Shown here one piece after another: positions 1 through 64,000 of a stretch of DNA of 64,000 nucleotides. Each line of letters opens with the position of its first letter. Positions within the stretch are counted from its first letter, which is position 1. Source of the DNA: Niveibacterium sp. SC-1. Lineage in GTDB: Bacteria > Pseudomonadota > Gammaproteobacteria > Burkholderiales > Rhodocyclaceae. Made by a program: the position numbers and the translations under genes. The notes beneath the pieces were generated by a model. It was not told where the DNA came from. It was given only the letters and a program-made list of their open reading frames with translations, and did no database searches. The stretch spans positions 124,001 through 188,000 of the forward strand of contig NZ_CP151275.1 in assembly GCF_038235435.1 (NCBI RefSeq). The letters are read 5' to 3'.

Positions 1-317
1 AGGAAGTCGCGCACCGCCTCGCTACGCCCCAGCATCTGGCGGATGTCATCGGCGGTGGCGAACAAGGCATGCACCAGCGGGTCCGTGGCAAAGGCCTGGC
101 GATTGACGTCCAGCGGACCGGGCAGGGCCGCAACCAGTCCATCGCAGTAGTTCAATGCGTGCGTGATGGGCGCGCTCAGGGCATCGTCAAAATCCGCGAC
201 CGCCGCCCTGAGCATCGGGTCGATCAGTTCGGCGGCACGCTCGAGTGCTTCGCGCACCGCCGGATCGGGCGGCGGCGACGGTTTCAGGAAATCGGCGACG
301 GCGGAGAAGAGGCTCAC
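1..317 (-). CDS. Hypothetical protein, N-terminal part only (runs off the left edge)
   Basis: The minus strand is open from a GTG at 317 to the window edge, giving about 105 residues. The N-terminus reads VSLFSAVADFLKPSPPPDP and is followed by a mostly helical, Ala/Leu/Asp-rich stretch with no signal peptide or membrane segment. No ATG lies upstream in this frame and the GTG has only a weak ribosome site, so the start is uncertain. I do not recognise the family and cannot see the C-terminus. It is divergent from the aldehyde dehydrogenase gene beginning at 565. The third-position GC bias supports this frame over the competing ones. Confidence 0.5.
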   Translation of the reverse strand, partial: MSLFSAVADFLKPSPPPDPAVREALERAAELIDPMLRAAVADFDDALSAPITHALNYCDGLVAALPGPLDVNRQAFATDPLVHALFATADDIRQMLGRSEAVRDF

Positions 318-564
318 GAGGCAGCTCGGGCACGGACGGTCGGCAGGTTTTGGCGCCGTTCGGGCGCCCGGAGGCGTGGCGTATCCGCTCGCCCCGCCAT
401 ACGCAATTTAGCCACATTCATGCCGGTTTCAATGCGCGCGCCGCGCAGCGGATAGACAAGGGCCTCCCCGCGATACACGGATAGGCCATATCAGGCTTGC
501 GCGCTATCGCGCCCGCGCCATCGGCGGGATGATCGGGTTTCCTGCGGATGCGGCGGAGGCGGAC

Positions 565-2035
<1,471 letters not shown>

Positions 2036-2058
<23 letters not shown>

Positions 2059-3193
2059 GCCGGTCCGCCGCATGCCCGCCCTGGGCGAAGCTTGCGTTCG
2101 CGAGGCCCGAGCCGACACCGGCGTCCAGCAGGGCCGCGGCCAGATCCTCGCGCGAGCTCACGCCCAGTTGCCGGTAGGCGCGACGCACGTGGTCGACCAC
2201 CGTGCTCGCGCCAAGGCCCAGGTCCGCGGCGATCGTCCGCTGCGCCTGTCCTTCCGCGAGGCGCACGCAGATGCGCTGCTGCTGCGCGCTCAGGCCGAGC
2301 GCGTGGGCGCCGCGGGCTTTGACCAGGCGCGTTGGCGCCAGCAACTGCCCGTGCAACACCACCAAGCCTTCGTCCGGCTCCGCGGCCAATGCCTGCATCA
2401 CGTAGGCGCGCCACAGGAAATGGCCCCAGCGATTGTGGAATTCACGGCGGGCGGGCGCCGCCGGAAGGCCGCGTTCGATGCGGCGCAGCTGCAGGAGCAG
2501 CTGACCCAACGCAGGCGGCAAGGCGCCGTGTGTCCAGGCGCCAGAGAGCGTGTCGTCGCTCATCAGGCGCAACAGGCGTTCGGCTCCCATGCCGCGGTGC
2601 AGGATGCGGCCCGCGCGATCGACGATGAGCGCGGACCCCTCTTCGGCCGCGACGCACGCGACGGCCTCCCGCGCCGGCTGCCTGACCGCATGGAGAACGT
2701 GGGGGCCGAAGCTCTCCAGCACCTTCTGCTCGGCCGCCATGAAGCTAGGGCGGCCCGGTCGCCGCGCCATCCAGAGGCAGCCCCAGCCGCGCCGGTGGTC
2801 CCGCACGACGGCGACCATCCAGTGCCGGTGGTCGCAGGGGCGCACGACCTCGTTGAAGAACTCGCTGGCGGTGAACTGCTTGTCGATGTGGGCCGAGTTC
2901 GTGCAGCGCGGTCCGGTGCGCATCCAGTCGCGGAAGTCGCCGATGAGGGCGCCGATATGGCCGTTCAGGCGCAGCTGTTGGTAAGTGGACACGCTGTCAT
3001 AGACCGCCTCGTCCTCGGCGTAGACGGATGCGAGGTCGTAGTCCTCGCCGGCCCAGAAGAACATGCCGTGGTCTGCGTCGACATGCTCGCGCAGCGCTTG
3101 TGCTACCGCTGGAATGACCTGTGTGTCGGGTAGGCCGAGCGAACACAGGTGCCGGATGTATGCGCTGCGTCGTGATCCCTTTTTGAGCTTCAT
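2036..3193 (-). CDS. LuxR-family transcriptional regulator
   Basis: This 385-residue protein has a C-terminal LuxR helix-turn-helix at about residues 325-375. The segment reads [15 protein letters not shown], then [19 protein letters not shown]. The N-terminal two thirds is an unassigned sensor-like region without membrane segments or a receiver-domain signature, so it probably senses a soluble signal. The start is the ATG at 3193, preceded at 6 bases by GGAGG; an ATG 11 codons upstream lacks a good site. It is convergent with mmsA and overlaps it by 23 bases. Its target and ligand cannot be told from the sequence. Confidence 0.8.
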
Positions 3194-3435
3194 GCGATGC
3201 CTCCCTTCCTTGGCGGGGGTGGACATTGGGGGCGCGCATCGCGGCGTCTGCTGAAGACGTCATAGCAAGCAGGAGGAAGGTCTGCGGCCTTGCTGTCGTG
3301 ACAACAGCGGTGAGATGTCACGGTCGACTTTGCCGAGGTGACATCAGGCCTTGAGGCGGCGTCGACAAGACGACGCGCACCCACCTGCGTGATGGGCGCG
3401 CGAGAGTACGGAGCGGGGACGGGCTGGGTGTTTGC

Positions 3436-4044
3436 TCAGCGCGGATCGCGCTTGCCTGAGGTCCGCCGGCGCGACAGCGAGAGGGCAGCAAGCCCGAGCC
3501 AGGCCATGCCCAGGCTTGCCGGCTCCGGCAGTTCTTCGACCTCGCGCGGAAGCGCCAGCACTTGCAGGGATACGCCGCCCGCGTTGTCCGGCACGTAGTA
3601 GTCGCGCAGGGTGAAGGCGAGTTCGGTGGTGGCGGGCAGCTCGAAGATCGCGCGGAAGTCGCGTACCGCGGGCATGGTGGCCAGCTGGGCGGCCGAGTAG
3701 GCGCGAGCCTGAGCCTCGCCGTACAGGATGACCTTCTGGCTCGCCGCGTCGGCGATCACGAAGGCCCAGGCCCAGCTCGGGGATTCGCCGGTGTTGAAGC
3801 TCCAGCCTTCGAAGAGCCCGCCGGACAGGCCTCCGGCATAGGTGATCGCGTAGCGGCCGGCGCCCAGGGTGAGCGTTTCGGGCGTGCCGATGAAGTTGAT
3901 GTGCTGGCCAGGCAGGGGCGCGGGATCGCTGCCGCCCCAGTCGTAAGTGAAGCCGTGGCTGGCGTCCAGGTTGATGATGGTGGCATGGCCCGCCAGCGGC
4001 ATGGCGAGCAGGACGGCAGGCAGAAGTGCGCGGAGGGTCTTCAT
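3436..4044 (-). CDS. PEP-CTERM sorting domain protein
   Basis: This 202-residue exported protein starts with a Sec signal peptide (MKTLRALLPAVLLAMPLAGHA). It ends with the PEP-CTERM signal: the Pro-Glu-Pro motif in ELPEPAS, a hydrophobic segment and an Arg-rich tail. In this class an exosortase removes the tail and the protein is delivered to the cell surface or exopolysaccharide matrix. The middle of the protein is unassigned and resembles the Ser/Gly/Thr-rich surface domains common in the class. The ATG at 4044 follows GAGG at 6 bases. No exosortase or exopolysaccharide gene is in the window, so it is a dispersed member of the regulon. Confidence 0.85.
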   Translation of the reverse strand: MKTLRALLPAVLLAMPLAGHATIINLDASHGFTYDWGGSDPAPLPGQHINFIGTPETLTLGAGRYAITYAGGLSGGLFEGWSFNTGESPSWAWAFVIADAASQKVILYGEAQARAYSAAQLATMPAVRDFRAIFELPATTELAFTLRDYYVPDNAGGVSLQVLALPREVEELPEPASLGMAWLGLAALSLSRRRTSGKRDPR

Positions 4045-4457
4045 GGCATACCTCGGGGAATGGCAGGGCCTCGTCAGAGGAGAGCGTCGGGAGCCATTCA
4101 CCGTAGGTAGTGCGGTCGGCCAGCGTCAAACCGTCGAGCACCTCTTGTGGAGCCGCGCGCAAGCGCGCCGGGCCTTCTCTGGCAAGGTCGTAGCGGGCTT
4201 CGAACGGGGCTGGGCGCGGCGGCGCATTTTCCCCCTTCAGTGGGGGCAATTCGGTGCCGATGTTCCGCCCTGCGCACCGCGGCCTGTGGCCACCGAAAAG
4301 AGCGGCCGCTTTGGTTTCTTCTGCGACAACTGCTGCGGTGCGGGCCACGAGGAAATGAGCGGGCACCTCATCGTCCGCGACTAAGGGAGCGCGGCCAAGG
4401 GGCGGCTCAAGCGGAGCCGCGCCGAAGTTTCGACGCGCCCCCGCCTGCAGGGAGTCC
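4045..4457. other. Intergenic stretch without a convincing gene
   Basis: These 413 bases lie between the PEP-CTERM gene and the 46-residue membrane protein gene. The only frame of note is on the plus strand and ends with TAA at 4384. Its last residues contain a CDNCC cluster followed by GAGHEE. It has no credible start with a ribosome site and no sustained codon bias upstream, so I do not call it. I see no strong promoter, terminator or long repeat. Confidence 0.4.
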
Positions 4458-4598
4458 TCAGGCCTGCGTCTTGGTCGCGGCGATAACCGTCTCTCGTTTG
4501 ATCGTGGTGCTCACGGCTGCGGCGGAGAGCATGCCGGCAGCAAAGGTCAGCGCAAAGGCTGCGAGGTATTCGAGCGGAGAGTTCGCGTTCGGGTTCAT
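4458..4598 (-). CDS. Small single-span membrane protein (46 aa)
   Basis: An ATG at 4598, preceded at 6 bases by GGAG, opens a 46-residue frame that closes with TGA. It begins MNPNANSPLEYLAAFALTF and contains one hydrophobic helix (about residues 10-31) rich in Ala, Phe and Leu. A positively charged tail with IKRE follows. The layout suggests a small inner-membrane protein. I do not recognise a named family. It stands alone between the PEP-CTERM gene and the LysR gene. The good ribosome site and the clean helix-plus-charged-tail pattern are the evidence; the short length is the main doubt. Confidence 0.55.
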   Translation of the reverse strand: MNPNANSPLEYLAAFALTFAAGMLSAAAVSTTIKRETVIAATKTQA

Positions 4599-4864
4599 GT
4601 GTCGCTCCGAGAAAATGCCGTTTCGGCGGGAGTGATCTGAATCTGGTCCGCGGCTTGATGTGGCGCAAGACCGGGTGGGTCAAAGACTGTGACATCGCCG
4701 ATCGGCCTCAAGCCGCGGACGCCTCTGCCGTTATTGGGCCCCGCGCAATGCCGCGGGCTCGGAAATAACCTCGTTTGGCGCGGCCGCCGAGCCGGGCGCG
4801 AACCGTGTGGCTGCGTGACTCCCAACGCCATCCGCCTGCGGAGGGGACGAGCCGCTGAAAACAG

Positions 4865-5743
4865 CTAGGCGCCGGCTTCGTCGCGCAGCCAGCTGCGCAA
4901 GTTGGCGAGTGCGACGCTCTCGGCCTGCGCCTGCGGATAGAGCAGGTAGTAGGACACGCGCAGCGAGCTCTCCGTGCGCAGCGGGTGCGAGAGCCGGCCA
5001 GCGGCGAGGTCGTACTCGACCAGGAGGTCCTGCGCCAGCGCCACGCCCTCGCCGTCGATGGCGGCCTGCAGGGCCGCGGCGGTGTCCGTGCATTCGCGCA
5101 GGACGGTGGCGGCGTCCGGCTCCAGACCTGCTTCGTCGAGCCAGCGGTCCCAGTTCGGACGGTGCGAGCCGCGGCCGTCGGCGCGCTCGGTGAGCAGCGT
5201 GTGTGTGAGCAGCTCGCGTGGCGCAGACAGGGCGTTCGCGAGCGCCGGCTGGCAGACCGGACTCACGCAGGTGCTGGCGATGCGCTCGCAGCCGAAGTGC
5301 GGATCGCTCAACTGCCGGTCCGAGAGCGCCAGCTCGCAGTCCTGCAGGCTGCCGTCAGCGACGATCTCCAGCCGCTGTTCCGGATGCCGCGTGAAGAAGC
5401 GGTAGAGCCGCGGCACCAGCCATTTGGCCGCCAGCACCGCCGGCACTGCGATGCGCAGGGCTTGCGCCTGATCCTGCCGCAGCAGATCGGTGGCCTGGCG
5501 GATCGCCAGGAAGGCGTCGCGGATACGCGGCAGGTAGTGCTCGCCCGCGGGCGTCAGGCGCAGGCGGTTGTTGCGGCGTTCGAAGAGCGCGAGACCGAGG
5601 AAATCCTCCAGCTGCCGCACTTGGTGACTGACCGCCGCATTGGTCACATGCAACGCTTCCGCGGCCTTGGTGAAGCTCTGCAGCTCGGCCGCGACCTCGA
5701 AGACGCGAAGTGCATTGAGGGGAGGAAGGCGATTGCTGGCCAC
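4865..5743 (-). CDS. LysR-family transcriptional regulator (GcvA-like)
   Basis: This 292-residue protein has an N-terminal winged helix-turn-helix. The region around residues 10-60 contains LNALRVFEVAAELQSFTKAA and NAAVSHQVRQLE, typical of the GcvA-like branch, and a periplasmic-binding-like effector domain follows. The start is a GTG at 5743. The gene is divergent from dgoK with a 108-base AT-rich spacer, the usual layout for a LysR regulator controlling its neighbour. I infer that it regulates dgoK-dgoA in response to a galactonate-pathway intermediate; the effector is not visible in the sequence. Confidence 0.85.
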   Translation of the reverse strand: MASNRLPPLNALRVFEVAAELQSFTKAAEALHVTNAAVSHQVRQLEDFLGLALFERRNNRLRLTPAGEHYLPRIRDAFLAIRQATDLLRQDQAQALRIAVPAVLAAKWLVPRLYRFFTRHPEQRLEIVADGSLQDCELALSDRQLSDPHFGCERIASTCVSPVCQPALANALSAPRELLTHTLLTERADGRGSHRPNWDRWLDEAGLEPDAATVLRECTDTAAALQAAIDGEGVALAQDLLVEYDLAAGRLSHPLRTESSLRVSYYLLYPQAQAESVALANLRSWLRDEAGA

Positions 5744-5851
5744 TTTTCATCAAAAAAAACTAAACGATCAGACAAATATCCTTCGTTTGCGGCCTTGCGT
5801 CCAGCCCGCGATGATGGGCGCCTCCTCAGAGCGAGCCTGTTTCTCCCGGCC
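5744..5851. promoter_or_regulatory. Divergent promoter region of the LysR gene and dgoK
   Basis: This 108-base spacer separates the divergent LysR gene and dgoK. It is AT-rich from about 5744 to 5785, including a run of A, in otherwise GC-rich surroundings. That fits promoters and a LysR site, but I could not fix a clear -35/-10 pair or a T-N11-A box. Confidence 0.5.
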
Positions 5852-6859
5852 ATGGCCTTCGTCAGCATCGATACCGGCACCACCAATACCCGCGTCACCG
5901 TGTGGCGCGGGACGGAGGCCGCATTTACCGCCGCCCGCGGCGTGGGCGTGCGCGACACCGCTACCAGCGGCAGCCGTGCGGCCCTGCAGGCGGCGGTGCG
6001 CGAGAGCCTGGATGAAGCGCTGGCGGCGAGCGGCACGCATCTGCGCGAGGTCGAACTGATCCTCGCCTCCGGCATGATCACTTCGAACATGGGCCTGCAC
6101 GAGCTGCCGCATCTGCCGGCCCCGGCCGACCGCGCCGCGCTGGCCGCCGGCATGGCGAGCGTGGTGATCCCCGAGGTCTGCCCGCGGCCGATCTGGTTCG
6201 TGCCCGGCGTGCGCAATCCGGTGGGCGACATCGGCCTGCACAACTGCGAGGCCATGGACATGATGCGCGGCGAAGAGACCGAGACCATGGGCCTGGTCGA
6301 ACGCCTGGCGCTGCGCGAGCCCACGGTGGTGGTGCTGCCGGGCTCGCACTCGAAGTTCGTGCATCTGGACGAGCGCCAGCGCATCGTCGGCTGCGTCACC
6401 ACGCTGGCGGGCGAGCTGCTCAATGTGCTGACCCATAACACCATCCTCGCCGGGTCGCTGGACAACGACTTCGCTGATGCGATCGACGCCGAGATGCTGC
6501 TCGCCGGTGCGCGCTCGGCCGGCAGCATCGGTCTCGGGCGCGCCGCCTTCACCGTGCGCATCCTCGACCAGTTCAGTGTCTATGGCCGCAACGCGCGCGC
6601 CAACTTTCTGCTCGGCGCGGTGCTGGGGTCGGACCTGCTGACGCTCAAGAACAGCAGCGCGATCCGCATGCGCCCGGGCACCCGCTTCCTGATCACCGGC
6701 AAGCCCTTGCTGCGCGATGCGCTGGCCCTGTTGGTGGCCGGCGACAACTTCTTCTCCGGCCAGGTGACGGCCACGACCGACACAGAGCAGGACAACCTCG
6801 CCGGCTTCGGTGCGCTGTGTCTCGCGCGCGAACGCGGCCTCATCGGAGCCTGGGCGTGA
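5852..6859 (+). CDS. dgoK: 2-dehydro-3-deoxygalactonokinase
   Basis: This 335-residue kinase phosphorylates 2-keto-3-deoxygalactonate with ATP in the De Ley-Doudoroff pathway. The N-terminus MAFVSIDTGTTNTRVTVW carries the sugar-kinase phosphate-1 motif (DTGTTNTR), and the family pattern GMITSNMGL follows at about residues 70-80. The frame is open far upstream into the LysR gene. I took the ATG at 5852 because it begins at the phosphate motif and leaves a normal intergenic spacer. Its TGA overlaps the GTG of the aldolase gene, so the two are translationally coupled. The protein is somewhat longer than E. coli DgoK (about 290 residues). Confidence 0.88.
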   Translation: MAFVSIDTGTTNTRVTVWRGTEAAFTAARGVGVRDTATSGSRAALQAAVRESLDEALAASGTHLREVELILASGMITSNMGLHELPHLPAPADRAALAAGMASVVIPEVCPRPIWFVPGVRNPVGDIGLHNCEAMDMMRGEETETMGLVERLALREPTVVVLPGSHSKFVHLDERQRIVGCVTTLAGELLNVLTHNTILAGSLDNDFADAIDAEMLLAGARSAGSIGLGRAAFTVRILDQFSVYGRNARANFLLGAVLGSDLLTLKNSSAIRMRPGTRFLITGKPLLRDALALLVAGDNFFSGQVTATTDTEQDNLAGFGALCLARERGLIGAWA

Positions 6860-7497
6860 GCGACTGGCTGCCTGACGCGCTCACCACGCTCCCGCTCATC
6901 GCGATCCTGCGTGGCATCCGCCCGGAGGAAGTGCCGGCGCAGCTCGACGCCTTGCTAGCCGCGGGTTTCCGTGCGATCGAGATCCCCAGCAATTCGCCCG
7001 ACTGGGAAGCGAGCCTGCAGCGCGCTGTCGCCCATGTCGGAACGCGCGCGCTGGTCGGCGGCGGCACGGTGACCACGCTCGCCCAGGTTGCCGCGCTTGC
7101 GGCCAGCGGCGCGGGCCTGATGCTCAGTCCCAACACCGACGCCGAGATCATTGCCGCCGGGCGTGCCGCAGGACTGGAAGTGATTCCCGGCGTTGCCACG
7201 CCCAGCGAATGTTTCGCCGCGCTCAAGGCCGGCGCCAGCGCACTCAAGCTCTTCCCGGCCGATACGCTGGGACCGGCCTTCGTGCGTGGTGTGAAAAGTG
7301 TCCTGCCGCCGGTGCCGCTCTACGCGGTGGGCGGCGTTTCGGCACGCAATCTGCATGAGTATCTGGCAGCAGGCTGCACGGGCGCGGGTTTCGGCGGTGC
7401 GCTCTATCGCGCCGGACAACCGGAAAACGACACGGCAATCCATGCGCGCGAGATCGTCGACGCGTATCGTCGTTGCCAATCCGAGTCCCGCCCATGA
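6856..7497 (+). CDS. dgoA: 2-dehydro-3-deoxy-6-phosphogalactonate aldolase
   Basis: This 213-residue class I aldolase splits 2-keto-3-deoxy-6-phosphogalactonate into pyruvate and glyceraldehyde 3-phosphate, the last step of the oxidative galactose route. The Schiff-base lysine lies in ALKLFPAD, the general-base glutamate in AIEIPSNSP, and substrate-binding ILRGI is near the N-terminus. The start is the GTG at 6856, which overlaps the dgoK stop as GTGA. The length matches the KDPG/KDPGal aldolase family. The related KDPG aldolase Eda would be an alternative, but the kinase next to it is the galactonate type. Confidence 0.88.
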   Translation: MSDWLPDALTTLPLIAILRGIRPEEVPAQLDALLAAGFRAIEIPSNSPDWEASLQRAVAHVGTRALVGGGTVTTLAQVAALAASGAGLMLSPNTDAEIIAAGRAAGLEVIPGVATPSECFAALKAGASALKLFPADTLGPAFVRGVKSVLPPVPLYAVGGVSARNLHEYLAAGCTGAGFGGALYRAGQPENDTAIHAREIVDAYRRCQSESRP

Positions 7498-7566
7498 AGC
7501 CTCGCTGCCCGGCCCGTTTTGCCAGCCATTGCGCCGGAAACCCCCCCTTCCCCAGGAGCTGATTGG

Positions 7567-8574
7567 ATGAACGTTCTCGTGACCGGCGGTGCCGGCTACA
7601 TCGGAAGCATCACCTGCGTGCAGATGATCGCCGCGGGCATGACGCCCGTGATCCTCGACAACTTCCACAACGCCAAGCCGGCGGTGCTGGACCGTATCGA
7701 AACCATCAGCGGCGTGCGCCCGCTGATGATCGAAGGTGACATCCGCGATCGCGTCGTGCTCGATCGCATCTTCTCGCAGCACAAGATCGACGCGGTGATC
7801 CACTTCGCCGGCCTCAAGGCCGTGGGCGAATCGGTGGAAAAGCCGCTGGCCTACTTCGACAACAATGTGCACGGCACGCTCGTGCTGCTCGAAGCCATGC
7901 GCGCCGCCGGTGTGCGCACCCTGGTCTTCAGCTCCTCGGCCACCGTGTATGGCGACCCGGCCTCGGTGCCCATCGTCGAGGACTTCCCCACCGGCGCCAC
8001 CAATCCCTACGGCCGCACCAAGCTGATGGTCGAGGAGATCCTCGCCGACCTCATCGTGGCCGAGCCTGACTGGTCGCTGGTGCGCCTGCGCTACTTCAAC
8101 CCGGTCGGTGGTCATCCGAGCGGCCTGATGGGTGAAGACCCGCAAGGCATCCCGAACAACCTCACGCCTTTCATCGCCCAGGTGGCGGTCGGCCGGCGCG
8201 AGAAGCTGCGCGTCTTCGGCGGCGACTACCCGACGCCGGACGGCACCGGCGTGCGCGACTACATCCACGTGATGGATCTGGCCGACGGCCACCTCGCCGC
8301 GCTGCGTGCCTGCCACGGCAAGGCGGGCGTGCACACCTACAACCTCGGCACCGGTCGCGGCACCAGCGTGCTGGAAATGCTGACAGCATTCTCGAAGGCC
8401 TGCGGTCGCGAGCTGCCCTACGAGGTCGTCGCGCGCCGGCCGGGCGATATCGCCGAATGCTGGGCGGATCCCGCCAAGGCGACGCGCGAACTCGGCTGGA
8501 CCGCCACCCGCGGTGTCGACGAGATGTGCGCCGACACCTGGCACTGGCAGTCGAAAAACCCCAACGGCTACTGA
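7567..8574 (+). CDS. galE: UDP-glucose 4-epimerase
   Basis: This 335-residue extended short-chain dehydrogenase interconverts UDP-galactose and UDP-glucose. It has the NAD-binding GGAGYIGS at the N-terminus, SSSATVYG with the catalytic serine or threonine, and the NPYGRTK motif with the YxxxK pair. The ATG at 7567 follows AGGAG at about 8 bases. It heads the Leloir set galE-galT-galK-galM on the same strand, 69 bases after dgoA. It may also supply UDP-galactose for surface polysaccharide. Confidence 0.95.
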   Translation: MNVLVTGGAGYIGSITCVQMIAAGMTPVILDNFHNAKPAVLDRIETISGVRPLMIEGDIRDRVVLDRIFSQHKIDAVIHFAGLKAVGESVEKPLAYFDNNVHGTLVLLEAMRAAGVRTLVFSSSATVYGDPASVPIVEDFPTGATNPYGRTKLMVEEILADLIVAEPDWSLVRLRYFNPVGGHPSGLMGEDPQGIPNNLTPFIAQVAVGRREKLRVFGGDYPTPDGTGVRDYIHVMDLADGHLAALRACHGKAGVHTYNLGTGRGTSVLEMLTAFSKACGRELPYEVVARRPGDIAECWADPAKATRELGWTATRGVDEMCADTWHWQSKNPNGY

Positions 8575-8622
8575 CCGCCAAGAACGGTCCGGCCCTTAAC
8601 CTCTACCACCTGAGCCACACCG

Positions 8623-9662
8623 ATGTTCAATCCCGTCGATCACCCTCATCGCCGCTTCAACCCGCTCAAGGGCGAATGGGTGCTGGTTTCGCCGCATCGC
8701 GCCAAGCGACCCTGGCAAGGCCAGCAGGAGCAGCCGGACACCGCGGAGCGTCCGGCCCACGATCCGGACTGTTTCCTCTGCGCGGGCAACAAGCGCGTCA
8801 CCGGCGACCTGAATCCGGACTACGAACACACCTTCGTGTTCACCAATGACTTCGCCGCCCTGATGCCGGACACGCCGCCCGCGCCCGAGTCGGACGATCC
8901 GCTGTTCCGGGTCCAGAGCGCGCGCGGCACCAGCCGGGTGATCTGCTTCTCGCCGGACCACAGCAAGACGCTGCCGGAACTCACGCTGCCGGCGATCGGG
9001 CATGTGATCGAGACCTGGGTGGACCAGGTGGAAGAACTCGCGAAGACCAACCTGTGGGTCCAGGTCTTCGAGAACAAGGGCGCGATGATGGGTTGCTCCA
9101 ACCCGCATCCGCACGGACAGATCTGGACCAACAGCTTCCTGCCCAACGAAGTCGCGAGCGCCGACCGCAACCAGCGCGCCTACTTTGACGAACACGGCCG
9201 GCCGATGCTGCTCGACTACGTCCAGCGCGAACTCGCCGATGGTGCGCGCACGGTGGTCGAGACCGAGCACTGGCTGGCGGTCGTGCCCTACTGGGCCGCC
9301 TGGCCTTTCGAGACCCTGCTGCTCCCGAAGGCACATGTGCCGCGCCTCACCGGCCTCTCGGCCGAGCAGAAGGCGGATCTCGCGGTTGCGCTGAAGAAGC
9401 TCACCAGCCGCTACGACAACCTCTTCCGCTGCTCCTTCCCGTACTCGATGGGTTGGCATGGCGCGCCGAACGACGGCGGCGCCGGCGAGCACTGGCAGCT
9501 GCATGCCCACTTCTATCCGCCGCTGCTGCGCTCGGCGACGGTGCGCAAGTTCATGGTCGGCTACGAAATGCTGGCCGAATCCCAACGCGACCTCACCGCC
9601 GAGCAGGCAGCCGAGAAGCTGCGCGCGGTGAGCGATGTCCACTACCGAGAAGCTGACGCATC

Positions 9663-9666
<4 letters not shown>
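8623..9666 (+). CDS. galT: Galactose-1-phosphate uridylyltransferase
   Basis: This 347-residue protein transfers UMP from UDP-glucose to galactose 1-phosphate. It carries the active-site NPHPHGQIW, whose second histidine forms the uridylyl intermediate, and the C-terminal [11 protein letters not shown] metal-site histidines. CFLCAGN near residue 50 supplies cysteines for the structural metal. The length matches the E. coli enzyme (348). The gene lies 48 bases after galE, and its stop overlaps the start of galK by 4 bases. Confidence 0.95.
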
Positions 9667-10826
<1,160 letters not shown>

Positions 10827-10874
10827 GGATCCGGACGGGCGCGGTGCGGCCGTCCTTCGTACAAGGAAAAGAAG

Positions 10875-11888
10875 ATGAGCCGCACTCCCCCTCCCGTCGT
10901 GATCCGTCTGGCGAACGGCGGCACCAGCATCGACGTGATGGACTACGGCGCGACCTGGCTCTCCTGCCGCGTCACGCTCAAGGATGGTAGCCAGCGTGAG
11001 ATCGTGCTGGCGGCCGCGACGCCGGAAGAGCACCTGACCCAGGATGGCTACCTCGGCCAGACGGTCGGTCGCTATTCCAACCGCATCGCCAACGCGCGCT
11101 TCGTGCTCGATGGAAAGACCATCGAGCTGGTGCCCAATGAGGGTGTCAAGCAGCTGCATGGCGGGCCGGATGGTTTCTGGAACCGCCGCTGGGAGACCGT
11201 CTCGCAGACGGCCAGCGAAGTCGTGTTCGGCCTGCACTCGCCCGATGGCGACCAGGGTTTCCCCGGCGCGGCCGAGGTGCGTTCGATCTACCGCGTCGAA
11301 GCCGACGGCAGCGTGACGCTGGAGCACACCGCCACGGTGGACAAGCCCAGCCCGGTCAACATGACCAACCATGTCTACTTCAACCTCGACGGCAAGCCCA
11401 CCGACAACGCGGGCCATCGACTGAAGCTGCGCGCCGCGCAGTACCTGCCGACCGACAAGGACGCGATCCCGCTGGATGGTCTCGCACCCGTGGCTGGCAC
11501 CAGCTTCGATTTCCGCGAAGCCAAGACCATCGGCCAGGATCGCCTCTCGGATCTGCAGCAGGAGCAGGCCAAGGGCTACGACCACGCCTTCTTCATGGAC
11601 CCGGAAGCAGCCAGCGGCAGGCTCGCGGCGGCGGAGCTGGAGTCGGCCGACGGCAAGCTCAAGCTGGCGATGCACTGCGACCTGCCCTCGGTGCAGCTCT
11701 ACACCGGCCAGTACCTCGTCGGCATTCCCGGCCGTGAAGGACCCTACAAGGCCTACGAAGGCCTGTGCCTGGAGCCGCAGTTCCTCCCCGACAGCGTGAA
11801 CCATCCGGAATGGGATCAGGAGAGCTGCATCCTCCAGCCGGGCCAGACCTATCACCGCACGATCCGCTACGTCTTCACGGCGCAGTAA
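10875..11888 (+). CDS. galM: Aldose 1-epimerase (mutarotase)
   Basis: This 337-residue beta-sandwich enzyme interconverts alpha and beta anomers of galactose, feeding both galactokinase (alpha) and the sugar dehydrogenase (beta). The catalytic histidine is in MTNHVYFNL and the catalytic glutamate in GLCLEPQF near the C-terminus. The substrate-binding segments VGRYSNRIAN and LHGGPDGF are present. It follows galK after 48 bases and precedes a LysR gene by 9 bases, so all may share a transcript. No signal peptide is seen, so it is cytoplasmic. Confidence 0.93.
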   Translation: MSRTPPPVVIRLANGGTSIDVMDYGATWLSCRVTLKDGSQREIVLAAATPEEHLTQDGYLGQTVGRYSNRIANARFVLDGKTIELVPNEGVKQLHGGPDGFWNRRWETVSQTASEVVFGLHSPDGDQGFPGAAEVRSIYRVEADGSVTLEHTATVDKPSPVNMTNHVYFNLDGKPTDNAGHRLKLRAAQYLPTDKDAIPLDGLAPVAGTSFDFREAKTIGQDRLSDLQQEQAKGYDHAFFMDPEAASGRLAAAELESADGKLKLAMHCDLPSVQLYTGQYLVGIPGREGPYKAYEGLCLEPQFLPDSVNHPEWDQESCILQPGQTYHRTIRYVFTAQ

Positions 11889-11897
11889 GCCGCGACC

Positions 11898-12887
11898 ATG
11901 AGCGAACGTTCCGCCAACTGGTTCCTGCGCGCCCGTCTCAAGACGCGCCAGCTTCTGCTGCTGGTCGCACTCGATGACGAGGGCACGATCTTCCAGGCGG
12001 CGGAACGTCTCAACATGACGCAGCCGGCCGCGTCCAAGCTCCTCAAGGATCTGGAGGAAGCGCTGGGCGTCGATCTCTTCGAACGCCAGCCGCGCGGCAT
12101 GAAGCCCACCTGGTACGGCGAGATCATGGTGCGCCATGCGCGCATGGTGCTCGCCAACCTCACCCAGGCGCATGACGAGATCGAGGCGCTGCGCAGCGGC
12201 CTCACCGGCCAGGTGCGGCTGGGCGCGATCCTCGCCGCCTGTACCGAGCTCGTCCCGCGCACTGTTGCGCGCATCAAGGCCTTGCACCCGCAGTTGCAGG
12301 TGGTGGTGCACATGGACAGCAGCGACGGCCTGCACCAGCGCCTGAACCAGGGCCGGCTCGACGTAGTGATCGGCCGGCTCTTCGAGAACCACGACAAGTC
12401 CGGTCTCGACTACGAACCGCTCGCCGACGAGCCAATCTGCGTGATGGTGCGGCGCGACCATCCGCTCCTGCTGCAGGAGAACCTCGGGCTCGCCGATCTG
12501 CAGCAGGCGGCCTGGATCCTCCCGCCCGCGGGCGGCGTGCTGCGCCACCGCTTCGACCTGATGTATCGCGAGGCGGGACTGGAGCCGCCGCGCAACGTGG
12601 TGGAGACCAGCACGGTGGTGGTGATCACCCGCCTGCTCGAACAGACCGACATGCTCGCCCTGGTGCCGGCGGAACTCGCCCGTCATTACCAGGACCACGG
12701 CATGGGCGCGCGACTCCCCGCCGATGTGCCCTGCCGCATGGATGCCTACGGCATTATCCGGCGTCACGACCATCTGCTCTCGCCGGGTGCCGAGACCCTT
12801 CTACGTCTCCTGCGCATGACGGCGCGTGAGCTGTACGAGCCGGCATTGAACGCGCGTCATGCGCGCGTTGTTGTCCCAGCGAAATAG
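11898..12887 (+). CDS. LysR-family regulator, GbpR-like (galactose/arabinose binding-protein regulator)
   Basis: This 329-residue LysR regulator has the N-terminal helix-turn-helix (FQAAERLNMTQPAASKLLKDLE at about residues 30-52, shortened here to its core) and an effector domain. The opening RLKTRQLLLLVALDDEGTI resembles GbpR/CbeR-type regulators. In Agrobacterium GbpR controls the sugar-binding protein gene chvE in response to galactose, arabinose and fucose. The position between galM and the binding-protein genes supports such a role. It starts 9 bases after the galM stop, so it is probably co-transcribed with the Leloir genes. Confidence 0.82.
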   Translation: MSERSANWFLRARLKTRQLLLLVALDDEGTIFQAAERLNMTQPAASKLLKDLEEALGVDLFERQPRGMKPTWYGEIMVRHARMVLANLTQAHDEIEALRSGLTGQVRLGAILAACTELVPRTVARIKALHPQLQVVVHMDSSDGLHQRLNQGRLDVVIGRLFENHDKSGLDYEPLADEPICVMVRRDHPLLLQENLGLADLQQAAWILPPAGGVLRHRFDLMYREAGLEPPRNVVETSTVVVITRLLEQTDMLALVPAELARHYQDHGMGARLPADVPCRMDAYGIIRRHDHLLSPGAETLLRLLRMTARELYEPALNARHARVVVPAK

Positions 12888-13259
12888 TCCATCGGCATTC
12901 TCGGCATTGCTGCGCGTCGTTGTAAAAATCCTTTTCTTATAAGGGTTTACCTCAGGACTGGACGTCCTGGCGCAGTTATCGATTACGCTGCGCCGCCGCG
13001 AAAACTCAGCGGTTGTCTCCATGTGTCGAGACATTCCCGTGCCCTCACCCAAGCCCTATGGTTGCGCCGCGGATGTGGTGGGCATGCATTGCAGTTCCGG
13101 TATCCGCCTCGGCAAAACCGGAATTGTTCCTGCGATGCGTCGCCACCTAGCATCTGCGCTGATCGGTCCGCACACACGGTGGGGATCGATGCATCGGTGC
13201 GCGACAGCCCGGCGTCGCCCTGAGCCATTACACAAGCACGTCGGGCGAGGGAGGGGATC
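12888..13259. promoter_or_regulatory. Intergenic regulatory region ahead of the binding-protein genes
   Basis: These 372 bases hold no credible gene. Several dyads are visible. AAATCCTT at 12926-12933 faces AAGGGTTT at 12941-12948, matching at 7 of 8 positions across a 7-base gap that includes TATAAG. CAGGAC/GTCCTG lies near 12953-12969. TTCCGGT at 13095-13101 faces ACCGGAA at 13117-13123. CGATGCATCG is a palindrome at 13187-13196. The first may end the LysR transcript or form part of a promoter. The others are candidate binding sites for the adjacent GbpR-like regulator. I could not assign a firm -35/-10 pair. Confidence 0.4.
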
Positions 13260-14375
13260 GTGTTGCGCGTACTTCTGGCAAGCCTGGCGCTTGCATTGAC
13301 TTCGGCCGTCCATGCTCAGGGCGTGTCCGACAACAGCATCGTCATCGGACAGTCGGCGCCACTGTCCGGCCCAGCCGCACAGCTGGGCGTGGACATCAAT
13401 TTCGGCGCCAATCTCTACTTCTACGAGGTCAACCGGCGCGGCGGCGTCAACGGCCGCAAGATCCGCCTGCGCGTGCTCGACGACGGCTACGAGCCGCAGC
13501 GCACGGTGGCCAACACCAAGCGCCTGATCGAGGAGGACAAGGTCTTCGCGCTCTTCGGCTACATCGGTGCGCCGACCAGCGAAGCGGCCCTGCCCATCGC
13601 CACCAGCGCCGGCGTGCCTTTCCTCTCGCCCTTCTCGGGCGCGGAGTCCCTGCGCAACTACAACCGCGTGCTCTTCAACACCCGGGCGAGCTACTACGAC
13701 GAGACCGAGGCGATCGTGCGCCATCTGACGACGCTCGGTCTGACCCGCATCGCCGCCTTCTACGAGAACGACGAAAGCGGTCAGGGCGGTCTTGCGGGCG
13801 TGGAGCGCGCGCTCAAGCAGCGCAAACTGGAACTGGTTGCGCGTGGCACGGTGGAACGCAATGGCATCGACGTGGCGCAGGCGGTGCGCGAGATCACCGC
13901 GGCCAAACCGCAGGCGGTCGTGATGATGGCCGCCTACACGGGCAGCGTGGCCTTCATCCGCGAGATGCAGAAGCAGGATGTCGCGCCCAGTCTCTGGAAC
14001 GTCTCCTTCGTCGGCAGCCAGGTGCTGGCGCGCGAACTGGACGAGAGCGGTCGCGGCGTGCAGGTCTCGCAGGTCGTGCCGTTTCCCTGGGACACCAACC
14101 TGGCAGTGGTGCGTGACTATCAGAAGGTGCTGACCGAGGTGAAGGGCGCGCCGGGCTTCGGTTCGCTTGAGGGCTACATCGCGGCGCGCGCGCTGGTGGA
14201 GGGCCTGCGCCGTGCGGGACCGCAACCGACGCGCGAGAGTTTCATCAAGGCGCTGGAGACCCTGCGCAACTACGACATGGGTGGCTACAGCGTGAGCTTC
14301 GGCCCCAACGAGCACAACGGCTCGCGCTTCGTCGACCTCACCATGATCACGCGCGAGCAGCGCTTCCTGCGATAG
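13260..14375 (+). CDS. ABC transporter substrate-binding protein, LivK/Peripla_BP_6 type (orphan)
   Basis: This 371-residue periplasmic protein has a short Sec signal (MLRVLLASLALALTSAVHAQ) and a type I periplasmic-binding fold of the branched-chain amino acid/amide class: IVIGQSAPLSGPAAQLG near the N-terminus and GGVNGRKIRL about 50 residues on. The start is GTG at 13260, directly after GGAGGGGATC. No LivH/M/G/F genes of its own are adjacent; it sits 8 bases before a YtfQ-like sugar-binding gene. It could lend ligand to another transporter or present a ligand to a chemoreceptor. The ligand is unknown. Confidence 0.82.
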   Translation: MLRVLLASLALALTSAVHAQGVSDNSIVIGQSAPLSGPAAQLGVDINFGANLYFYEVNRRGGVNGRKIRLRVLDDGYEPQRTVANTKRLIEEDKVFALFGYIGAPTSEAALPIATSAGVPFLSPFSGAESLRNYNRVLFNTRASYYDETEAIVRHLTTLGLTRIAAFYENDESGQGGLAGVERALKQRKLELVARGTVERNGIDVAQAVREITAAKPQAVVMMAAYTGSVAFIREMQKQDVAPSLWNVSFVGSQVLARELDESGRGVQVSQVVPFPWDTNLAVVRDYQKVLTEVKGAPGFGSLEGYIAARALVEGLRRAGPQPTRESFIKALETLRNYDMGGYSVSFGPNEHNGSRFVDLTMITREQRFLR

Positions 14376-14383
14376 GACATGCC

Positions 14384-15331
14384 ATGAAGAAGTATTTGCT
14401 GATTGCCGCGGCGCTGATCGCGGGCATCGTCTCGCCGCTCGCCGGTGCGCGCGACCTCGTGCTCGGCTTTTCCCAACTCGGCGCCGAGAGCGCCTGGCGA
14501 CTTGCCAACACGCAGTCCATCCAGGAGTCCGCCGCGGCGGCGAAGATCCAGCTCAAGTTCGCTAACGCGGACCAGAAACAGGAGAACCAGATCAAGGCGA
14601 TCCGCGCCTTCATCCAGCAGAAGGTCGACGTGATCGCCTTCGCCCCGGTGGTCACCACCGGCTGGGACGAGGTGCTGCGCGAGGCGCAACAGGCAGGCAT
14701 TCCCGTGATCCTGACCGACCGCAGCATCGAGACGCATGACGACGGCTACTACCTTTCCTTCCTTGGCGCCGACTTCACCGAGGAAGGACGCCGTGCCGGC
14801 CGTTGGTTGCTGCGCAATGCGCCCAAGACCGGGGAGGTACGCATCGTCGAATTGCAGGGCAGCGCCGGTTCCGCGCCGGCGATCGAGCGCAAACGCGGCT
14901 TCGAGGAAGTCATCCGCGCCGATCCGCGCTTCAGGATCGTGCGCTCGCAGACCGCGGACTTCACCTTCGCCAAGGGCAAGGAAGTCATGGCGAGCTTCCT
15001 CAAGGCCGAGGGCAAGGGAAAAATCCATGTTCTCTACGCCCACAACGACGACATGGCCCTGGGCGCCATCCAGGCCATCGAGGAGGCCGGTCAGGCGCCG
15101 GCGAAGGACATCCTGGTGATCGGCGTCGACGCCGTGAAATCCGCTTTCGAGGCCATGGCGACGGGCAAGATGAACGTCAGCGTCGAGTGCAATCCGCTCA
15201 TCGGCCCGCAGCTCATGGACCTCGTGCGTTTCGCCGCCGAGGGCAAACCGATGCCCAAGCGCGTACAGACCCTGGAGGGCGTATTCCCCATGGAAGTCGC
15301 GAAGCGGGAACTGCCCAAGCGCAAGTACTGA
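14384..15331 (+). CDS. ytfQ: Sugar ABC transporter substrate-binding protein, YtfQ-like (copy 1)
   Basis: This 315-residue periplasmic protein has a Sec signal (MKKYLLIAAALIAGIVSPLAGA) and the type I sugar-binding fold seen in galactofuranose-binding YtfQ: LGFSQLGAESAWR, QKQENQIKAIRAF, AHNDDMALGAIQAIEEAG and SVECNPLIGPQLMD. It is a clear paralogue of the gene at 17464, with long near-identical stretches around the hinge and ligand positions. It probably delivers a hexose or pentose (galactofuranose, galactose or arabinose) to the YtfRT-YjfF importer, or feeds chemotaxis. It starts 8 bases after the preceding binding-protein gene. Confidence 0.88.
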   Translation: MKKYLLIAAALIAGIVSPLAGARDLVLGFSQLGAESAWRLANTQSIQESAAAAKIQLKFANADQKQENQIKAIRAFIQQKVDVIAFAPVVTTGWDEVLREAQQAGIPVILTDRSIETHDDGYYLSFLGADFTEEGRRAGRWLLRNAPKTGEVRIVELQGSAGSAPAIERKRGFEEVIRADPRFRIVRSQTADFTFAKGKEVMASFLKAEGKGKIHVLYAHNDDMALGAIQAIEEAGQAPAKDILVIGVDAVKSAFEAMATGKMNVSVECNPLIGPQLMDLVRFAAEGKPMPKRVQTLEGVFPMEVAKRELPKRKY

Positions 15332-15347
15332 TCACCCCTCGAGAGAC

Positions 15348-15362
15348 CGCCGGCTGCCGGCG
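15348..15362. terminator. Possible weak stem-loop after ytfQ copy 1
   Basis: CGCCGGC and GCCGGCG are perfect inverted repeats separated by one base, 17 bases after the stop. A realistic hairpin would use only the outer four pairs. There is no T run, so it is a weak or Rho-assisted terminator at best. Confidence 0.25.
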
Positions 15363-15420
15363 ACAGGCCCCCCGCGCGCACGCAAGGAAACTCGGGGCGG
15401 CCCGCCATGGCGTCGGGAGA

Positions 15421-15432
15421 GCAAGCGCTTGC
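15421..15432. promoter_or_regulatory. LacI-family operator candidate upstream of the dehydratase gene
   Basis: GCAAGCGCTTGC is a perfect 12-base palindrome with the AANCGNTT core typical of LacI-family operators. It lies about 90 bases before the predicted start site of the dehydratase transcript. An almost identical site (11 of 12 bases) lies at 24447-24458 in front of the lactonase gene. No LacI-family gene is in the window. Confidence 0.55.
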
Positions 15433-15444
15433 AAGGTGCTGGCC

Positions 15445-15470
15445 TATCTATATCAAATCAGGCATAGATA
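15445..15470. promoter_or_regulatory. Inverted repeat, probable activator site (LysR-like position)
   Basis: TATCTAT at 15445-15451 and ATAGATA at 15464-15470 are perfect inverted repeats with a 12-base spacer in an AT-rich patch. The centre is about 65 bases upstream of the start site predicted from the promoter at 15487-15515. That is where LysR-type activators usually bind. The GbpR-like protein (11898-12887) is the obvious candidate, by inference only. Confidence 0.45.
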
Positions 15471-15486
15471 AGTCCGAAACTGGAAT

Positions 15487-15515
15487 TTGAGCGATATGGA
15501 TTAGCTCACTAGGAT
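15487..15515 (+). promoter_or_regulatory. Predicted sigma-70 promoter of the dehydratase gene
   Basis: TTGAGC (15487-15492) and TAGGAT (15510-15515) are separated by 17 bases. The start of transcription would fall near 15522, leaving only 13-22 bases before the candidate start codons. This would be a very short leader without a Shine-Dalgarno sequence. Confidence 0.5.
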
Positions 15516-15534
15516 TGCGCCCACTTTCTGCTGC

Positions 15535-17274
15535 ATGGGCGTCATGAGCAAATCCGCCGCGGGTCCTCGAAAACTGCGTAGTCAGGCCTGGTTCGGGAAA
15601 CAGGACCGCGATGGTTTTGTCCATCGCGCCTGGATGAAGAACCAGGGCTATCCCGACGACCTCTTCGACGGCCGCCCGATCATCGGCATCTGCAATACCT
15701 GGTCCGAGTTCACGCCCTGCAACGGGCATTTCCGCGAGCTGGCGGACTTCGTCAAGCGCGGCGTCTGGGAAGCCGGCGGCTTCCCGCTCGAATTCCCGGT
15801 CACCTCCCTGGGCGAGACCCAGTTGCGTCCCACCGCGATGCTCTTTCGCAACCTGGTGGCGATGGACGTGGAGGAGTCGATCCGCGCCAATCCCATGGAC
15901 GGCGTGGTGCTGCTCATGGGCTGCGACAAGACCACGCCGGCGCTGCTGATGGGCGCCGCGAGCTGCGACCTGCCCACGATCGGGCTTTCCGGCGGGCCGA
16001 TGCTCAACGGCAAGTTCCGCGGTCGCGACATCGGCTCGGGTACCGACGTGTGGAAGATGTCCGAGCAGGTCCGCGCCGGCGAGCTGAGTGGCGAGGACTT
16101 CGCCGCCGCCGAGTCGTGCATGAACCGCTCCAAGGGTCACTGCCAGACCATGGGCACCGCCTCCACCATGGCCTGCATGGTCGAGGCCCTGGGCGTGTCG
16201 CTGCCCGAGAACGCGGCGATCCCCGCGGTGGATGCGCGCCGCAACCGGCTTGCCCAACTCACCGGCCGGCGCATCGTCGAGATGGTGAAGGAAGACCTCA
16301 GCCTCTCGAAGGTGATGACGCGCGAGGCCTTTGAAAACGCGATCAAGGTCAACGCCGCGATCGGCGGTTCCACCAATGCGGTGATCCATCTGATCGCGAT
16401 CGCGCGCCGCCTCGGCGTACCGCTGACGCTGGAGGACTGGGATCGCATCGGCGCCGGTGTGCCCTGCCTGGTGAACCTGCAGCCGACGGGCCGCTACCTG
16501 ATGGAAGAGTTCTACTACGCCGGCGGACTGCCCGCCGTGCTGCGCGAGCTGGGTGACTTCCTGCATCGCGACCTCCCCACGGTCAACGGCCGCATGCTGT
16601 GGGAGAACGTGCGCGAGGCCGAGTGCTTCGACCGCGAAGTGATCGCGACTGCCGCCGCGCCGCTGCGCAAGGAGTCGGGCATCGCGGTACTGCGCGGCAA
16701 CCTCGCGCCGGATGGCGCCATCATCAAGCCCTCCGCCGCGACGCCTGCATTGATGCGTCATCGCGGTCGCGCCGTGGTGTTCGAGAGCATCGAGGACTTC
16801 CACGCGCGCATCGACGACCCGGATCTCGATATCGACGAGACCTGCGTGATGGTGCTCAAGCACTGCGGCCCGCGTGGTTATCCGGGCATGGCCGAGGTCG
16901 GCAACATGCCGCTCCCGCCCAAGATCCTCAAGCGCGGCATCACCGACATGGTGCGCATTTCGGATGCACGCATGAGTGGCACCGCCTACGGCACCGTGGT
17001 GTTGCACACCTCGCCCGAAGCCGCCGCCGGTGGGCCGCTGGCGCTGGTGCGCGAGGGCGACATGATCGAACTCGACGTGGCCGCGCGCCGCCTGCATCTG
17101 GACGTGTCCGATGCGGAGCTCGCGCGGCGCCGCGCCGCATGGGTGGCCCCGCCCTCGCCGGCGCGGGGCTGGATCAAGCTCTATGTGGATCACGTCGAGC
17201 AGGCGCACCTCGGTGCGGATCTCGACTTTCTCGCGGGAGGCAGCGGGGCGGAGGTCGCCCGCGAATCGCACTAA
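15535..17274 (+). CDS. IlvD/Edd-family sugar-acid dehydratase (galactonate/arabinonate type)
   Basis: This 579-residue Fe-S dehydratase removes water from a sugar acid to give a 2-keto-3-deoxy acid. Candidate cluster cysteines are Cys62 (TPCNGHF), Cys130 (MGCDKTTPA) and Cys203 (SKGHCQTMG). The last context is typical of the L-arabinonate/D-xylonate branch rather than dihydroxyacid dehydratase (IlvD). With the lactonase and sugar dehydrogenase at 24-26 kb and dgoK-dgoA at 6-7 kb, D-galactonate is a likely substrate. L-arabinonate is also plausible because the family is often promiscuous. An ATG at 15544 is an equally possible start; neither has a good ribosome site. It sits between the two ytfQ-like genes. 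Confidence 0.85.
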   Translation: MGVMSKSAAGPRKLRSQAWFGKQDRDGFVHRAWMKNQGYPDDLFDGRPIIGICNTWSEFTPCNGHFRELADFVKRGVWEAGGFPLEFPVTSLGETQLRPTAMLFRNLVAMDVEESIRANPMDGVVLLMGCDKTTPALLMGAASCDLPTIGLSGGPMLNGKFRGRDIGSGTDVWKMSEQVRAGELSGEDFAAAESCMNRSKGHCQTMGTASTMACMVEALGVSLPENAAIPAVDARRNRLAQLTGRRIVEMVKEDLSLSKVMTREAFENAIKVNAAIGGSTNAVIHLIAIARRLGVPLTLEDWDRIGAGVPCLVNLQPTGRYLMEEFYYAGGLPAVLRELGDFLHRDLPTVNGRMLWENVREAECFDREVIATAAAPLRKESGIAVLRGNLAPDGAIIKPSAATPALMRHRGRAVVFESIEDFHARIDDPDLDIDETCVMVLKHCGPRGYPGMAEVGNMPLPPKILKRGITDMVRISDARMSGTAYGTVVLHTSPEAAAGGPLALVREGDMIELDVAARRLHLDVSDAELARRRAAWVAPPSPARGWIKLYVDHVEQAHLGADLDFLAGGSGAEVARESH

Positions 17275-17310
17275 AGAAAACAACGGCTGCGCGTAGTGAG
17301 ACGCCGTCAC

Positions 17311-17352
17311 AAGAACAAGAAATCAAGAACAAGAAATCAAGAACAAGAATTC
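17311..17352 (+). repeat. Three tandem 14-base purine-rich repeats
   Basis: Two identical units AAGAACAAGAAATC (17311-17324 and 17325-17338) are followed by a third with one change (17339-17352). A degenerate continuation rich in AAGAA runs to about 17377. The array lies in the 189-base spacer between the dehydratase gene and ytfQ copy 2. It is A-rich and C-poor in a GC-rich genome and would give an unstructured mRNA leader. The unit is not a multiple of 3, and no frame runs through it. Confidence 0.85.
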
Positions 17353-17463
17353 AAGAAGAAAAGAGCACAAGAAATTCCGCGCCGACGGTGTCGGCAGACA
17401 AGCGGACAACAGGGTCACCGGCCCCACTGCCCGGTAGCAGTAAATCTTGGAGGAGATGCAAAC

Positions 17464-18426
17464 ATGAGCTTCAACCGTCGTGTAATGGTGGGCATGCTGG
17501 CTGCGGCCGGCCTGGCAATGACTTCGATCGGCGCGCTGGCCGCCGACAAGAAGCTGACCCTGGGCTTCGCACAGATCGGTGCCGAGAGCGGCTGGCGCAC
17601 GGCCAACACCCAGTCCATCAAGGACGCCGCGCCCAAGGCCGGCATCAACCTGAAGTTCTCCGACGCGCAACAGAAGCAGGAGAACCAGATCAAGGCGATC
17701 CGCTCCTACATCGCCCAGAAGGTCGACGTGATCGCCTTCGCCCCGGTGGTGGAAACCGGCTTCGAGCCGGTGCTCAAGGAAGCCAAGGCCGCCGGCATTC
17801 CCGTGGTGCTGACCGACCGCAGCGTGAAGGTCTCCGACCCCTCGCTGTATGCCACCCAGATCGTCTCGGACTTCATCGACGAAGGTAACAAGGCCGGCAA
17901 GTGGCTGCTCGAGAACTACAAGGGCCAGGGCGAAGTGAACATCGTCGAACTGCAGGGCACGGTGGGCGCTGCCCCGGCCATCGATCGTCAGAAGGGTTTC
18001 GCCGACGCGATCAAGGCGGATCCGCGCTTCAAGATCATCCGTTCGCAGACCGGTGACTTCAACCGCGCCAAGGGCAAGGAAGTCATGGAGGCCTTCCTCA
18101 AAGCCGAAGGCAAGAAGATCAACGTGGTCTACGCCCACAACGACGACATGGCCCTGGGCGCGATCCAGGCCATCGAAGAAGCGGGCATGAAACCGGGCAA
18201 GGAAGTCATCGTCATCGGTATCGACGGCGTCAAAGGCGCCTTCGAAGCCATGGCCGAAGGCAAGATGAACGTCACCGTCGAGTGCAATCCGCTGATCGGC
18301 CCGCAGCTCATGGACGTGGTCAAGCAACTCGCCGGCGGCCAGCAACTGCCCAAGAAGATCCAGGCCAAGGAATCCATGTACACCATGGAGCAGGCCGCCA
18401 AAGAACTGCCCAACCGCAAGTACTGA
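17464..18426 (+). CDS. ytfQ: Sugar ABC transporter substrate-binding protein, YtfQ-like (copy 2)
   Basis: This 320-residue periplasmic protein has a signal peptide (MSFNRRVMVGMLAAAGLAMT, then SIGALAA) and the same YtfQ-type fold as the gene at 14384: LGFAQIGAESGWR, QKQENQIKAIRSY and VECNPLIGPQLMD. It is directly upstream of its ATPase and permease genes, so it is the likely main binding protein of the importer. In E. coli YtfQ binds galactofuranose. The ATG at 17464 follows GGAGGAG at 8 bases, a strong site. A hairpin after the stop separates it from ytfR, the usual way to express more binding protein than membrane components. Confidence 0.9.
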   Translation: MSFNRRVMVGMLAAAGLAMTSIGALAADKKLTLGFAQIGAESGWRTANTQSIKDAAPKAGINLKFSDAQQKQENQIKAIRSYIAQKVDVIAFAPVVETGFEPVLKEAKAAGIPVVLTDRSVKVSDPSLYATQIVSDFIDEGNKAGKWLLENYKGQGEVNIVELQGTVGAAPAIDRQKGFADAIKADPRFKIIRSQTGDFNRAKGKEVMEAFLKAEGKKINVVYAHNDDMALGAIQAIEEAGMKPGKEVIVIGIDGVKGAFEAMAEGKMNVTVECNPLIGPQLMDVVKQLAGGQQLPKKIQAKESMYTMEQAAKELPNRKY

Positions 18427-18446
18427 GCGCAAGTACCGATCGGCCT

Positions 18447-18471
18447 GACCGGGCGCCCCGTGCGCCCGGTC
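18447..18471 (+). terminator. GC-rich hairpin between ytfQ and ytfR (attenuator-like)
   Basis: GACCGGGCGC (18447-18456) and GCGCCCGGTC (18462-18471) form a perfect 10-pair stem with a CCCGT loop. No T run follows, so it probably stabilises the upstream mRNA end or causes partial termination rather than full stop. Confidence 0.6.
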
Positions 18472-18678
18472 TCCTCGCGCTACGGAAGGCGATATCCGTG
18501 TCATGAGGGACGGACGGTTCGTAGCTCAGGTCTTCGCCTGTGAATGCTAATGGCATGCGCAGGATGGTCTTGTCTTGCATGGCGTCTTCACGTTGCGGCG
18601 CGACGTTCGACGTCTTTGATCGGTGGGTGGCTGCACCCGCCCACCGTTCCTTTTCATGCGCTCGAAGGTTGCTCAGCC

Positions 18679-20334
18679 ATGACTCCAGATTCCGGCCTCA
18701 CAGAGGCCGCCGCTGCGCCCGCGGGCGTACCCATTCTCACGCTCCAGGGCATCGACAAGCGCTTCCCTGGGGTGCATGCCTTGAAAGACGCGCACTTGCG
18801 TCTGTTCCCGGGCGAAGTGCATACCATCATGGGCCAGAACGGCGCGGGCAAATCCACGCTGATCAAGGTGCTCACCGGGGTCTATACCTGCGACACGGGC
18901 GAGATCCGATTGGGCGGTGAAGCGATCCGCCCGGGCTCCACGCTCGAAGCGCAGGCGCTGGGGATCTCCACGGTGTACCAGGAGATCAACCTGTGTCCGA
19001 ACCTGTCGGTGGCCGAGAACATCTTCATCGGCCGCTTCCCGATGGCGAAAGGCCGCATCGACTGGAAGCGCGCGCAGAAGGAAGCCGCGGCGGCCCTGGC
19101 CGCGCTGCACATCGAGATCGACGTCACCAAGACGCTCGCCGACTACCCGGTGGCGATCCAGCAGATGGTGGCGATCGCCCGCGCCATGCTCACCGATGCA
19201 CGCATCCTCATCCTCGATGAACCGACCTCCAGCCTCGATGAGCAGGAGGTGGCCCAGCTCTTCGCGGCGATGCGAAGCCTCAAAGAGAAGGGTGTAGCGA
19301 TCCTCTTCGTCACCCACTTCCTCGACCAGACCTACGCGATGAGTGATCGGATCACGGTCATGCGCAATGGCGAGGTCGAGGGCGAATACCTGCCGCGCGA
19401 CCTGCCGCGTCTCGCACTCGTGAGCAAGATGGTCGGGCGCGAACTCTCGGAAGCGGACTTCGCCCGCAAGACGGTCGCCACGGCGGAAGCCGGCGCCCGC
19501 CGTCCGCTCTTCGAAGCGCAAGGCCTGGGCCGGCGTGGCCAGGTCCAGCCGATGGACATCGGTGTGGCCGCCGGCGAAGTGCTGGGACTGGGCGGCTTGC
19601 TCGGTTCGGGCCGCACCGAGACCGCACGCTTGATGTTCGGCGCCGAGCGCGCCGACTCGGGTGAAATCCGCATCGACGGGAAGAGTGCCAACCTGCGCTC
19701 GCCGCGCGATGCGATCGCAGCGGGCCTCGCCTTCCTGCCCGAGGACCGCAAGACCGAGGGCATCGTCGCCGAGCTCTCGGTGCGCGAGAACATCGTGCTG
19801 GCACTCCAGGCGCGCCAGGGGATCTTCCGCTTCATCCCCAAACGGCGTCAGCGCGAGATCGCCGATCGTTACATCCAGGCCCTCGGGATCAAGACGCCGG
19901 ATGCGGAAAAGCCGATCGGGCAGCTCTCCGGCGGCAACCAGCAAAAGGCGCTGCTCGCGCGCTGGCTCGCCACCGACCCCAAGATGCTCATCCTCGATGA
20001 GCCCACCCGCGGCATCGATGTCGCGGCCAAGCTCGACATCATGGATGAGGTCTTGAAGCTCTGCGGCCGCGGCATGGGCATTGTCTTCATCTCCTCGGAG
20101 ATGGAGGAAGTCATGCGCGTCTCACACCGCATCGCGGTGCTGCGTGACCGCAAGAAGATCCAGGAACTGGATGCGAGCGAAGTCGATGAGCGCGGCGTGT
20201 TTCGCGCGATCGCCGGCGAGAGCAGTGCCGCCCCCGCGGCGATCAACGCCGCGGCAGAACAGAGCGCCGGTGCCGGTACAGGTAAAAGCACCGGCGCCAG
20301 CGCAGGACAGAATGCAGGAGACAGCGCGTCATGA
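18679..20334 (+). CDS. ytfR: Sugar ABC transporter ATP-binding protein (two ABC domains)
   Basis: This 551-residue ATPase powers the YtfQ-type importer. It has two ABC modules. The first has Walker A GQNGAGKST at about residues 54-62 and Walker B ILILDEPTSSLD. The second has the degenerate Walker A LGSGRTET, signature LSGGNQQKA and Walker B MLILDEPTRGID, as in the RbsA/MglA/XylG class. The C-terminus carries a low-complexity Ala/Gly/Ser tail of about 35 residues unlike typical homologues. The start is the ATG at 18679. The stop overlaps the next ATG (ATGA). The 252-base gap from ytfQ holds the hairpin at 18447. Confidence 0.92.
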   Translation: MTPDSGLTEAAAAPAGVPILTLQGIDKRFPGVHALKDAHLRLFPGEVHTIMGQNGAGKSTLIKVLTGVYTCDTGEIRLGGEAIRPGSTLEAQALGISTVYQEINLCPNLSVAENIFIGRFPMAKGRIDWKRAQKEAAAALAALHIEIDVTKTLADYPVAIQQMVAIARAMLTDARILILDEPTSSLDEQEVAQLFAAMRSLKEKGVAILFVTHFLDQTYAMSDRITVMRNGEVEGEYLPRDLPRLALVSKMVGRELSEADFARKTVATAEAGARRPLFEAQGLGRRGQVQPMDIGVAAGEVLGLGGLLGSGRTETARLMFGAERADSGEIRIDGKSANLRSPRDAIAAGLAFLPEDRKTEGIVAELSVRENIVLALQARQGIFRFIPKRRQREIADRYIQALGIKTPDAEKPIGQLSGGNQQKALLARWLATDPKMLILDEPTRGIDVAAKLDIMDEVLKLCGRGMGIVFISSEMEEVMRVSHRIAVLRDRKKIQELDASEVDERGVFRAIAGESSAAPAAINAAAEQSAGAGTGKSTGASAGQNAGDSAS

Positions 20335-21404
20335 ATGAACACAATCCGCTGCGCCGGCTCACCGAGCATGCGCTGTTCTGGCCTGCCGTCGTGCTCGTGC
20401 TGCTGCTGGCCTTGAACCTGGTGGTGAACCCCGGGTTCTTCCGCGTCGAGGTGCGCGATGGGCGCCTGTACGGCAGTCTCATCGACATCCTCAACCGGGC
20501 ATCCCCCTTGATCATCGTGTCGCTCGGGATGTGCGTGGTGATCGCCACCCGCGGGGTGGATATCTCGGTGGGGGCGGTGGTGGCGATCTCGGCCGCTGTC
20601 GCGGCCTATCTGGTGAGCGGGGAGAGCACCTTCGTGAATGGGCAGTCGGTCTATGTCCCCAAGGTGCCACTGCTGGTCGCGTTCGCGGTCGCGATCGCGA
20701 TCTCGGTGCTGTGCGGGCTGTGGAACGGGGTGCTGGTGGCCGGTGTGGGCATGCAGCCCATCATCGCGACGCTGATCCTGATGGTGGCCGGGCGCGGGAT
20801 CGCGCAGCTCATTACCAACGGCCAGATCATCACGGTCTACTACAAGCCCTTCCACTTCATCGGCAACGGCTACATCGCAGGGCTGCCCTTCGCGCTGTAT
20901 CTCGCCGCCGCCCTCTTCATCGTGATGGCGGCGCTCAAGACGCGCACGGCCCTGGGCCTCTTCATCCAGGCGGGCGGCATCAACCCGGCCGCGGCACGCC
21001 TCTCGGGCATCAACGCGCGCGGCATCCTCATCGCGGTGTACGGCTTCTGCGGGGCGACCGCGGGGCTCGCGGGGCTCATCATCAGTTCGAACGTGAAGAG
21101 CGCGGATGCGAACAACGCGGGGCTGATGCTCGAACTCGATGCGATCCTCGCCGTGGTGCTGGGCGGCACGTCTCTGGCCGGTGGGCGTTTCTCCTTGCGC
21201 GGCACGGTGATCGGCGCACTCATCATCCAGACGCTCACCACCACCATCTACTCGATGGGCGTACCGCCGGAGATCAACCTGGTGGTCAAAGCGCTCGTGG
21301 TGTTCGCGGTGTGCGTGATCCAGTCCGACTTCAGCCACCAGCTCGCGCAGAGCGCGCTGGGACGACTATTGAGCCGGAACACCGGCCGGAGGGCGACGAC
21401 GTGA
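20331..21404 (+). CDS. ytfT: Sugar ABC transporter permease (YtfT-like)
   Basis: This 357-residue inner-membrane permease of the RbsC/AraH family has about ten hydrophobic segments. Conserved family pieces are ATRGVDISVGAVVAIS, AARLSGINARG and GGTSLAGGRFSLRGTVIG. It should form the channel with YjfF in a heterodimer, since the next gene is a second, different permease as in E. coli ytfQRT-yjfF. It overlaps ytfR by 4 bases at its start and yjfF by 4 bases at its end. Confidence 0.92.
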   Translation: MNEHNPLRRLTEHALFWPAVVLVLLLALNLVVNPGFFRVEVRDGRLYGSLIDILNRASPLIIVSLGMCVVIATRGVDISVGAVVAISAAVAAYLVSGESTFVNGQSVYVPKVPLLVAFAVAIAISVLCGLWNGVLVAGVGMQPIIATLILMVAGRGIAQLITNGQIITVYYKPFHFIGNGYIAGLPFALYLAAALFIVMAALKTRTALGLFIQAGGINPAAARLSGINARGILIAVYGFCGATAGLAGLIISSNVKSADANNAGLMLELDAILAVVLGGTSLAGGRFSLRGTVIGALIIQTLTTTIYSMGVPPEINLVVKALVVFAVCVIQSDFSHQLAQSALGRLLSRNTGRRATT

Positions 21405-22471
21405 AGAAACCTTTCTCGCTCAATGCGCAGAACCTGCCGCTGGCCGTGACCATCGCGCTCTTCGCGCTCATGTATGGCTTCGGTTCCGTGATGTACGACG
21501 GCTACTTCTCCTGGCAGGTCTTCCTCAACCTCTTCGTGGACAACGCGTTCCTGTGCATTGTCGCGATCGGCATGACCTTCGTGATCCTCTCGGGAGGCAT
21601 CGACCTGTCGGTGGGCTCGGTGGTGGCACTGGCGACCATGATCGCGGCGAGCCTCCTGGAGTTCCGCCACTGGAACCCCTGGGCGGTGATCGCGCTGGTG
21701 CTGGTCTTAGGCGCGCTCTTTGGCACGGTGATGGGGCTCCTGGTGCACTTCTTCCGCATCCCCGCCTTCATCGTGACACTCGGCGGCATGTTCCTCGCCC
21801 GCGGCCTCTGTTACCTCATCAGCATCGACTCGATCTCGATCACCGAGCCCACCTTCACCGCGCTCTCGCAGGCGCGCATCAATGTGGGCGTGGGCGAGAT
21901 CAGCCCCAGCGTGATCGTGGCGCTGGTGTTTCTCGCCGTGGCGATGTTCCTCGCGCACTACACGAACTTCGGCCGCACGGTGTACGCGATCGGCGGCAAC
22001 GAGCGCTCGGCCGAACTCATGGGGCTGCCCGTGGCGCGCACCAAGGTGTTGATCTACACGCTCTCCTCCTTCTGTGCGGCCGCTGGCGGGCTCGTATTCG
22101 CCTTCTACATGCTCTCGGGCTACGGGCTGCACGCCCAGGGGCTGGAGCTCGATGCGATCGCCGCCACGGTGATCGGGGGGACGCTGCTCACCGGGGGCGT
22201 GGGCTATGTCTTCGGCACGCTCTTCGGGGTGCTCATCCTCGGGCAGATCCAGACGCTCATCATGTTCGACGGCTCGCTCTCCTCCTGGTGGACCAAGATC
22301 GCCATCGGGGCACTCCTCTGTCTGTTCTGCCTCATGCAGCGCGGCTTGGAGAGCATTCGGGAACGCAGGAAGGGAACGGGAGGGCGTATCCGCAGGAAAC
22401 GGGCGCCGGCACCCGCCTCGAAGACGGAGGTGGTGGCGGAACGGGACGGTCCGAGCCGCAAGGCGGCCTGA
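21401..22471 (+). CDS. yjfF: Sugar ABC transporter permease (YjfF-like)
   Basis: This 356-residue second permease of the importer has multiple hydrophobic segments and the family motifs LSGGIDLSVGSVVAL, YAIGGNERSAELMGLPV and GGTLLTGGVGYVFGT. The start is GTG at 21401, overlapping the ytfT stop as GTGA. The C-terminal cytoplasmic tail is Arg/Lys-rich and longer than usual. It completes a four-gene uptake operon. Confidence 0.92.
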   Translation: MKKPFSLNAQNLPLAVTIALFALMYGFGSVMYDGYFSWQVFLNLFVDNAFLCIVAIGMTFVILSGGIDLSVGSVVALATMIAASLLEFRHWNPWAVIALVLVLGALFGTVMGLLVHFFRIPAFIVTLGGMFLARGLCYLISIDSISITEPTFTALSQARINVGVGEISPSVIVALVFLAVAMFLAHYTNFGRTVYAIGGNERSAELMGLPVARTKVLIYTLSSFCAAAGGLVFAFYMLSGYGLHAQGLELDAIAATVIGGTLLTGGVGYVFGTLFGVLILGQIQTLIMFDGSLSSWWTKIAIGALLCLFCLMQRGLESIRERRKGTGGRIRRKRAPAPASKTEVVAERDGPSRKAA

Positions 22472-22606
22472 TCGCTGCCTTGAAAGCGGTTTCTTATGCA
22501 GAAAAGCCGCGCGGACACCGTATTTCACACGCTTCGTCCATCAAGCCCTCCTCTCGATCCGACGTTAATTCGATGCTAAAGGCGGCAAACGCCCAGGGGG
22601 AGAGAG

Positions 22607-24259
22607 ATGAAGAAGAAACGTCTGGTGCTGACGGTGGCACAACGCATCGTGGTGGGTTTTCTGGCGGTCGTCGTGGTGATGAGTGGCGTGCAGTTCGCCG
22701 TGTACCAGAGTTATCGCAACGCCGCGGCGGCGGTCGAGATGACCGAGCACACGTATAGCGTGCTGCGCCAGGTCGACGATCTGCGTCTGGCGCTCGTGCA
22801 GGTCGAGACCCTGCAGCGCGGCTTCGTCATGCTGGGCGACGACTCACAACTCGCGCCGATGCAGGACGCCCGGAAGCGCGCCAAGGACGACATGGCCGCG
22901 TTGCGCAAGGAGTTCGAAGGCGACAAGAAGGCGCTGGACAACCTGCAGAGTGCGGATGCGACGCTGGATGGCTGGCTTTCCGACATTGTCGACGCCTCGA
23001 TTGCGCGCCGCCGTGAAGCCGCCGACGACGAAAGCGTGGCGCCGATCGCCGCACTCTTCGCCAAGGAGGGCTCGCGCCGCATGCTCGAGATGGTGAATGC
23101 GCTCAAGGAGGTCCAGCAGATCGCGGAAGCGCGCCTGGCGACCTATCGCGCCGACGGCGAGGCCCGCAAGGCCCGCACTGCGGCAGTGATGGCCGCGGGT
23201 GGCATCGCCGGCCTGGTCATCAGCCTGGTCATCGCGGCCTGGGTGGCGCGCAGCATCCGGCGTCGCCTCGGCGGTGAACCCGCGCATGTGCGCGACGTCG
23301 CCCAGCTGGTGGCGGCGGGCGATCTGCGCGGCAACATCGACACGCACCGCGCCGCGCCCGACAGCATTCTCTCCGCGATGCGCAGCATGAAGGACAGGCT
23401 GGTCGAGACGGTGCGCAGCATCCAGGGCGGTGCCGAGCAGGTGAATGGCGCCGCCTCGGTCCTCACCTCTTCGGCAGAAAGCATGCAGAGTGGATCCGGC
23501 CGCCAGAGCGAGGCGACCGCTGCGATGGCCGCAGCGATCGAGCAGATGACAGTGAGCATCGGCCATGTGTCGAACAGCGCCGAGGATGCACAGCGCATGG
23601 CCGAGGCGGCCGGCGTCGCATCCAGCGAAGGTTCGGCCGCAGTCGACCGCGCCGTCGCCGAGATGGGCGCGATCGTGCGCATGGTGCAGGACGCCGCGCA
23701 GATGATCGAGGCGCTGGACGCCGAGTCGCGCCAGATCTCCAGCGTGGTCGGCGTGATCAAGGAAGTCGCCGACCAGACCAATCTCTTGGCGCTCAATGCG
23801 GCGATCGAGGCCGCGCGCGCCGGTGAACAGGGGCGCGGATTCGCGGTGGTGGCCGACGAGGTGCGCAAGCTGGCCGAACGCACCAAGACCTCCACCGACG
23901 AGATCGCCGCGATGATCGGCAAGGTGCAGCAGAGCACCGATGCCGCCGTGATGCGCATGACCGGCATCGTGGACAACGCCGAGCAGGGCCAGCAGCTCGC
24001 CAGCGAGGCCGGCGCGCGGATCCAGAGCATCCACACCAGCATCGCGCAGACCGTCGCGGCCGTGACCGAGATGAGCGTCGCCCTGCGCGAGCAGAGCAGC
24101 ACCAGCCACGACATCGCACAGCACGTCGAAGAGGTGGCGCAGATGACCGAAGAGAGCAGCCGCACTGCCGCGCATACGGCGCATGCCGCGCGCGAGCTGC
24201 GCGAGATGGCCGATGCCCTGCGTGGCGCGGTGAATCACTTCCGCCTGGAAGCCGCCTGA
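22607..24259 (+). CDS. Methyl-accepting chemotaxis protein
   Basis: This 550-residue chemoreceptor has an N-terminal membrane segment (about residues 13-32) and a periplasmic helical bundle of about 150 residues resembling CHASE3 or four-helix-bundle sensors. A second membrane segment (about 192-214) is followed by a HAMP domain and the cytoplasmic signalling domain. The hairpin tip includes [20 protein letters not shown] and [16 protein letters not shown]. There is no C-terminal NWETF-type tether for CheR. It lies between the sugar importer and the lactonase gene. I infer that it mediates taxis to galactose or related sugars, perhaps through one of the spare binding proteins. Confidence 0.92.
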
Positions 24260-24446
24260 AGCGCAAGTTTCGGCAGGTGGGGTCGCGGACCGCGGCCCAG
24301 CGGCAGCGGGGATTTGGTTAGAATCGGCGGGCTTCGCGCGCAGCTGCGTGCGAGGCCCGTTTCCGTCGTTTCCCCCGTTGCCGAGTCCACGCTGAATCCC
24401 ATGCCGCACATCTTTCCCGCCCATCCCACGCATTCCCTCCCGACCT

Positions 24447-24458
24447 GCAAACGCTTGC
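24447..24458. promoter_or_regulatory. LacI-family operator candidate upstream of the lactonase gene
   Basis: GCAAACGCTTGC differs by one base from the perfect palindrome at 15421-15432 and has the same AANCGNTT core. It ends 14 bases before the lactonase ATG, directly against its ribosome site (GGAGGG). A bound repressor there would block transcription elongation or initiation of the lactonase-dehydrogenase pair. Confidence 0.5.
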
Positions 24459-24471
24459 GGAGGGCCGCACG

Positions 24472-25365
24472 ATGAGTACGAAGCTCGAAGCGACGCTCCT
24501 CGTCGATGCCCGCAATACCCTGGGCGAAGGCGTGCTCTGGGACGCTGCCGCACAACGTGTGCGCTGGACCGACATCGTCGGCAAGACCCTGTGGGAGCTG
24601 GACCCGGCGAGCGGTGCGGTGCAGGTGCGCAGCCTGCCCGAGCGCGTCGCGCACATGGCCGTCACTGGCCAACCCGGGCGCCTGCTGCTGGGCCTGGAGA
24701 GCGGCTACGCCGGTCTCGACCTGGCGCGCAACGAGCTCACCGGCATCGTCGAGGTCGAGTCCGCACTTGCCTATACGCGACTCAATGACGGTCGCGTCGA
24801 TCGCGCCGGCAACATGGTCTTCGGCACCATCGACGAAGAACAGGCCAAACCCCGCGGCGGCTTCTACCGCCTCGATACCAAGGGCAAGGTCAAGCGCATG
24901 GACCTGCCGGCGCCGGCGATTCCCAACAGCATCTGCTTCTCGCCCGATGGCAAGCGCATGTACTTCGCCGACAGCCTCACGTTCAAGATCATGTGCGGCG
25001 ATTACGACGCGAAGACCGGCAAGGTGAGCAACACCCGTGTCTTCGTCGAGCTGCCTGAAAACGGCGAACCGGACGGCGCCAATGTCGATGCCCAGGGTTA
25101 CCTGTGGAACGCGCAATGGGGCCTGGGCCGCGTCGTGCGCTACACGCCGGATGGCGCCGAGGACATCGTCGTCAATCTGCCGGTGAAGCAACCCTCCTGC
25201 ATCGCCTTCGGCGGCGCGGCGCGCGACACCCTCTACATCACCAGTGCGCGCAAGGGCCTCTCCGAGGCTGCGCTGGCCGATCAGGCGACTGCGGGCGGGC
25301 TTTTCAGCGTCAAGCTCGAAGGGATCGCCGGATTGCCCGAAGTACCCTGGGGCGGTCGCTGGTGA
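24472..25365 (+). CDS. SMP-30/gluconolactonase-family sugar lactonase
   Basis: This 297-residue six-bladed propeller enzyme hydrolyses sugar lactones, here probably galactono- or arabino-1,4-lactone. Metal-binding candidates are Glu19 (TLGEG), the asparagine in AIPNSICFSPDG and the aspartate in EPDGANVD; DGRVDRAGN is the usual substrate-side segment. It overlaps the downstream sugar dehydrogenase gene by 4 bases (GTGA), so the lactone made by that enzyme is passed to this one. Step 2 of the De Ley-Doudoroff or L-arabinose oxidative pathway fits. A LacI-like operator precedes it. Confidence 0.87.
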   Translation: MSTKLEATLLVDARNTLGEGVLWDAAAQRVRWTDIVGKTLWELDPASGAVQVRSLPERVAHMAVTGQPGRLLLGLESGYAGLDLARNELTGIVEVESALAYTRLNDGRVDRAGNMVFGTIDEEQAKPRGGFYRLDTKGKVKRMDLPAPAIPNSICFSPDGKRMYFADSLTFKIMCGDYDAKTGKVSNTRVFVELPENGEPDGANVDAQGYLWNAQWGLGRVVRYTPDGAEDIVVNLPVKQPSCIAFGGAARDTLYITSARKGLSEAALADQATAGGLFSVKLEGIAGLPEVPWGGRW

Positions 25366-26108
25366 GCGCTCGCCTTCCCGGCAAGGTCGCCATCGTCACC
25401 GGTGCCGCACGCGGCATCGGGGCGGCGATCGCGCAGCGCTTCGCCGCGGAAGGCGCCCATGTGATCGGCGCGGACCGGGAGGCCGGCGCCAGGCTCGAAG
25501 GCGTGGATCTGCGCCCGGTGGACATCACCGATGTCGAGGCCGTACAGCACCTGGTGGACGCGGTGCGCGAGCGTTACGGGCGTGTCGACATCCTCGTGAA
25601 CAATGCCGGTCGCAATGTCTTCCGCGACCCGCTCACGCTGTCCGAGGAAGACTGGACCCACTGCCTCGCGGTGGATCTGAAGGGCGCCTGGAACCTGTGC
25701 AAGGCCGTGCTGCCCGCCATGCTCGAACAAGGCGCCGGCAGCATCGTGAACATCGCCTCTGTGCATGGTCACAAGGTGCTGGCCGACACCTTTCCCTATC
25801 CGATCGCCAAGCACGGCCTGATCGGCATGACCAAGGCCCTGGGCATCCAGTACGCCGCCCGCGGCATCCGCGTCAATTCGATCTCGCCCGGCCTGATCCT
25901 CACGCCGCAGATCGAAGCCTGGTTCGCGGCGCAGCCCGATCCCGAGCACGAACGCCGGCGCCAGACCGAAATTCTGCCCTGCAAGCGCATCGGCTCCCCG
26001 CAGGAAGTCGCCGCCGCGGCACTCTTCCTCGCCAGCGACGAAGCGAGCTTCATCAACGCCACCGACCTGCTGGTCGACGGCGGCCGCTCCCAGCTCTACC
26101 ACGACTGA
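25362..26108 (+). CDS. SDR-family sugar 1-dehydrogenase (galactose/arabinose type)
   Basis: This 248-residue classical short-chain dehydrogenase has the cofactor motif TGAARGIG, NNAG at about residue 80, and the catalytic set Ser133, Tyr146 and Lys150. The start is the GTG at 25362, which overlaps the lactonase stop; the frame is open further upstream, but inside the lactonase gene. Coupling to a sugar lactonase points to oxidation of an aldose at C1, D-galactose and/or L-arabinose. SDR enzymes of this kind often use both sugars, so the exact substrate is inferred. Confidence 0.82.
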   Translation: MSARLPGKVAIVTGAARGIGAAIAQRFAAEGAHVIGADREAGARLEGVDLRPVDITDVEAVQHLVDAVRERYGRVDILVNNAGRNVFRDPLTLSEEDWTHCLAVDLKGAWNLCKAVLPAMLEQGAGSIVNIASVHGHKVLADTFPYPIAKHGLIGMTKALGIQYAARGIRVNSISPGLILTPQIEAWFAAQPDPEHERRRQTEILPCKRIGSPQEVAAAALFLASDEASFINATDLLVDGGRSQLYHD

Positions 26109-26262
26109 CTCCAGCCGCGGCGACGCCCTGCCGCCGATCGCGTGGCGCAACTCAGTCGCGCACCCTGCATTTCAACCCGCCGGATCGTCGTTTCGTCTCA
26201 TACCCGTGGGAGTGCTCGCGCGGCCTGAGGACACTGCGCTTACCCCAACCAAGGAGCGAGCC

Positions 26263-26775
26263 ATGTTCATTGAGATCCTCAAGCACATCCCCCTCTGGGT
26301 GTTCGGCGTTTTCTTCGTGCTGCTCTACATGGGTCTCAAGCAGGTGCGCCCGCGTGAGGTCTCGGTCAAGCGCCTGGTGCTGGTTCCCCTGTTGATGATG
26401 GCTTGGTCGCTGGCCGGCATGCTGGGCAGCTTTGCGCATCACGAAACGCTGGCCGGCACAGCCTGGGCGAGTGGTTTCGCACTGGTGCTGGGTGCCGCGG
26501 CGCTGCGCGGACCGGCCATCGGTGTGCGCTACGATGCCGCGCGCCGCGTCCTGCAGTTGCCCGGCAGCTGGACCCCGTTGGCCCTGATGATGGGGATCTT
26601 CTGGCTCAAGTTCGGGGTGGGCATGGCGACCGCGATGCAGCCCTCGCTGGCCGACCTGAACGGTTTCGCCGCCCCGGTCTGCCTCGCCTACGGCGCGCTT
26701 TCCGGCGTCTTCGCGGGCCGTGCGCTGCGCCTGCTGCGGGCCACCCGCCGCGAGGCCGGCTGGGTTGCGGCCTGA
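26263..26775 (+). CDS. Membrane protein of unknown function (four to five spans)
   Basis: This 170-residue protein has hydrophobic segments starting at IPLWVFGVFFVLLYMG and spread through its length, with almost no soluble domain. The ATG at 26263 follows AAGGAG at 7 bases, better than the in-frame upstream ATG. It resembles small DUF-class membrane proteins of proteobacteria (possibly DUF6622), without known function. It is convergent with the DUF1304-like gene, with a 3-base gap. Confidence 0.7.
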   Translation: MFIEILKHIPLWVFGVFFVLLYMGLKQVRPREVSVKRLVLVPLLMMAWSLAGMLGSFAHHETLAGTAWASGFALVLGAAALRGPAIGVRYDAARRVLQLPGSWTPLALMMGIFWLKFGVGMATAMQPSLADLNGFAAPVCLAYGALSGVFAGRALRLLRATRREAGWVAA

Positions 26776-26778
26776 GTT

Positions 26779-27147
26779 TCAGGTAGCGAGCAGGGCCGCC
26801 GTTGCAAGCACGGCCGGCAGCGCCTGGATCCACAGGATGCGCCGGCTGACCGTGAGCGCGCCGAAGACTCCGGCGACGATCACGCAGATCAGGGAGAAGA
26901 GGCAGAGCACGCGCCCTGCCTCGCCCGGCCCCGCACCCAGCGCGAGCCCGAGCACCAGCCCGGCGGCGAGGAAGCCGTTGTAGAGCCCCTGGTTCGCCGC
27001 CAGCGTGCGCGAGGCCTGGGCGAACTCCGGCGTGAGACGGAAGGTGCGCAGCCCCGCGGGCTTGGTCCACAACAGCATCTCCAGCACCAGGAACCACAGG
27101 TGCAGGGCGGCGACGATCAGCACCAGCGCGGCGGCGGCGAGCTTCAT
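26779..27147 (-). CDS. DUF1304-like membrane protein
   Basis: This 122-residue protein has four predicted membrane helices. The N-terminal pattern of a helix, then FLVLEMLLW and ANQGLYNGFLAAGL matches the DUF1304 family, whose role is not known. Its ATG overlaps the stop of the deoxyribosyltransferase-like gene by 4 bases, so the two are co-translated. The C-terminal helix ends the protein. Confidence 0.78.
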   Translation of the reverse strand: MKLAAAALVLIVAALHLWFLVLEMLLWTKPAGLRTFRLTPEFAQASRTLAANQGLYNGFLAAGLVLGLALGAGPGEAGRVLCLFSLICVIVAGVFGALTVSRRILWIQALPAVLATAALLAT

Positions 27148-27620
27148 GCGGACTTCTCCTCGTTGTGGCGGGTATCCAGGGCTGCGATGGCTTCGGCCAG
27201 TGCGCCTTCCACGATGCGGCAGGGGACGGCGAGCATCAGGTTCAGCGGCAGGTCGAAGTCTTCCACCTGTAGGCCGTCCGCATCGTGCGTGTTTCCCTCC
27301 GGCGTGAGGCGCTGGCGCAGGCTGCGCGCATCGCGCACATAGCCGATCACCGGCTTGCCCAGGGCCGTGGCGTAGCCGACCTCGAACACCGTGCCCGAAT
27401 CCGGCTCGAAGCCGCGGAAGGGGTCCAGGCTCGCCAGCACAGCGTCGGCCGCATGGATCAGCGCGAGGTTGGCCGCGTAGATCGCCGCCGCGCCCTGCGC
27501 GGTGCCGTCCAGCGGTGTCAGTGCTTCATGGCCGTGGGCGGCGCAGAGGCTGCGGGCACGGTCGAAGTGCGCCGCCGCGTCGGGCAGGAAGACCTGTGGG
27601 CCGGCGAGATAGAGTTTCAT
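27144..27620 (-). CDS. Nucleoside 2-deoxyribosyltransferase-family protein
   Basis: This 158-residue Rossmann-like protein belongs to the family that exchanges bases on deoxynucleosides or hydrolyses deoxynucleotides. MKLYLAGPQVF at the N-terminus, DPFRGFEPDSGTVFEVGYA with the nucleophile glutamate, and ALGKPVIGY are the family marks. Related enzymes such as DNPH1/RCL hydrolyse 5'-nucleotides, so the precise activity is uncertain. It overlaps the DUF1304-like gene by 4 bases. Confidence 0.83.
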   Translation of the reverse strand: MKLYLAGPQVFLPDAAAHFDRARSLCAAHGHEALTPLDGTAQGAAAIYAANLALIHAADAVLASLDPFRGFEPDSGTVFEVGYATALGKPVIGYVRDARSLRQRLTPEGNTHDADGLQVEDFDLPLNLMLAVPCRIVEGALAEAIAALDTRHNEEKSA

Positions 27621-27645
27621 CGGAGCGGATCATGCGAAAACCGGT

Positions 27646-28089
27646 TCAGGCGTGCATGGTAGTCGCTCCACGCCCGGGCTCGCTCTGCTCGCGTCGCGTG
27701 GTGCGGATCGGCAGGGCCTGGGCAATCGCGAACCCGCTCTCGGGGATCAGGAAGAGCCAGAGCAGGGGCAGGTCTGCGTGCATGAGCGCCCACAACATCC
27801 AGGTCGAGAACAGCGCGCGCGTCGCCGCATCGAAGCGCCCGAAGCGCGGCTGCGGATCGGAGAGCCGCAAGACCGACCACACGATGACGATGCTGCCCAT
27901 CAGGCAGGCGAAGAGCGTGGGCAGCACATCCAGTGGCGCGAGCGGACTGCCGCCCAGTATCTGGTTGAGCTGGGAGAGTTGCCCCCGCACGAAGGCGACG
28001 GACCAGGGCGTGGCGAAGGGCAGCGTGACGACGAGGTCGTAGAGGGCGCTGAGGAAGACGAGTCGGCGGAAACGGGTTTCGCTGAGCAT
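27646..28089 (-). CDS. Small membrane protein under MerR-type promoter
   Basis: This 147-residue protein has four hydrophobic segments and no recognised domain. It opens MLSETRFRRLVFLSALYDL. The ATG at 28089 follows AGGAG at 7 bases. It is divergent from the MerR gene. A MerR-type promoter pointing into this gene starts about 30 bases upstream, so it is probably the main target of that regulator. Confidence 0.7.
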   Translation of the reverse strand: MLSETRFRRLVFLSALYDLVVTLPFATPWSVAFVRGQLSQLNQILGGSPLAPLDVLPTLFACLMGSIVIVWSVLRLSDPQPRFGRFDAATRALFSTWMLWALMHADLPLLWLFLIPESGFAIAQALPIRTTRREQSEPGRGATTMHA

Positions 28090-28119
28090 GGCGGGGCTCC
28101 TGTGCTTGAGGTGCGCGCA

Positions 28120-28150
28120 TGCTCAGGCCTGGAGTACGCTCCAGGGTCAA
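28120..28150 (-). promoter_or_regulatory. MerR-type promoter with 18-base dyad
   Basis: Read on the minus strand, TTGACC (28150-28145) is followed by a 19-base spacer and a weak -10 (about 28125-28119). The spacer and -35 edge contain the perfect dyad CCTGGAG-N4-CTCCAGG (28128-28145). An over-long spacer holding a dyad is the hallmark of MerR-activated promoters; the sequence resembles the zntA promoter class. It points into the membrane gene at 27646-28089. Confidence 0.7.
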
Positions 28151-28170
28151 GTCCCGAAAAAGGAAGCCCC

Positions 28171-28536
28171 ATGCAGATCGGCGAACTCGCGCAGGCCACC
28201 GGCCTTTCGCCCGACGCCCTTCGCTACTACGAGCGACGCGGTCTCTTGCGTGCCCACCGGCGAACCAATGGCTACCGCGACTATCCGGCCGAGACGGTGG
28301 AGTGGCTGAGCTATGTGCGCACCGCGCAAGCGCTGGGCTTTTCGCTCGCGGAGATCGCGGCCGACCTGCCGGAGCTGCTCGCCGCGGGCGACCCGGGCCC
28401 CGCCCTGCAGGCGGTGCTCGCGCGCAAGCTGGCCGAACTCGATGCGCGGATCGCTGGCCTCGCAGATTTGCGCGCCCGGCTCGCCGAGCGCCTCGCCAGC
28501 GGCGCGCCCTGCCCCCTGCAAGTGACCGCGGCTTGA
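28171..28536 (+). CDS. MerR-family transcriptional regulator
   Basis: This 121-residue regulator has the N-terminal winged helix MQIGELAQATGLSPDALRYY followed by ERRGLL. A coiled-coil dimer helix and a short C-terminal tail with one cysteine follow. It lacks the cysteine pairs of mercury, copper or zinc sensors, so the signal is probably not a metal. The ATG at 28171 follows AGGA. It is divergent from the 147-residue membrane gene across the MerR-type promoter. Confidence 0.88.
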   Translation: MQIGELAQATGLSPDALRYYERRGLLRAHRRTNGYRDYPAETVEWLSYVRTAQALGFSLAEIAADLPELLAAGDPGPALQAVLARKLAELDARIAGLADLRARLAERLASGAPCPLQVTAA

Positions 28537-28640
28537 CAGTCCCGGGCCCCGCCCGCACACTCGGCGCTCGCGCCGCTTTGACTTCCTCAGCTTGCTGGGC
28601 GCGTTACAAGTCCAGCTAAAGCGAGCCAGGTGTTCCGTGG

Positions 28641-28680
28641 AAAACCCGTTCGCCCAGTGAGGCCGACGGGTTTTTTCTTT
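28641..28680 (+). terminator. Intrinsic terminator between the MerR gene and the PaiB-like gene
   Basis: AAAACCCGT (28641-28649) pairs with ACGGGTTTT (28666-28674) across a 16-base loop, followed by a T-rich tract. It lies 104 bases after the MerR stop and only about 15 bases before the PaiB-like start. It can end the MerR transcript or act as a leader attenuator; a small hairpin (GCTGG 28594-28598 with CCAGC 28612-28616) precedes it. Confidence 0.75.
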
Positions 28681-28695
28681 TCGCGAGCCGAGTCC

Positions 28696-29325
28696 ATGAG
28701 TCTCTACATTCCGCCCCATTTCGAGGCGCCCGACGCCGATGCCATCATCGGCCTGATCCACGCGTACCCTTTTGCGACGCTGGTCAGCGTAGTCGAGGGC
28801 GAGCCGCTGATCACGCACCTGCCCCTGGTGGCGGACGAAAACGGCCTCCTGCTCGGTCACGTGGCGCACGCCAATCCGCAGGCTGCGGCGCTCAAGGACG
28901 GCGCCACGGTCACCGCGATCTTCCACGGCCCGCATGCCTATGTCTCGCCCACCTGGTATGCCAAGCCCAACGTGCCGACCTGGAACTACGCGACCGTGCA
29001 TGTGAAAGCCACGGTGCGACCGCTCGAAGAACCGGAGATCGTGCAGGCGCTCCTCGATGGCCTGATCGCGACCTTCGACGATGAAGAGGCGGCGGGCGAG
29101 ACGCCGCACATGACGCACGAGGCGCGCGAGGAACTCTTCGGACACATCCACTGCTTCGCGCTGGAAATCGAGGACATCGAGGCCAAGTTCAAGCTCTCGC
29201 AGAACAGGAGCGCAGCCGACCAGAAGCGCGTCGTTGCGGCGCTCGGCCAGCGCGAGGACGATAACGCCCGCGAGCTGGTAGGCCTGATGCTGCAGGGCCT
29301 GCGCCAGGCCGCGAGCAAGAAGTAA
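28696..29325 (+). CDS. PaiB-like FMN-binding protein
   Basis: This 209-residue flavin-reductase-like split-barrel protein belongs to the PaiB family, first described as a negative regulator of sporulation and protease genes in Bacillus. The N-terminus [10 protein letters not shown], then [20 protein letters not shown] and the [10 protein letters not shown] block match the family. In proteobacteria it may be an FMN-dependent enzyme rather than a repressor, since no DNA-binding domain is visible. It lies 83 bases before metH on the same strand. Confidence 0.85.
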
Positions 29326-29368
29326 CCGCGGCGACAAGAACCGCGACCGATATCGACGCAATCCGCGA

Positions 29369-29385
29369 GGGGCCAGGAAGGCCCC
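29369..29385 (+). other. Short hairpin in the metH leader
   Basis: GGGGCC (29369-29374) pairs with GGCCCC (29380-29385) across an AGGAA loop, ending 23 bases before the metH ATG. It could affect translation. It does not have the conserved parts of an SAH or cobalamin riboswitch. Confidence 0.35.
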
Positions 29386-29408
29386 CGCCCGAAACGAAAG
29401 ACCGCCCC

Positions 29409-33086
<3,678 letters not shown>

Positions 33087-33144
33087 GCCTGCCCGCGGCT
33101 GCGGGCTGCCAGTCAATCAAACCGCTAGTCGTTCCGGGGATCTC

Positions 33145-34692
33145 TCAGTCGAGATCCAGTGCGAAAAGGTGGAAACGTGAATCCGGCGAGCAGGTGCTGT
33201 CGCCACATGCGCGTGGTGTTGCGTAGCCGACTGTGACCTTGCCGTGGCTATCGACCGAAGGCACCACGAATAGCCAGCCCGGGCTGGGCGTTCCGCGAGT
33301 GTTGGTGGCTACACCTGTGGCAATAAGCGTCTCATCGGACCATCCGGCCTCCGGCACGAACCGCTGAAGGTAATAGTCCATGTCGCCGATCTCGCGGCCC
33401 TCTTCCTTGAGCTCGATCTGGCGCTGTCTCACGGCAGCGATGGTCCCGTTGTCGCCTGCCGCAATCATGTTGGAGTAGTACACCGGCGGGTTGGAGTCGG
33501 TGCCACCGACGGTCTTGACGGCGCTGTCCCAAGTGGTGGAGGCGGAAGGCATGGACCGCGTGTGGAAGTAGCCCATGCCACTCCAGTTGCCGCTGCTATC
33601 CATGTTTTCGAGCCAGCCGACCAGGATCTCCCCGTTACTGCCGACACTGCCCCACGCGGTCGAGGCGAATTGACCGGGCGTGCTGATGGCAGTTGCAGGA
33701 GTGAGCACGGCGTGGCTAGAGCTATCAAGCACGGCCGCGTAGATCGCGCATGTCGGCGAGGCGGGTTCGCGTTGACCCCACAACAGAAGTGTCCTGCCAC
33801 CATTTGTGAACGCCTCAGCGTCAGCCATGTGTCGTCGGCTTGAGCTGGCGGAGGCGATGCGCGCACAGGGAAACGTGCTCGCATTCAGCAGGCCGATTTC
33901 GACAATCGAGGGGGATACAGTCCCCGAAATCATGGGGTAGTCGAGCAGCGCGGCGCGCATGCGCCGAACAGGAACCGCGTCTGGCTCGGTCCTATGTTCC
34001 GACCACAGGTAAGCCCCGGTTCCCTTCGATGCGTGCGTCAGGCTTGCATAGCCATTGGAGTCCAGAGCCCAGGCGGCTGGCACTGGAATCTGGAAGGCAT
34101 CGAAGCTCCGCGTTCCACCGGCGCTGTCTGTCTCGGAGACTGTCAGGCGCAGGTCGTTGCTCAGCTCGACATGCTGCACGGCACCAAACTGGGCCACGCC
34201 TCGGTTGGACCAGGCCGGGCAACGGGGATCGTCAGTCGTGAGCCTGCCAAGCAATCCTGCCGTGACGGCGAGGGGGGGGTGATCCTCGCCCTGCGCGACC
34301 CAGCCGTCGCTGCTCACGCACGGGTCCCGCGCCAGATCCAACGCCTCAGCGGCAGTTCGCTGCTCCAAGGGGTTCCACATACCGTTTTGGCTGCGCACTG
34401 CCAGCATCTGCCTGGTAGTGCCAGACGAATCCGTTAGGTCCTGGAGTCCGAAGCCCACCATTGCGCGCCCGTCGTCGACCAACGATGTGCTGAGCCAGAG
34501 TGAGAGAGAGTGCGACGAATACGGATTGTCGATGACTGCAATTTCGCGCGTACCGGGCGCCAGATTAATCACCGAAGCACCCGTCTGCGTTCCTCGAGGC
34601 GCGGTGCCAGCGTCAGATTTCTGCCCGCTCCCGCCGCCCCCGCAACCACCGAGCGTGAGAGCAAGAAGTAATGCGAACGTGCGTGTCCTCAT
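33145..34692 (-). CDS. Hypothetical lipoprotein
   Basis: This 515-residue protein has a lipoprotein signal with lipobox LGGC and acylated Cys17, followed by a glycine-rich linker. The rest is rich in Ser, Thr, Gly, Trp and Asn with repeated short beta-like segments, consistent with a propeller-like periplasmic or outer-membrane protein. I recognise no catalytic motif. The ATG at 34692 follows GGGAGA. Codon use is a little less GC-biased than its neighbours. It stands alone, convergent with metH. Confidence 0.75.
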   Translation of the reverse strand: MRTRTFALLLALTLGGCGGGGSGQKSDAGTAPRGTQTGASVINLAPGTREIAVIDNPYSSHSLSLWLSTSLVDDGRAMVGFGLQDLTDSSGTTRQMLAVRSQNGMWNPLEQRTAAEALDLARDPCVSSDGWVAQGEDHPPLAVTAGLLGRLTTDDPRCPAWSNRGVAQFGAVQHVELSNDLRLTVSETDSAGGTRSFDAFQIPVPAAWALDSNGYASLTHASKGTGAYLWSEHRTEPDAVPVRRMRAALLDYPMISGTVSPSIVEIGLLNASTFPCARIASASSSRRHMADAEAFTNGGRTLLLWGQREPASPTCAIYAAVLDSSSHAVLTPATAISTPGQFASTAWGSVGSNGEILVGWLENMDSSGNWSGMGYFHTRSMPSASTTWDSAVKTVGGTDSNPPVYYSNMIAAGDNGTIAAVRQRQIELKEEGREIGDMDYYLQRFVPEAGWSDETLIATGVATNTRGTPSPGWLFVVPSVDSHGKVTVGYATPRACGDSTCSPDSRFHLFALDLD

Positions 34693-34957
34693 GATTCTCC
34701 CTTTGTGATTCTTGTTGGTGTCATGTCAAACAAATTCCTCCGCCGATTGTAGGGTGTAAAGAAGGGCTCGCAATTCCGGTCAGGACAAATTCATACTTGA
34801 GGCGTCAAGGTAGGCACGGCTCCGATCTGAGCTGAGGTTGCGGCCGCTCACATGGGCCGTCCGTCGTTCCGACGCAAGATTTGACGTTTCGGCCTCGATT
34901 GACGGGCATGCAGACGACATACTGTCCCTCCGAAGGAAATGCCGCAGAGTTGTTCGC

Positions 34958-35347
34958 ATGACGCAAAAGGAAGTTGAAGACAAGTACGACAAGTTCGACG
35001 GCACCACCTTCGACGACCTGCGGGATCTGATCGACGCGGCGGAGCGTGAAACGGTCGAGGCCTGGCAGCGCGAGAGCCAGGCGACCCTGGCCGTGCCGCA
35101 GCAGGCGGACGACGCGGGCGTGAAGGCCTGGCTCAATGGCTGGTGGGTGGATCCCGCGGAGGCGACCGACGGCCTGCTCAACGGCTGCCGGATCATGACG
35201 CGCGCGGGTCGTACCAACGTGGTCGTGGCCTTCGATCCCAAGACGCGGCGGGTGCGTACGCGCAGTGGCACGGTCTACGTGCTGGGCATGCCCGAGACGA
35301 ATTTTGCGGCCAGCAACCGGGCGCTGATGCGCCGCCTGGGGATGTGA
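34958..35347 (+). CDS. Hypothetical protein (129 aa)
   Basis: This 129-residue soluble protein begins MTQKEVEDKYDKFDGTTFDD. It is acidic and helical in the first half; the second half contains WWVDPAEATDG and ends in a basic segment. I took the ATG at 34958 because the frame further upstream has poor codon bias. No family is recognised. The gene lies between the lipoprotein and a small membrane gene and is preceded by about 265 bases with no other gene. Confidence 0.6.
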   Translation: MTQKEVEDKYDKFDGTTFDDLRDLIDAAERETVEAWQRESQATLAVPQQADDAGVKAWLNGWWVDPAEATDGLLNGCRIMTRAGRTNVVVAFDPKTRRVRTRSGTVYVLGMPETNFAASNRALMRRLGM

Positions 35348-35365
35348 GTCCGGGCGTCGGCCGTT

Positions 35366-35671
35366 TCAGCTGAAGGCGTAGAACAACCCGCCGACCAGCG
35401 CCAACGCCACATTGAAAAGCGGCAGCATCGCGTAGGCCACCGCCCGGTGGCGCGTGGCCCGATGCTGGAGGGCGCGGCGGCTGGCGATGAAACTGCCGGC
35501 GAAGACCAGCGGGAAGCTCCAGACCGCAAGCCGCATGATCCAGGGCAGGAGTTCGGCCTCGGTGCCGACCGCTTCATGCAGCGAATGGATGGTGGCAACT
35601 AGGCCCAGCGGCCACGCGAGCGCCACGATTCCGAAGACACCATTGAGGGCGGTAACCGCCATTCTTCTCAT
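35366..35671 (-). CDS. Small membrane protein (101 aa, about three spans)
   Basis: This 101-residue protein is mostly hydrophobic, with predicted helices at about residues 7-28, 45-63 and 80-98 separated by an Arg/His-rich loop. It begins MRRMAVTALNGVFGIVALAW. No family is recognised. It is convergent with the 129-residue gene, 18 bases away. Confidence 0.6.
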   Translation of the reverse strand: MRRMAVTALNGVFGIVALAWPLGLVATIHSLHEAVGTEAELLPWIMRLAVWSFPLVFAGSFIASRRALQHRATRHRAVAYAMLPLFNVALALVGGLFYAFS

Positions 35672-35811
35672 TGCACGCTCCCTGCGGGCTTCGGCGCGCC
35701 CGTCCCGGCAGCGCCCGGGGGTGTGCTGCCTCCAGCGACTATAGGCAAGCGGGTTCCGCCTGCCATCCCCCCGGCCGTGGCGCCTTGCACGGAGCGGCGC
35801 AAATTGCGCCG

Positions 35812-36690
35812 CTAGTCGCTGGCGACGGCAGCCTCGGCCTGGCTCATCAGCAAGGCGTGCAGCATTTCCGTGGAGAGGCCGTGCAGCACCAGGCGGAAGC
35901 CCGCCCGCAGCGTGCTCAGGGGCACCAGCGGATGCTTGTTGTTGAGCAGGATGAGGTGCTCGGGCGAGCCGAGGATGGTGGCGCAGTAGATCGCGATGGT
36001 CTCATCGAGCTGCAGGGAATTGGCGGCGCGCCAGAAGTCGTTGTCGGTGAGGAAGAGCTGGTACACCGGCGTGAAGATCTCGATCGCGCTCTGGATGTCG
36101 ACGACGTTGGTCCAGCGGCGCGGCATGTCCTCCAGACGCAGGCCGGGGTCGCGGATCATCGAGAAGTCCGGCTCCGCGACGACGCCGAGATCCTGGCCGC
36201 GCTCGCGCAGGGCCAGGCCCAGGCGGATCACGAAGTTGAAGAGATTCAGGTCGTGCTTGAGGAAGAGCTCGTCCTTCAGGTCGTCGATGGTCTGCGGCGT
36301 GAGCGGACTTGTCTCGACCCGCGTGGGGGCATTGGCCGCGATGAAGGCGAGTACCTGCGCGCCCAGATGGAAGTGACGCAGGATCAGCCAGTTGGCCTCC
36401 GGCGTCACGAAGTTGCGCAGGCCCCAGGCGAGCAAGCGGTGCAGGGTGATCGAGGCCGACCAGGTGCGCGGCACGAAGAGCTTGATGACCTGGATCAGCA
36501 CGATCAGTGCGCGCGCGGTCGGCCGCAGGAAGGGCAGCAGGAACTGGCGCGAGCGCGAGCTCGAATCCTTGAGCCAGGCGCGCTTGACCGGGTCGGTCAT
36601 GGGCGTGCTGCGGTCCAGGTAGAGCGCGAGCCAGGGCGAGGGATCGCGCGGATCCCAGGCCTGGTCGAGGAAGTCGTCGGTGGGCTTCAT
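35812..36690 (-). CDS. Unknown protein coupled to the lipid operon (292 aa)
   Basis: This 292-residue protein is probably of a DUF6999-like family of unknown function. It has one or two hydrophobic helices (about 55-75 and 105-120) in a mostly helical protein, with ETSPLTPQTIDDLKDELFLK and HDLNLFNFVIRLG in the middle. Its ATG overlaps the stop of the ketoacyl synthase fusion gene by 4 bases, so it is the last gene of the four-gene operon. Its consistent coupling suggests a partner or accessory role in the same lipid pathway. Confidence 0.7.
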   Translation of the reverse strand: MKPTDDFLDQAWDPRDPSPWLALYLDRSTPMTDPVKRAWLKDSSSRSRQFLLPFLRPTARALIVLIQVIKLFVPRTWSASITLHRLLAWGLRNFVTPEANWLILRHFHLGAQVLAFIAANAPTRVETSPLTPQTIDDLKDELFLKHDLNLFNFVIRLGLALRERGQDLGVVAEPDFSMIRDPGLRLEDMPRRWTNVVDIQSAIEIFTPVYQLFLTDNDFWRAANSLQLDETIAIYCATILGSPEHLILLNNKHPLVPLSTLRAGFRLVLHGLSTEMLHALLMSQAEAAVASD

Positions 36691-38579
36691 GCGGTCTCTT
36701 CGAGGACGTGTTCGAGTTGCATCAGGTAGAGCTCGGCGGTGCGCCGCGCGGTCTGCAGGATCTGCATGTCCGCGTTGTCCTGCGGATCGACTGCGAGTGC
36801 GAGCGTGACACCGGTGAGCCAGCGCGCGAGGTGGTGTTCGTCGTTCTCGCCGTGGTAGTCGAGGAAACGGAAGAGTCCCGGCGCGAGGCCGAGCTGCGCT
36901 TTGAGCAGCGGCAGCAGCGCGGGGATGATGCGCTGGCCGGTGCCTTCGATGATGTAGATCGCACCGAGCAGGCCAACCGGATTGGGACGCGCGGCCAGCG
37001 CGTGCAGATAGCTGTTGAGCGCCTCGCCGCCCGGATTGCGGCGCAGGGCGTCGATGCTCTCCACGCTGCCGCCGGCGGCGCGATAGTCCTGGAAGAGGAT
37101 GTTGAAATCGAACTGCTCATCCTGCGCATGCGCCTCGACCAAGCTGCCGAGCGCGTCGTAGGGCGGACGCAGCGAGGCGACAGCCTCGCGCATCCACTTC
37201 GAGCCCTCGCGTACCTGCGGGATCCAGCAGGCCATCCAGGCGAGGTAGTCGTCCTGCGTCATGCGGCGTTCGCGCAGCTTGCGGATCAGCGGCGAGCGCC
37301 AGGCGCGCGAGCGGTAGTCGTGCCACACGCCGGCGAGGCCCTGGAGCAGCTGCGCGATGCGCGGATCGGCATGCTCGGGCGCATGGGGCGCGGGCACGTC
37401 CGGCGCCTCGTCGAGCACCGCCACTGCAGTGGGCGATGACAGGCTGCGTGGCGCGTCGGCCGCTTCCACTTCGAGCAGGAAATACGCGGTGGTGAAGCGA
37501 CCCGATTCGGGCACGTAGCAGAAGATGCGTTCGCCCGGTTTCACCGCGTGAGTGTCGAGAAACTCCGCCAGCATGATGAAGATCGAGGCTGCGCCGGTGT
37601 TGCCGCGCCACTTGAGGTTGCTGTACCAGCGCTCGCGCGGAATCGCGAGGCCGGCCTTCTGCATCAGCTCGTCGACCACCGGCAGGAAGCGCTCGGAGGA
37701 GTAATGGCAGAGGAAGTGGTCGATGGTCTGCGGATGCACCCAGCCCCCTTCCACCAGCTTCACGTACTCGTGGATGCCGATGTCGAAGAGATGCGGCAGG
37801 AGGCGGATGTCCTGGCGCAGCGACAGCGCGCCCGCCGCCTCGGCCGCGCCGCAGGAGTCGTAGTCGAGGAAGGAGCGTGTGCCATCGCGGGTCAGGCCCA
37901 GCTGCATGCACACCGGGTAGTCCCCGGAGAAGGCGCGCTGGTGCACCCATTTGAGCCTGAGCCGCAGGCCCTTGTGCCCGCGCGGATTGCGGCTGAGCAG
38001 GAAGGCGCCCGCGCCATCCGAGAGCATCCAGCGCAGGAAGTGCGCATCGAAATCTGCGTCGTAGCCCTGCGGCGCGAAGCGGCTGCGCTTGAACATGCGC
38101 GAGGGCATCTCGCTGGTCACGACCAGGGCGTTCTCGTGGGCACCCAGCTCCAGCGACTGCGCGGCAAAGCTCAGCGCATTCACACCCGCCACGCACACGC
38201 CCTGGCTGCTGATCACCTCCATCGGGGGCGCGGCGAGTTCGCCCTGGATCATGTTGGCGAATCCCGGCATCAGCACGTCGCCGCCCGAGGCGCCCGCGGC
38301 CAGCAAGGAGACCTCCGCGATACGGCGGCCGCCGCGTTCCAGGCAGTCGCGCACCGCATGCGCCGCCATGGTCGCGTGCGAGAAGCGGGTGGCGCCCTGG
38401 TCATCGACCGCGTAGTAACGCTGTTCGATGCCGTTCTCGGCGAGGATCTTCTGCTTGACCCGGCCCGAGAGGCGGTTGAGCGGCGCGATGTACTGGTCGA
38501 TCTCCGCGTTGGAGACCGGCTCGCCGGGCAGGAAATAGCCAGCGGCGTCGAGATAGACCTGGGAGAAAACGGTGGGCAT
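36687..38579 (-). CDS. Ketoacyl-ACP synthase III fused to a heme-oxygenase-like di-iron domain
   Basis: This 630-residue protein has two domains. Residues 1-375 form a thiolase-fold ketoacyl synthase III with an intact triad: Cys129 (SQGVC), His292 (LCHYS) and Asn327 (GNTGA). After a Pro/Ala linker, residues 405-630 form a helical heme-oxygenase-like domain of the iron-containing redox class. Possible ligands are Glu482/Glu488, Glu545 (IIEGTG), His576, Asp580 and His583. Relatives of the second domain, such as UndA, oxidise fatty acids. The fusion suggests condensation or acyl transfer followed by oxidation. It starts 5 bases after the desaturase stop. The open frame continues upstream to 39374 but runs through the desaturase gene, so I begin at the ATG at 38579. 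Confidence 0.82.
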   Translation of the reverse strand: MPTVFSQVYLDAAGYFLPGEPVSNAEIDQYIAPLNRLSGRVKQKILAENGIEQRYYAVDDQGATRFSHATMAAHAVRDCLERGGRRIAEVSLLAAGASGGDVLMPGFANMIQGELAAPPMEVISSQGVCVAGVNALSFAAQSLELGAHENALVVTSEMPSRMFKRSRFAPQGYDADFDAHFLRWMLSDGAGAFLLSRNPRGHKGLRLRLKWVHQRAFSGDYPVCMQLGLTRDGTRSFLDYDSCGAAEAAGALSLRQDIRLLPHLFDIGIHEYVKLVEGGWVHPQTIDHFLCHYSSERFLPVVDELMQKAGLAIPRERWYSNLKWRGNTGAASIFIMLAEFLDTHAVKPGERIFCYVPESGRFTTAYFLLEVEAADAPRSLSSPTAVAVLDEAPDVPAPHAPEHADPRIAQLLQGLAGVWHDYRSRAWRSPLIRKLRERRMTQDDYLAWMACWIPQVREGSKWMREAVASLRPPYDALGSLVEAHAQDEQFDFNILFQDYRAAGGSVESIDALRRNPGGEALNSYLHALAARPNPVGLLGAIYIIEGTGQRIIPALLPLLKAQLGLAPGLFRFLDYHGENDEHHLARWLTGVTLALAVDPQDNADMQILQTARRTAELYLMQLEHVLEETA

Positions 38580-38584
38580 GGCGC

Positions 38585-39439
38585 TCAGGACTCCGGAGGG
38601 CGCATCAGGCTGTGGCCGCGCCAGCGTGGCGACAGCGGGGCGAGAAGGAAGCTGCGCAACATGTAGCGCAACAGGCTGGGTTCGAGGAGCCGCGGATCGA
38701 TCCGCGGACGCAGTTCGCGGTGCGGGCGCGGGAGTTCCGACCAGTGCAGGCGCGGGTTCAGGTGGTGGGCCGTATGCAGGCCGATGTTGAACCAGCAGCG
38801 GTTCACCGCGCCTTCGAAGTTGCGCGCGAAATTGATCCGCGAGCGGCCGTCGGCATGTGCGTGCTGCAGGTAGTTGGTGGCGAGCAGCCAGTGCAGGCCG
38901 TGCAGTTGCGGCAGCAGCACATAGAGCAGGGTCTTGCCCGGCGAGAGCAGCGCGAGTCCGCCCCACAGCGCGAAGAGCGCGGCGTATTGCAGCAGGTAGT
39001 AGCGCCACACGCCCGGCGCCCGCTGGCGCATACGCGCAAGGTGGTCGAGGAAGAGCGGGTAGAGCACCTGCACCGCCTGCGCCGGATGGATCAGGTAGCC
39101 CCACAGGTGATTGTGGTCGCCACCGAAGCGGTAGGTGCGCGCCACGTCGCGCGGACCGTGGTGGTAGCGGTGGTGGTTCGCGCGGTGGGCGGGATGGAAG
39201 GCGAAGATCGGATGTCCCTGTTCGAGCGTGAGCACGAAGTCGGTGATCCGGTTGAGCCGGCGCGAGCGCCACATCGGCAGGTGGGCGTGGTTGTGGTTGA
39301 TGACGCTGACGCCGACGGTGAGCCACAGCGCCGCGAGATAGAGCGGCCAGGAGAAACCGTGCCGCCATTGCCATGCGAGCAAGCCGGGCAAGGCGAGCAG
39401 GTAGGCGAGGCTCTGCAGGTCCGCGCGCCTACGCAGCAT
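38585..39439 (-). CDS. Membrane fatty acid desaturase
   Basis: This 284-residue membrane di-iron enzyme has the three histidine boxes: H49-x3-H53 (HNHAH), H85-x3-HH (HRANHH) and H222-x2-HH (HTAHH), plus His193. Hydrophobic segments flank the boxes. It introduces a double bond or related oxidation in an acyl chain at the inner membrane. I chose the ATG at 39439, which overlaps the upstream gene by 11 bases; an ATG at 39481 would overlap more. Neither has a strong ribosome site. It is the second gene of the operon. Confidence 0.85.
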   Translation of the reverse strand: MLRRRADLQSLAYLLALPGLLAWQWRHGFSWPLYLAALWLTVGVSVINHNHAHLPMWRSRRLNRITDFVLTLEQGHPIFAFHPAHRANHHRYHHGPRDVARTYRFGGDHNHLWGYLIHPAQAVQVLYPLFLDHLARMRQRAPGVWRYYLLQYAALFALWGGLALLSPGKTLLYVLLPQLHGLHWLLATNYLQHAHADGRSRINFARNFEGAVNRCWFNIGLHTAHHLNPRLHWSELPRPHRELRPRIDPRLLEPSLLRYMLRSFLLAPLSPRWRGHSLMRPPES

Positions 39440-40202
39440 GGCGATCCGCACCCGCGCGCTTGAGGACGACATCGGCCGCATCGTCGGCCAGCGCCGTGCC
39501 GCAGAGCCGGTCGAGCAAGGGCGAGAAGAAACCGTAGTTGCCGCGAAAGCAGGCGTGGTGCAGATGATGGCGACGCCCCGCGGTCAGCCAGCTGCGCCCG
39601 CCGCGCGCGGGGAAGGCATCGTAGTTCGCATGGCCGATGCTGTTGATCGCGAGGCTCAGGATAGGCAGCGCGAAGAGCGCCTGCCAGCTGAAGCTCCAGG
39701 CCAGCATCGGCAGCAGCGGCACGCTGCCGAGCAGGGCGGCTTCCACCGGATGGAAGGCGTAGGTGGAAAACGGCGTGGTCACATGCGAGCGGTGATGCTG
39801 GATGTGAAACCGCGGGAAGGCCCAACGGGTGTGCAGCAGGCGGTGATGCGCATAGAAATGCGCTTCGTTCCAGAGCAGCAGGACGCCGATCTCGACGAGG
39901 ATGCGCAGGAGCGAGGCATCGCTGCGCACGCTGGCCCAGCCCGCCCTGAGCAGCCACCAGGGCAGCAGGATGCCGACGCCGAAGACGAGGATGGAGAGCA
40001 GCGCCTCGCCGATCTCGCGTCGCCGCTGTTGCGCACGCAGCGGTCGCCGGTCGAGGACGCGCCCGATGCCGAGACCCCGTAGCGCTCCGGTCACCAGCAG
40101 GGTGAGCGCGGCGAAACCGAAGTACAGGGTCGCGAAGTACGCCAGGCCCCAGAGGGCGACCTGCCAGGGCAGGAGCGCAATGAAGGCGGGAACGGGGCCC
40201 AA
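39429..40202 (-). CDS. Sterol desaturase/fatty acid hydroxylase superfamily protein
   Basis: This 257-residue integral membrane protein has the histidine clusters of the superfamily: EAHFYAHHRLLH (His115-His124), HIQHHRSH (His133-His140), His191 and RRHHLHH (His212-His216). These bind a di-iron centre for hydroxylation or desaturation of lipid chains. The annotated start is a TTG at 40202; no ATG or GTG is available before an in-frame stop, so the start is uncertain. It heads the minus-strand operon of desaturase, ketoacyl synthase fusion and DUF gene. Confidence 0.82.
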   Translation of the reverse strand: MGPVPAFIALLPWQVALWGLAYFATLYFGFAALTLLVTGALRGLGIGRVLDRRPLRAQQRRREIGEALLSILVFGVGILLPWWLLRAGWASVRSDASLLRILVEIGVLLLWNEAHFYAHHRLLHTRWAFPRFHIQHHRSHVTTPFSTYAFHPVEAALLGSVPLLPMLAWSFSWQALFALPILSLAINSIGHANYDAFPARGGRSWLTAGRRHHLHHACFRGNYGFFSPLLDRLCGTALADDAADVVLKRAGADRHAA

Positions 40203-40331
40203 GGCGGGGCCAAGGGCGGGGTCGAAGACAGGGTTCAGGGCGAGGTCCGGAAGGCTGGGAAACCGGTGTGGCCGCCCACGGGCGGCACGTCAGCGCGGAT
40301 CATAGCCAAGCGTTCTGGCCGCGGCGCGGCC

Positions 40332-41048
40332 TCATGCGAAGCCAAAGTGCAGTGTTTCCTGGGGATTGCGCTGCCAGACCGTGCCGCCGGGGGTCACGGT
40401 GAGGAACCAGGTTTCCGGTTGGGGTGCCTGGCCCGGCACCAGGCCGCCCGGGTCGAGCAGGGCGACGCAGAGGCCGTGCTCCGGATCGCGCACCGAGCGA
40501 TAGGCGATGGCCTGGGCGCCGGCGGTCCGCGCTTCGCGGGCGACCTGCTGGGTCGCGGCGTAGTCGTCGGGCGCCATCCAGCGCGCGGCGTAGTTGGAGA
40601 AGGGCGGACGCAGCAGGTCCACCGTGCGGGCGACGATCTGCGCGGAAAACAGGCTCATCGGGTGCGCGTCGAGCTGGCGCAGTCCCGCGCTCGCCTGCAC
40701 GAAGCGCCAGCGCCAGTAGCCGCATTCCGCGCAGGCGGTGGCGCGCGCTTCGGCGCCGTAGAGCACGCCGGGATCGTGCGGCCCGCGAAAGCGGCTACCG
40801 CTGCCCCAGGGCGGATAGCGGAAAGGCGTGGCGAGCAGCCAGTGCAGGCCCTCGGTCTCCGGAGGAAGCGGCGGCTTGGCGCCTTCCAGCAATTGTTCCA
40901 GCACGGCCTGACGGGCGGGGTCGTTGTCCACCAGGCGCATGGTGGCGACGCGATGCTGGGCCTCGACCGCACGCCAGGCGGACAGGCTCAGGGTGCGGCA
41001 GTCGGCCGCCGAGGGAATCGGAAGGGAAGCGGGAAGAGCGCTGGACAC
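40332..41048 (-). CDS. RES-domain toxin
   Basis: This 238-residue protein has the RES domain: the SRFRGPHDPGVLYGA segment and TACAECGYWR supply Arg86/Arg88, Tyr97 and Glu108, the conserved set after which the domain is named. RES toxins consume NAD or modify targets and stop growth until neutralised. The start is GTG at 41048 with AGGAGG 6 bases ahead. It follows the Xre-type antitoxin gene by 25 bases, the standard order for RES-Xre modules. Confidence 0.88.
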   Translation of the reverse strand: MSSALPASLPIPSAADCRTLSLSAWRAVEAQHRVATMRLVDNDPARQAVLEQLLEGAKPPLPPETEGLHWLLATPFRYPPWGSGSRFRGPHDPGVLYGAEARATACAECGYWRWRFVQASAGLRQLDAHPMSLFSAQIVARTVDLLRPPFSNYAARWMAPDDYAATQQVAREARTAGAQAIAYRSVRDPEHGLCVALLDPGGLVPGQAPQPETWFLTVTPGGTVWQRNPQETLHFGFA

Positions 41049-41073
41049 GAGGAGCCTCCTGGCGGTACGCGGG

Positions 41074-41460
41074 TCAGACCCGGGCGCGCACGGCGTCCAG
41101 ATAGTCGGCTACATGTACCAGACCGGAGATTTGCAGGATGAGCTCGGCCGGCTTGCCGCGCAGTTCCTGGTTCTCGCTGTGCAACCAGGCGCGTGCATCG
41201 GTCTCGCGACCGGCGACGATGGAGTCGAGCGAGCGGAAGAGTCGCAGGAAGAGCAGGGCCAGATCCCACTCCTTGCGGTTGGGCTCCAGCGCATACGCAC
41301 CCTGGCGCATGCGCGTGACGGTGGCGGCCGACACGCCCAGCAGTTTTGCCAGTTGCTGCTGCGGGAGGGCCAGCAGATCGGCCGCGCGCAGGCAGGCGCC
41401 GGTGAGGATCTCCCGGGCCTGTGCGGGCTGCGTATCAGCGACGGGCTTGGTGTTTTCCAT
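41074..41460 (-). CDS. Xre/MbcA/ParS-family antitoxin
   Basis: This 128-residue protein pairs with the RES toxin. The N-terminal half has a helix-turn-helix (LAKLLGVSAATVTRMRQGAY at about residues 38-57). The C-terminal part, ending ISGLVHVADYLDAV, resembles the MbcA/ParS toxin-binding domain. It should bind the toxin and repress its own promoter through the dyads at 41477-41489 and 41504-41515. Confidence 0.87.
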   Translation of the reverse strand: MENTKPVADTQPAQAREILTGACLRAADLLALPQQQLAKLLGVSAATVTRMRQGAYALEPNRKEWDLALLFLRLFRSLDSIVAGRETDARAWLHSENQELRGKPAELILQISGLVHVADYLDAVRARV

Positions 41461-41476
41461 GGCAATTTGACGTTAG

Positions 41477-41518
41477 CACAGTTTCTGTGGGAAATACAGG
41501 CTTACAGCTTTCTGTCAA
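41477..41518 (-). promoter_or_regulatory. Toxin-antitoxin promoter with two ACAG/CTGT dyads
   Basis: On the minus strand TTGACA (41518-41513) and TATTTC (41496-41491) are 16 bases apart and point into the antitoxin gene. CACAG-TTT-CTGTG (41477-41489) and ACAG-CTTT-CTGT (41504-41515) are dyads that flank the -10 and overlap the -35, the layout of an autorepressed operon. A further ACAG half-site lies at 41496-41499. Confidence 0.65.
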
Positions 41519-41622
41519 ATCTTGGTGCGCTCTTTGGTGGAGAGGTTCTGCGCTGCGGACATCGGCGAAGATCGCTTCGTCATGGAATTACAGCTCTCCC
41601 CTGTTGCTCGGAGCGACCGGAC

Positions 41623-43695
41623 ATGAACGGCCGCTACGACCTCGTTCTGGTCCTGGTTTCGGTCGCCGTCGCGGTGCTCGCCTCCTATTCCGCCCTCAGC
41701 CTCGCGGCGCGCGTGCATCGCGCGAGCGGGCAGGCGCGGCGTGCCTGGCTGTTCGGCGGCGCCGTGGTGCTGGGGACCGGCGTGTGGTCGATGCACTTCG
41801 TCGGCATGCTGGCTTTCTCGCTGCCGGTGCCGCTGGGCTATGCGCTTGGGGAAACCCTGCTGTCCTGGGTCTTCGCCGTGGGCGTGTCCCTGCTGGCGCT
41901 GTACCTGGCCTGTCGCCCCGGTCTGGGCTGGCGCGCGCTACTTGGTGGCGGCCTGGCCATGGGCGCGGGCATCTGCCTGATGCACTACACGGGCATGGCG
42001 GCCCTGCACATGAGCCTGCCCCCGAGCTACGACCCCCGTCTCTTCGCGGCCTCGGTGCTGGTGGCCGTGGCGGCCGCGACGGCTGCGCTGTGGATCGTCT
42101 CGCGCCTCATCACTTCCAGCCGTCATGTGCCGCTCAAGCGTTTCGGTGCAGCCTGCGTCATGGGCGGCGCGATCGTCGGCATGCACTACCTGGGCATGGC
42201 GGCGGCGCAGTTCCAGGCGGGTAGCTACTGCCTCTCCGCCAGCGATCTTGATCCCCTGAGGCTGGGTCTTGTCATCGCGAGCCTGTCGGCGGCGATGGTG
42301 ATCATCGCCCTGATCGTGGCCCTGGTGGATGCGCGCGCCGATTCGCGCATGTCGCGCATGGCGCTCAAGCTGCAGAGCGCGAACGAAGAGCTGGTGCGCC
42401 TCGCCCTGCACGATCCGCTGACCCAGCTGCCCAACCGGCTGTTGCTGCAGGAGCGCATGTCGATCGCCTTCTCGCTGGCGCGACGAGAGGAGCGCCGGAT
42501 CGCGCTGCTCTTCGTCGACCTCGACGGCTTCAAGCTGATCAACGACACGCTGGGCCACGAGCCGGGCGACGAAGTCCTGCGCGAAGTCGCCAACCGCCTG
42601 CGCGCGACCATGCGCGAGAGCGACCTGGTGGCGCGGGTGGGCGGCGACGAATTCGTGCTCCTGCTGCACGGCCACGAACACCGCGACTCCGCCGCGCAAG
42701 TGGCCGAACGGGTGATCGCCGAGATCGAGCGGCCGCTCCTGCTGGACGGCCAGGACATCGCGCTCTCGGCTTCGGTCGGGATCGCGGTCTTCCCCGAGGA
42801 CGGCGACGAACATCGCCTGCTCGCCGCGGCCGACCTCGCGATGTACGAGGCCAAGAGTGCCGGCCGCGCCACCTGGCGCTGCTACTCCAAGGAGATGGAG
42901 CGCGGCGCGCAGGACCTGATCGCCCTCCAGCGCGACCTGCGCCGGGCCCTGGATCGCGGCGAATTCGTCCTGCACTACCAGCCCAAGGTGCGCGCCAGCA
43001 CCGGCACCATCGTCGGCGTCGAGGCGCTGATCCGCTGGCAGGATCCGGTGCGCGGCATGCGCATGCCGGGCAGCTTCATTCCGGCGGCCGAACGCTTCGG
43101 CCTCATCAACGCGATTGCGGACTGGGTGATCGACGCGGCCTGCGCGCAACTCGCGCAATGGCAGCAGCGGGGCATCGACCTGCGCATCGCCTGCAACCTC
43201 TCGCCGCAGCAGTTCCGTCAGCCGGGCCTGTGCGAGAAGGTGGTCGAGGCGATGCAACGCCATGATGTGCTGCCGGGCCGGCTGGAACTGGAGATCACCG
43301 AATCCACCGCCATGGAGCAGCCGGAGCAGGCGCAACAGATCATGGCCGCGCTCGTGCGCGAGGGCGTGAGCCTGTCGATCGACGACTTCGGCACGGGCTA
43401 CTCCTGTCTCGCCTACCTGCGCGACCTGCCGGTGCGCGAGCTCAAGATCGACCGCAGCTTCGTCGCCGCGATGGATGGCACGCCGCGTGCGATGGCGATC
43501 GTCGAAGCCGTGGTGCGGCTCGCCCAGTCGCTGGATATGGATGTGGTGGCCGAGGGCGTGGAAACCGCCCAACAGGCAATCCTGCTCGGCCAGATCGGTT
43601 GCGACGAGCAGCAGGGCTACCTCTACGCGCGCCCGCTGCCCGTCTCCGAACTCGAGGTTCTGCTCAGCGACTGCACGCTGCGCGACGCGGCCTGA
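41623..43695 (+). CDS. MHYT-GGDEF-EAL signalling protein
   Basis: This 690-residue membrane protein of c-di-GMP turnover has an N-terminal MHYT sensor with three MHxxGM motifs (SMHFVGM, LMHYTGM, GMHYLGM), thought to bind copper and sense O2, CO or NO. A GGDEF domain with intact GGDEF (RVGGDEFVLL) and an EAL domain with intact EAL (VEALIRW), DDFGTGYS and EGVET follow. Both active sites look complete, so either synthesis or hydrolysis of c-di-GMP is possible. The ATG at 41623 follows GGAG. It is divergent from the toxin-antitoxin pair. Confidence 0.94.
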   Translation: MNGRYDLVLVLVSVAVAVLASYSALSLAARVHRASGQARRAWLFGGAVVLGTGVWSMHFVGMLAFSLPVPLGYALGETLLSWVFAVGVSLLALYLACRPGLGWRALLGGGLAMGAGICLMHYTGMAALHMSLPPSYDPRLFAASVLVAVAAATAALWIVSRLITSSRHVPLKRFGAACVMGGAIVGMHYLGMAAAQFQAGSYCLSASDLDPLRLGLVIASLSAAMVIIALIVALVDARADSRMSRMALKLQSANEELVRLALHDPLTQLPNRLLLQERMSIAFSLARREERRIALLFVDLDGFKLINDTLGHEPGDEVLREVANRLRATMRESDLVARVGGDEFVLLLHGHEHRDSAAQVAERVIAEIERPLLLDGQDIALSASVGIAVFPEDGDEHRLLAAADLAMYEAKSAGRATWRCYSKEMERGAQDLIALQRDLRRALDRGEFVLHYQPKVRASTGTIVGVEALIRWQDPVRGMRMPGSFIPAAERFGLINAIADWVIDAACAQLAQWQQRGIDLRIACNLSPQQFRQPGLCEKVVEAMQRHDVLPGRLELEITESTAMEQPEQAQQIMAALVREGVSLSIDDFGTGYSCLAYLRDLPVRELKIDRSFVAAMDGTPRAMAIVEAVVRLAQSLDMDVVAEGVETAQQAILLGQIGCDEQQGYLYARPLPVSELEVLLSDCTLRDAA

Positions 43696-43731
43696 GTCAC
43701 ACTCACGGCTTCCACATTCCGGAGCAACGCG

Positions 43732-44010
43732 ATGAGCGCGGCCCTGCGATCCAGCCTTGAAGACCTGCGCGCCGGCAGGCAGACGATCGACGACTTCCTC
43801 ATGCTCTGGCGCCGCGAGGCACCCGCCTACTGCGCGCCGCTTTCGACGCCGCTTTCAACGCGTTTCGCCGAGGTGCTGGAAGACCTGCTGACGCGCCTGG
43901 AGTCCTCGCGCCTCTTCGACGCCGACAGCTGCTCCTTCAGCCGCAGCGATCTGCTCGCCCATCTGGAAGTCTGGCTCGACAAGGCCGACGCGCGTCGCGC
44001 CGCCCTCTGA
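43732..44010 (+). CDS. Small hypothetical protein (92 aa)
   Basis: This 92-residue soluble, mostly helical protein begins MSAALRSSLEDLRAGRQTID and has one Trp-containing segment (FLMLWRREAP). The ATG at 43732 follows GGAG at 7 bases, 36 bases after the MHYT-GGDEF-EAL stop, so it may be co-transcribed. I do not recognise the family. Confidence 0.65.
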   Translation: MSAALRSSLEDLRAGRQTIDDFLMLWRREAPAYCAPLSTPLSTRFAEVLEDLLTRLESSRLFDADSCSFSRSDLLAHLEVWLDKADARRAAL

Positions 44011-44017
44011 GAAGATT

Positions 44018-45241
44018 TCAGCCCTTGGCGCGCGCCTCGCGCCGCTGCCACACCCGGAAAGCCTTCCAGGCGGCCCAGCCGATCAGGCCCATGCAGAGCG
44101 AGGCGATCGCGAGATTGCGCACGCTGCTCATGGCGATCGGCACGATCACGCCCGCGACCACCGCGTTGGTGAAGCTCGCGATGCTGCCCTGGACCGAAGC
44201 CGCCATGCCCAGGCGTTCCGGGAAGCGGTCCATTACCATCAGCGTGACGACCGGCGTGAGCATGGCCCAGCCGAAGGCCGTGAGCCCCACCGGCAGGATC
44301 GCCGAGACCGGCGTCGGCGCCATGAAGCTGTGCCACAGCACGTTGAGCGTGGCGATGCTCAGCAGCGCGCCAAAGCCCAGGCGCACCTGGCGTTCGCGCG
44401 GCATGCGCCCGGCCAGGCGACCGCTCACCCAGGCCCCGCCCATGATCCCGCTGATCCCGCTGCAGAAAAGCCAGAAGAACTGCGTCGGCGGCATGCCCAG
44501 GTGGTGGCCCAGCATGGCCGGCGCGGCCAGGATGAAGACGAACATCGCGTTGAAAGGCACGCCGCTGGCGATCGCCAGCAACAGGAAGCGGCGGTCGGTG
44601 CCGATGCTCCAGTAACCGCGGGCCAAGGCGCGCAGCGAGAAGGGCTGGCGCTTCTCCGGTGGCAGGGTCTCGGGCAGCGAGGTCCAGGCCAGGATGAAGA
44701 GCAGCGTGGGTACCAGCGCCAGGAACCAGAACACCGCGCGCCAGCCGGCCAGGGTGGCGAGCCAGCCGCCGATCACCGGCGCGATCGCCGGGGCGACGCC
44801 GAAGAAGAGCGTGATCTGGCTCATCAGGCGTTGCGCATCGGCGGCATCGAAGACATCACGCACCACCGCGCGGCCGACCACGATGCCCGCGCCACAGCTC
44901 ATGCCCTGCAGGACCCGGCCGAGGATCAGCGTGCCCACGTGGGTGGCGGTCGCGCACATCACGCTGGCGGCGGCGAAAATCGCAAGGCCCACCAGGGTCA
45001 CCGAGCGACGCCCGAAGCTGTCGGAAAGCGCGCCGTGGAACAGCATCATGATCGAGAAGCCGAGCAGGTAGCCCGAGAGCGTCTGCTGCATCTGGACCGG
45101 CGACGCATCGAGGCTGCGGCTGATGCTGTCGAAGGCCGGCAGGTAGGTGTCGATCGCGAAGGGACCAAGAGTGGACAGCGCGGCCAACAAGGCGGCGAGC
45201 ACCCAGACTGGCTTGTCCCAGTGGTGATGGAGTCGTGTCAT
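44018..45241 (-). CDS. Bcr/CflA-family drug efflux transporter
   Basis: This 407-residue MFS transporter has about 12 membrane helices. DTYLPAFDSISRSL in helix 1, the loop GALSDSFGRRSV (the MFS motif A) and GRVLQGMSCGAGIVVGRAVVRD match the Bcr/CflA multidrug class. The start is the ATG at 45241 (MTRLHHHWDK); an upstream ATG would add a basic stretch without a good site. It is convergent with the 92-residue gene. The substrate is unknown. Confidence 0.9.
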   Translation of the reverse strand: MTRLHHHWDKPVWVLAALLAALSTLGPFAIDTYLPAFDSISRSLDASPVQMQQTLSGYLLGFSIMMLFHGALSDSFGRRSVTLVGLAIFAAASVMCATATHVGTLILGRVLQGMSCGAGIVVGRAVVRDVFDAADAQRLMSQITLFFGVAPAIAPVIGGWLATLAGWRAVFWFLALVPTLLFILAWTSLPETLPPEKRQPFSLRALARGYWSIGTDRRFLLLAIASGVPFNAMFVFILAAPAMLGHHLGMPPTQFFWLFCSGISGIMGGAWVSGRLAGRMPRERQVRLGFGALLSIATLNVLWHSFMAPTPVSAILPVGLTAFGWAMLTPVVTLMVMDRFPERLGMAASVQGSIASFTNAVVAGVIVPIAMSSVRNLAIASLCMGLIGWAAWKAFRVWQRREARAKG

Positions 45242-45390
45242 GCGAGCGCAGTACGGAAGGCGCCGGAGCCTGTGGGGCGGCGCGGGTGGAGGGACTTCCT
45301 TGTGGGAAGCACCCAAGGATAAACCGCCGGCCAGCGCTGCGCGTAACCTGCTTTGCGCTTGTGGTGCGGCGAAGACGCCGCGGGCCGCGC

Positions 45391-46071
45391 TCAGCTCTCG
45401 CTCTTGTAGGCGCGCATGAGGTCAGGCAGGCGGCGCCCGGGCTGGTCCGGGTAGTGCGAGTCGAGGACCTCGAAACCCTGCACCCGGTCCACCCGGAAAC
45501 TGCGGAAGTCCCCGCGCAGCTCGCACCAGGTGCCGAGCAGCCAGGCGGGACCGGAGAAGAAAAGGCCCAGGGGCCAGACCTCGCGCAGGCTGTCCTGATC
45601 GTTCATGTCGCGGTATTGCAGGCGCAGGCGCAGACGCGCGTCGATCGCCTTGCGGAAGGTCTCCAGGCGGGTGCCGTCCGCGCTCGGCCGGAAAGTGAAG
45701 CTGTGCAACGGCACCGTCTCAAAACGTGCGCGCAGGGCCGGGGTCAGCGCGCCGGCAATCTTCTCCTGCGCGGACTGCGCGTGGGCGGCGAGCCCGCTGC
45801 CGGCCCAGGTGTGCACCATGCGTGCGCCCAGGGCGAGGGCCGCGAGCTCGTCGGGCGAGAACATCAGCGGCGGCAGATCGAAGCCCGGGCGCAAGCGGTA
45901 GCCCACGCCGGCCTCGCCCTCGATCGGCACGCCGGAGAGCGAAAGGTCGCGCACATCGCGATAGACCGTACGCTCCGACACACTCAGGCGCTCGGCCAGA
46001 TGTCGCGCAGTCGTGAGGCGTCGACCGCGCAGGATCTGGGTGAGCTGGAACAGGCGGTCGGCACGGCGCAT
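45391..46071 (-). CDS. YafY-type WYL-domain transcriptional regulator
   Basis: This 226-residue regulator has an N-terminal helix-turn-helix (RRADRLFQLTQILRGRRLTT and AERLSVSERTVYRDV) and a C-terminal WYL domain containing LQYRDMNDQDSLREVWPLGL and LLGTWCELRGDFRSFRVDR. YafY-type proteins sense ligands through the WYL domain. It lies 3 bases after the stop of a VOC gene on the same strand and is probably in one operon with the two VOC genes, which may be its targets. Confidence 0.87.
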   Translation of the reverse strand: MRRADRLFQLTQILRGRRLTTARHLAERLSVSERTVYRDVRDLSLSGVPIEGEAGVGYRLRPGFDLPPLMFSPDELAALALGARMVHTWAGSGLAAHAQSAQEKIAGALTPALRARFETVPLHSFTFRPSADGTRLETFRKAIDARLRLRLQYRDMNDQDSLREVWPLGLFFSGPAWLLGTWCELRGDFRSFRVDRVQGFEVLDSHYPDQPGRRLPDLMRAYKSES

Positions 46072-46074
46072 GGC

Positions 46075-46464
46075 TCAATCCATGGAGGAGCAGATTTCCA
46101 CCAGCGTACCTTCCGGCGCGCGGACATAGGAAATGAGCTGTCCCCAGGGTTTCTGTACCGGGGGCGTCACCGGCGTGGCGCCCGCCTCCACTGCTCGCGC
46201 ATAAGCCGCCGGCACGTCCGCGCAGGTAAAGCCGATCTCGATGCCGGCGGGTAGCGACTCCGCATTCAGCGGCCGGAAGTCGCCGCCCAGGCTGGCGCGA
46301 GCGGTCTCGAACTGCACGAAGCTCAGCGCCGTGCCGCCGGTCTCCAGCTCGCCGAACTCGCCGCCCTCGGTCACGAAGCGCGTGGCCAGGCCGAAGGCGC
46401 GTTCGTAGAAAGCCAGGGCAGCGCGCACGTCGGCCACGTAGATGATGGTGTAGCGCAATTGCAT
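46075..46464 (-). CDS. VOC-family (glyoxalase/bleomycin resistance) protein
   Basis: This 129-residue protein has the vicinal oxygen chelate fold with two beta-alpha-beta-beta-beta modules. RYTIIYVADVRAALAFYERA starts the first and PEGTLVEICSSMD ends the second with the metal-ligand glutamate. VOC proteins include glyoxalases, dioxygenases and resistance proteins, and this short form gives no clear substrate. It lies between another VOC gene and the YafY-type gene. Confidence 0.85.
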   Translation of the reverse strand: MQLRYTIIYVADVRAALAFYERAFGLATRFVTEGGEFGELETGGTALSFVQFETARASLGGDFRPLNAESLPAGIEIGFTCADVPAAYARAVEAGATPVTPPVQKPWGQLISYVRAPEGTLVEICSSMD

Positions 46465-46473
46465 GGCGGCTCC

Positions 46474-46860
46474 TCAGACTTCGTGCAGACCGACCAGATT
46501 GCCCTCGCTGTCGCGGATGTGCGCGAAGCGACCCATGTCTCCCGGCAGCTGCACCGGTAGCGCCGCGACCCTGCCTCCCTTGGCCTCGGTGCGGGCGAGC
46601 GCGGCATCCAACCCGCTCTCGTCGACGTTGAGATAGACCATCACGCCACCGGTGGTCGAATGGATGCCGGGCGACTGCAGCAGTGCGCCGGATACCCCGC
46701 CCTCGGTGTAGTCGAAGACAGCCATGTTGGTCGTGCCGATGGACTCGCGCCGCAGCGGTCGGCCGGTCAGGTGCTCATAGAAATCCACCGCCCGGTCCAT
46801 GCTCTGGACCGGGATCTCGAACCAGACGATGCGATGCGCGTTGCGTTGTTGGCGGTTCAT
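46474..46860 (-). CDS. VOC-family protein
   Basis: This 128-residue second VOC protein begins MNRQQRNAHRIVWFEIPVQS, then MDRAVDFYEHLTG, and ends RDSEGNLVGLHEV. The ATG at 46860 starts the well-conserved part; the frame is open further upstream without support. It lies 9 bases before the next VOC gene. The pair plus the WYL regulator form a small operon. The substrate is unknown. Confidence 0.83.
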   Translation of the reverse strand: MNRQQRNAHRIVWFEIPVQSMDRAVDFYEHLTGRPLRRESIGTTNMAVFDYTEGGVSGALLQSPGIHSTTGGVMVYLNVDESGLDAALARTEAKGGRVAALPVQLPGDMGRFAHIRDSEGNLVGLHEV

Positions 46861-47050
46861 GGCCTTGCTCCTGTCTCGTAGGGGGAAGGCCAGATTGCGA
46901 CCGCGCTCCTGACAGCGTCTTGTCAGGATGGCCGATGCGTTTTGCATTTGCGTGGGCTCTGCAGTAGCGGCTGCGACAGCGTCGGCCTGCAAAGGACACT
47001 GGCCTGCGGCGCGTGGGCACCAGGCCGCTGACCCGCTCCGCAGTGCAGCC

Positions 47051-47524
47051 TCAGGCCGGCGACGAGCGCAGCCCGAAGCTGCGCGCGCCCAGGAACAGGT
47101 ATTCGGCCCGCATGACCGGCAGCCCGTCCTCCTCGGGGCCGGCGTAGCCCAGCACGGCGACGGGTTCGCCGGCCTGCAGCGTCGGTACCTGCCAGGCCTC
47201 CATCCGCGACAGCGGCGCAAGCTCGATGCGCCAGAGCGGGTCCTGGCGTTCGGGAAGTTGGGCCGCCGCGAGCAGGGCGGGTCCATCCACCGGCGAGGTC
47301 TGCGCGGGCAGCGTGCGCTTGCGCAGGTCGGCAGGCAGGCTCAGGCCGGCCGCACGGCGCAAGCTGAACTCCACATGCGGGTTGGCCCAGGCGATGTCCT
47401 GTGCAAGCCCCGCGAGATAGAGCGGACGACTCTGGTCAAAGCCGCTCCAGCCGTGATGGGCGCGTACGCTCGCTGGCATGAGGGCGAGGCTGCCCAGGGC
47501 GAGCAGGAATGGGCGACGTTGCAT
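47051..47524 (-). CDS. DUF6152-like exported protein
   Basis: This 157-residue protein starts with a signal peptide carrying a twin-arginine-like QRRPFLLALG motif and ending at an Ala site before HHGW. The mature N-terminus HHGWSGF and the PHVEFSL segment match the DUF6152 family of small periplasmic proteins with unknown role. The ATG at 47524 begins the signal peptide. It lies downstream of a small membrane gene on the same strand. Confidence 0.72.
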   Translation of the reverse strand: MQRRPFLLALGSLALMPASVRAHHGWSGFDQSRPLYLAGLAQDIAWANPHVEFSLRRAAGLSLPADLRKRTLPAQTSPVDGPALLAAAQLPERQDPLWRIELAPLSRMEAWQVPTLQAGEPVAVLGYAGPEEDGLPVMRAEYLFLGARSFGLRSSPA

Positions 47525-47618
47525 GGCGGGCTCCCGCGAATCCAGGTGCGGTTTGGAGCCGCCGCATGCACGGCGAGTTCGCGGAGTGGGTCGCCCGAAA
47601 GGCGATGGCCTTGTGTCG

Positions 47619-48038
47619 CTAGACGTAGGCGATCGCCCGTCCGCAGGCAATGATCGCCAGCCAGAGCAGCAGCGAGAGCAGGACCTGCAGTTTCGCCAAG
47701 GCGTCGACCCGCGCGAGGCCGCCGCGCAGATAGAAGAGGCCGGCATTGGTGCCGACCAGCCCGAGCAGCAGCATCTTCAGGCGGAAGGCCGGGTTGGCCA
47801 GCATGTCTTGCGCCTGCCCTGCGAAGAGCAGGGTGCCGCTGCCGGCGGCGAGCAGGAAGCCGCCCAGGGTGACCGGCAGTGCGAGCCACGCCAACTCGGG
47901 TTCCGCCAGAGCACGTCCGGCGCCGAGCAGGCGCAGCTCGAAGACGGCGAGGCTGCCCAGCAGCAGCGCGATACCGGTGATGTGCAGCGTTTCCAGCGCC
48001 GGGTACACCCAGGTCGATTGCAGCAACCAGTGATTCAC
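47619..48038 (-). CDS. Small membrane protein (139 aa)
   Basis: This 139-residue protein has four predicted membrane helices. It begins with GTG (VNHWLLQSTWVYPALETLHI) and has conserved-looking LHITGIALLLGSL and a second helix pair. I recognise it only as a DUF-class membrane protein often found beside DUF6152. It lies 94 bases before the DUF6152-like gene and is probably in the same operon. Confidence 0.68.
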   Translation of the reverse strand: MNHWLLQSTWVYPALETLHITGIALLLGSLAVFELRLLGAGRALAEPELAWLALPVTLGGFLLAAGSGTLLFAGQAQDMLANPAFRLKMLLLGLVGTNAGLFYLRGGLARVDALAKLQVLLSLLLWLAIIACGRAIAYV

Positions 48039-48053
48039 GCTTCTCGTCGCCCC

Positions 48054-48452
48054 TCAGAAACCGAAGACGACGCGCGCGACGCCGATGCCCGCACCCAGCC
48101 CGGCGGCCGCGAAGGCCAGCATGCCCAGCATGAAACCGCCGCTGCGCGCAGCCGGATTGCGCACATAGGCCAAGGCGTACCAGAGCCGCCCGGCGAGGCC
48201 GCAAAGCCCGACCGCCAAGGCCGCGCGATCGGCGACATAGGCGGCCAGCAGCCACAGCGTGGGCAGGAACATCGTCGCCCACTCCAAGCTGTTCATCTGC
48301 ACCCGGTAGGCGCGCTCGAAGGCTTCGTGTCCGCTGATCGCCGGTGCGCGGATGCCAAAGCGCTTGCGCGCCTGGCCCACGCCCACCATCGTGTAGAACA
48401 GCAGGAGCACGACCAGCAGGGTTACGCCCGCAGTCAGCGGGTAGGCCGTCAC
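48054..48452 (-). CDS. MAPEG-family membrane protein
   Basis: This 132-residue protein with four membrane helices belongs to the MAPEG superfamily (glutathione- and eicosanoid-related membrane enzymes). GQARKRFGIRAPAISGHEAF and ERAYRVQMNSLEW match the family core. The start is GTG at 48452, overlapping the stop of the upstream sulfhydrylase-type gene as GTGA. Function in bacteria is largely unknown; glutathione transfer is one possibility. Confidence 0.85.
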   Translation of the reverse strand: MTAYPLTAGVTLLVVLLLFYTMVGVGQARKRFGIRAPAISGHEAFERAYRVQMNSLEWATMFLPTLWLLAAYVADRAALAVGLCGLAGRLWYALAYVRNPAARSGGFMLGMLAFAAAGLGAGIGVARVVFGF

Positions 48453-49705
48453 GCGCCGGCCTCCAGCGCGCGGCCGAAGTCCTCGATCAGGTCGCGGCTG
48501 TCTTCGAGGCCGATCGAGAGCCGGATCAGCGAGTCGGCGATGCCCATCTCGGCGCGCCGCTCGGGGCCCATCTCCCAGAAGATGGTGTGGGCAACCGGGA
48601 GGATCAGGCTGCGCGTGTCGCCCAGGCCGGTGGCGACGATGGGCAGGCTGAGGCGATCGATGAAGGCGACGCAGTCGTCCTCGTCCACCAGTTCGAAAGC
48701 CATCAGCCAGCTCTGCGCGCGGAAGAGCTTCTTGGCGCGCGCATGCTGGGCGTGATCGGGCAGGCCCGGGTAGTACACCTTGCGCACCTTCGGATGCGCG
48801 GCGAGGAACTCGGCCAAGGCCTGCGCGCTGGCGCTGCTGGCGGCCATGCGCAGGGCGAGGGTTTCCGATCCAACGGACAGGTGATGCGCCGCTTCCGAGG
48901 AGAGCGAAGCGCCCTGGTCGCGCAGGCCCTTCTTCTTGAGCTGCGCGAGCCCCCAGCCCGCAGGATTGCCCTTGCGATAGGCCGGGAAGATGCCCGGGTA
49001 GTTCGACCAGTCGAAGAGCCCGGTATCGGTGATTGCTCCGCCCAGTGCGTTGCCGTGGCCACCGATCGACTTGGTCAGCGAATTCACCACCAGCGAGGCG
49101 CCCACCGACTTGGGGCGGAAGGCCCAGGGCGAGCTCACGGTGTTGTCGACCACGTAGAGAAGACCCCGCTGCTTGCAGAGCGCACCGATGCCCTCGAGGT
49201 CGGCCACCTGGGTGCGCGGATTGGCGATGGTTTCGACGAAGACCATGCGGGTGGCGGGCGTGATCGCGGCCTCGACGTTGGCGGCCTCGGTCGCGTCGGC
49301 AAAAGTCACCGCGATGCCCAGGCCCTGCAGCGTGCCGAGCAGGCTGTTGGTATTGCCGAAGATGAAGCGGCTGCAGACCAGGTGGTCACCCGCCTTGAGC
49401 AGCGTGGTGAAGATCGCGGTGATCGCCGCCATGCCGGTGGCAAAGCAAAGGCTCGCGCGGCCGTCTTCCATTGCCGTGACGTTGGCTTCCAGCGCGGCCA
49501 CCGTGGGCGTGCCCTGGCGCGCATAGTTGAAGCCGGCGGCCTCGCCCTGGAAGACCTTGACCAGTTCGCTGGCGCTCTCATAGCCGTACTGCACGGAGAG
49601 GTGCAGCGGTTTGTGGATGCCGCCATGCTCGATGTCGCCGAGGCGATCGGAATGCACGCAACGGGTGGTGAAGCCCCAGTTGGCGCCTGTGGGTTGGGTG
49701 CTCAT
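48449..49705 (-). CDS. Cystathionine gamma-synthase/sulfhydrylase-family PLP enzyme
   Basis: This 418-residue PLP enzyme of the Cys/Met metabolism class binds PLP through Lys212 (NSLTKSIGGHG). YARQGTPTVAALE, FATGMAAI, ETIANPRTQVADL and VVDNTVSSPW are the usual blocks. Members make cystathionine or homocysteine from activated homoserine, or degrade methionine (gamma-lyase); this sequence alone does not decide. It is co-translated with the MAPEG gene. Methionine synthase is 16 kb away, not in the same operon. Confidence 0.86.
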   Translation of the reverse strand: MSTQPTGANWGFTTRCVHSDRLGDIEHGGIHKPLHLSVQYGYESASELVKVFQGEAAGFNYARQGTPTVAALEANVTAMEDGRASLCFATGMAAITAIFTTLLKAGDHLVCSRFIFGNTNSLLGTLQGLGIAVTFADATEAANVEAAITPATRMVFVETIANPRTQVADLEGIGALCKQRGLLYVVDNTVSSPWAFRPKSVGASLVVNSLTKSIGGHGNALGGAITDTGLFDWSNYPGIFPAYRKGNPAGWGLAQLKKKGLRDQGASLSSEAAHHLSVGSETLALRMAASSASAQALAEFLAAHPKVRKVYYPGLPDHAQHARAKKLFRAQSWLMAFELVDEDDCVAFIDRLSLPIVATGLGDTRSLILPVAHTIFWEMGPERRAEMGIADSLIRLSIGLEDSRDLIEDFGRALEAGA

Positions 49706-49745
49706 GGAAGTGCTCGCAGTTCGATGTCTGGTGGAGGTGGATCGC

Positions 49746-51623
49746 TCAGGGGCGCGTGCGCAGCCGCGCGACCTCGGCCTGCAGCAGCTCGGGCGTGGCC
49801 GCCTGGGGCGCGACGGCCGGGCCGACGGCCAGATCGATCCGGTTGAAGAGTCCGCGGCGCAGCGGCCGCGTCATCGCGGGCCCGTCCTTGCGGGAGAAGA
49901 AGCTGCCCCAGAGGCCGGAAATCGCCAGCGGGATCACCGGTACCGGCGTGCGTTCGACGATCTTGTTCACGCCGCCCCGGAAAGGATAGAGCTCGCCGGT
50001 GTCGGTGATGCGACCTTCCGGGAAGATCGCCACCAGTTCGCCCCGGGATAACGCGAGCGCGACCTCATCGTAGGCGCGGTCAAGCATCGCAGGATCTTCC
50101 TTGGCCGGGGCGATCGGGATCGCGCGCGCCTCCTTGAAGACGAAGCGCATGAACGGCTTCGCGAAGATCCGGTGATCCATCACGAATCGCACCGGGCGGC
50201 GGCTCTCGGCCATGATGATCAACGGATCCATGTAGCTCACATGGTTGCAGATCAGCAACGCCGGGCCCTCGGCGGGGATATGCGCATGGCCTTCGCCGCG
50301 CACCCGATAGACGGTGTGCACGAGCAACCACACCACCAGGCGTTGCAGGAATTCCGGTACCTGCTTGTAGATGAAGAGCGCCACGGCGAGGTTCATCAGG
50401 GCGCCGATCAGGAAAAGCTGCGGAATGCTCAGGCCCTTGCCCAGCCCGACGATCGTCAGCAGGGCCGAGGCGACCATGAAAGCCGCGTTCAGCACGTTGT
50501 TGGCGGCGACGATCCGCGAGCGGTACTCGCCCGGGCAGCGCGTCTGGATCATTACGTACAGCGGGATCGTGTAGAGCCCGCCGAAGGCACCTAGCAGGGC
50601 GAAGTCCGCGATGATGCGCCAGCTGCCGGGCTGGGCCAGGAAGGCCGCGATGCCAATGCCGTGCGCCGGATGGGCCGGGCTGGCCAGGAACAGGTCGATG
50701 CCAAACAGGGTCAGGCCCAGCGAGCCCATCGGAACCAGGCCCAGCTCCACCTTCCCGCCCGAGGCGCGTTCGGCCGCGAGCGAGCCGAGCGCGATCCCGA
50801 CGATGAAGATCGCCGACAGGAAGGTCGACAGTGCCTCTTCGCCACCCAGCACGGTACTGACGTAGGCCGGCAGTTGGGACTGCAACAGCAGGCCATAAAA
50901 CCAGAACCAGGAGATCCCGATCATCGCGAGGAACACGGCGCGATTGCCGCTCGCGATCTTCAGGTTGCGGGCAATCTCCGAGAAGGGGTTCCAGTTCATC
51001 TTCACGCGGGCCAGCGGCGGCGCGGTCGGGATGGGGCGCGCCGCGATCCAGCCGAGCACGGCGAACAGCACGCAGGCGCCGCCCGTCCATTGGGCGCCGG
51101 CCGGGAGCGAGATCAGCACGCCCCCGACGATGGAGCCCAACAGGATCGCGACGAAGGTCGCGCTCTCCACCCAGGCGTTGCCACCGACCACTTCTTCCGG
51201 CTTGAGATGCTGCGGCAAGATCGAATACTTGATCGGACCGAAAAAGGTCGAGTGCAGGCCCATGAGGAACAGGGCCGCGAGCAGCACCGGCACCGAATGG
51301 ACCCAGAAGCCCCAGAAGGCGACGCCGGCGATCCCGATCTCTACGGTCTTGATCCAGCGGGTGAGCACCGCCTTGTCGAAGGCATCCGCCACCTGTCCAG
51401 CCGAGGCCGAAAAGAGGAACATCGGCAGGACGAACAGACCGTTCGCGACCGTCACCGTGATCGCAGGCGGCAGCCCGAGGAACGCGCCACCCTGGAAGGT
51501 CACCAGCAGCATCAGGCCCTGCTTGAGCACGTTGTCGTTGAAGGCCCCCAGGAACTGGGTCAGGAAAAGCGGCAGGAAACGGCGGGTACGCAAGAGGAGC
51601 AGCGGATTGTGCTCGGTGGTCAT
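49746..51623 (-). CDS. MFS transporter-acyltransferase fusion (LplT-PlsC-like)
   Basis: This 625-residue fusion has an N-terminal MFS transporter of the lysophospholipid flippase (LplT) class with FLTQFLGAFNDNVLKQG and about 12 helices. It continues into a 1-acylglycerol-3-phosphate acyltransferase domain with the NHVSYMD (HX4D, His461) and FPEGRITDTG motifs. It would flip lysophospholipid inward and re-acylate it. It lacks the acyl-ACP synthetase domain found in longer fusions. The start is the ATG at 51623; upstream codons are rejected for lack of a site. Confidence 0.9.
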   Translation of the reverse strand: MTTEHNPLLLLRTRRFLPLFLTQFLGAFNDNVLKQGLMLLVTFQGGAFLGLPPAITVTVANGLFVLPMFLFSASAGQVADAFDKAVLTRWIKTVEIGIAGVAFWGFWVHSVPVLLAALFLMGLHSTFFGPIKYSILPQHLKPEEVVGGNAWVESATFVAILLGSIVGGVLISLPAGAQWTGGACVLFAVLGWIAARPIPTAPPLARVKMNWNPFSEIARNLKIASGNRAVFLAMIGISWFWFYGLLLQSQLPAYVSTVLGGEEALSTFLSAIFIVGIALGSLAAERASGGKVELGLVPMGSLGLTLFGIDLFLASPAHPAHGIGIAAFLAQPGSWRIIADFALLGAFGGLYTIPLYVMIQTRCPGEYRSRIVAANNVLNAAFMVASALLTIVGLGKGLSIPQLFLIGALMNLAVALFIYKQVPEFLQRLVVWLLVHTVYRVRGEGHAHIPAEGPALLICNHVSYMDPLIIMAESRRPVRFVMDHRIFAKPFMRFVFKEARAIPIAPAKEDPAMLDRAYDEVALALSRGELVAIFPEGRITDTGELYPFRGGVNKIVERTPVPVIPLAISGLWGSFFSRKDGPAMTRPLRRGLFNRIDLAVGPAVAPQAATPELLQAEVARLRTRP

Positions 51624-51772
51624 AGGCTTTCCGGCGGGCGCGTTGAAGGCTCCGCGATTATGCCGCCTGCGCCGGGAGCCGCGCCAAAGCGGCGCCTGTC
51701 TGCGAGGCACCACGTCGGTGCGTCCCCCTTACCTCAGAGGTAGTTGGTCGGTGTTACTGAATGTGTCCAAAT

Positions 51773-51801
51773 TTGACTTCGCGCAGCCAACTCCTTAGGA
51801 T
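51773..51801 (+). promoter_or_regulatory. Promoter of the ATP synthase operon
   Basis: TTGACT (51773-51778) and TAGGAT (51796-51801) with a 17-base spacer form a near-consensus sigma-70 promoter. Transcription should start near 51808, leaving about 45 bases before the GTG chosen for atpI. Confidence 0.75.
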
Positions 51802-51852
51802 TGCGCGGCTTTTTTGAGGCGCCAAGCTCTTTTGCGTGACAGCAGGAACATC

Positions 51853-52194
51853 GTGATCAAAGTAGTGCTCCTGCAATGTATCGTCGCGGCTGTCGGGCTC
51901 ATCCTGGGCGGGATGGTGGCTGGCACGCGGGGCGTAACCTCGGCGGCGTTGGGAAGCGCCGCAGTGATTCTTCCCAGCTTGATATTTGCCCTAAGGCTGT
52001 CCGCGGTGAAGAAGCGCCCTGGCGCTTCCTACGCGACGGCTTTTTTTGTTGGCGAACTGGTCAAGTTAGCGTTGTGCATCGGATTACTGGCGGCCGTGAG
52101 GCTGGTCTATCCCGAGGTCCATTGGGGCGCGGTATTGATCGGGCTGATCGTGACGCTTCAAGCGAATTTTCTTGCTTTCTTGGTTAGAACCTAA
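51853..52194 (+). CDS. atpI: ATP synthase subunit I (AtpI)
   Basis: This 113-residue membrane protein has four helices and assists assembly of the ATP synthase c-ring. It starts [21 protein letters not shown] prefer the GTG at 51853, which has AGGA 5 bases ahead and suits the promoter at 51773. An in-frame TTG at 51814 would leave only a few bases of leader. It is followed 2 bases later by atpB. Confidence 0.8.
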
Positions 52195-52196
52195 AA

Positions 52197-53060
52197 ATGG
52201 CAACCGGACACGAAGCTAACGCTCCCACCGCGGGCGAGTACATCGTCCACCACCTGACGCACTTCAACTCGAGCGGCGAAGCCCAGAAGAACATCGTTGA
52301 CTGGAGCGTCATCAACGTCGACACCCTTTTCTTCTCGATCGCGCTCGGTCTCATTACGGTCTTCCTGCTGTGGCGGGCGGCCTCCAAGGCGACTTCCGGC
52401 GTGCCCGGGCGCTTCCAGGCTGCGGTCGAAGTCCTTGTCGAGATGGTCAGCGACCAGGCCAAGGGCATCATCCACAGCGCAGAGTCGCGCAAGTTCGTCG
52501 CGCCGCTCGCGCTTACCGTGTTCGTCTGGGTCTTCCTGATGAACTCGATGGACTTCCTGCCGCTCGACCTGCTGCCCCGCATCTGGCAGGGCGTGACCGG
52601 CAACGAGCACGCCTTCCTGCGCGTGGTGCCGACCGCCGACCTCAATGCCACCCTGGGTATGTCCACCGGTGTGCTGCTGATCTGTGTTTACTACAACATC
52701 AAGATCAAGGGCCTGGGCGGCTGGATCCATGAGTTGTTCGCCGCTCCGTTCGGCGACAAGTGGTTCCTCTACCCGATCAACTTCCTGATGCAGTTGATCG
52801 AGTTCGCCGCGAAGACGATTTCGCACGGCATGCGGCTGTTCGGCAACATGTACGCAGGCGAACTGCTCTTCATGCTGATCGCGCTCATGGGCGCCGCCTG
52901 GGGCACGTCCAGCGGCGTGACCGGTCCGCTGCTCTTCCTCGGTCACGTCGTGGCCGGGTCCGCGTGGGCGATCTTCCACATCCTGATCGTCGCGCTGCAG
53001 GCCTTCATTTTCATGATGCTGACCTTGGTCTACGTGGGTCAGGCTCACGAAGGCCACTAA
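52197..53060 (+). CDS. atpB: F1Fo ATP synthase subunit a
   Basis: This 287-residue subunit of the Fo proton channel has membrane helices and the essential arginine in [14 protein letters not shown]. An N-terminal extension (about residues 1-40) precedes the first helix. The ATG at 52197 follows the atpI stop by 2 bases. The length is typical for betaproteobacteria. Confidence 0.96.
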
Positions 53061-53114
53061 GCCTCGTATCGCATCGTTCAAGTTTTTGATTTAACCCCAC
53101 TTCGTCATATCTAA

Positions 53115-53369
<255 letters not shown>

Positions 53370-53410
53370 TCCGGTCTCACTCCAACCATTGATATCCCGG
53401 GAGTGATGCC

Positions 53411-53881
53411 GTGAATCTGAACGCAACGCTGTTTGCTCAGCTCGTTGTGTTCTTCGTGCTCGCGATGGTCACCATGAAGTTCGTGTGGCCTCCGATTGCG
53501 AAGGCACTTGACGAGCGCGCGAAGAAAATCGGCGACGGGCTCGCAGCTGCGGACAAGGCCAAGACCGATCTCGCTCTGGCCGAGAAAAAGGTTGTGGAAG
53601 AAATGCGCCGTGCGCGTGAATCCGCTACCGAAGTCCGCAGTGGCGCCGAAAAGCAGGGCGCCCTCCTGATCGAGGAAGCCCGTGGAGAAGCGGCCCGCAT
53701 CATCGCCGCAGCTCGCGAGGCGGCCGAACAGGAAGCCGGTGCTGCCCTGCAGAAGGCCAAGGAAGGCCTGCGCGACCAAGTCGCGCAACTTGCCGTGGCT
53801 GGCGCGGAACGCATCCTGCGGCGTGAAATCAACGCCCAGGTGCATGCCGACCTGTTGGCCAACCTGAAACAGGAACTCTAA
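53411..53881 (+). CDS. atpF: F1Fo ATP synthase subunit b
   Basis: This 156-residue stator subunit has one N-terminal membrane helix (about residues 5-25) followed by a long charged coiled coil that binds delta and alpha. The start is GTG at 53411 with GGGAG 7 bases ahead. The length is standard for proteobacteria. Confidence 0.95.
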
Positions 53882-53887
53882 GACGCC

Positions 53888-54421
53888 ATGGCCGAAAACG
53901 TCACCATCGCGCGCCCGTACGCCGACGCGGCGTTCTCTCTGGCGCGCGAAGCCAACGCCCTGGATGGGTGGGCTGGCGCGCTCGCGCGCCTGGCGGCGGT
54001 CGCTTCCGATCCCGTCGTCCGGGAAACCATCGGTGATCCGCGCGCGACGACCGACAAGCTCGCGCGCCTTTTCACCGATGTGGCGGGCAACCTCGACCCT
54101 GTCCAGCAGAACTTCGTGACCTTGCTCGCCGAAAACGAGCGGCTCGCCGTCCTGCCGGAAATCAGCAGCCTTTACGACGCTCAGAAGAACGAAGCGCAAG
54201 GGGTGCTGCAGGCCGTCGTGAGTTCTGCCTTCCCGATCGACGATTCCGCCCTCACGCGCCTGGTGGCCGACCTTGAAGAACGTTTCAAGGCCAAGGTCAA
54301 TGCCACGGTGCAGATCGACCCCGAGCTCATCGGCGGGGTCAAGATCGCCGTGGGCGACGAAGTGATCGACGCCTCGGTCCGCGGCAAACTTGCCGCCATG
54401 GCCGCCGCGCTACAGATTTAG
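53888..54421 (+). CDS. atpH: F1Fo ATP synthase subunit delta
   Basis: This 177-residue stator subunit links subunit b to the F1 head. Its N-terminal helical domain has [12 protein letters not shown], and it ends with the conserved [21 protein letters not shown] block. It starts 6 bases after atpF. Confidence 0.95.
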
Positions 54422-54430
54422 GAGCTTTTC

Positions 54431-55969
<1,539 letters not shown>

Positions 55970-55984
55970 GGTCCGGAGAACGAC

Positions 55985-58316
<2,332 letters not shown>

Positions 58317-58369
58317 GGCTGGCACGCGTCGTCCTGTGACGGCGCGTCGCCTCATGCGGAGGAAAGCAC

Positions 58370-58795
58370 ATGGCAATGACCATTCATGTCGACGTCGTCA
58401 GCACCGAGGAGTCCATCTTCTCGGGTCTGGTCGAGTTCGTCGCAGTCCCGGGTGAAGCGGGCGAGCTGGGCGTGCTGCCCGGCCACACGCCGCTGCTCAC
58501 GCGCATCCGTCCGGGTGCCGTGCGCCTCAAGCTGCCGAACAAGGACACCGAAGAGCTGATCTTCGTGGCCGGCGGTCTGCTGGAAGTGCAGCCGAACCTG
58601 GTGACCGTGCTGGCCGACACCGCGATCCGCGGCACCGACCTCGACGCGGCCAAGGCGATGGAAGCCAAGAAGCTCGCCGAAGAAGCGCTGGCCAATCGCA
58701 AGGGCACGCTGGACTACGCCCGCGCCCAGGCCGAACTGGTCGAGGCGACGGCGCAACTGGCGACGATCGAGCGGATGAAGAAGCGCGGTCACTGA
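58370..58795 (+). CDS. atpC: F1Fo ATP synthase subunit epsilon
   Basis: This 141-residue subunit regulates the enzyme. Its N-terminal beta-barrel contains [20 protein letters not shown], and a C-terminal helix hairpin follows. It is the last gene of the operon and is followed after 15 bases by an intrinsic terminator. GGAGGA precedes the ATG. Confidence 0.96.
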
Positions 58796-58810
58796 GCGAT
58801 CGGTGTGCCG

Positions 58811-58846
58811 AAAGGAAAAAGGGGCCCTCCGGGGCCCTTTTCCTTT
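58811..58846 (+). terminator. Intrinsic terminator of the atp operon
   Basis: An A-rich and G-rich left arm (58811-58827) pairs with GGGCCC and a CTTTTCCTTT right arm (58831-58846) across a short CTCC-type loop, with minor bulges. The T-rich right arm ends the atpC transcript 15 bases after its stop. Confidence 0.8.
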
Positions 58847-59061
58847 GCAGGCGGCCGGCCCTTCTCGCGGAGGCCACCAGCGGCTGCATCGCCATCACGG
58901 AGCGGGACGATCGCCGCGGCAGCGCCGCCCCACTCAGGAGTACCGGCTGGCGGGACGTTCCCCGCGGCAGAAACCACCGTTCGCTCCCACTCGCTCTGAT
59001 CGTGAACTGAACTCCGGAGCCGTCGCTATGCTCTACGCAGCTCTGGCGACGGGGAGCAGCG

Positions 59062-60297
59062 ATGAAAGTCCTGGTGGTCGGCGGAGGAGTCATCGGCGTC
59101 ACGACGGCCTGGGCGCTTGCACAGCGCGGTGTGCAGGTGAGTCTGCTGGAGCGTCGCGAAGACGTTGCGCTGGAAACCAGCTTTGCCAACGCCGGGCAGA
59201 TCTCACCCGGCTACGCCGCGCCCTGGGCGGCGCCCGGAGTGCCCTTCAAAGTCCTGCGCTGGCTATTGCAAAAGCATAGTCCGATCGGCTTCCGTCTCGA
59301 TGGCAGCCTGGCGCAGTGGCGCTGGCTTGCGGCCTTCCTGGCCAACTGCAATGCGCGGGCGTACGCGCACAACAAGGCGCGCATGCAGCGACTGGCGGAG
59401 TACAGCCGCGACCTCCTGCGTACGCTCAGGGTGACGCAGGGGCTGGAATACGAGGCGCGCGCCCGAGGTACCCTGCAGGTCTTCCGGACTGCCGCTCAGG
59501 TGCAAGCGGCACGGCGCGACGTGGCCGTGCTGAGTGAGCTCGGCATTGCGCACCGCCTGCTGCAGGCCGACGAGCTGGCCGAGCTCGAACCCGCCCTGGA
59601 CCGCCGCGCGCTCGTCGGAGGACTGTCGCTGCCCGGGGACGAAACCGGAGACTGCCGGCTTTTCACCAGCCGTCTGGCGGCGCGCGCGGTCCAGGCCGGG
59701 GTGAAGCTCCAGCTTGAAACCTCCTTGCAGAAGCTGATGATAGAGGGCGGCCGGGTGCGCGGTGCCTGGACCAGCCAAGGGCCCCTCATGGCCGACGCCG
59801 TCGTCCTCGCGACGGGGGTGCATACGCCGGGCTGGCTGCCGTTTGCGCTGCCGGTCTATCCGGTCAAGGGCTATTCGCTGACAGCCAGCCTGGTCGATGC
59901 CGCGCGCGCGCCGCTTTCCACCGTGCTGGACGAAACCTACAAGATCGCAGTCACCCGCTTCGAGCATCGTCTGCGGGTGGGCGGCATGGCCGAGGTCGCG
60001 GGCTTCGATCTGCGCCTCAAGCCGCAGCGACGGGCCACGCTCGCCTACGTCGCCGAAGCGCTCTTCCCGGGTGCGGCCGATCTCGAGGCCGCGAGCTTCT
60101 GGAGCGGCCTGCGCCCGATGGCGCCGGATGGCACCCCCTATGTCTGCGCGACGCCCATTGCCGGGCTCTATCTCAATACCGGCCATGGGACGCTCGGATG
60201 GACGATGGCCTGCGGTTCGGCCGCGTTGCTCACCGACCTGATCACGGGCCACGAGCCGGAACTTCCCGCCAGCGACTATGCGCTCGAGCGCCACTGA
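59062..60297 (+). CDS. dadA: D-amino acid dehydrogenase small-subunit-type flavoprotein
   Basis: This 411-residue FAD enzyme oxidises D-amino acids (D-alanine and others) to keto acids and ammonia, feeding the respiratory chain. The FAD motif VVGGGVIGVTTAWALA is at the N-terminus, ETSFANAGQISPGYAAPWA is a DadA signature, and WSGLRPMAPDGTPYVC and LNTGHGTLGWTMACGS lie near the C-terminus. GGAG precedes the ATG by 6 bases. No racemase is adjacent; a branched-chain amino acid transporter follows. Confidence 0.9.
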   Translation: MKVLVVGGGVIGVTTAWALAQRGVQVSLLERREDVALETSFANAGQISPGYAAPWAAPGVPFKVLRWLLQKHSPIGFRLDGSLAQWRWLAAFLANCNARAYAHNKARMQRLAEYSRDLLRTLRVTQGLEYEARARGTLQVFRTAAQVQAARRDVAVLSELGIAHRLLQADELAELEPALDRRALVGGLSLPGDETGDCRLFTSRLAARAVQAGVKLQLETSLQKLMIEGGRVRGAWTSQGPLMADAVVLATGVHTPGWLPFALPVYPVKGYSLTASLVDAARAPLSTVLDETYKIAVTRFEHRLRVGGMAEVAGFDLRLKPQRRATLAYVAEALFPGAADLEAASFWSGLRPMAPDGTPYVCATPIAGLYLNTGHGTLGWTMACGSAALLTDLITGHEPELPASDYALERH

Positions 60298-60466
60298 TTC
60301 TTGGCACATGCCTTGCTCGACGCACCATGCCGGGATGTTCTGATACATCCGGCTTGCCCCTGCACCACGCTGCGTCATAATCCCGCGCGTTGTGCCGCTT
60401 TATGAACCAGACGTGTGCGCTCGCCTCGTCTGGCCAACCATCCCGTCCGCAGGAGGAGAGTTGTTC

Positions 60467-61582
60467 ATGAAGAAGTCCGCGATTCTGGTCGCCCTGATCG
60501 CCGCGCTTGCCGGCTGTTCAAAAGAGGACTCGGTGGTGAAGATCGGCCATGTGGCGCCGCTCACCGGGAACATCGCCCACCTGGGCAAGGACAACGAAAA
60601 CGGTGCGCGTCTCGCCATCGACGATGCCAACGCGGAAGGCGTGAGCATCGGCGGGCACAAGGTCACCTTCGAGCTCGTCGGCGAAGATGACCAGGCCGAT
60701 CCGAAGACCGGCAACATCGTCGCCCAACGCCTGGTGGACGCCGGCGTCAAGGGCGTGGTCGGCCACCTGAACTCGGGCACGACGATTCCGGCCTCGCGCA
60801 TCTACGATGCCGCCGGCATTCCGATGATTTCGCCCTCTGCCACCAACCCGAAGCTCACCCAGGCCGGTCTCAAAGGCGTGTTCCGCACGATCGCCAACGA
60901 CGTGCAACAGGGCTCGGTGATGGGGAGCTACGCCGCCGGCAAGCTGGGCAAGAAGGTCGCGATCATCGACGACCGCACCGCCTACGGCCAGGGCCTCGCA
61001 GACGAAGTCGAGAAGGGTGTGAAGGGCGCCGGCGGCGAAGTGGTCGCGCGTGAATTCACCAGCAACCAGGCCACCGACTTCATGGCCATCCTCACCAAGA
61101 TCAAGGCGACCAATCCAGAAGTGATCGTCTATGCCGGCATGGACGCCCAGGGCGGCCCGATGCTCAAGCAGATCAAGCAGCTGGGCATCGAAGCCAAGTG
61201 GATCACCGGCGACGGCGGTTGCACGCCCGAGATCATCAAGCTCGCCGGCGATTCGATCAGCGACAAGACCTACTGCACCCAGCCCGGCCTGCCGCCGGAC
61301 CAGATGCAGGGTGGCAAGGACTTCAAGGAGCGCTTCAAGGCCAAGTTCGGCACCGAGGTGCAGATCTATGCGCCCTACTCCTATGACGCCGTCAAGGCGA
61401 TCATCGAGGCGATGAAGAAGGCCGACTCCACCGATCCGGCCAAGTACCTGCCCGAACTGAAGAAGATCACTTTCAAGGGCGTGACGGCCGACGTTGCCTT
61501 CGACGACAAGGGCGACATCAAGAACGGTGCGGTCACCGTGTATCAGTACGACAACGGCAACTGGAAAGCCCTGGCCAACTGA
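60467..61582 (+). CDS. livJ: Branched-chain amino acid ABC transporter substrate-binding protein
   Basis: This 371-residue type I binding protein has IGHVAPLTGNIAHLGKDNEN, FELVGEDDQADP and the PYSYDAVKAI segment. The signal sequence has a lipobox (LAGC, Cys17) so it is probably a lipoprotein, less common than a free periplasmic protein for this family. The ATG at 60467 follows AGGAGGAG. It precedes livHMG and a perfect hairpin. It takes up Leu/Ile/Val or related compounds, perhaps alanine given the neighbouring dadA. Confidence 0.9.
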   Translation: MKKSAILVALIAALAGCSKEDSVVKIGHVAPLTGNIAHLGKDNENGARLAIDDANAEGVSIGGHKVTFELVGEDDQADPKTGNIVAQRLVDAGVKGVVGHLNSGTTIPASRIYDAAGIPMISPSATNPKLTQAGLKGVFRTIANDVQQGSVMGSYAAGKLGKKVAIIDDRTAYGQGLADEVEKGVKGAGGEVVAREFTSNQATDFMAILTKIKATNPEVIVYAGMDAQGGPMLKQIKQLGIEAKWITGDGGCTPEIIKLAGDSISDKTYCTQPGLPPDQMQGGKDFKERFKAKFGTEVQIYAPYSYDAVKAIIEAMKKADSTDPAKYLPELKKITFKGVTADVAFDDKGDIKNGAVTVYQYDNGNWKALAN

Positions 61583-61590
61583 CCCTGGGC

Positions 61591-61614
61591 CGCGGCGCCC
61601 TCCGGGGCGCCGCG
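61591..61614 (+). terminator. GC-rich hairpin between livJ and livH (attenuator-like)
   Basis: CGCGGCGCCC (61591-61600) and GGGCGCCGCG (61605-61614) form a perfect 10-pair stem with a TCCG loop, ending 15 bases before the livH GTG. No T run follows. It probably lowers expression of membrane genes relative to the binding protein, like the hairpin after ytfQ. Confidence 0.6.
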
Positions 61615-61628
61615 TGCTGGAGCTTTCC

Positions 61629-62564
61629 GTGCTGCAAACCCTGCTGCAACAAATCATCAACGGCTTGGTGGTCGGCAGCGTCTATGCCGTCGTCGCGCTG
61701 GGCTACACGATGGTGTACGGCATCCTCGGGCTGATCAATTTCGCCCACGGTGAAGTCGTCATGGTCGGCGCCCTCACCGCGCTGTCCGCCATCCTCTTCA
61801 TGCGCGAGATCGCGCCCGGCCTCAACCCCCTGATCTACTTCGCCGTCGGCCTGCTGACCGCGATTCCGGTGTGCATGGCGATCGGCTACACCATGGAGCG
61901 CGTGGCCTATCGGCGGCTGCGCAATGCCCCGCGGCTCGCACCGCTGATCACCGCGATCGGCGTCTCCTTCCTGCTGCAGACCCTCGCCATGGTGATCTGG
62001 GGCCGTAGCTACCACAGCTTCCCGCAACTGATTTCGACCACGCCCTTGCAGATCGTGCATGGGGTCTTCGTCACGCCCGTGCAGATCACCACGATCGCGC
62101 TCTCGGCGGCGATGATGGCGGGTCTCGTGCTGCTGGTGATGCGCACGCGCCTGGGCCGCGCAATGCGCGCCACCGCGGAGAATCACCGGATCGCGGCCCT
62201 GATGGGTGTGAATACCAATGGCATCATCGCCCTGACCTTCCTGCTGGGCTCGGGGCTGGCGGCGGTCGCGGGCGTGATGATCGCCTCCAACTACGGTGTG
62301 GCGCACTACTCCATGGGCTTCCTGCCCGGGATCAAGGCCTTCACCGCGGCGGTGCTCGGTGGCATCGGCAATCTCGCGGGCGCCATGGTGGGCGGCATCC
62401 TGCTCGGTCTCATCGAGGCGATCGGCGCGGGCTACATCGAGAGCTGGACGGGTGGCTGGCTCAATTCCAGCTACCAGGACATCTTCGCCTTCATCATCCT
62501 GGGCATCGTGCTGGTCTTCCGGCCGACCGGGCTTCTGGGCGAGCGGGTGGCGGATCGCGCATGA
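61629..62564 (+). CDS. livH: Branched-chain amino acid ABC transporter permease LivH
   Basis: This 311-residue permease has about eight membrane helices. The family marks are NGLVVGSVYAVVALGYTMVY, GLINFAHGEVVMVGA, RATAENHRIAALMGVN and the FTAAVLGGIGNLAGAMVGG block. I chose the GTG at 61629, which has GGAG 6 bases ahead; there is no ATG. The stop overlaps livM by 4 bases. Confidence 0.93.
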   Translation: MLQTLLQQIINGLVVGSVYAVVALGYTMVYGILGLINFAHGEVVMVGALTALSAILFMREIAPGLNPLIYFAVGLLTAIPVCMAIGYTMERVAYRRLRNAPRLAPLITAIGVSFLLQTLAMVIWGRSYHSFPQLISTTPLQIVHGVFVTPVQITTIALSAAMMAGLVLLVMRTRLGRAMRATAENHRIAALMGVNTNGIIALTFLLGSGLAAVAGVMIASNYGVAHYSMGFLPGIKAFTAAVLGGIGNLAGAMVGGILLGLIEAIGAGYIESWTGGWLNSSYQDIFAFIILGIVLVFRPTGLLGERVADRA

Positions 62565-63667
62565 ACGACCTCGCTGCGACCATCCCTTTCCTCGGCCGCC
62601 GCAATCCGCGCGCGGCGTTCATCTTCATGATCGCGGTGATCGTGATCGCGCCCGTCGTGGCCTCGCTCTTCGGTCGCAGCTGGGTGCGCATCCTCGACTT
62701 CGCCCTGCTCTACATCCTGCTCGCGATCGGCCTGAACCTCGTGGTGGGTTTCGCGGGCCTGCTGGACCTGGGCTACATCGCCTTCTATGCAGTGGGGGCT
62801 TACACCTGGGCCTTCCTCGCGTCGCCCCACTTCGGCATCCACCTGCCGGTATATGTTGTGCTCCCGCTGGGTGCGGGCCTGGCCGCGCTGGCGGGCTTGA
62901 TCCTCGGTTTCCCTACCCTGCGCTTGCGCGGCGACTATCTCGCCATCGTGACCCTGGGCTTCGGCGAGATCGTGCGCATCTTTATGAACAACCTCACCCA
63001 TCCGGTGAACATCACGAACGGGCCGCAGGGCATCGACCAGATCGACGGCGTGAGCTTCTTCGGCTGGGAGTTGAACCGGCGACTCTCGCTTGGCGGCGGC
63101 TTCGGCATCGATCCGATCTTTCTCTACTACTACCTCTTCCTGCTCTGCGTCGTGCTCGCGGTCTTCCTGGTCAAGCGCCTGCAGGTCTCGCGCGTGGGGC
63201 GGGCGTGGGCGGCGATCCGCGATGATGAGCTCGCCGCGAAGGCGGTGGGCATCAACACGCGGAACACCAAGCTGCTCGCCTTTGCGATGGGGGCGACCTT
63301 CGGCGGCGTGGCCGGCGGGCTCTTCGGGGCTTTCCAGGGTTTCGTGAGCCCCGAGAGCTTCACCCTGATGGAATCGATCGCGGTGCTCACGATGATCGTC
63401 TTCGGCGGCATGGGCTCGCTTTCCGGGGTGATCGTCGGCGCGCTGGCGCTGTCCTTCCTGCCGGAGGTACTGCGGCAGATTGCGCTACCGCTGCAGCATG
63501 CGCTGTTCGGGCGCGTCTATCTCGACCCCGAAGTGCTGCGCATGCTGCTGCTTTCGCTCGCGATGATCCTGATGATGCTGCTGCGCCCCGCCGGCCTCGT
63601 GCCTTCGCATGCCCGCTACTCGCATCCGCTGCCGCCGCCGTTGCCCAGTAAGGAGGCGGGCGCATGA
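62561..63667 (+). CDS. livM: Branched-chain amino acid ABC transporter permease LivM
   Basis: This 368-residue second permease has hydrophobic helices and the LivM blocks IGLNLVVGFAGLLDLGYIAF, RGDYLAIVTLGFGEIVRI, ITNGPQGI and FGGMGSLSGVIVGA. The start overlaps the livH stop and the end overlaps livG, both as ATGA. Confidence 0.94.
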   Translation: MNDLAATIPFLGRRNPRAAFIFMIAVIVIAPVVASLFGRSWVRILDFALLYILLAIGLNLVVGFAGLLDLGYIAFYAVGAYTWAFLASPHFGIHLPVYVVLPLGAGLAALAGLILGFPTLRLRGDYLAIVTLGFGEIVRIFMNNLTHPVNITNGPQGIDQIDGVSFFGWELNRRLSLGGGFGIDPIFLYYYLFLLCVVLAVFLVKRLQVSRVGRAWAAIRDDELAAKAVGINTRNTKLLAFAMGATFGGVAGGLFGAFQGFVSPESFTLMESIAVLTMIVFGGMGSLSGVIVGALALSFLPEVLRQIALPLQHALFGRVYLDPEVLRMLLLSLAMILMMLLRPAGLVPSHARYSHPLPPPLPSKEAGA

Positions 63668-64000
63668 CGGTACTGCTGGAGGCGCATGGCGTGGGCAAAC
63701 GCTTCGGCGGTCTGCAGGCGCTCAGCGAGGTTTCGTTGAGCATCCGTGAGGGCGAAATCTATGGGCTGATCGGTCCCAACGGCGCGGGCAAGACCACCTT
63801 CTTCAACGTATTGACCGGCGCCTATGTGCCCGAGTCGGGGCACTTCGCCTTCGCGGGGGACGATCTTCCGCTGGGCAGGGTCGACCGCATCGTCGGCCGC
63901 GGCATCGCCCGCACTTTCCAGAACATCCGGCTCTTCCGCGAAATGACCGCGCTGGAGAACGTCATGGTCGGACGCCATGTGCGCACGCGGGTTGGCGTGC
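63664..64000 (+). CDS. livG: Branched-chain amino acid ABC transporter ATPase LivG (5' part, runs off the right edge)
   Basis: The N-terminal 112 residues of the first ATPase of the transporter are visible. It has Walker A in IGPNGAGKTT (about residues 35-45), ARTFQNIRLF as the Q-loop, and MTALENVMVGRH. The ATG at 63664 follows AAGGAGG and overlaps the livM stop. LivF should follow outside the window. Confidence 0.92.
   Translation, partial: MTVLLEAHGVGKRFGGLQALSEVSLSIREGEIYGLIGPNGAGKTTFFNVLTGAYVPESGHFAFAGDDLPLGRVDRIVGRGIARTFQNIRLFREMTALENVMVGRHVRTRVGV

Follow-up and report, generated by a model that had tools for sequence, protein, structure and literature searches.

Ketosynthases of the StlD/DarB type combine a beta-ketoacyl with an unsaturated acyl thioester and produce 2,5-dialkylcyclohexane-1,3-diones (PMC4578411, in part), and the dar clusters contain the aromatase DarA, an ACP, an ABC transporter and a peptidase-like gene (PMC3949708, in part). 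Heme-oxygenase-like di-iron (HDO) enzymes, in the passages of a review drawn on here, have fatty acids, amino acids or protein side chains as substrates, and no ketosynthase is mentioned in those passages (PMC13108848). Here we analyzed an operon in which a ketosynthase (KS) and an HDO domain are fused. It lies in a window of 64,000 nucleotides, positions 124001-188000 of a 5.17-Mb single-contig genome, and reading-frame analysis of the window gave four intact genes on the minus strand, each overlapping the next or separated from it by a few bases (35812-40202), in the order hydroxylase, desaturase, KS-HDO and DUF6999:

39429..40202, minus strand: membrane protein of the FA_hydroxylase / sterol-desaturase superfamily, 257 aa, first operon gene, TTG start; Pfam FA_hydroxylase
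38585..39439, minus strand: membrane fatty acid desaturase, 284 aa (298 aa from ATG 39481); Pfam FA_desaturase
36687..38579, minus strand: KS-HDO fusion gene, 630 aa, ATG at 38579; Pfam ACP_syn_III, ACP_syn_III_C and Haem_oxygenas_2
37464..38579, minus strand: ketosynthase domain, residues 1-372, StlD/DarB-like; C129 at 38193-38195, H292 at 37704-37706, N327 at 37599-37601
36690..37367, minus strand: HDO domain, residues 405-630; candidate metal ligands H484, E488, D491, E545, H576, D580 and H583 (36831-37130)
35812..36690, minus strand: DUF6999 protein, 292 aa, last operon gene; PF22523, 435.5 bits

The preliminary description of this DNA had reported an 11-base overlap, a 5-base gap and a 4-base overlap, and we confirmed these between hydroxylase and desaturase, desaturase and KS-HDO, and KS-HDO and DUF6999, respectively, the first growing to 53 bases if the desaturase starts at ATG 39481. 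Its family calls (sterol-desaturase superfamily, fatty acid desaturase, ketosynthase and HDO) also stand, every Pfam match of the operon proteins lying above its curated cut-off; the protein it listed as an unknown of 292 residues has that length and can now be placed in DUF6999. A promoter-like site was looked for upstream of the operon and none was found. The operon is preceded by an Xre/MbcA/ParS-type antitoxin gene and a RES-domain toxin gene, both read in its direction.

The operon resembles the dar clusters of Azoarcus BH72 and Variovorax in having a ketosynthase together with a ring-oxidising partner (the latter proposed here), and the genera are partly shared. However, the four operon genes include no DarA, ACP, ABC transporter or peptidase-like gene, and they do include an HDO domain, DUF6999 and two membrane oxidases. 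Membership in the dar clusters was rejected, since neither DarA nor ACP stands beside the KS and the upstream genes are RES and Xre.

Kinship of the ketosynthase domain

The KS domain matched ACP_syn_III_C (37.6 bits) and ACP_syn_III (25.8 bits), both over cut-off. Cys129, His292 and Asn327, earlier described as intact, are indeed found at these positions and each is present in all 47 fusion-protein rows of the alignment; H292 is aligned with H302 of StlD, and the catalytic Cys, His and Asn are all shared with StlD/DarB. Both sequence and fold comparison placed the StlD/DarB ketosynthases nearest, and in the fold comparison the identity was about 34% to StlD versus about 18% to OleA, which came second.

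On the other hand, the operon KS differs from StlD/DarB in its fusion or adjacency to an HDO, in its score and in its place in the tree. The StlD/DarB family beta-ketosynthase model NF005293 has a curated cut-off of 450 bits, whereas the window KS reached 333.2 bits, the operon KSs of 13 complete DUF6999 genomes 302.3-413.4 bits and those of 8 genomes reached through loci 302.3-347.8 bits, all below the cut-off. In a 37-row tree, StlD and 20 unlinked KSs formed one group (support 100/100) with all 16 operon KSs outside it; the window KS belongs to a 13-row group (support 97/92), which does not imply a single origin for all 16. An operon KS coexists with a true StlD/DarB family member in 3 of the 23 genome entries scored. 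Plain membership in the StlD/DarB family was thus rejected, on both the cut-off and the clade. Plain KAS III (FabH) was rejected as well, because the FabH model gave only 59 bits against a cut-off of 292.1; with StlD/DarB nearest, the earlier label, ketoacyl synthase III, did not hold in its generic sense. The window genome has a separate FabH-like gene at contig position 1646278.

For this KS, the kinship with StlD/DarB favours two-chain condensation with cyclisation over simple acyl transfer or the formation of an UndA-like alkene. The head-to-head ketosynthases OleA and PpyS also have the thiolase fold and condense two chains (PMC4578411, in part), a reaction that kinship suggests for the operon KS; their gene neighbours are different. 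One could imagine a linear route, in which an OleA-like KS joins the chains without forming a ring, the HDO turns the beta-keto acid into an alkene or ketone by cleavage or decarboxylation, and the membrane oxidases modify the hydrocarbon. We consider this quite unlikely: StlD is clearly closer than OleA in both sequence and fold, the Pfam search of the operon proteins found no OleB/C/D-like gene, and the HDO domain had no NCBIfam match at E <= 1.

HDO domain, membrane oxidases and DUF6999

The HDO domain matched Haem_oxygenas_2 (PF14518) at 44.9 bits (cut-off 28.9), with the match beginning at residue 495 and so missing the first ligand helix, and it was all-helical in the predicted model (mean pLDDT 83.2, pTM 0.60; model without metals). 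Like UndA, CADD, SznF, BesC and PolF, it is a helical domain that scores over the Haem_oxygenas_2 cut-off and keeps, on its later ligand helices, the conserved Glu and the HxxxDxxH motif. E545, H576, D580 and H583 are spaced like E142, H174, D178 and H181, which we take to be the later ligands of CADD. It differs from these known HDOs in its fusion to a ketosynthase and in its first ligand helix, which carries H484, E488 and D491. The only PDB sequence match at E <= 5 was 3dde, a protein of unknown function, in which a His stands opposite D491 and another opposite H484. The family search proposed earlier thus placed the domain in Haem_oxygenas_2, and yielded 3dde and no NCBIfam family beyond that.

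The seven candidate ligands, three His (H484, H576 and H583) and four carboxylates (E488, D491, E545 and D580), were invariant in 12 diverse HDOs, in all 47 fusion proteins and in 84 loci, a count in which at least two loci, L020 and L046, are one genome; E458 was not quite invariant in the 12. The usual HDO ligand set is three His and three carboxylates (PMC13108848, in part). A dimetal site with a rearranged first ligand helix is likely from this residue pattern, and it may differ from the sites of known HDOs, as D491 replaces the His of 3dde. Loss of the di-iron ligands had been named as an outcome that would speak against the earlier reading; ligand-type residues appear to be kept, with those of the first helix rearranged.

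Both membrane oxidases scored well above their cut-offs, the hydroxylase with 82.4 bits against FA_hydroxylase (PF04116, cut-off 31) and the desaturase with 86 bits against FA_desaturase (PF00487, cut-off 29.7). Across 83 loci, twelve His of the hydroxylase are conserved to 98% or more, and the His boxes of the desaturase are conserved across 84 loci; this invariance of His-type ligand residues in both proteins is consistent with their assignment to the membrane-oxidase families. Sequence search found no solved relative of the desaturase, and the best NCBIfam match of the hydroxylase, the ornithine lipid hydroxylase OlsE, was weak (16 bits against a cut-off of 475). The fourth protein far exceeded the DUF6999 cut-off of 27 bits, and its predicted model was confident and helical (pLDDT 89.8, pTM 0.89), with no match to the PDB at E <= 0.001. 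Each enzyme class of the operon except DUF6999 is already known.

Proposed route to an oxidised two-chain lipid

We tentatively favour a reading, by analogy with StlD and DarB, in which the operon product would be a two-chain lipid that is oxidised and probably cyclic, with the KS building the ring, the HDO oxidising it and the membrane oxidases tailoring the product. The KS domain would take two fatty-acyl thioesters from primary metabolism, condense them and, as its kinship suggests, close a 1,3-cyclohexanedione-type ring. The HDO domain on the same chain would then receive this product and oxidise it with O2 at its putative di-iron site; the simplest outcome would be a resorcinol, or a further hydroxylated or quinone ring. 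We propose the HDO for this step because the KS is fused to an O2-using oxidase and no DarA-like gene is found among the four genes; the HDO would thus do the work of DarA, the separate aromatase of dialkylresorcinol clusters, and perhaps replaces it. Finally, the two membrane di-iron enzymes would introduce double bonds and hydroxyl groups into the alkyl chains or into the product in the membrane, their place being taken in other lineages by another His-rich membrane protein or by none. For the KS-HDO pair, DUF6999 would be an obligate partner, perhaps an enzyme that uses acid-base chemistry or a metal to carry out a decarboxylation, a dehydration or a transfer.

Several points count against this proposal. 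The KS reaction may be changed relative to StlD/DarB, given a score below the cut-off and a position outside the clade; we know of no HDO that acts on a cyclohexanedione or a resorcinol; the metal site may differ from known HDOs at D491; a distant DarA homolog could be encoded elsewhere in the window genome; no ACP, ligase or exporter lies within the operon; and the membrane oxidases could act on ordinary membrane lipids instead. Lipid chemistry, the field suggested in the preliminary description, still seems the most likely one. Among the products listed there, an UndA-type alkene is possible and, like a simple acyl transfer, less favoured given the StlD/DarB kinship.

Conserved core and replaceable membrane oxidases

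When species-representative genomes were scanned with a DUF6999 alignment, 392 relatives were obtained and the best 80 were kept, which biases the sample to near relatives (69-76% identity in DUF6999). Hydroxylase, desaturase, KS, HDO and DUF6999 were found in one order and on one strand at 79 of these best 80 of 392 loci, in many bacteria from soil and water, among them Achromobacter, Bordetella, Variovorax, Comamonas, Delftia, Azoarcus and Cellvibrio. The sole exception, L027 from a Vicinamibacteria MAG, has all the parts, with the desaturase and DUF6999 genes pointing away from the fused KS-HDO gene and the hydroxylase match. This conserved order, together with the coordinates, bears out the earlier claim of one four-gene minus-strand operon, and it also answers the question raised there of whether the set is kept in other genomes. 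The 120 best KS-HDO homologs listed are at least 65% identical and contain both Pfam domains of the fusion; with the conserved loci they rule out a local accident of one genome. The dN/dS values were 0.05-0.39 for all five parts (six species pairs), showing that the operon is under purifying selection.

The flanking genes vary by genus. In 91 sources, the four most widespread clusters were the operon's own genes (operon counts were taken from tblastn, as the ORF caller missed some operon genes and called the desaturase in 59 of the 91), and the most widespread non-operon cluster near the loci occurred in 38. This bears on another possibility, that the KS is an acyltransferase or makes an alkyl-quinolone- or pyrone-like signal, with the HDO oxidising the small-molecule portion, for instance by N-oxygenation. 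Foldseek with the KS model gave AbyA1 (tetronic acid) and PqsD as the next families after StlD, and many HDOs take nitrogen or amino acid substrates (PMC13108848, in part), both of which would fit; however, no non-operon cluster lies near most loci and the Pfam search found no amino-acid- or amine-activating gene in the operon, making acyl transfer to a small molecule very unlikely.

DUF6999 was also sought in broad draws of genomes: in the class it was present in 7 of 369, in the phylum in 9 of 398 and in one alphaproteobacterial order in 2 of 147, together 15 distinct genomes. KS and HDO adjoin DUF6999 in 13 of these 15, fused in eight (G000, which is the window genome, G224, G019, G521, G547, G665, G699 and G728) and as separate neighbours in five (G302, G077, G717, G573 and G849); G547 and G878 have identical places and scores. 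Of the 12 complete loci examined, five (G000, G224, G521, G699 and G728) have both the hydroxylase and the desaturase gene intact; this count leaves out G547, whose upstream region is not in the stretch compared. Neither membrane oxidase was matched in the stretches from G019, G077, G302, G573, G717 and G849 (for G302 the contig measures only 5.8 kb), and in G665 the desaturase match is split in two frames and the hydroxylase match is absent. G074 has DUF6999 without HDO and without KS (best NF005293 match 46.7 bits), and G052 has only fragments of DUF6999 and KS. These three genomes and the oxidase-less loci count against a tight unit. Since KS and HDO lie beside DUF6999 in most of the 15 genomes, the three can be regarded as the core and the two membrane oxidases as replaceable, so that the oxidases are not the fixed part of the set that they had been taken for.

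The two oxidases also bear on a reading in which the membrane lipids are remodelled without a new scaffold, the KS supplying an unusual primer or elongated chain and the HDO, desaturase and hydroxylase modifying acyl chains of phospholipid or lipid A. The presence of two membrane fatty-acid oxidases in the operon, the weak OlsE match of the hydroxylase and an MFS/acyltransferase/AMP-ligase fusion that follows DUF6999 in L115 point in this direction. Nevertheless, remodelling is unlikely, because the KS belongs to a two-chain class and KS-HDO-DUF6999 persist without both oxidases in alpha- and gammaproteobacterial loci.

Returning to the cyclic two-chain lipid, it is possible, if doubtful, that KS-HDO-DUF6999 form the core of an undescribed lipid pathway of alpha-, beta- and gammaproteobacteria and one acidobacterial MAG, in which a KS class neighbouring StlD/DarB would form a ring from two chains, an HDO whose first ligand helix is rearranged would oxidise it as a new class of HDO substrate, DUF6999 would be a new enzyme family of unsolved fold, and unrelated membrane oxidases would be recruited for tailoring. 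We found no description of the operon in the open-access literature, as the preliminary description had supposed for this exact set; subscription papers were outside the search and absence is not proven. If the proposal is true, a compact four-gene operon in the well-studied Variovorax, Achromobacter, Bordetella and Comamonas makes an apparently undescribed lipid, HDO enzymes gain a kind of substrate new to them, biosynthesis of the dialkylresorcinol type has a second way of oxidising its ring, and DUF6999, with its confident model lacking a solved match, acquires a function. As a small and self-contained unit that occurs in culturable organisms, the operon is experimentally tractable.

A few further observations concern the surroundings of these loci. 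A 188-aa membrane protein precedes the KS in L114 (Colwellia) and L023, and the control set gave a DUF6999 match in Caulobacter vibrioides. The cluster present in 38 of the 91 sources encodes a 477-aa protein that looks aldehyde-dehydrogenase-like by eye.

A membrane protein preceding the ketosynthase

In two gammaproteobacterial loci, the gene of a 188-aa membrane protein precedes that of the ketosynthase (KS):

L114 (Colwellia):11444-12007, minus strand, 188-aa membrane protein
L023:2623-3186, plus strand, 188-aa membrane protein

A Pfam search with this protein gave no match, and several sources annotate it as ‘diguanylate cyclase’, a name that looks wrong. Across 21 sequences, D26, H30, E36, E43, H47, H81 and E82 are invariant, as are H86, D88, E102, H104, H106, E172 and E173, and with this His/Asp/Glu set the protein looks like a putative, undescribed His-rich membrane metalloenzyme.

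Variation around the conserved core

L115:5700-9098, minus strand, 1133-aa protein (domains: MFS, acyltransferase, AMP-binding)
L116:12479-13302, minus strand, desaturase match
L022 (genome G074):7892-8776, minus strand, DUF6999 gene
L025 (genome G052):1317-2356, plus strand, KS and DUF6999 fragments

The 1133-aa protein, apparently an LplT-Aas fusion, adjoins KS-HDO-DUF6999 in an alphaproteobacterium. The L116 desaturase match, broken into two segments that do not share a reading frame, adjoins an intact KS-HDO-DUF6999 with no hydroxylase match beside it, reflecting either decay or sequencing error. The search of G074 for KS and HDO found neither, DUF6999 being present, and G052 retains KS and DUF6999 as fragments.

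Genes upstream of the operon

Window 40332-41460, minus strand, RES-domain toxin and Xre/MbcA/ParS antitoxin genes

This pair lies directly upstream, in the same orientation as the operon.
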